Origin: a virus
Length of the DNA: 21,152 nucleotides
Reading direction: 5' to 3' (one strand)
Virus record (IMG/VR): IMGVR_UViG_3300022413_000048
Span: 1 to 21,152 of that record
Numbering within the stretch: position 1 is the stretch's first letter; every line of letters starts with the position of its first letter. Of this stretch, positions 1 through 21,152 are shown one piece after another. The position numbers and the translations under genes are program-made. The notes under the pieces were generated by a model that was not told the DNA's origin, did not search any database, and worked only from the letters and a program-made list of their open reading frames with translations.

Positions 1-291
1 CTCAAGCTCCCGCTCCAGCTCGGCGATAATTCGACTCATCGATGATATCGCCGCTGGCACATCTTCGAACCGCAAACCGCCACTAGTGTTCTCGTGTGCA
101 GCAACAACCGCCGCCGTTACAGTGTCACGCCAGCTCTCCAGCTCGGCGATGCGCTTATCTTTCTCTTCACACCGCAACGCGCTAAGGGCTCGCTCATCAG
201 CTAATGCCTTCAATCCCATTTTTCGCTCCTCGGCAATGATTTTCTCGCACCTACGTGCTTGTTTTTCCCACGATGTGGTGGCTGATAGCAT
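1..291 (-). CDS. Hypothetical coiled-coil protein (partial, 3' end outside window)
   Basis: An uninterrupted minus-strand frame of 97 codons starts at the ATG at 291-289 and runs off the left edge. The product is rich in Glu, Lys, Arg and Ala and contains the segment IAELE twice, about 45 residues apart, so a helical or coiled-coil protein is likely. Its start overlaps the stop of the upstream gene by one base (TGATG), and GGAGGGG lies just upstream as a ribosome binding site. That places it as a downstream member of the leftward operon. I do not recognise the family, and the missing C-terminus limits the call. Confidence 0.7.
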   Translation of the reverse strand, partial: MLSATTSWEKQARRCEKIIAEERKMGLKALADERALSALRCEEKDKRIAELESWRDTVTAAVVAAHENTSGGLRFEDVPAAISSMSRIIAELERELE

Positions 292-626
292 CACCCCTCC
301 TCCAGCTCGGCCTGCGCCTTCTCGATGGTGAGTTCGCCCAACGCGACCATGGCGGCTAGGATGCGGTACTGTGCTTCGGCGTACAAAGCCATGCTGTCCC
401 ACATGCAATCAAGCGCATCCTCATACCGACACAACCAGAGATCGGGGCGTTCATGGATTTCACTCACCAGCCGCTCAGCCACCAGCGGGAGGAGGGCGGG
501 GTGTTCATCGCCCATTCCATGATCCTCATAGCCTCCCGGAATCCACCAGCAGTCCCAGCCATCGCAGGGCATGCTATGTTCTAATCCAGCCAGCTCACAC
601 GCTTTGCGTAGTGTTTCAGGTTTCAT
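291..626 (-). CDS. Hypothetical phage protein, 111 aa
   Basis: This is a small acidic protein. The N-terminal part has a Trp/Cys/Gly-rich stretch (residues about 20-40, CDGWDCWWIPGGYEDHG), and the rest looks helical, ending in an Ala/Glu-rich tail. The start at 626 is supported by AGGAGGAAAGG directly upstream, and it overlaps the preceding stop as ATGA. I do not recognise a family. It is probably an early accessory gene because it is co-transcribed with the ERF gene. Confidence 0.75.
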   Translation of the reverse strand: MKPETLRKACELAGLEHSMPCDGWDCWWIPGGYEDHGMGDEHPALLPLVAERLVSEIHERPDLWLCRYEDALDCMWDSMALYAEAQYRILAAMVALGELTIEKAQAELEEG

Positions 627-826
627 CCTTTCCTCCTCGCGTGCCCGCGGCGGTTCTCGCGTCTGGTGCGCGCTTTCTTGATCACTCCGTAGTCGTCGTC
701 GTCGAGATGAAACTCCCCGGTGTCGGCGGCCTCTCGGAGCTGGTCGCGGTCGACCAGCCAGTAGAAGGCCAGCCCGACCAGGATGCCGAGAACGAAGGCC
801 ATCAGGTGCGTGAGAAGCGGCACCAT
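623..826 (-). CDS. Small single-pass membrane protein, 67 aa
   Basis: Starting at the ATG at 826 gives 67 residues. One hydrophobic segment (about residues 4-25, around HLMAFVLGILVGLAFYWLV) is followed by an acidic patch with four consecutive Asp and a very basic Arg/Lys tail. It is therefore probably an inner-membrane protein with a cytoplasmic basic C-terminus. AGGAA lies upstream, and the start sits one base after the ERF stop. A longer upstream in-frame extension lacks coding character and overlaps the ERF gene, so I rejected it. A holin or exclusion role is possible, but nothing in the sequence decides it. Confidence 0.7.
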   Translation of the reverse strand: MVPLLTHLMAFVLGILVGLAFYWLVDRDQLREAADTGEFHLDDDDYGVIKKARTRRENRRGHARRKG

Positions 827-827
827 C

Positions 828-1691
828 TCAGTGGTTCCTGTTGTGCCAGTCGGACTCATCGCGGCGGGTCTGCACCATGGACTGGAATTCGCTGTCCTCC
901 TTGATGCGCTTGCGCTCCTTGGTGCTCCACACACCGCCCTTGCTGGGCGCCACCCACAGCGCGGCAACCTCGTCCTTACTGAGCTCAGCGTAGGCCTCGG
1001 CGGCCTTCTCGAGATCGTCGTCGTCGTTTAGCCCATTCTTCACCATCGCCACCGCCGAAAGAACGTCCGGGTCGCGCAGCACGTCCACCATGCGATAGAG
1101 CACCTCAAGGTGCCCGGTGCCGGCGAGACTGCCGGCGTCGTCGTCGTCCTCCGGCTGCAGTCCCAGTGCGTTGGTCAAGCTGTAGCGCTTGCCGTAGGAG
1201 ATCGCCGAGCCCCGGTCCTGCGCGGAGTTCGTGCCGTGCCCGGCGATGCCTGGAATGGATACGCTGGTGGTTTCAGTGTGACCGCTGACATGCGTCACAT
1301 AGCAGGTGACGCGGAGCTCCTCGTCGGCGCTCTCGGTTTCCCATCGGTACGACAGACCGCACTGCAATAGCACTGGCTTGATGGCCCTCAGCACGTCGTC
1401 GAGCGGCGCATAGCGATACATCAGCGTGCCGTCGCGCTTCTTTACCTCCCGCCCTCTCGGGATCGGAGGCACCGAGGCCTGGAATCTAGAAAGCGCGGCG
1501 AAGTATTCCGAGCGCGCTGCTCGCGCGTCCCAGCGCTCCTGCAAGTCCATCAGCTTAGCCAGCTTCTCGACATCGGCGTCGCGGTCGATTGCCTGCGATA
1601 TCAGGTGCCCCGGGGTCATCACAGCGACGGCCTTGTGCTCGGCGGGGTCCACCTCATGGATAACGACTTCAGGTAATGTGATCTCACTCAT
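828..1691 (-). CDS. erf: ERF-family single-strand annealing recombinase
   Basis: The ERF (P22 Erf) family anneals complementary single strands during phage recombination and genome circularisation. The core is at about residues 58-185. It includes YRYAPLDDVLRAIKPVL, GLSYRWET, the VTHVSGHTE strand, and the family-typical GSAISYGKRYSLTNALGL followed by an acidic run (EDDDD). The C-terminal third is variable and charged and may be the oligomerisation or partner-binding part. I prefer the ATG at 1691 (287 aa) because AAAGGA lies eight bases before it; the ATG at 1700 has that motif jammed against it. The start overlaps the preceding gene. This is the main functional anchor of the leftward operon. 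The family call is from motif recognition. Confidence 0.9.
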   Translation of the reverse strand: MSEITLPEVVIHEVDPAEHKAVAVMTPGHLISQAIDRDADVEKLAKLMDLQERWDARAARSEYFAALSRFQASVPPIPRGREVKKRDGTLMYRYAPLDDVLRAIKPVLLQCGLSYRWETESADEELRVTCYVTHVSGHTETTSVSIPGIAGHGTNSAQDRGSAISYGKRYSLTNALGLQPEDDDDAGSLAGTGHLEVLYRMVDVLRDPDVLSAVAMVKNGLNDDDDLEKAAEAYAELSKDEVAALWVAPSKGGVWSTKERKRIKEDSEFQSMVQTRRDESDWHNRNH

Positions 1692-2127
1692 CGCGCTCAT
1701 CCTTTGATGTGTTGCTGGTGTCCGACTGCTGCTTCTTGATCTCCTTCGCAGCGACGCGAAGCATCTGCGCCGCGGACTCGTTCAACCCCTGGCTCTGGCA
1801 ATCGTAGGCTAGGTAGATAGCCCGCGAGAGCGCGTACAGGACCGCCTGGTTCGGACCATCGTGCAGGCAGTCCTCCCAGTAGGATTGGGACGTAAGTTTG
1901 CTCAGGTCCTCCCTGTAGCCCGCGGCGGCGTCGCCGGTCCACTCCCTGACGGTCGGCTGCGGCCCAGGGCTCTCCATGGCTCGCCTCGCCTCGCACACCG
2001 GGCACACAGTCACCCGGCCGGCGGTTGTTACCCACTGCACCATCCGGTGCCCGTCGCTGCACTGCTCAAGCCAGACACGCTCCTGCAGATTGGGGTGGTC
2101 TCCGGCATCGCTGAACACATCGGTCAT
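1684..2127 (-). CDS. Hypothetical protein with putative zinc-binding Cys/His cluster, 147 aa
   Basis: Residues C23, H27, C42 and C45 (the last pair in VCPVCEA) could form a single zinc site near the N-terminus. The C-terminal half looks helical and ends in a polar Lys/Asp/Ser tail. An AGGGAG ribosome binding site precedes the start, which overlaps the upstream stop as ATGA. Its stop overlaps the ERF start, so the two are probably translationally coupled. I do not recognise the family. A helper for recombination is only an inference from position. Confidence 0.7.
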   Translation of the reverse strand: MTDVFSDAGDHPNLQERVWLEQCSDGHRMVQWVTTAGRVTVCPVCEARRAMESPGPQPTVREWTGDAAAGYREDLSKLTSQSYWEDCLHDGPNQAVLYALSRAIYLAYDCQSQGLNESAAQMLRVAAKEIKKQQSDTSNTSKDERDE

Positions 2128-2360
2128 GGTGTGCCGCTCCCTGTGCCCAGCGAGACCAGCAGCGGCGCGTCCGTGCGCAGGCCGCGGCGCTTGAGTTCCT
2201 CGTGCACCGGCAGCGCCTTGCGGCGACAGCGGCTGTGCGCAGCGCGCTCGCGGGCAGCGCTCTCGGGATAGTCCCAGCCGGCCACGTAGTACGACAGGTC
2301 ATTGCCGTAGCTGTTGCCGACGGCGATGAGGTCCTCGTCGGTGAGGTGCCGCAGCGCCAT
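2124..2360 (-). CDS. Hypothetical protein, 78 aa
   Basis: The ATG at 2360 overlaps the upstream stop by one base (TGATG), and AGGAG lies about ten bases before it. The product begins MALRHLTDEDLIAVGNSYGN and has a basic middle (SRCRRKALPVHEELKRRG). The longer upstream extension in this frame is Arg-rich and lies inside the next gene, so it is a shadow. This resembles the small helical phage proteins common in early operons. I can assign no function. Confidence 0.65.
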   Translation of the reverse strand: MALRHLTDEDLIAVGNSYGNDLSYYVAGWDYPESAARERAAHSRCRRKALPVHEELKRRGLRTDAPLLVSLGTGSGTP

Positions 2361-2617
2361 CACCACGACAGCTCCTCGTCGAAGTCCAGCTCGTCGACCT
2401 CCGTGCCGCCGCCGCTGTCGTCGTGCTCGGACTCGTAGGTCTGTATCGCATCGCGCACGGTGCCGGCGATGACCTTGTAGAGTTCCTCGTCCGCGCGCCA
2501 CTGATTCGCGATGTCGTCGATCATCCTGTCGGCGTCGTCGACCCGCGCGGCGGCGTCGCTGACGCTGATGCTGGGATGCCCCCACACCTGCTCTTCGATT
2601 GCCTGATAGATGCTCAT
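2360..2617 (-). CDS. Hypothetical acidic helical protein, 85 aa
   Basis: The start at 2617 has a good AAGGAGA site upstream and overlaps the preceding stop as ATGA. The product is helical, with an acidic tail (VDELDFDEELSW). I do not recognise the family. The acidic tail could mediate contact with a DNA-binding partner, but that is speculation. It is an ordinary member of the leftward operon. Confidence 0.7.
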   Translation of the reverse strand: MSIYQAIEEQVWGHPSISVSDAAARVDDADRMIDDIANQWRADEELYKVIAGTVRDAIQTYESEHDDSGGGTEVDELDFDEELSW

Positions 2618-2832
2618 GGTGAAGTCTCCTTGACGACGTAGGTGGTGCCGTCGAGTTTTTCGAGAGAGAAGCCGCCGTACTGCGAGTGCCACAGCATCAG
2701 GTCGGCCTTGGTGATCTGCTGGGTTCGCAGGGTGATGTTCAGCTTGGCGCGGTCGCCTTTCTTCGAGAGCCAGCGAAGCAGGCGCTCATAGTCATGGTCC
2801 GGCGCGCGGGTCAGGTGGTAGGGGCTAGACAC
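2614..2832 (-). CDS. Hypothetical protein, 72 aa (GTG start)
   Basis: The C-terminal coding region is clear: a helical segment RLLRWLSKKGDRAKLNITLR, then a short beta-like segment ending TTYVVKETSP. No ATG fits downstream of the previous stop. The GTG at 2832 lies eight bases inside the preceding gene and gives a protein beginning MSSPYHLTRA. The ribosome binding site is weak (GGTGG), so translation may depend on coupling. Upstream of this GTG the frame becomes Arg/Pro-rich and loses coding character. The function is unknown. Confidence 0.55.
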   Translation of the reverse strand: MSSPYHLTRAPDHDYERLLRWLSKKGDRAKLNITLRTQQITKADLMLWHSQYGGFSLEKLDGTTYVVKETSP

Positions 2833-3058
2833 GACGGCCACCACTGGCGCTGTGCAGCTTGGCCCCGACACCTTCCCGGGTCTCGGACAGGACCCGCAGC
2901 ACCGCCTCGGTGCTTGCGGTCGGCCCGTGCGCCTTGAGTCGCTGCCGAATCTCGGTCTCACCCAGACCCAGCGCCATCAGCATGTGCCGGATGTCGTCGA
3001 GGGTGATTGAATCCAGCATCTGCCGCTCAAGGTGAGCCCTCGCGTGTAGGCCGCTCAT
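2825..3058 (-). CDS. Hypothetical helical protein, 77 aa
   Basis: The ATG at 3058 overlaps the upstream stop as ATGA and has AAGGGA upstream. The product is predicted to be largely helical: LDDIRHMLMALGLGETEIRQ, then a second helix around STEAVLRVLSETREG. The two-helix pattern loosely recalls DNA-binding or small regulatory phage proteins, but I see no definite HTH signature. The function is unknown. Confidence 0.65.
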   Translation of the reverse strand: MSGLHARAHLERQMLDSITLDDIRHMLMALGLGETEIRQRLKAHGPTASTEAVLRVLSETREGVGAKLHSASGGRRV

Positions 3059-3240
3059 GATGTGGTTTCCCTTTGCGGGAACATGTGATCCTCGATGGCG
3101 TCTCGCAGTGCGTCCGGATAGGCGTCACCCATGGCAATTTCTGCGTCCTGATGTTTCCGTAGCAGCACCGCCAGGTCCCAAAGCTCGCCAAACGTCATTC
3201 GATCTAGCCGCGCCCGGTAGATGCTCTGATGTGTGCTCAT
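3055..3240 (-). CDS. First gene of leftward operon, hypothetical, 61 aa
   Basis: The start at 3240 has AGGAAG six bases upstream and is the first gene after the leftward promoter (3283-3311). The product is a small helical protein (MTFGELWDLAVLLRKHQDAE, then an acidic segment). An upstream extension of the same frame runs through the promoter and is not coding. In lambdoid-like layouts this place often holds an early regulator or host-takeover protein. No family is recognised. Confidence 0.7.
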   Translation of the reverse strand: MSTHQSIYRARLDRMTFGELWDLAVLLRKHQDAEIAMGDAYPDALRDAIEDHMFPQRETTS

Positions 3241-3282
3241 GTCTGCTTCCTGGTGTCTGGGCGTTGTCACTTGATGGCTAGC

Positions 3283-3311
3283 ATGATACTGATAGTGACC
3301 GATGGGGTCAA
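3283..3311 (-). promoter_or_regulatory. Leftward early promoter, sigma70-like
   Basis: Read on the minus strand, a -35 box TTGACC (plus-strand 3306-3311) is followed by a 17-base spacer and a -10 box TATCAT (3283-3288). It faces the leftward operon starting at 3240. The interval between the divergent genes (3241-3335) also holds TGATA at 3284, 3290 and 3321, TGATG at 3272, a GTCACT/AGTGAC inverted repeat (3266-3271 and 3294-3299), and the palindrome GCTAGC at 3277-3282. These are candidate operator half-sites. On the plus strand a weaker candidate has TTGTCA at 3264-3269 with GATACT at 3285-3290, but its 15-base spacing is short. Confidence 0.6.
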
Positions 3312-3335
3312 GCACTTTCGTGATAGAGGATTGTG

Positions 3336-3524
3336 ATGCCGGACACACTCAAGCAGGTGGTCGAGGAGCTGAACCAGCGCAAGGGCGAGTGGCCCCAGAT
3401 TGCGCAGGAGGCCGGTGTCTCCTATTCCTGGCTCTGCAAGCTCGCGCAGGGGGTCATCCAGAACCCGCGCTATCTGCACCTGCAGAAGCTGGCGCGGGTC
3501 CTGCTGTCGCCTGAGGCGGCCTAG
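3336..3524 (+). CDS. Small helix-turn-helix regulator, Cro-like position, 62 aa
   Basis: The ATG at 3336 is five bases after an AGAGGA site; the GTG at 3333 would be too close. The region around residues 18-40 (EWPQIAQEAGVSYSWLCKLA) has the shape of an XRE/Cro-type HTH, followed by a helix, and the protein is only the DNA-binding domain. It is the first gene of the rightward operon and divergent from the leftward operon, as Cro is in lambdoid phages. It therefore probably binds the sites in 3241-3335. No partner repressor gene is visible in the window. Confidence 0.75.
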   Translation: MPDTLKQVVEELNQRKGEWPQIAQEAGVSYSWLCKLAQGVIQNPRYLHLQKLARVLLSPEAA

Positions 3525-3526
3525 CC

Positions 3527-3757
3527 GTGCGCAGAGGCCCCAGGAGGCCCTCGAAGCGCGAGGTCAACGCCGCGCTTGCGTGGCTGGCGACACTGCGACA
3601 GGAGGGCCCACAGCCGGCCGAGGGCAGCCTCACAGCGCCCTGCCCCGAGTGCATGCACCGCATGGGCTGCAAGCAGCGGCTCTGCCAGCACCCCGAGGCC
3701 TGCATCTGCCGCGGGCCATCCTGCGACAAGTGCCGACAAGAGAGCCTGCCGCTGTGA
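3527..3757 (+). CDS. Cys-rich putative zinc-binding protein, 76 aa (GTG start)
   Basis: The start is GTG at 3527, two bases after the regulator stop. The N-terminus is basic (MRRGPRRPSKREV) with a short helix. The C-terminal half has eight cysteines at about residues 39, 42, 48, 53, 59, 61, 66 and 69 (CPEC, CIC and CDKC among them), enough for two zinc sites. A nucleic-acid-binding or regulatory role is plausible but not shown. The stop overlaps the next GTG start as GTGA, so translation is probably coupled. Confidence 0.6.
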   Translation: MRRGPRRPSKREVNAALAWLATLRQEGPQPAEGSLTAPCPECMHRMGCKQRLCQHPEACICRGPSCDKCRQESLPL

Positions 3758-4134
3758 GTGTGTTCCCCACTTGGCCGCTCATGCATTACACGTCACTGGA
3801 CGACAGGGCCCAGAAGGCTGCAAGCCCCGTCGCTAGGCAGGATGCGTGGGTCTATTGCTGGTGTCTCAAGCAAATGCTCCCGCCAGATGCGCCCCGCGCC
3901 TGCGGCGAGGACGCCTTCGAGTGCGCCTTGGTCCCCCGCGGATATCGGTTTGGGGTCCTCAATCCAGCGCATATGTGCGACGGGGTCCCTGGGGAGGTCG
4001 ACAGTTCCCGCTACCGGGCGCACCTGCCGCTGCGCTCGATGGGGCACTCCCCGGAGGTGGAGCAAGAAGACTGGCTAGCGAGGAAGCTCTCGGTCGCCCG
4101 GCAGAGGTGCTACGGGAGGCTCGACTTTGAATAG
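3754..4134 (+). CDS. Hypothetical protein, 126 aa (GTG start)
   Basis: The GTG at 3754 overlaps the previous stop. The product starts MSVFPTWPLMHYTSLDD and has aromatic and Cys residues (WVYCWCLKQML, ACGEDAFECAL), then a charged C-terminal helix. The ATG at 3781 is an alternative start. The reading frame stays open far upstream but loses coding character there. I do not recognise it. It is part of the early rightward operon leading to the replication genes. Confidence 0.55.
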   Translation: MSVFPTWPLMHYTSLDDRAQKAASPVARQDAWVYCWCLKQMLPPDAPRACGEDAFECALVPRGYRFGVLNPAHMCDGVPGEVDSSRYRAHLPLRSMGHSPEVEQEDWLARKLSVARQRCYGRLDFE

Positions 4135-4462
4135 CCAGTCGAGGGGGAAGTCGCCGCCCTTCAGCAAGCATCTCCGCCCGGGCTACCCAGAGCTGACGGT
4201 CTATGTCGGCTCCAAGGCCTGGCGCAGGGCCCGCGACGCAAGCCACACCGCCCGCGAGGGCCGCGCCGTGGCCTGCCCCCCGGACTCCGACCCGGCCTGT
4301 TTCACGTGGAGCAAGGCGACCTTCGGGCTACCGGTGCTCGTGGTCCGCGCTGGGGTCTCTGACCCGGAGCAGGAACTGCGGCTGGCGGCGAGCCTTTTCC
4401 GAGACGGCGCGACCCGCGTGGTCGTCATAGGAGGAGAGACACCGACCCATGTCTACCGATGA
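4127..4462 (+). CDS. Conserved hypothetical phage protein, 111 aa (TTG start)
   Basis: The TTG at 4127 is the only sensible start and has GGGAGG seven bases upstream; it overlaps the previous gene by eight bases. The product has alternating strands and helices: LTVYVGSKAWRRARD, CPPDSDPACFTW, GLPVLVVRAG, then RVVVIGGETPTHVYR at the C-terminus. This looks like a small alpha/beta fold. I recall similar short proteins beside phage helicases, but I know of no established function. The stop overlaps the helicase gene start by 14 bases. Confidence 0.6.
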   Translation: MNSQSRGKSPPFSKHLRPGYPELTVYVGSKAWRRARDASHTAREGRAVACPPDSDPACFTWSKATFGLPVLVVRAGVSDPEQELRLAASLFRDGATRVVVIGGETPTHVYR

Positions 4463-5576
4463 GAAGGACCGCGCCGGAGCATCGGACATGAGCCCGCAGC
4501 GGCTCGCGGAGGTCACCGGGATCCCCCTGCCGGCGAGACCGAAGCTGGTGCCCGCGACCAAGATGCTCGAGCGCGCCGGGCCGCCGGACTTCCTCATCCA
4601 GGGGCTGATGGAGAAGGACACCTACGGTGTGCTGTTCGGCAAGTGGGGCGCCGGCAAGTCCCTGGTGGCGCTGGATTGGGCGCTGCGGATCTCCCTGGGG
4701 CTGCCGGTGCAGGGCCGCAAGACCGAGCAGGGCCCGGTCGTGTACGTGGTCGGCGAGGGCCACGGGGGGATCGCGCGGCGCATCGCCGCCTGGCAGGCGC
4801 TCACGGGCTACCAGGTCAACGACCTGCTGGTGTTCACCGAGCAGGCGGTCCCGATCGGCGACGAGCAGGCCGTGCAGCTCCTGCACCAGGAGATACGGGC
4901 GCACGTCGCGCGCTGGGGGCGGAATCCGGCGGCCATCTTCAGTGACACCCTGGCGCGTAACTTCGGGCCCGGGGACGAGAACTCGAACTCGGACATGGGC
5001 CAGCACGTCATGATGGTCGACCGCTGGCTGCGAACACCCTTCGGGGCCACCGTGCTGGAACTCCACCATCCCGGGCACCAGGAGTCCGAGCGCGGTCGCG
5101 GCGCCAGCGCCCTGCCGGCGGCCTGCGACTTCGAGTACCGGTTGGAGGCCAGCGGCCCGGAGCTGACCCTGGCCACGACCAAGACCAAGGACTTCGAGCC
5201 GCCCCCGGCGCTGCGCTACCGCATCGAGCCTGTGAAGCTCTCTGTTGGCACCGACGAGTTCGGGCACCCAACCCAGCGCTATGAGTCCGCTGCGGTCTCT
5301 GAGAGCGGCGAGGTGGCCGACAGCGGTGCTTCCGGGGAGGTTCGAGACGAGGCCCTCGATGTCCTGCGGGCGATCTACCGCGACCACCAGGACACACTGG
5401 ACGCTGCCGCGCTGCCGGTCGAGCAGGCCCGGGTCAGCACCCGGGAGTGGCGCGTGCGGCTCGTGGAGGAGGGAATTCTCAGTGGGAAATACGCCAAGCA
5501 GGACTTTTACAAAATCAGGCAGCGGCTGCAGAAAGCGGGCTCGGTTCGCTTCGACGGCCGCTATGTGTACCTCTGA
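4449..5576 (+). CDS. RepA-like AAA (AAA_25) replicative helicase/ATPase
   Basis: A RecA-fold ATPase of 375 residues. Walker A is GKWGAGKS at 64-71. The family-typical GEGHGGIARR is at 102-111. The Walker B-like strand AAIFSDTLAR at 161-170 carries D166. The ELHHPGH sensor-like motif is at 204-210, followed by RGRGASAL. The C-terminal ~100 residues look like a separate winged-helix-like domain (REWRVRLVEEGILS...). Members of this family are hexameric DNA helicases or loaders in phage and plasmid replication. AGGAGGAGAG lies about ten bases before the ATG. The stop codon overlaps two possible starts of the next gene region. Confidence 0.85.
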   Translation: MSTDEKDRAGASDMSPQRLAEVTGIPLPARPKLVPATKMLERAGPPDFLIQGLMEKDTYGVLFGKWGAGKSLVALDWALRISLGLPVQGRKTEQGPVVYVVGEGHGGIARRIAAWQALTGYQVNDLLVFTEQAVPIGDEQAVQLLHQEIRAHVARWGRNPAAIFSDTLARNFGPGDENSNSDMGQHVMMVDRWLRTPFGATVLELHHPGHQESERGRGASALPAACDFEYRLEASGPELTLATTKTKDFEPPPALRYRIEPVKLSVGTDEFGHPTQRYESAAVSESGEVADSGASGEVRDEALDVLRAIYRDHQDTLDAAALPVEQARVSTREWRVRLVEEGILSGKYAKQDFYKIRQRLQKAGSVRFDGRYVYL

Positions 5577-6648
5577 TGTGGCTGCTACCCGAGCAACTGC
5601 GCTCTCTGTCTTCTCTGGCGTCGGAGGGCTCGACCTCGGATGGGAGTGCGCCACCGCCGGACGGGTTGTGGGCTACGTCGAGCGGGACGTGTTCGCAGCG
5701 AGCCTGCTCCTGGACAGGATGGAGGACGAGGCCCTGGAGCCGGCGCCTGTCTGGGCGGGCGACATCACCGAGCTCGACCTTGCCCCATTTCAGGGGGTGG
5801 AGTGGGTGCTCGGGGGCTTCCCCTGCCAGGACATCAGCCAAGCCGGGACCGGGGCCGGCATCAGCGGCGAGCGCTCCGGGCTCTGGTCAGAGCTTTTCCG
5901 CGCCTATCGCGACAGTGGAGCCCGGTACCTGTTCGCTGAGAACGTCTCAGCAATCACTATTCGAGGACTCGACCGCGTTCTGCACGACCTTGCCGAAATC
6001 GGGTGCGCTGCGGAGTGGCTCTGCCTACGAGCGTCCGATGTTGGCGCCCCGCACCGGCGCGAGCGCTGTTTCATACTCGCGGAACGAGTACCCGACGCCG
6101 AGCGCGACGCCCTACGGCAGCAGCCAGAACGAGGGCCAGGTGGAGCACAGTCGCCCGAGCAAGGGGACCCCGAGCCTCGATACCTGGGCGCGGCAGATGT
6201 GGCCGACGGTGACCGCGGGCGACGCGAAATCGAGCGGGAGCCGGAACGCGCCAGGGTCGGCGGCGCATCAGGGAGTGAGTCTCAGCGATGCGGTCAGCAC
6301 CGGGGACAGCGCGGGGCGGCGATGGGCGACACCGGCGGCGCGGGACTATCGGACGCCCAATTCCGCCGAGAGCCAAGCCCGACGGGCGGAGGGCAGGGAG
6401 ACAGCCGGGCAGCAGCTCGTGAATCAGGTCGAGCACTCTTTCCTCCCGGTCCCCAGGGAGACTGGGGAGACATCGAGCCCGCCCTCCAGCCGGCGATTGA
6501 ACCCGGGCTTCGTGTCCTGGCTGATGGGGCTCCCCTGGTGGTGGACGCATCCCGAGCGGACCAGCTTCGCTGCCTCGGAAATGGCGTCGTACCGCTACAG
6601 GCTGCGGTCGCTCTACGAGAGTTGCTGCGGCGCATCAAACAGCAGTAA
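5563..6648 (+). CDS. C5-cytosine DNA methyltransferase
   Basis: This enzyme transfers a methyl group from SAM to cytosine C5. Numbered from the ATG at 5563 (361 aa), motif I is VFSGVGGLDLGWE (16-28), motif IV is GGFPCQDIS with catalytic C88, motif VI is ENV (126-128), motif VIII is HRRERCF (164-170), and motif X is RCLGNGVVP (about 336-344). The GTG at 5578 is an alternative start; neither start has a clear ribosome binding site, so coupling to the helicase is likely. Residues about 176-320, where the target-recognition domain should be, are oddly rich in Arg, Glu, Gly and Gln and look disordered. The same DNA in another frame encodes conserved-looking motifs. The likely role is modifying phage DNA against host restriction. 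Confidence 0.9.
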   Translation: MCTSDVAATRATALSVFSGVGGLDLGWECATAGRVVGYVERDVFAASLLLDRMEDEALEPAPVWAGDITELDLAPFQGVEWVLGGFPCQDISQAGTGAGISGERSGLWSELFRAYRDSGARYLFAENVSAITIRGLDRVLHDLAEIGCAAEWLCLRASDVGAPHRRERCFILAERVPDAERDALRQQPERGPGGAQSPEQGDPEPRYLGAADVADGDRGRREIEREPERARVGGASGSESQRCGQHRGQRGAAMGDTGGAGLSDAQFRREPSPTGGGQGDSRAAARESGRALFPPGPQGDWGDIEPALQPAIEPGLRVLADGAPLVVDASRADQLRCLGNGVVPLQAAVALRELLRRIKQQ

Positions 6649-6721
6649 ATCCGCATTGCTCGCAAAGGTAGCCAAGGTAGCCAGTACATCCGCAAAAGGT
6701 AGCCAGGAGGTAGCGAGGTAG
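5576..6721 (+). CDS. Overlapping +1-frame ORF with methyltransferase-associated motifs, 381 aa
   Basis: A second frame is open across the whole methyltransferase gene. It has an ATG at 5576 that shares its A with the helicase stop (TGATG) and ends at the TAG at 6719-6721. From residue about 130 it carries motifs I recognise from phage proteins often annotated as methyltransferase-like: LPKSGALRSGSAYERP, YPTPSATPYGSS (172-183), MWPTVTAGDAKSSGS (208-222), WATPAARDYRTPNS (250-263) and RLNPGFVSWLMGLPWWWT (307-324). Residues 1-130 look like a shadow of the methyltransferase frame. Either this is a true overprinted gene, or only its distal part is used, by frameshifting or an internal start. The family match is from memory and needs a search. 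Confidence 0.45.
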   Translation: MWLLPEQLRSLSSLASEGSTSDGSAPPPDGLWATSSGTCSQRACSWTGWRTRPWSRRLSGRATSPSSTLPHFRGWSGCSGASPARTSAKPGPGPASAASAPGSGQSFSAPIATVEPGTCSLRTSQQSLFEDSTAFCTTLPKSGALRSGSAYERPMLAPRTGASAVSYSRNEYPTPSATPYGSSQNEGQVEHSRPSKGTPSLDTWARQMWPTVTAGDAKSSGSRNAPGSAAHQGVSLSDAVSTGDSAGRRWATPAARDYRTPNSAESQARRAEGRETAGQQLVNQVEHSFLPVPRETGETSSPPSSRRLNPGFVSWLMGLPWWWTHPERTSFAASEMASYRYRLRSLYESCCGASNSSKSALLAKVAKVASTSAKGSQEVAR

Positions 6722-6790
6722 CCAAAGTAACCAGGTAGCCTAAAGGAGGCCCGGGCTACCGGTAGCCGGCTACCTTTGGAGGTAGCCGGC
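6667..6790 (+). repeat. GGTAGCC direct-repeat array ending in a perfect hairpin
   Basis: GGTAGCC occurs at 6667, 6676, 6698, 6717, 6734, 6761 and 6781, with variants GGTAGCG at 6709 and AGTAACC at 6726. Inverted copies (GGCTACC) lie at 6754 and 6768. The last copies form a perfect 10-base-pair hairpin: GCCGGCTACC (6765-6774), a six-base loop, and GGTAGCCGGC (6781-6790). No T-run follows, so a simple terminator is unlikely. Iterons of a replication origin, or sites for a DNA-binding protein, fit the place after the helicase and methyltransferase genes. The first copies also encode the tail of the overlapping ORF. Confidence 0.75.
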
Positions 6791-6845
6791 GAGCCCGAGC
6801 CAGGATCTTCTCCTGGGCGCCTAAGACGGGCCTCAGAGAGGGGGT

Positions 6846-6895
6846 GGGGTAGGAGTAGCACGCCGGGCTTGGGGCCCGGCTACTACCCGTACCCC
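6846..6895 (+). other. Long imperfect hairpin in intergenic region
   Basis: GCCGGGC (6862-6868) pairs with GCCCGGC (6874-6880) across a five-base loop. Outside it, AGTAG (6854-6858) pairs with CTACT (6880-6884), the GG at 6852-6853 with CC, and GGGGT (6846-6850) with ACCCC (6891-6895), leaving small bulges. The rest of the gap 6722-6943 holds no gene that I can support. No T-run follows the stem, so an RNA element, an origin structure or a Rho-type end are all possible. Confidence 0.5.
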
Positions 6896-6943
6896 GCGGA
6901 CTGACAGGCAACGACTTCGAGCACAAAGAGCAGGAGAGAGCCG

Positions 6944-7267
6944 ATGACCGACAAACCCAGCGAGAGCCTGATCGAGGAGGACAGCGAGCGCGTCGACGTG
7001 GTCGCCGCCACCCGGGAGCAGGTGCTGTTCGCCTACGACCAGGCCCGGGACCTGCTGGAGGCCAGTCTCGATGGCGACGTCCCGCTGTGCTGGGTGCTCT
7101 CGCAGGTGTGGCTGGCGCAACTCACCATCCTGGCGCAGGTCAAGCCGATGGGCTCGGTGGGGGAAACCGCCCGCCGGCTCGACCCCGCTCACGTTCACCT
7201 GCACTCGGCGCTGCACGATGCCTGCGAGGAACTGCATGAGTTGAACCTTCGGAGGTCGCGGCATTGA
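6944..7267 (+). CDS. Hypothetical helical protein, 107 aa
   Basis: AGGAGAG lies seven bases before the ATG. The product is almost entirely helical: an acidic N-terminus (ESLIEEDSERVDVV), then long amphipathic helices (REQVLFAYDQARDLLEASL, WLAQLTILAQVK) and a His-rich C-terminus. I do not recognise the family. It is the first gene after the repeat/hairpin region and begins a three-gene coupled set. Confidence 0.7.
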   Translation: MTDKPSESLIEEDSERVDVVAATREQVLFAYDQARDLLEASLDGDVPLCWVLSQVWLAQLTILAQVKPMGSVGETARRLDPAHVHLHSALHDACEELHELNLRRSRH

Positions 7268-7464
7268 GCGGCAAGCCCCGGCGGGAGGTCAGGCTCTCCT
7301 CGTGGAGCACCGCCCTGCTCAGGCAGTGGCTGCTGGACCGGGAGGACGACATCGCCTGGGGCATGGAGGACCTAGGGGAACTGACCTCGGTGTTCGCGGA
7401 GGTCGTCGGGAGGCCCGCCTTCAGGCGCTCTCAGCGGCCCCAGGCTGGCCGAGGCCGGAAATGA
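7264..7464 (+). CDS. Hypothetical protein, 66 aa (TTG start)
   Basis: The TTG at 7264 overlaps the previous stop (TTGA) and has GGAGGT seven bases upstream, which makes this rare start believable. The product is short, with a basic start (MSGKPRREVRLSSW), an acidic helical middle (DREDDIAWGMEDLGEL) and a basic tail (RSQRPQAGRGRK). Its first five residues, MSGKP, match those of the next gene, and the DNA is identical over about 14 bases there. This suggests a small duplication. The function is unknown. Confidence 0.6.
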   Translation: MSGKPRREVRLSSWSTALLRQWLLDREDDIAWGMEDLGELTSVFAEVVGRPAFRRSQRPQAGRGRK

Positions 7465-7682
7465 GCGGCAAGCCCCCGAGAGACAGCCGGAAGCGGCCGC
7501 CGTGGATGCCTGTGATGCCCTGGGAGCGCACGCCGACCCTGCGGCTGTACGAGGCGCCCGAGCGGGAGCCGATGCCCTGGACGACCCTGCGGAAGGTCAG
7601 AATCCTGCTGGCCGAGAGTCACGATAAAGATTCGAGCCGAAACTGTAGCGTGACACGAGGCACAAACCGTGACCCGGTCTGA
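7461..7682 (+). CDS. Hypothetical protein, 73 aa
   Basis: The ATG at 7461 overlaps the previous stop as ATGA. The product starts MSGKPPRDSRKRPPW and is rich in Pro, Arg and Trp (PWMPVMPWERTPTLRLYEAP). The last ~15 codons enter DNA of lower GC, so the original stop may have been lost and the tail extended. The function is unknown. It is the last gene before the intergenic control region at 7683-7891. Confidence 0.5.
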   Translation: MSGKPPRDSRKRPPWMPVMPWERTPTLRLYEAPEREPMPWTTLRKVRILLAESHDKDSSRNCSVTRGTNRDPV

Positions 7683-7781
7683 GTTGAGCCGGTCGCCATG
7701 TTGTGAATGTTATTTGCGCGGACAGGTAACAACGAAACAACAGGAAGAGGGGTATCTATTGGAGATAGTTGCGAATAAAGA

Positions 7782-7802
7782 CCCGGGTCGCCCGGGATAT
7801 TT
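7782..7802 (+). terminator. Possible intrinsic terminator
   Basis: CCCGGG (7782-7787) and CCCGGG (7791-7796) pair across a three-base loop and are followed by ATATTT. The stem is short and the T-run weak, so this is tentative. It would end the operon whose last gene stops at 7682. Confidence 0.35.
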
Positions 7803-7820
7803 CCGCGGCTAGTGAGGCAT

Positions 7821-7834
7821 GGACATTCGTGTCC
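7821..7834. promoter_or_regulatory. GGACA-N4-TGTCC element, copy 1
   Basis: The inverted repeat is GGACA (7821-7825), TTCG, TGTCC (7830-7834). Identical arms with a four-base gap recur at 10009-10022 and 18522-18535, always between genes. This copy lacks the TATA box found 12 bases downstream of the other two. As RNA it would form a five-pair stem with a UUCG loop. Confidence 0.55.
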
Positions 7835-7877
7835 GGGGTGCGGTACCGTCATTGGGCGAGGCTGAAGAGTAGATTGA

Positions 7878-7891
7878 ACTGATATATCAGT
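7878..7891. promoter_or_regulatory. Perfect 14-base palindrome, candidate operator
   Basis: ACTGATATATCAGT is a perfect palindrome just downstream of, and partly overlapping, TTGAAC (7874-7879), a possible -35 box; TATTCA at 7897-7902 is at 17-base spacing. The half-site ACTGATA also occurs at 3288-3294 in the divergent early control region. The same small HTH regulator could therefore bind both places. Confidence 0.5.
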
Positions 7892-8014
7892 GTGGATATT
7901 CAACAACTCTTAAGAGGGAGCGACAACTGGGACTCCGAGTGGCCTGAGGTGCCCGAAAACGGCTGGTGCGGGGAGTTCCAGGACGCCTGGGACCTCTCGG
8001 AAGGGGGCAGCTGA
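7892..8014 (+). CDS. Possible small protein, 40 aa
   Basis: The frame from the GTG at 7892 to the TGA at 8012-8014 encodes an acidic, Trp-rich peptide containing NWDSEWPEVPENGWCGEFQ, and the composition after about 7910 returns to that of the coding neighbours. The stop lies one base before the next ATG. No ribosome binding site precedes the GTG, so either the start is uncertain or the transcript begins close to it. The function is unknown. Confidence 0.45.
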   Translation: MDIQQLLRGSDNWDSEWPEVPENGWCGEFQDAWDLSEGGS

Positions 8015-8015
8015 C

Positions 8016-8648
8016 ATGACTGACCCGTGGACGATCGCCGACGAGTGGGCCGCCGCCGGCGAGCACCGTTGGATGCTGGACAAGCTGTTGCTGGCTGACC
8101 ACTTCAAGCACCGGTGCGGCCCGGCCGGGGTTCCTGTCCCTCAGGCAGGCGTCTACATCGTGCGCCAGGTGATGGACCTGACCGGGATGGGCATGGGGTC
8201 TCGCTCCGTGAGAATCACAAAGGGCACCGAGTTCCTGCCGGCGGGCAGCTTCTGGTGCGAGATATTCACCGGTCGGCACCTGAGCGTCGACTTCGACGAG
8301 AGCGGGGCGGTGGTCCGGGTCGCGGAGGCGCTGCATGAGCCGCCGGGCAAGGACCATCTCGCCGTCAGCAAGCCCGCGCTCTGGCGAATCGTTGGCCGCA
8401 CGCTGGAGGGCTCTCCCTGGTCTCCAATGCAGGCCTTCGGGATAGAGGGGCCGACGAACTGGGAGTACATCGACGGCAAGGTGGTCGGGGTCAGCTTCCA
8501 GACCAACCAGAGCTTCCGCTGGGGCAACACACAGGCTTGGCCTGTCTACGAGAGCAAGCGCTCGTGGCGTGAGATGCCGCCGGCCGACGGTCTGCGCTTC
8601 GTCGAGGACGAGGACCACGACCGCCTCGGCTTCTGGATCGACGCATGA
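8016..8648 (+). CDS. Conserved hypothetical phage protein, 210 aa
   Basis: AAGGGGG lies upstream of the ATG at 8016. The central part reads HRCGPAGVPVPQAGVYIVRQ, LTGMGMGSRS, FWCEIFTGRHLSVDF. I recognise this pattern from conserved proteins of marine and other tailed phages, where the GVYIVRP-like and FWCE segments are typical, but I know of no established function. The fold looks alpha/beta. Its stop overlaps the next start as ATGA, and it leads a coupled operon that includes a RuvC-like nuclease. Confidence 0.7.
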   Translation: MTDPWTIADEWAAAGEHRWMLDKLLLADHFKHRCGPAGVPVPQAGVYIVRQVMDLTGMGMGSRSVRITKGTEFLPAGSFWCEIFTGRHLSVDFDESGAVVRVAEALHEPPGKDHLAVSKPALWRIVGRTLEGSPWSPMQAFGIEGPTNWEYIDGKVVGVSFQTNQSFRWGNTQAWPVYESKRSWREMPPADGLRFVEDEDHDRLGFWIDA

Positions 8649-8836
8649 CCCAAGACCAACGCCGATACCGTATCGACTGCATCGACAGCCTCAAGGGCGG
8701 CTGGGACTCAGACACCGAGCTGTGCCACGCGGTCGCCGACTACCACCTGCTCACCGCGCTGCGCGAGGCAGGGGAGAACGATATCGCGGATGCCTGGGAG
8801 CGAGCGAAGGCCCGCGTCGGGTTCCTGTACTCATGA
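8645..8836 (+). CDS. Hypothetical protein, 63 aa
   Basis: The start at 8645 overlaps the previous stop as ATGA, and the stop overlaps the next start in the same way. No clear ribosome binding site is present, so translation is probably coupled. The product is helical (YHLLTALREAGENDIADAWE). No family is recognised. Confidence 0.65.
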   Translation: MTQDQRRYRIDCIDSLKGGWDSDTELCHAVADYHLLTALREAGENDIADAWERAKARVGFLYS

Positions 8837-9315
8837 GCCCCTGGGTCTACGGCCTCGACCCCGGCAACGTGCGCTCGGCGTTGGTCGTGCTCGACGAGCG
8901 GGGGACTGTGTTCAGTAAGCGCATTCTGGATAACGAGGCCATGCGCCTCGAGTTACTGGAGAGGCTGCGCCCATTCTCCCGCTCGACAGGCTCGGTGCTG
9001 GTGATAGAGCAGGTCGCAAGCTACGGGATGGCTGTCGGAGAGACCGTATTTGAGACTGTTTACTGGTCCGGGCGATTCCACGAGTGCTGGTGCAGCCGGG
9101 TCGAGCGCATCAAGCGACTCGATGTGAAGCTGCACCTATGCCACGACTCCCGGGCCAAGGACTCCAACGTGCGCCAGGCGCTCATCGACCGATTCGGGCC
9201 CGGCAAGGACAAGGCCATCGGCCTCAAGAAGGCGCCGGGCCCGCTGTACGGATTCAAGAAGGACCTGTGGGCAGCGCTCGCAGTCGCCGTCACCTGGAGG
9301 GACCAGAACTCATGA
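8833..9315 (+). CDS. RuvC-like Holliday-junction resolvase/nuclease, 160 aa
   Basis: This is an RNase-H-fold nuclease of the phage RuvC-like type. The first strand carries YGLDPGN with D9, the second acidic site is VLVIEQ with E59, and VASYGMAVGETVFE follows as in the family. The late part has LHLCHDSRAKDSNVRQALI and GPLYGFKKDLWAALAVAV with D144 as the likely last acidic ligand. Such proteins cleave branched DNA during phage recombination and before packaging, which fits a gene between the replication and terminase blocks. The start overlaps the previous gene as ATGA. Which acidic residues are catalytic is inferred from position. Confidence 0.8.
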   Translation: MSPWVYGLDPGNVRSALVVLDERGTVFSKRILDNEAMRLELLERLRPFSRSTGSVLVIEQVASYGMAVGETVFETVYWSGRFHECWCSRVERIKRLDVKLHLCHDSRAKDSNVRQALIDRFGPGKDKAIGLKKAPGPLYGFKKDLWAALAVAVTWRDQNS

Positions 9316-9536
9316 TTGACAGCAAGACACTCGGCGAGCTCGAGGCGCTCTGCGTCCGCGCCAAGGACTACAGCAGCGCCTTCACCGAGGCCGTCAAGGT
9401 CCAGGCCGAGAAGCACCAACTCGACCCCCAGGGCCTGGGGAAGTTCGTCCGCGCCAAGGTCAACGACAAGCTGGAGAAGCTCGCCAAAGAGCGCGAGACC
9501 CAGGAGCGGCTGGAGTCGCAAATGGGGTTGTTCTGA
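9312..9536 (+). CDS. Conserved hypothetical helical protein, 74 aa
   Basis: The ATG at 9312 overlaps the resolvase stop. The product is wholly helical and charged: LGELEALCVRAKDYSSAFTE, VKVQAEKHQLDPQGLGKFVR, then a Lys/Glu-rich helix. The layout recalls small phage nucleoid-like or GapR-like proteins, but the likeness is weak. The function is unknown. It lies in the operon of the RuvC-like nuclease. Confidence 0.6.
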   Translation: MIDSKTLGELEALCVRAKDYSSAFTEAVKVQAEKHQLDPQGLGKFVRAKVNDKLEKLAKERETQERLESQMGLF

Positions 9537-9550
9537 GGGGCTGGTCGACT

Positions 9551-9808
9551 ATGAGCAAGCTACAGCGCCAGGTGGACGCCATCGAGCTGGTGCAGCAACT
9601 CCTCGAGGCGCTGCGCAAGGCCGGCACCGGTGACGAGGAGATTGCGCGCTACCTGGACGTCGACCGCCGGACCCTCCGCCGCGCCCGCGCCGGGGCCACG
9701 GTGCTGCGCTTCGACACCCTGCTCGGGCTGCAGGAGCTCGTCGCCAGGAAGATCACCGTCGCCAGGGGCAAGGCCCGGATCCTCGACGCCGCGAGGGATG
9801 GGGAGTGA
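9551..9808 (+). CDS. Small HTH DNA-binding protein, 85 aa
   Basis: The region at about residues 28-48 (DEEIARYLDVDRRTLRRARAG) is a good helix-turn-helix, followed by helices (FDTLLGLQELVARKITVARG). GAGGGG lies about eleven bases upstream of the ATG. It sits just before the late genes, so it is a reasonable candidate for a regulator of late transcription, perhaps through the element at 10009-10022. That link is inference only. Confidence 0.7.
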   Translation: MSKLQRQVDAIELVQQLLEALRKAGTGDEEIARYLDVDRRTLRRARAGATVLRFDTLLGLQELVARKITVARGKARILDAARDGE

Positions 9809-10005
9809 ACTGCAGCGACTGCAAGCACGCCGTCGAGCACAGCTATCGGCTGATTCCGAAGCCGAGATATCCCACATGGGTCTGCACCGCGATCAGATAC
9901 GACGACACCTCCGCGGATGCCTGGATTGTCGACGCCGAGGAATACAGAGCGACGATGTTTGTCACCGAGCGATTCCTGTGCAAGCTATGGGAGGCGAAGG
10001 ACTAG
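9805..10005 (+). CDS. Hypothetical Cys-containing protein, 66 aa (GTG start)
   Basis: The GTG at 9805 overlaps the previous stop (GTGA), with AGGGA a few bases upstream. The cysteines are at residues 3, 6, 27 and 59 (CSDC at the start, FLCKLW near the end), and they could bind one zinc ion. The rest is beta-like. No family is recognised. It is the last gene before the late region. Confidence 0.65.
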   Translation: MNCSDCKHAVEHSYRLIPKPRYPTWVCTAIRYDDTSADAWIVDAEEYRATMFVTERFLCKLWEAKD

Positions 10006-10006
10006 C

Positions 10007-10040
10007 CCGGACATAACTGTCCGGCAGAATGTGCTATAGC
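10007..10040 (+). promoter_or_regulatory. Candidate late promoter before terS (GGACA element, copy 2)
   Basis: CCGGACA (10007-10013), TAAC and TGTCCGG (10018-10024) form an inverted repeat. Twelve bases after TGTCC comes TATAGC (10035-10040), a -10-like box. The normal -35 position falls inside the repeat and has no sigma70-like hexamer, so an activator is likely. A start site seven bases after the box would fall on the A of the terS ATG at 10047, giving a leaderless mRNA. That would explain the missing ribosome binding site. Confidence 0.55.
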
Positions 10041-10046
10041 GCCTGC

Positions 10047-10376
10047 ATGGCGCAGGGAAAAAAGACAGGCGGCCGCCCCCCGGGGGTGAAGAACAAGCGC
10101 ACCCGGGAGATGGCGGCGATCATCGAGGCCGCGGCTCCGGGCTGGGACCCGATCGCCTGGCTGGCGATGATTGCCCAGACCGGCTGCATTCCCCCCGCGC
10201 CCGGACAGCCCCCGGCGACGCCCGGGGCCGCCCCTGAGGTAGAGCCCGAGCTCCGGGTCCAGTGCGCCAAGATCGTCGCGCCCTATCTCTACCCGCAGAA
10301 GAAGGCCGTCGAGCACTCCTCCGACCCCGACAAGCCCATGACCTTCCACGTCACGAATCTCGATGCCGCGATTTGA
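10047..10376 (+). CDS. terS: Terminase small subunit (TerS)
   Basis: This DNA-recognition subunit of the packaging motor has 109 residues from the ATG at 10047. The basic start, GKKTGGRPPGVKNKRTREMA, is typical of phage small terminases. A Pro-rich middle leads to LRVQCAKIVAPYLYPQKKAVE, also typical of the family. The gene lies directly before TerL and overlaps it by 14 bases, which strongly supports the call. An ATG at 10029 is in frame, but neither start has a ribosome binding site. I chose 10047 because of the basic motif and the promoter geometry. Confidence 0.75.
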   Translation: MAQGKKTGGRPPGVKNKRTREMAAIIEAAAPGWDPIAWLAMIAQTGCIPPAPGQPPATPGAAPEVEPELRVQCAKIVAPYLYPQKKAVEHSSDPDKPMTFHVTNLDAAI

Positions 10377-11721
10377 GCTCACAGCGAAGCAGGTCGAGCA
10401 GCTGCGGCTCATGGCCGGGCCGGCGATGCATGTCGGCGCCGACGGGGGCTCGCGCTCCGGCAAGACCTTCGGCTTCGTCCGCGGGGTGGTCATGCGTGCG
10501 CTGAAGGCAGCGGGTTCGAGCCACGCGGTGCTGCGCTTTCGGCACTCGCACCTGCTGGCATCGGTCGTGGCGCAGACCCTGCCGGAGGTGATGTCCTCGT
10601 GCTTCCCCGGCGCGGACTACCGCATCAACAAGTCCGAGTGGTACGTCGACCTTGGGCAGATGTCGAAGATATGGCTCGGCGGGCTCGACGAGAAGCAGCG
10701 CGTGGAGAAGATTCTGGGACAGGAGCACGCCACCATCTTTCTCAACGAGTGCTCGCAGATTCCCTACTCCTCCCGCCAGGTCGCGGTCACCCGACTCGCG
10801 CAGAAGGTGCAGCAGGACTTCAACGGCAAGCGCGAGCAGCTGTCGCTGAAGATGTACTACGACCTCAACTCGCCGACCAAGAGCCACTGGTGCTATAAGC
10901 TGTTCCACGCCAAGGTGGACCCCGACACCGGCAAGGCGCTCGCGAATCCGAACCGGGTCGCGGTGGTGCGCATGAATCCGCTCGACAACTCCGCGAACCT
11001 GCCGAAGGAATACCTCGACGAGCTCGCGAGCCTGCCGCCGCGGCTGCGCATGCGCTTCTACGAGGGCGAGTACGCAGACCAGCTGGAGTACGCGCTGTTC
11101 GACGAGGTCACGGTCGAGAAGTGGCGCGCGACCGACGACGAGCTGCCGGACATGGTCCGCATCGCGGTCGGCGTCGACCCCTCGGGGGCGGACGACATCG
11201 ACAACGCCGGCAACGACGAGATTGGGATCGTGGTCGGCGGGCTCGGGTCCGACGGCAACGCCTACCTGCTGGAGGACATCTCCATCAAGGCCGGGCCGAA
11301 GACCTGGGGCAAGGTCGCCACCGACGCCTACGACCGATGGGAGGCCGACATTGTGCTCGGGGAGGACAACTTCGGCGGGGCCATGGTCAAGCATGTGATC
11401 CAGACCGCGCGCACGGACACTCCCTATCGATCGGTCAAGGCATCCCGCGGCAAGGTGCGGCGCGCGGAGCCCTTCTCTCCGCTCTACGACGAGGGCCGGG
11501 TCCGGCACCGGGGGCGCTTCACCAAGCTAGAAAGCGAACTGTGCGCCTTCACCACCTACGGCTACACCGGCGACGGCAGCCCCAACCGCGCGGATGCCTG
11601 GGTCTGGGTGCTCGCGGACCTGTTCCCGCAGATGGTCAAGCCGCGGCATGAGCCCAGGCAGCCCGCGCCCAGTAACCCCTACTCGCACGCGCTCCGCGGC
11701 CCACACGGATGGATGGCATGA
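10363..11721 (+). CDS. terL: Terminase large subunit (TerL)
   Basis: The ATPase/nuclease of the packaging motor, 452 residues. Walker A is GGSRSGKT (28-35). The Walker B-like strand is ATIFLNE, with E129 as the likely catalytic glutamate. The C-terminal RNase-H-like nuclease shows VGVDPSG (D272), VLGEDNFGG (E334 or D335) and NRADAWVWVLADL (D411). The length is normal for the family. The start is inside terS and has no ribosome binding site of its own, so coupling is likely. The stop overlaps the portal start. Confidence 0.95.
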   Translation: MPRFELTAKQVEQLRLMAGPAMHVGADGGSRSGKTFGFVRGVVMRALKAAGSSHAVLRFRHSHLLASVVAQTLPEVMSSCFPGADYRINKSEWYVDLGQMSKIWLGGLDEKQRVEKILGQEHATIFLNECSQIPYSSRQVAVTRLAQKVQQDFNGKREQLSLKMYYDLNSPTKSHWCYKLFHAKVDPDTGKALANPNRVAVVRMNPLDNSANLPKEYLDELASLPPRLRMRFYEGEYADQLEYALFDEVTVEKWRATDDELPDMVRIAVGVDPSGADDIDNAGNDEIGIVVGGLGSDGNAYLLEDISIKAGPKTWGKVATDAYDRWEADIVLGEDNFGGAMVKHVIQTARTDTPYRSVKASRGKVRRAEPFSPLYDEGRVRHRGRFTKLESELCAFTTYGYTGDGSPNRADAWVWVLADLFPQMVKPRHEPRQPAPSNPYSHALRGPHGWMA

Positions 11722-14066
11722 TGGCTTACGCGAAGAAACGCTCGAAGAAAGACTCCGCCGACGGCGACATCCTCGAGGAGGCCATGGACCGCTGGAAGGA
11801 GGCCAACGAGGCCGAGAGCGAGTTCCGCCGCAAGCACGACGAGTGCATGGCCTTCGATGCCGGCGACCAGTGGCCGGAGGAGTTGCGCAGCTTCCGCGAG
11901 CGCGACCCCACCAACCCGCGGCCCTGTCTCACCATCAACAAGGCAGCAAGCCACCGCCGGGTGGTCACCAACAGCATCCGCATGTCCCGCCCGCAAATCC
12001 GGGTCAACCCGGTCGACGACCAGGCCGACGTCAAGACCGCGAAGATGTTGAATGGCATCCTGCGCAACATCCAGAACAACTCCATGGCCGAGGTTGCCTA
12101 CGACATGTCCGTGCACTCGGCGGTCGTCTCCGGGCTTGGCTACATCCGGGTCGCGACGCAGCTTGTGGAGCCGATGTCGAATCTGCAGGAGGCCTGCATC
12201 AAGCCGGTTACGAACACCACCGCGGTGCACATGGACCCGTACTTCGAGTTCCCCTCGGGCCAGGACGCGAACTGGTTGCTGCACGATGAGATGGCGACCC
12301 TGGCCGCGCTCAAGGAGGAGTTCGGGGCGAAGAAGGCCGAGTCCGCCACCCACTGGGAGGGCATCGAGCCGATTGGCGCCAGCGCGCGCAATCCACGCAT
12401 CGCGCTCACGCGCTACTGGCGCAAGTTCATGGGCGAGAAAACCCGCATGCTCGCGCTCTACGACGGCACCCGCGCCAGCGCGGAGCAGTACCAGGAGCAG
12501 TACGGCGACGTTCCCGAGCGCCCGCAGGTGATGTCGGAGTGGGACGCCCGCGACATCAAGGTGCGCTGGTACCTGCTGCACGGCGACGGCATCCTCGACC
12601 AGGGGCTGTTCCCCAGCCAATACATCCCCTACGCCCGCGTCGTCGGCGAGGAGTCCATCGTCAAAAACCGGCGCCGGACCCGGGGATTGACTCAGGACAT
12701 CATGGACCCCTGCCGCATGTACAACCTGCTCTCGAGCACCATCGCAGAGCACGGCGGGGTGTCCCCGAAGCAACCGCTCATGGCGCCGATGGAAAGCATT
12801 GAGGGTTACGAGCAGGACTACGCCACCCTCAACACCTCCAACAAGCCGGTTCTGCCCTATCGGGCCTACGACGGGCAGGGCAACCCGCTGCCTCCGCCGC
12901 AGCGTGTGCCGCCGGTGCCGCTGCAGGTCGGGCTGGTGGACGCGCTCATGCGCACCGCCGACGACGTCAAGAGCGCGAGCGGGCAGTTCAACGAGTCCAT
13001 GGGCGCGGAGTCGAACGCGAGCTCCGGGCGTGCGATTCGCGCGCGGCAGCAGGAGTCACAGGTCAGCACCTTCCACTTCGTCGACAACCTGGCGCAGGCG
13101 ATGCGCTATGCCGGGGTGGTGCTGCTGGACATCATCCCGAAGATTTACGACGTGCCCCGCGTCGCGCGCATCCTGGGCGAGGACGGGGAGGCCGACTTCG
13201 CGCAGATTGACCCAGAGCTCGAGGTGGCCTACGCCGAGGACGAAGAGGGCAAGGGGATCTACAACCCGACCGTAGGCAAGTACGACGTGGTTGTGTCCAC
13301 CGGCCCCAGCTACCAGACCAAGCGGCAGGAGCAGGCCGAGGCCATCGGGGATGTGCTGCAGCACAATCCGCAGCTGTGGGCGGTCATGGGCGACAAGCTG
13401 GTCAAGGCGATGGACTGGCCCGACAGCGACGAGATGGCGGAGCGCCTGAAGGCAATGCTACCGCCTGAGATACAGCAGCTCGAGGAGGCCCGCGGCGAGG
13501 GCATGGAGGCCGGGCAGCAGCAGGCGGAGATGATTCGCCAGGGACTGCTCGCGGAGATCGCCCCACGGGTGCAGGCAATGGAGCAGGCGCTGGAGGAGGC
13601 TGGAATGGAGTCCGAGCAGCAAGTCGCCATCATTGCGGAACTGGAGCAGAAGCTCGAGGACAAAAGCATGGAGCTCATGCAGAAGGCCCGCGAGGCGGAG
13701 ATGGAGCACCAGGCGAAGCTGGCGGCCGCGGAGGCCGGGGTGGTCGAGGCGCGAGAGAAGGCCGAGGCCGATGTCGCGGTCGCCTACATCGCCAGCACCA
13801 CCGCGTCGCAGCAGCAGAGCGAGCCCGCCCCAGAGCAGCAGTCCGGCTCCGATGCCGCAATGCTGCTGTTATTGCAGGACATGCGACAGCAGATGCAGGA
13901 AGTTTTGCAGGATGTCTCGCAGGCGGTGTCGAGCGTCAATGCGAAGGTAGACGACTTGGCGATGGAGCGCGAGGTCACGAAGCAGGCTGTCATGCAGTTC
14001 TTGTCAACCGACCAGTCCGACGAGGCGTTGGCCGTTGCGGTCGCGCAGATAGAAGCAATCCACTGA
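11718..14066 (+). CDS. P22-like portal protein with long coiled-coil C-terminus
   Basis: The portal ring forms the DNA gateway of the head. It has 782 residues from the ATG at 11718, which overlaps the TerL stop; 11709 and 11721 are also possible starts. The body matches P22 gp1-type portals: AFDAGDQWPEELR, NPRPCLTINKAASHRRVV, RPQIRVNPVDD, a middle with PYFEFPSGQDANW, then SSGRAIRARQQESQ and YDVVVSTGPSYQTKRQE. The last ~200 residues are rich in Glu, Gln, Ala and Met and strongly coiled-coil-like, as in the barrel of P22-type portals, but ending in an unusual Gln/Ser-rich segment. It is a clear marker for a P22-like short-tailed phage. Confidence 0.93.
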   Translation: MMAYAKKRSKKDSADGDILEEAMDRWKEANEAESEFRRKHDECMAFDAGDQWPEELRSFRERDPTNPRPCLTINKAASHRRVVTNSIRMSRPQIRVNPVDDQADVKTAKMLNGILRNIQNNSMAEVAYDMSVHSAVVSGLGYIRVATQLVEPMSNLQEACIKPVTNTTAVHMDPYFEFPSGQDANWLLHDEMATLAALKEEFGAKKAESATHWEGIEPIGASARNPRIALTRYWRKFMGEKTRMLALYDGTRASAEQYQEQYGDVPERPQVMSEWDARDIKVRWYLLHGDGILDQGLFPSQYIPYARVVGEESIVKNRRRTRGLTQDIMDPCRMYNLLSSTIAEHGGVSPKQPLMAPMESIEGYEQDYATLNTSNKPVLPYRAYDGQGNPLPPPQRVPPVPLQVGLVDALMRTADDVKSASGQFNESMGAESNASSGRAIRARQQESQVSTFHFVDNLAQAMRYAGVVLLDIIPKIYDVPRVARILGEDGEADFAQIDPELEVAYAEDEEGKGIYNPTVGKYDVVVSTGPSYQTKRQEQAEAIGDVLQHNPQLWAVMGDKLVKAMDWPDSDEMAERLKAMLPPEIQQLEEARGEGMEAGQQQAEMIRQGLLAEIAPRVQAMEQALEEAGMESEQQVAIIAELEQKLEDKSMELMQKAREAEMEHQAKLAAAEAGVVEAREKAEADVAVAYIASTTASQQQSEPAPEQQSGSDAAMLLLLQDMRQQMQEVLQDVSQAVSSVNAKVDDLAMEREVTKQAVMQFLSTDQSDEALAVAVAQIEAIH

Positions 14067-14076
14067 GGAAACAACG

Positions 14077-15033
14077 ATGCGTGCAATTAACACAGAGACC
14101 CTTGACCAGGCCGCGCGGTTCTACGCGGGGCAGTTCCTGCGCGACCCCGAGTGGGTCATGGGCCAGTTTCACAACTTCAGCTACAAGGACGAGTTCGACT
14201 ACCTCGTCACCGCCATCCAGGAGTACATGGCCGCGAAGACCAAAAAGGAATTCGCGCGCCTGTCCGGGAGCGCCTTCCCTGCGCGAAGCGAGGACGTGCT
14301 CAAGGACCTGCTCAGAAGCAAGCTCGCTGTCGACATGGACGGCGGTCACATCGAGGGCGCGCTCGGGAGCGTGCAGGTCGACCGGCGCCTGATCGGCGTG
14401 CATGCGGTCGAGGTCGAGGCGCCGTGGTCACTCATGAAGCGCAAGCGGCTCAATCTACCAAAGTCCGTGCGCGAGACCATCACCAAGAACGTGCTGCGGT
14501 ACTGGCCGATCTACGCCGGCGAGGCCGAGGAGCGCGCCGCAGGCAGCGACGTTGTCGACGATCTTCCTGAGGGGACGCCCTCGCTTGCGGCGGGCGCGCT
14601 GAACACCCGGATCTCGAACGAGGTCGCCATCCTGATGTGCGACTCCGCGGTCGACAACCTCGACGAGGGCACCAGCAACGCGGTCGTGACCGGGCGAAGC
14701 GGTGCGCAGCCGACCGACCCCGACACCGCCGCCACCGGAACCTTGCTGTTCACGCTTGCCTGCACGGACCCAGCATTCGGAAATGCCGGCGATGCAGCGC
14801 CCGGCGCAACCGCAACCGCCTCGACCGTAACCGCGGACTCCTCCGCGGACGCCACCGCCACCGTGGGCTACTGCCGCGCGAGTTCAACCAACGACGGCAG
14901 CACACCGCTCGACGACCATATCGACGGCGAGGCCGGCACCAGCGGCGCGGATTTCAACTTCAACACGGTTGCGATTGTTACCGGTGCCAATGTTGAACTC
15001 ACCGCGTGGACCGTGACCCAGCCGGAAAGCTGA
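14077..15033 (+). CDS. Probable virion protein: unknown N-terminal domain joined to a beta-rich structural domain, 318 aa
   Basis: GAGGAAAC lies upstream of the ATG. Residues 1 to about 175 are mixed helical (DPEWVMGQFHNFSYKDEFDY, RETITKNVLRYW) and unknown to me. From about residue 180 the sequence (ISNEVAILMCDSAVDNLDEG, TLLFTLACTDPAFGNA, then Ala/Thr/Ser/Asp-rich strands ending LTAWTVTQPES) resembles a small phage structural protein that I usually remember as a separate ORF of ~130 residues. It would be surface-exposed or a head decoration, by analogy. The fusion is unusual, or else the family is broader than I recall. It is one of four genes between portal and scaffold. Confidence 0.65.
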   Translation: MRAINTETLDQAARFYAGQFLRDPEWVMGQFHNFSYKDEFDYLVTAIQEYMAAKTKKEFARLSGSAFPARSEDVLKDLLRSKLAVDMDGGHIEGALGSVQVDRRLIGVHAVEVEAPWSLMKRKRLNLPKSVRETITKNVLRYWPIYAGEAEERAAGSDVVDDLPEGTPSLAAGALNTRISNEVAILMCDSAVDNLDEGTSNAVVTGRSGAQPTDPDTAATGTLLFTLACTDPAFGNAGDAAPGATATASTVTADSSADATATVGYCRASSTNDGSTPLDDHIDGEAGTSGADFNFNTVAIVTGANVELTAWTVTQPES

Positions 15034-15065
15034 TTTGCGTCCTACTCTCTATACAGGGTTTAACA

Positions 15066-15572
15066 ATGGATGTGATCCACCGCACCACGCTGGAGTTTCG
15101 GCGCAGCGTCCACACGCCTGATTTCCCCGAGCCCGCCTGGAAGCACAGTCCTGACATGACGGCAGTGGCAGGCGTGCCCGGTATCTACTGGAAGGCGCCC
15201 GCCGACTGGGATGCCGTAGGCGCTGGCCCAGAAGTGCAGACCGCTCCGGAGCAGGCCGCAACCGATGCCGCCATCAGCGCTGCCCTCAGCGCGCTGAATC
15301 GCGGCCTCGCGGTCGACGAAGTGGATATCAACGCCGAGTCTGGGTTCCATATTCGCGCGGCTGCCGAGGTGTTCAACAAGCGAGACAATTACATCATCAA
15401 CCGGCTCGATGAAGTGCAGGCGACTCTGCTCGCGATAAAGGCCACCACCGGCGGCACCGCGAATATTCGAGACGCCATCCCGGCGTCCTTCATGGCCACC
15501 AACACGCGCACACGAGCAGCCACGGTGCAGGATTACAAGGACATCATTAACGCCGGGGAGGTTGACCCGTGA
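15066..15572 (+). CDS. Hypothetical virion-region protein, 168 aa
   Basis: AGGG lies eight bases before the ATG at 15066. The N-terminal part is beta/Pro-rich (RRSVHTPDFPEPAWKHSP, VAGVPGIYWKAPADW), the centre is Ala-rich and helical, and the C-terminal part (NYIINRLDEVQATLLAIKA) could be a helical bundle. The stop overlaps the next GTG. I do not recognise the family. Its place between fibre-like genes suggests a structural or assembly role, which is inference. Confidence 0.6.
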   Translation: MDVIHRTTLEFRRSVHTPDFPEPAWKHSPDMTAVAGVPGIYWKAPADWDAVGAGPEVQTAPEQAATDAAISAALSALNRGLAVDEVDINAESGFHIRAAAEVFNKRDNYIINRLDEVQATLLAIKATTGGTANIRDAIPASFMATNTRTRAATVQDYKDIINAGEVDP

Positions 15573-16051
15573 GCGAAATACAACCGAAAGTCGAGGCGCT
15601 CGATCTCGACGCCACCAATCCACCCGGCTACATCCGCAACAACGGCACGGGCGTCCTTCTGTTCGACGACACCACCGACGAGCTGGCCGCGTTCAAATTC
15701 CAGATGCCGGCGGATTACAGCTCTGGGTTGGAGGCTGAGTTCATATTCGCCATGACCAGCGCCACCAGCGGCAACGTCATCATGGCGGTCGAGGTGATGG
15801 CGGTGACGCCTGCGGACTCTGCCGACCTGGACACGGACAGCTACGACACGGTGAATACCAGTGCAGCGACGGCGGTGCGCGCAACGGCAGGCTATCCCAC
15901 CAACCTGACTATCACGCTGACCAATGCTGACAGCGTGGCGGCGGATGACTGGGTGAAGGTGCGGATCCGTCGCGACGCCAACAACGCCAGCGACACAGCA
16001 ACGGGCGATCTGGAGCTGCACACTTTCCGGCTGAACTACACGGCGGCCTGA
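15569..16051 (+). CDS. Beta-rich virion protein, 160 aa (GTG start)
   Basis: The GTG start overlaps the previous stop as GTGA. The product is nearly all beta: VLLFDDTTDELAAFKFQMP, FIFAMTSATSGNVIMAVEV, then WVKVRIRRDANNASDTATG. I recognise this pattern from small phage proteins that form a jelly-roll-like or fibre-tip domain. The sequence gives no hydrophobic helix or enzyme motif. It is probably part of a tail fibre or head decoration together with the next gene. Confidence 0.65.
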   Translation: MSEIQPKVEALDLDATNPPGYIRNNGTGVLLFDDTTDELAAFKFQMPADYSSGLEAEFIFAMTSATSGNVIMAVEVMAVTPADSADLDTDSYDTVNTSAATAVRATAGYPTNLTITLTNADSVAADDWVKVRIRRDANNASDTATGDLELHTFRLNYTAA

Positions 16052-16052
16052 C

Positions 16053-18278
16053 GTGGCAACGGACTTCGGCAGCGGCAACACCACGCGGTACTACACCGTC
16101 GGCTCTGCCGCTCAGATTGATGCGGACGATAGCTATTCCTTTGGCATTCTTTATCGCGTTCCATCAGGCCGCGCGGCTGGGTCGAGCTACCCCTATGTTA
16201 TAAGCGCGGGCGCCGGAACGTCCGTAAACAGCTATCACCTGTACATGGCCGAGGACAGCGCCGGGGCTTCGTATCCGAATGACTGGTTCGGGAAGTACGA
16301 AAATGAGAACACCAAGCGCATTGACACGGGAGACATTGATGATGGCGTTTGGGGCGTTGCCGTTCAGGGCACCGGCCCTGGAACGACGCAGCACAAGATG
16401 CGCTGGGTTCCGTGGGGCGGGACGACGCTCACCGTTTCCTCGGGAAGCAACCCGGGCACTGGTGCATCGACGCCGACCGGCAATCTGCACATCGGTGCTC
16501 GCAGCTCTGACCTGAGTTCGACCCGCATGTATAAGGCCGAACTGGCCTACGCCTTCGTGTCGCAAGACATCATGGAAGACGCGGAGATTATCGCGCTCGC
16601 CAACGGGCTCTCGCCGCTGGCCTTGAGCCACGACTGGGCGCACCTGGTCGACCTAACTGACCCGGACAATGTCCGAGACTTGATTACAGGCGTTACCGCC
16701 ACCCAGAACGGCGCGAGTTGGCCGGCGCAGGCTGAGCAGCTAATGGCGCTGGAGCCGCCCTCGGTGTTCTATTCGTTTGGGACGGGCGCTGCGGCCGGCG
16801 CAACCGGGACCGGGACGCAAACACTCCCGGCAATAGAGCAGGCCGCGACCGGCGCGCAGGAATTCATCGGATCTGGGGCTCAGACGCTACCATCGCTGAG
16901 CCAATCCGCGAGCGTCGTGCAGACATTCTCGGCGACATCCGCGCAGACATTGCCGGCTGTTCTGCAGTCCGCGAACGTCTCGCTGGAGTTCCTGGCGACC
17001 TCAGCGCAGGCGCTGCCTGCCCTGACTCAATCGGCAACCGCCGCTCTCGAGATCACAGCCACCGCGGTGCAGGTCCTGCCTGCGATGACGCAGTCGGGCT
17101 CTGTGACCCACACCGAGAACGTCTCGGTCACGGCGGCGCAGACCCTGGCGGCGCTAACGCAGTCCGGCTCAGTGACCCATACGGAGAATGTGAGCGCGAC
17201 CGCGGGCCAGGCCCTCCCCGCGCTAACGCAGTCGGGCTCGATCACCGAGACAGTTAGCGGCACCGCGACGCAGACCCTCCCGGCGCTCGAGCAAGCGGGA
17301 ACGCTGAGCGAGGGCATAAGCCTGACCGGCGCGCAGAGCCTGCCATCCATCGCCCAGGCAGGGGCCGTCACCGAAACCCTTTCCGCCGCCGCAGCGCAGA
17401 CCCTGCCCGCGCTGACGCAAGAGGGCTCGGTGACTCACACGCAGAACGTGAGCGCCACCGCGACACAGAGCCTGCCCGCGCTCAGCCAGTCCGGGTCGGT
17501 CACCGAGACCTTCAGCGCAACAGCGGCGCAGACGCTCCCGTCCCTGGAGCAGGCCGGAGCGGTCACCCACACCGAGGGAATGAGCGCCACCGGTGCCCAG
17601 ACCCTCCCCGCGCTGACGCAGCAGGGGACGGTCGCCGAGGAGATCACCGCAAGCTCGGCTCAGAGCCTGCCCGCGCTCGAGCAGAGCGGCTCGATCACCC
17701 ACACAGAGAACGTCAGCGCGACGGCTACCCAGACGCTACCGGCGCTCAGCCAGAGCGGTGCCGTCACCCATACCGAGACCACAATCACCCTCACCTCGGG
17801 CCAGACCCTGCCCTCCGTGGTGCAGTCCGGGTCCGTAACAATGGCCCCGAGCGCCACCGCGGCGCAGGCGCTTCCGGCGTTGCTGCAGTCTGGTGACTTC
17901 CTCTACCCCGAGGCGCCACCCGTCAGCGAGGCCACCGGCGGCTGGGGTGCGGCCCGGGGCCGGCGCAAGCGGCGCAGGGAGTGGGAGGGGGCGCCCTTCG
18001 ACGCCAAGGTCGAGGTCGAGCGACAGGAGGCGAGAGAGCGCGCCGAGCAGCGAGAAACGCTATCGCTAGGGGAGGAGGCGCCCGAGGATGCTCTGTACCG
18101 CGATGAGTTCGAGTCGGCGATGGAGCCTGACGAGGTCGAGCGGCTTATCGCCATTCTCGAGGCCGATGTCGGGGACCTGGCCGACCGGCTGGCGGTCATT
18201 GTCGACCTCGATGCCGCCGCCGCCAGTGCCGCGCTCAGGCGCCGCCGGGCCGCCGCGCTGCTGCTTCTGGTGGGCTGA
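16053..18278 (+). CDS. Repeat-rich fibre-like protein with LamG-like head, 741 aa
   Basis: The GTG at 16053 follows the previous stop by one base. Residues 1 to about 230 look like a LamG/concanavalin-type beta sandwich (NTTRYYTVGSAAQIDADDSY, GNLHIGARSSDLSSTRMYKAEL). Residues 252-620 are 17 tandem repeats with core AQTLPALTQSGSV. The C-terminal ~120 residues are different: a basic patch (GRRKRRRE), then acidic and Ala-rich helices. This would make a long fibre or spacer with a possible carbohydrate-binding head. The place between portal and scaffold is unusual for a fibre gene in P22-like phages. Confidence 0.7.
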   Translation: MATDFGSGNTTRYYTVGSAAQIDADDSYSFGILYRVPSGRAAGSSYPYVISAGAGTSVNSYHLYMAEDSAGASYPNDWFGKYENENTKRIDTGDIDDGVWGVAVQGTGPGTTQHKMRWVPWGGTTLTVSSGSNPGTGASTPTGNLHIGARSSDLSSTRMYKAELAYAFVSQDIMEDAEIIALANGLSPLALSHDWAHLVDLTDPDNVRDLITGVTATQNGASWPAQAEQLMALEPPSVFYSFGTGAAAGATGTGTQTLPAIEQAATGAQEFIGSGAQTLPSLSQSASVVQTFSATSAQTLPAVLQSANVSLEFLATSAQALPALTQSATAALEITATAVQVLPAMTQSGSVTHTENVSVTAAQTLAALTQSGSVTHTENVSATAGQALPALTQSGSITETVSGTATQTLPALEQAGTLSEGISLTGAQSLPSIAQAGAVTETLSAAAAQTLPALTQEGSVTHTQNVSATATQSLPALSQSGSVTETFSATAAQTLPSLEQAGAVTHTEGMSATGAQTLPALTQQGTVAEEITASSAQSLPALEQSGSITHTENVSATATQTLPALSQSGAVTHTETTITLTSGQTLPSVVQSGSVTMAPSATAAQALPALLQSGDFLYPEAPPVSEATGGWGAARGRRKRRREWEGAPFDAKVEVERQEARERAEQRETLSLGEEAPEDALYRDEFESAMEPDEVERLIAILEADVGDLADRLAVIVDLDAAAASAALRRRRAAALLLLVG
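16806..17912 (+). repeat. 17 tandem protein-coding repeats (60-72 bp)
   Basis: Each unit follows the pattern xTxxQxLPALxQSGSVTxTxS. By eye the lengths in residues are 21 (ten units), 23 (five units), 24 (one) and 20 (the last). The 23-residue units carry an insert ending THTENVS or similar. The first four units lack the SGSVT segment and are more diverged, which suggests that the array grew in its middle and distal part. Confidence 0.85.
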
Positions 18279-18282
18279 CTTG

Positions 18283-18363
18283 ATGTGCGGCTCGACGAGC
18301 ATGCGCTTCCATAACCCAACCGACTCCCTTCCCCATTCGGCCGTAAACCCCGCGATAGCGTAG
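18283..18363 (+). CDS. Possible very small ORF, 26 aa
   Basis: The ATG at 18283 follows a GGTGGG site nine bases upstream and runs to the TAG at 18361-18363. The peptide begins MCGSTSMRFHNP and ends AVNPAIA. It could be a genuine micro-protein or the remains of a longer gene. The support is weak because it rests only on the start context. Confidence 0.25.
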   Translation: MCGSTSMRFHNPTDSLPHSAVNPAIA

Positions 18364-18521
18364 GGGTTGCTGCTCTCGGGGCCCGTGTCTGGTGGCTTGT
18401 TAATTTTTGGTCCCCTGTTTGTAGGTGGTGGGCTTCGTCCCGGCCACAACCGCGCGTCCGGGCCTGAGCAGTGCGCGGCATCGTCCTATTTACAACCCAC
18501 CTGATAGGCCTGAGCCTGGGC

Positions 18522-18553
18522 GGACAACAATGTCCAGCGACTCGGAGTATATA
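18522..18553 (+). promoter_or_regulatory. Candidate late promoter before scaffold (GGACA element, copy 3)
   Basis: GGACA (18522-18526), ACAA and TGTCC (18531-18535) are followed after exactly 12 bases by TATATA (18548-18553). The geometry is the same as at 10009-10040. A start around 18560 would leave a leader of about 40 bases before the scaffold ATG at 18599. This would give scaffold and coat their own promoter. Confidence 0.55.
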
Positions 18554-18598
18554 GGCCCTGTACCGGTGCAGTCATCGGTGAAGTGTGGAGACGCACGC

Positions 18599-19414
18599 AT
18601 GAGTGAGTCGGAGGTACAGGTCACGCCTGAGGCCGCCCACGAGGCGCCTGGGCACGAGAGCCCGGAAACCACGACAGACAGTCCGCCCGCCACTGAACAA
18701 AGCGCGGGCACGGACGAGTCCACGTCCGAGAGCCCCCCACCGCGACGTCGTCGGTCAGGGGGTGGATTCCAGCGGCAAATTTCGGCACTCACCCGGGAAC
18801 TTGCGGAGGTACGCGGCCATCTCGCTGAGCGAGAGCACGCGGCAACCCCCGCCCAGGAGCAGCGGCCGAACCGTGACGAGTTCGAGGATTACGAGGCTTA
18901 CCTGAGAGCCGACGCAGCACATGAAGCGCGTGAGGCGGTTCGCAGCGAGATGCTACAGTTCGAGGAGCAGCAGCAGCAGCGGCAGCTCGCGGACCAGGCG
19001 GCTCGCTCTGAGCTCGAATACACGACGCGGCTCAACGCGGCGTATGACAAGTACGAGGACTTCGAGGAGGTCGCCTTCGGTCTGATGATCACCGATGCCA
19101 TGGGGCAGGCGATCTACCACTCGGAGGTGGGACCGGACATGGCCTATTTCCTTGGCCTACCCGAAAACTCCGCTCGTGCTCAGCAGATCGCAGCGATGAC
19201 GCCGCAGCAGCAGATGCTGGCGATGGGTCGTCTTGAGGGTGAGCTACAAGCCAAATCCAAGCCCCGAACGCTTCCACGAAGCGCGGCGCCGCCGCCCCCT
19301 ACCGACGTTGGAGGGAGCACCGTCTCGAATAGCAACGATCTTCACGACGGGCTTTCGATGAAGGAATGGCAGCGACGACGCGCGGCACAGGTGAAGGCAC
19401 AGCGGGGCTACTGA
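18599..19414 (+). CDS. Scaffolding protein
   Basis: Scaffolds guide coat assembly and leave before or during packaging. From the ATG at 18599 (GTGGAG upstream) the protein has 271 residues. It has an acidic Ser/Thr/Pro-rich N-terminus and a coiled-coil middle (FEEQQQQRQLADQAARSELE). The family-typical C-terminal part is DKYEDFEEVAFGL, QAIYHSEVGPDMAYFLGLPE and AQQIAAMTPQQQMLAMGRLE, with a basic tail (KEWQRRRAAQVKAQRG) that could bind coat. An ATG at 18530 is in frame, but it lies inside the candidate promoter. The place directly before coat supports the call. Confidence 0.82.
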   Translation: MSESEVQVTPEAAHEAPGHESPETTTDSPPATEQSAGTDESTSESPPPRRRRSGGGFQRQISALTRELAEVRGHLAEREHAATPAQEQRPNRDEFEDYEAYLRADAAHEAREAVRSEMLQFEEQQQQRQLADQAARSELEYTTRLNAAYDKYEDFEEVAFGLMITDAMGQAIYHSEVGPDMAYFLGLPENSARAQQIAAMTPQQQMLAMGRLEGELQAKSKPRTLPRSAAPPPPTDVGGSTVSNSNDLHDGLSMKEWQRRRAAQVKAQRGY

Positions 19415-19430
19415 CTAGGGACATCCCGTC

Positions 19431-19754
19431 ATGGCGAACACGCTACTTACCCCGACCTGGGTGCTCAGAGAATCCTTGCGGATCCTCCATGAGAAGCTGA
19501 GTTTCCTCGGCACAATAATGCTCGACTACGACGACACCTACAAAGTAGGCGGAGCCAAGCGAGGCGATACGCTGAAGGTCCGGCTGCCGAACCAGTACAC
19601 GGTCTCGTCCGGAGCGACGATGGTTAATCAGGACACCGAGGAAAGCTCGGTCGACCTGGTGACCTCGACGCAGAAGCACATCGCGACCCGCTTCACCTCC
19701 GCGGAGATGACGCTTAGTCAGGAGGACTTCTCAAGCGCGTTGTGGCGCCCATGA
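19431..19754 (+). CDS. Major capsid (coat) protein, P22 gp5-like, N-terminal part (frameshifted)
   Basis: This is the N-terminal ~101 residues of a P22-type coat protein: MANTLLTPTWVLRESLRILH, YDDTYKVGGAKRGDTLKVRL, PNQYTVSSGATMVNQDTEES, FTSAEMTLSQEDFS. AGGG lies about ten bases before the ATG. After DFS (19731-19733) this frame reads ALWRP and stops. The expected continuation, KRVVAPMMS, is found in the -1 frame. The gene is therefore split by an apparent one-base loss near 19731-19735, or it is read by a -1 frameshift. See the C-terminal part. Confidence 0.85.
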   Translation: MANTLLTPTWVLRESLRILHEKLSFLGTIMLDYDDTYKVGGAKRGDTLKVRLPNQYTVSSGATMVNQDTEESSVDLVTSTQKHIATRFTSAEMTLSQEDFSSALWRP

Positions 19755-20614
19755 TGTCCACCCTGGCGAGCAACGTGGAGAGCGACGCCCTGCAGACCAT
19801 GACCAAGCAGGTGCACAATGTGGTCGGCACCGCGGGCTCGACCGCGGACTACCTGGACTTCCTGAACGCCGCGGCCAGGCTCGACCAGAACCTGGCGCCA
19901 CCGGACGACCGCTGCGCTCAGGTCAATTCTCTGACCCAGGTGGGGCTCATTAACGAGCTGAAGGGGCTGTTTCATCAGAGCACCGAGATCAGTCGCCAGT
20001 ATCGTGAGGGTATGATGGGCCGCACCGGCGGTCTGGACTTCTACAAGCAGCAGAAGATCCTGTCCTACGCGGAGGGTGCTGACGTTGCTGGTGCTGTCGA
20101 CGACATCGGGGCGACGATTGCCTCCGGTGACACCACCATCCCGGTCGACGGCTACACCGCCGCGCTGACCGTGGGTGATGTGGTCACCTTCGCGGACGTG
20201 TTCGCGGTGCACCCGGAGACGAAGCAGGTCTACTCGCACTTGCAGCAGTTCGTTATCACCGCGGCAACCACCACCCTGCTGACCATCGACCCGCCGATCT
20301 ACTCGACCGGTGCAAAGCAGAACGTGGACGCGCTCCCGGCTGACAATGCCGCGGTTGCGCTCGCTGGGACGCCGTCGGCTTCGACGACCTACCAGCACGA
20401 CCTCGTGTACCAAAAGGAGGCCTTTGCCTTCACCACCGCCGACCTGGAGCTCCCGCAGGGCACGCACTTCTCTGCGCGCGACCAACTCGACGGTATCAGC
20501 ATGAGGATCATCTCCGACTACGACATCGTCAACGACCGCACGCCGACGCGCATCGACATCCTGTACGGCTTCAAGGCCGTGCGCCCGTCGCTTGCCTGTC
20601 GGGTTATCAGCTGA
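19742..20614 (+). CDS. Major capsid (coat) protein, P22 gp5-like, C-terminal part
   Basis: This frame continues the coat protein. In-frame coding resumes at about 19733 (AAG CGC GTT GTG GCG CCC, giving KRVVAP) and runs to the TGA at 20612-20614. It includes STLASNVESDALQTMTKQVH, the insertion-like beta region with VTFADVFAVHPETKQVYSHL, and the C-terminal DYDIVNDRTPTRIDILYGFK and RPSLACRVI, all typical of P22-like coats. Joined at the -1 shift the protein has about 394 residues, close to family size. The GTG at 19742 is not a good independent start: the nearest Shine-Dalgarno-like GGAGG is 16 bases away. The length and motifs show that the coat is complete apart from the frame change. Confidence 0.85.
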   Translation: MAPMMSTLASNVESDALQTMTKQVHNVVGTAGSTADYLDFLNAAARLDQNLAPPDDRCAQVNSLTQVGLINELKGLFHQSTEISRQYREGMMGRTGGLDFYKQQKILSYAEGADVAGAVDDIGATIASGDTTIPVDGYTAALTVGDVVTFADVFAVHPETKQVYSHLQQFVITAATTTLLTIDPPIYSTGAKQNVDALPADNAAVALAGTPSASTTYQHDLVYQKEAFAFTTADLELPQGTHFSARDQLDGISMRIISDYDIVNDRTPTRIDILYGFKAVRPSLACRVIS

Positions 20615-20644
20615 CCACCGGGCACGAGCCCCTCTCCTGACCTT

Positions 20645-20673
20645 CCCCCGGGGCTATGCCTCGGGGGCTTTCT
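20645..20673 (+). terminator. Intrinsic terminator after coat gene
   Basis: CCCCCGGGGC (20645-20654) pairs with GCCTCGGGGG (20658-20667) across a three-base loop, with one G-T (G-U) pair, and is followed by CTTTCT. It sits 30 bases after the coat stop. Partial termination here would keep coat mRNA higher than that of the downstream connector genes. Confidence 0.75.
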
Positions 20674-20691
20674 ACACAAGGAGCGCGCACC

Positions 20692-20874
20692 GTGGCTGAG
20701 ACTAAAGGCAAAGCCCCTGCAAAGGACGCCAAGCCGGAAGCCCCCAAGAGGGCCAGTGTTTTCAAGAACCGAACCTGGCTCTATCACCCGCGGCATGGGG
20801 GAAAGATATTCAACCCAGGAGACAAGCACCCCGGGAAGCCGTGGACCGACGACTATAAGTCCCTGGGCAAGTAG
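20692..20874 (+). CDS. Small late protein, 60 aa (GTG start)
   Basis: The GTG at 20692 has AAGGAG nine bases upstream. The N-terminus is Lys/Ala/Pro-rich and flexible. The C-terminal part, WLYHPRHGGKIFNPGDKHPG, is an aromatic/Gly-rich segment seen in small phage proteins encoded next to coat genes. A capsid accessory or connector role is inferred from position only. Confidence 0.6.
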   Translation: MAETKGKAPAKDAKPEAPKRASVFKNRTWLYHPRHGGKIFNPGDKHPGKPWTDDYKSLGK

Positions 20875-20893
20875 CAAGTAAGGGAGCCCCGCA

Positions 20894-21152
20894 ATGGCCG
20901 CGACAGGTCTGCAGATTGTCAAGCGCGCGCTGCGCCTGATCGAGGCGATTGATGCCGGAGAGACCCCGGACTCCGACGAGCAGAGCGACGGGCTGAGCGC
21001 CCTCAATACGATGCTCGACGACTGGAATGCGCGCGGCCTGCGCGTTTTCTCGACCGAGGAGCTCTCGCTGTCATGGGGCGCCGGCGACAACGAGAAGACA
21101 CTCGGCGGTGCGACCGCGGACTTCACCGACGACCGCCCGGCATCAGTGCTCA
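20894..21152 (+). CDS. P22 gp4-like head-tail connector protein (partial, 3' end outside window)
   Basis: AAGGGAG lies eight bases before the ATG. The first 86 residues, with LQIVKRALRLIEAIDAGETP, DSDEQSDGLSALNTMLDDWN and then LRVFSTEELSLSWG, match the start of P22 gp4-like packaged-DNA stabilisation proteins. These bind under the portal after packaging. The position after coat agrees with the P22 order. The gene runs off the window. Confidence 0.8.
   Translation, partial: MAATGLQIVKRALRLIEAIDAGETPDSDEQSDGLSALNTMLDDWNARGLRVFSTEELSLSWGAGDNEKTLGGATADFTDDRPASVL

Follow-up and report, generated by a model that had tools for sequence, protein, structure and literature searches.

Two overlapping reading frames in a phage C5-cytosine methyltransferase gene as the probable sources of its two structural domains

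Why should a methyltransferase gene carried by a phage be open in two reading frames across some 1.1 kb of the same strand, and what does the second frame encode? The question arises from one locus in the window, by which we mean the whole 21,152-nt stretch of viral DNA analysed here. On its + strand, frame A is open from stop to stop at 5236-6648 and frame B, which is +1 relative to A, at 5303-6721. The original prediction placed two overlapping open frames at 5576-6721, and this is correct, the interval being exactly the B reading frame from ATG to stop; it went on to suggest that methyltransferase family motifs are shared by both frames, that the two could be a true overprinted pair, and that the overlap may record how the protein family of the second frame arose. 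The window itself is identified as a tailed-phage fragment, carrying a terminase large subunit and a P22-like portal (PF16510, 1.5e-132) at 10363-14066; near the capsid and portal genes there is also a 741-aa open reading frame (16053-18278), composed largely of repeats like TATQTLPALEQSGSV, for which no Pfam match was found.

Frame A encodes a putative alpha subunit (5563..6648, + strand), which PF00145, phrog_363, AlphaFold and VIA-align identify as the large domain of a C5-methyltransferase with motifs I-VIII and X. The PF00145 match (2e-26) covers residues 10-173 only, the phrog_363 match reaches 2e-50, and the nearest solved relatives, M.HaeIII and M.HhaI, align in sequence over motifs I-VIII only. 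All of the C5-methyltransferase motifs originally read in this frame are present on the + strand: motif I, for AdoMet binding (ALSVFSGVGGLDLG, 5599..5640, aligned with M.HaeIII); motif IV, GGFPCQDIS, with the PCQ and the catalytic cysteine (5812..5838); motif VI, ENV (5935..5952); motif VIII, APHRRER (6046..6066); and motif X (LRCLGNGVVPLQAA, 6565..6606). Between VIII and X frame A offers a linker (6133..6543, +) that is unconserved as protein, free of stops and predicted to be disordered, as judged by pLDDT, silent fraction and stop counts. Motif IX is not found in A, and a motif-IX-like sequence sits in B. The recognition (TRD) region and motif IX, which in a canonical enzyme are found between VIII and X of a single chain, here lie in the +1 frame, and the window gene is a split member of the C5-methyltransferases, not a canonical single chain.

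Frame B encodes a putative beta subunit (5576..6721, +) with an N-terminal arm, TRD modules and motif IX, an assignment based on phrog_1008, homologues and selection tests. When each frame was searched separately, as had been proposed, A matched PF00145 and phrog_363 and B matched phrog_1008, labelled 'DNA methyltransferase', at about 2e-22 to 4e-22; B had no match in the PDB by sequence and none in Pfam. The last part of the phrog_1008 profile is also matched by the motif X end of A, and it was this that first pointed to the two frames as belonging to a single enzyme. The B motifs quoted in the original prediction are all there. Three TRD-type modules span 6089..6358 (+), namely YPTPSATPYGSS at 6089-6124, MWPTVTAGDAKSS at 6197-6235 and WATPAARDYRTP at 6323-6358, and near the 3' end RLNPGFVSWLMGLPWWWT (6494..6547, +) is written over EPGLRVLADGAP of A (6499-6534). 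The tail of B (ALLAKVAKVASTSAKGSQEVAR) is composed of GGTAGCC-type repeats, short direct repeats of this kind being clustered at 6657-6790, at the 3' end of the B reading frame and just beyond.

The nature of B becomes apparent from relatives in which its sequence is not nested. In a single-frame methyltransferase, L126, motifs I-VIII are followed in one frame by several TPT modules, then VSPAFVEWLMGLP, then LGNGVVPQQ; this protein matches both phrog_363 (4e-61) and phrog_1008 (3e-45, residues 208-410), its TRD modules are homologous to those of B, and its VSPAFVEWLMGLP, between the TRD and motif X, corresponds column by column to RLNPGFVSWLMGLPWWWT of the window. In Mycobacterium phage Wiks (L173), a second gene annotated separately, gp89, has TPT modules, motif IX and motif X and matches phrog_1008 at 9e-86, while frame A stops 15 codons past motif VIII and is closed over the shared region. 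A profile of Wiks-type split second chains matched the nested B family with a probability of 98.4% (E 4e-15) in a profile-profile comparison. From the order of motifs in L126, from gp89 and from this match, it follows that LNPGFVSWLMGLP is C5-methyltransferase motif IX and that the WPTP repeats make up its variable TRD region. The predicted sharing of family motifs was therefore not borne out: to judge by their motifs, A and B are complementary halves of one enzyme. Nor, on the same grounds, does the overlap appear to mark the origin of a new protein family, for B looks to be the displaced C-terminal half of the enzyme and not a de novo gene, and its WPTP/LNP..WLMG part an ordinary C5-methyltransferase small domain (TRD plus IX) moved to the +1 frame. 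What is newly overprinted is the A-frame linker across the TRD/IX segment and the N-terminal arm of B.

Structural models agree with this division of labour. The textbook partition of C5-methyltransferases assigns motifs I-VIII and X to the large domain and the TRD and motif IX to the small domain (PMC3404938). AlphaFold models alpha confidently at residues 8-190 and 329-360, with pLDDT of about 95 for residues 10-180 (motifs I-VIII) and 96-97 for the motif X helices, and mostly 35-50 for the linker at about residues 191-327. The large-domain fold predicted for alpha includes motif X: VIA-align superposes model residues 9..361 on residues 10..325 of M.HhaI at Z ~23, with 207-221 residues aligned at both ends in untrimmed alignments. 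The model and its match to M.HhaI together imply that the large domain of alpha is complete and that, in the place of the small domain, it carries an insert that seems to be unstructured. Beta modelled alone gives low confidence (mean pLDDT 58), and it may need alpha to fold.

Evidence of selection depends largely on relatives. As single queries against viral contigs, B of the window retrieved 0 relatives and A retrieved 2, and alignments were for this reason used as queries in later homologue scans. Since the window has no close relative among the loci gathered, the best A identity being 53% over 165 columns, pairwise tests of selection rest on its relatives, and the case for the window itself rests on homology, a shift in composition and mild openness statistics.

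One must ask first whether frame B is simply a shadow, that is, an off-frame reading of GC-rich DNA whose conservation is inherited from the conserved methyltransferase. Stop codons were counted against a null in which one protein and its codon usage are held and synonymous codons are shuffled. Taken alone, the window departs only mildly from chance in its openness, with 0 stops where 2.7 are expected (p ~0.017), as a shadow could produce, but across homologues the openness goes far beyond chance. With A fixed, the +1 frame has 12 stops between motifs IV and VIII against 135 expected, and the other frame 348 against 374, in a first count of 120 loci that had been picked for an open A, a condition that the repeats dropped. 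It is also true that, over motifs VI-VIII, conserved residues of A partly determine the sequence of the B arm, DLAEIGYDAEW in A giving a TWPRSGMMRSG-like sequence in B; however, AT-rich loci (GC 0.44-0.50) are open too, with 0 stops against up to 7.7 expected, B homologues exist where A is closed, the third frame behaves as a null, and distal substitutions prove to be silent in B and not in A. We accord the shadow reading almost no probability, and the proposal of a true overprinted pair is supported: B has independent homologues (Wiks gp89 and the C-terminal half of L126), and in relatives it is not broken but kept open, being in the distal part the better conserved of the two frames.

The converse count concerns frame A. 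With B fixed, and where motif X lies in A, frame A has only 4 stops between VIII and IX against 524 expected, and is open in 157 of 160 loci; in these same 160 loci the third frame has 961 stops against 923 expected, which is the level of chance. Where motif X lies in B, A has 101 stops against 110 expected and is broken in 20 of 20 loci. Thus A stays free of stops through the TRD only in loci where it has to reach motif X. The class with motif X in B was the replacement for an earlier no-overlap control, the 'single-frame' loci (63 stops in +1 against 66 expected), which was dropped when their TRD modules were found to be +1 up to motif IX in 19 of 37. Three loci, L051, L056 and L270, are the sole nested cases with X in A and an A interrupted between VIII and IX, and could represent decay, sequencing error or genuine exceptions.

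Substitutions tell the same story by segment, and the codon-position and silent-site comparison that had been proposed for homologous loci shows an A signal in the proximal part and a B signal in the distal part. Across 536 related pairs from 86 loci, counted as all pairs and so not independent, rates at A positions 1/2/3 are.13/.06/.34 before motif IV,.18/.12/.45 from IV to VIII,.30/.11/.08 in the variable region,.17/.08/.06 at motif IX and 0.095/0.046/0.277 from motif X onward; the wobble position of B is A position 1, so the wobble signal passes from A (I-VIII) to B (TRD, IX) and back to A (X). When each locus was used once, giving 42 independent pairs, 63% of distal codon changes were silent in B and 8% in A, B being higher in 42 of 42 pairs, and 66% of proximal changes were silent in A and 13% in B, A being higher in 38 of 40. 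Around 50 codons before motif VIII show intermediate rates, as expected if both frames count, and in the window a dual-constraint stretch (5927..6025, +), recognised from stop counts and wobble rates, places the B arm SLRTSQQSL..LPKSGALRSG over A motifs VI-VIII; the A wobble rate, about 0.45-0.48 before it, is down to 0.32-0.39 in this stretch. Little constraint at the protein level is seen in the N-terminal third of B, before motif IV. In the window, the GC-richest codon position before motif VIII is A position 3 (0.77, position 1 having 0.73), and past motif VIII it is A position 1 (0.87, position 3 having 0.64), that is, the B wobble. Stop counts and substitution patterns together show that selection follows A for motifs I-VIII, B for the TRD and motif IX, and A again for motif X, with one structural domain to each frame. 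Both frames are under selection among the homologues.

These patterns also bear on the idea that only beta is translated distally, frame A there being a residual open frame, the decaying or unneeded tail of alpha, with motif X supplied in some other way. The linker, unconserved as protein (8% silent) and predicted to be disordered, is what such an idea would lead one to expect; yet it is nearly free of stops (4 against 524) only in loci with X in A, constraint at the A wobble position comes back at motif X, and the motif X helices are confidently predicted and packed as in M.HhaI. We therefore regard a residual A as very improbable, and prefer to see alpha as extending through to motif X.

Among the relatives, the arrangement is widespread and variable. 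A scan of viral contigs with the B alignment gave at least 350 relatives among the first 600 stretches listed, and a scan of bacterial genomes gave 158. The original prediction took the B motifs to be those of stand-alone phage proteins, but here they are not stand-alone, since a methyltransferase frame overlies B at exactly +1 in all 160 loci kept from the B scans (80 viral and 80 bacterial). The offset is +1 in 224 of 225 resolvable frame-shifted loci; the other, L323, is +2, and has the look of a slip by one base in both frames. Motifs were located by regular expressions, which left about 40 loci unassignable, and the architectures found comprise a single frame, an AquI-like split, a TRD in +1 followed by motifs IX and X in frame 0, and the fully nested form. 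In actinophage and Streptomyces relatives (L180-L208, L224-L233, L268-L329) the TRD modules are either in +1 up to motif IX or divided between +1 (one module) and frame 0 (the others), so that a homologous TRD module switches frame between relatives; in L126 all are in frame 0. A tree of the catalytic part, with weak internal support, requires at least 5 changes for the nested state and places the window in a group of 36 members, 35 nested and 1 split. Because the architectures form such a distribution, it suggests that frameshift mutations put the small domain out of frame and were tolerable through complementation between chains; fragments of C5-methyltransferases are known to complement (PMC3404938). 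We consider it rather probable that a large phage and prophage lineage, extending across many bacterial phyla, has a gene whose two overlapping frames each encode one of the structural domains of a single enzyme, linked to its relatives by a graded series of frameshifts of the recognition domain.

A switch of the selected frame from segment to segment would look alike if a single polypeptide were made by two programmed frameshifts, +1 past motif VIII into the TRD and IX and back again before X, and the change of frame of a homologous TRD among actinophages is in keeping with this. Double frameshifting, however, needs neither A to be open over the TRD nor B to be open before motif VIII, and both are kept open (A, 4 stops against 524; B, 12 against 135), A being closed in exactly those loci that have motif X in B (20 of 20). 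Many loci, moreover, have paired and overlapping start codons, and M.EcoHK31I, with the same split of motifs, works as two chains. We judge a doubly frameshifted product unlikely.

The starts in the window are of this paired kind. The preceding gene encodes an AAA_25 ATPase, and its TGA (5574-5576) overlaps the B ATG at 5576 (TGATG); the candidate starts of A are GTG 5578, 2 bases past the B ATG, and ATG 5563, either of which may be used. The junction TGATGTGG would accordingly hold the upstream stop, the beta ATG and the alpha GTG, and the ATGTGG pair recurs in an Acidovorax phage (L004) and in L008. In 90 of 173 nested loci the B ATG lies at most 13 nt from a possible A start, 55 of these being ATGAATG, and in 118 of 166 loci the open stretch of B reaches back to the A start, while in the other 48 it begins 10-138 codons before motif VIII. 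No clear ribosome-binding site was seen before 5563-5578 in the window. The spacing of these codons is consistent with translational coupling and dual initiation. The true beta start could also be later, at TTG 5666 or 5780, because the N-terminal third of B is so little constrained.

The explanation that we favour, and consider very probable, is a two-chain (heterodimeric) C5-cytosine methyltransferase with one reading frame for each structural domain. Frame A would give alpha, the AdoMet-binding catalytic large domain, running from motifs I-VIII through an unconserved and probably disordered linker of ~140 residues to motif X, and frame B would give beta, the N-terminal arm, target-recognition modules and motif IX that make up the DNA-binding small domain. 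The starts of the two chains probably lie 2-13 nt apart, where the preceding AAA-ATPase gene ends, and the chains would assemble into one active enzyme that methylates a cytosine in its target. Its most likely role would be that of an orphan phage modification enzyme protecting phage DNA.

In each of the 14 nested public records that we checked, a full gene is given for one frame only: A in 9 (L168-L172, L174, L176, L177, L342) and B in 5 (L004-L006, L175, L341). In four of these records B is annotated as 'cytosine-specific methyltransferase' or as hypothetical and the catalytic A is missed (L004, 3007-4140; L005, 2533-3699; L006, 2737-3417; L341, 1106-2221). Of these, L004 and L005 are Acidovorax Alfacinha phages and L341 is Synechococcus phage Ssp-JY39. 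PHROGs lists phrog_1008 and phrog_363, matched by B and A of the window respectively, as separate families, and we found no note that they are two frames of one gene. If the two-chain reading is true, many phage methyltransferases annotated as one chain work as two, hundreds of 'methyltransferase' and 'hypothetical' phage genes are each half of a heterodimer, and an annotated gene cloned alone would seem inactive or without specificity; the DNA target specificity of these phages would then be predicted in the overlooked frame. For studies of evolution, the locus offers an unusually clean same-strand overlap, with two frames, two domains and unnested relatives as controls.

A search of the open-access literature found no report of such an overlap in phage methyltransferases, and we have not found described its size and spread in phages, the selection of one domain per frame or the systematic half-annotation. 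A hidden frame of another sort is known from actinophage methylases, where the ShiLan element is an HNH endonuclease lying out of frame (PMC11855218); it is a homing element that has inserted there and has nothing to do with methylation, whereas the second frame described here encodes half of the enzyme. The principle itself is already known from M.EcoHK31I. Lee et al. reportedly described in 1995 that the genes of its two subunits overlap, the small-subunit one being read in an alternative frame, and overlap of this kind is seen directly in the window and its relatives. This E. coli enzyme (YGGCCR) is an experimentally known two-polypeptide C5-methyltransferase with motifs I-VIII and X in the large subunit and IX in the small (PMC3404938), and the window divides these motifs between its two frames in the same way. 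There are differences: the TRD of M.EcoHK31I is assigned to the large subunit (PMC3404938), whereas in the window it is the small-subunit frame that holds the conserved and selected TRD; B here often spans the whole A gene; and M.EcoHK31I belongs to a restriction-modification system, while the window gene is phage-borne and has no adjoining nuclease gene. M.AquI (CYCGRG), also of two polypeptides, is naturally split in the variable region (PMC3404938), and a split of its kind, with motif X in the second chain, occurs in some relatives, such as gp90/gp89 of Wiks; unlike M.AquI, the window keeps motif X in alpha, and its second frame is nested within the gene and not mostly downstream.
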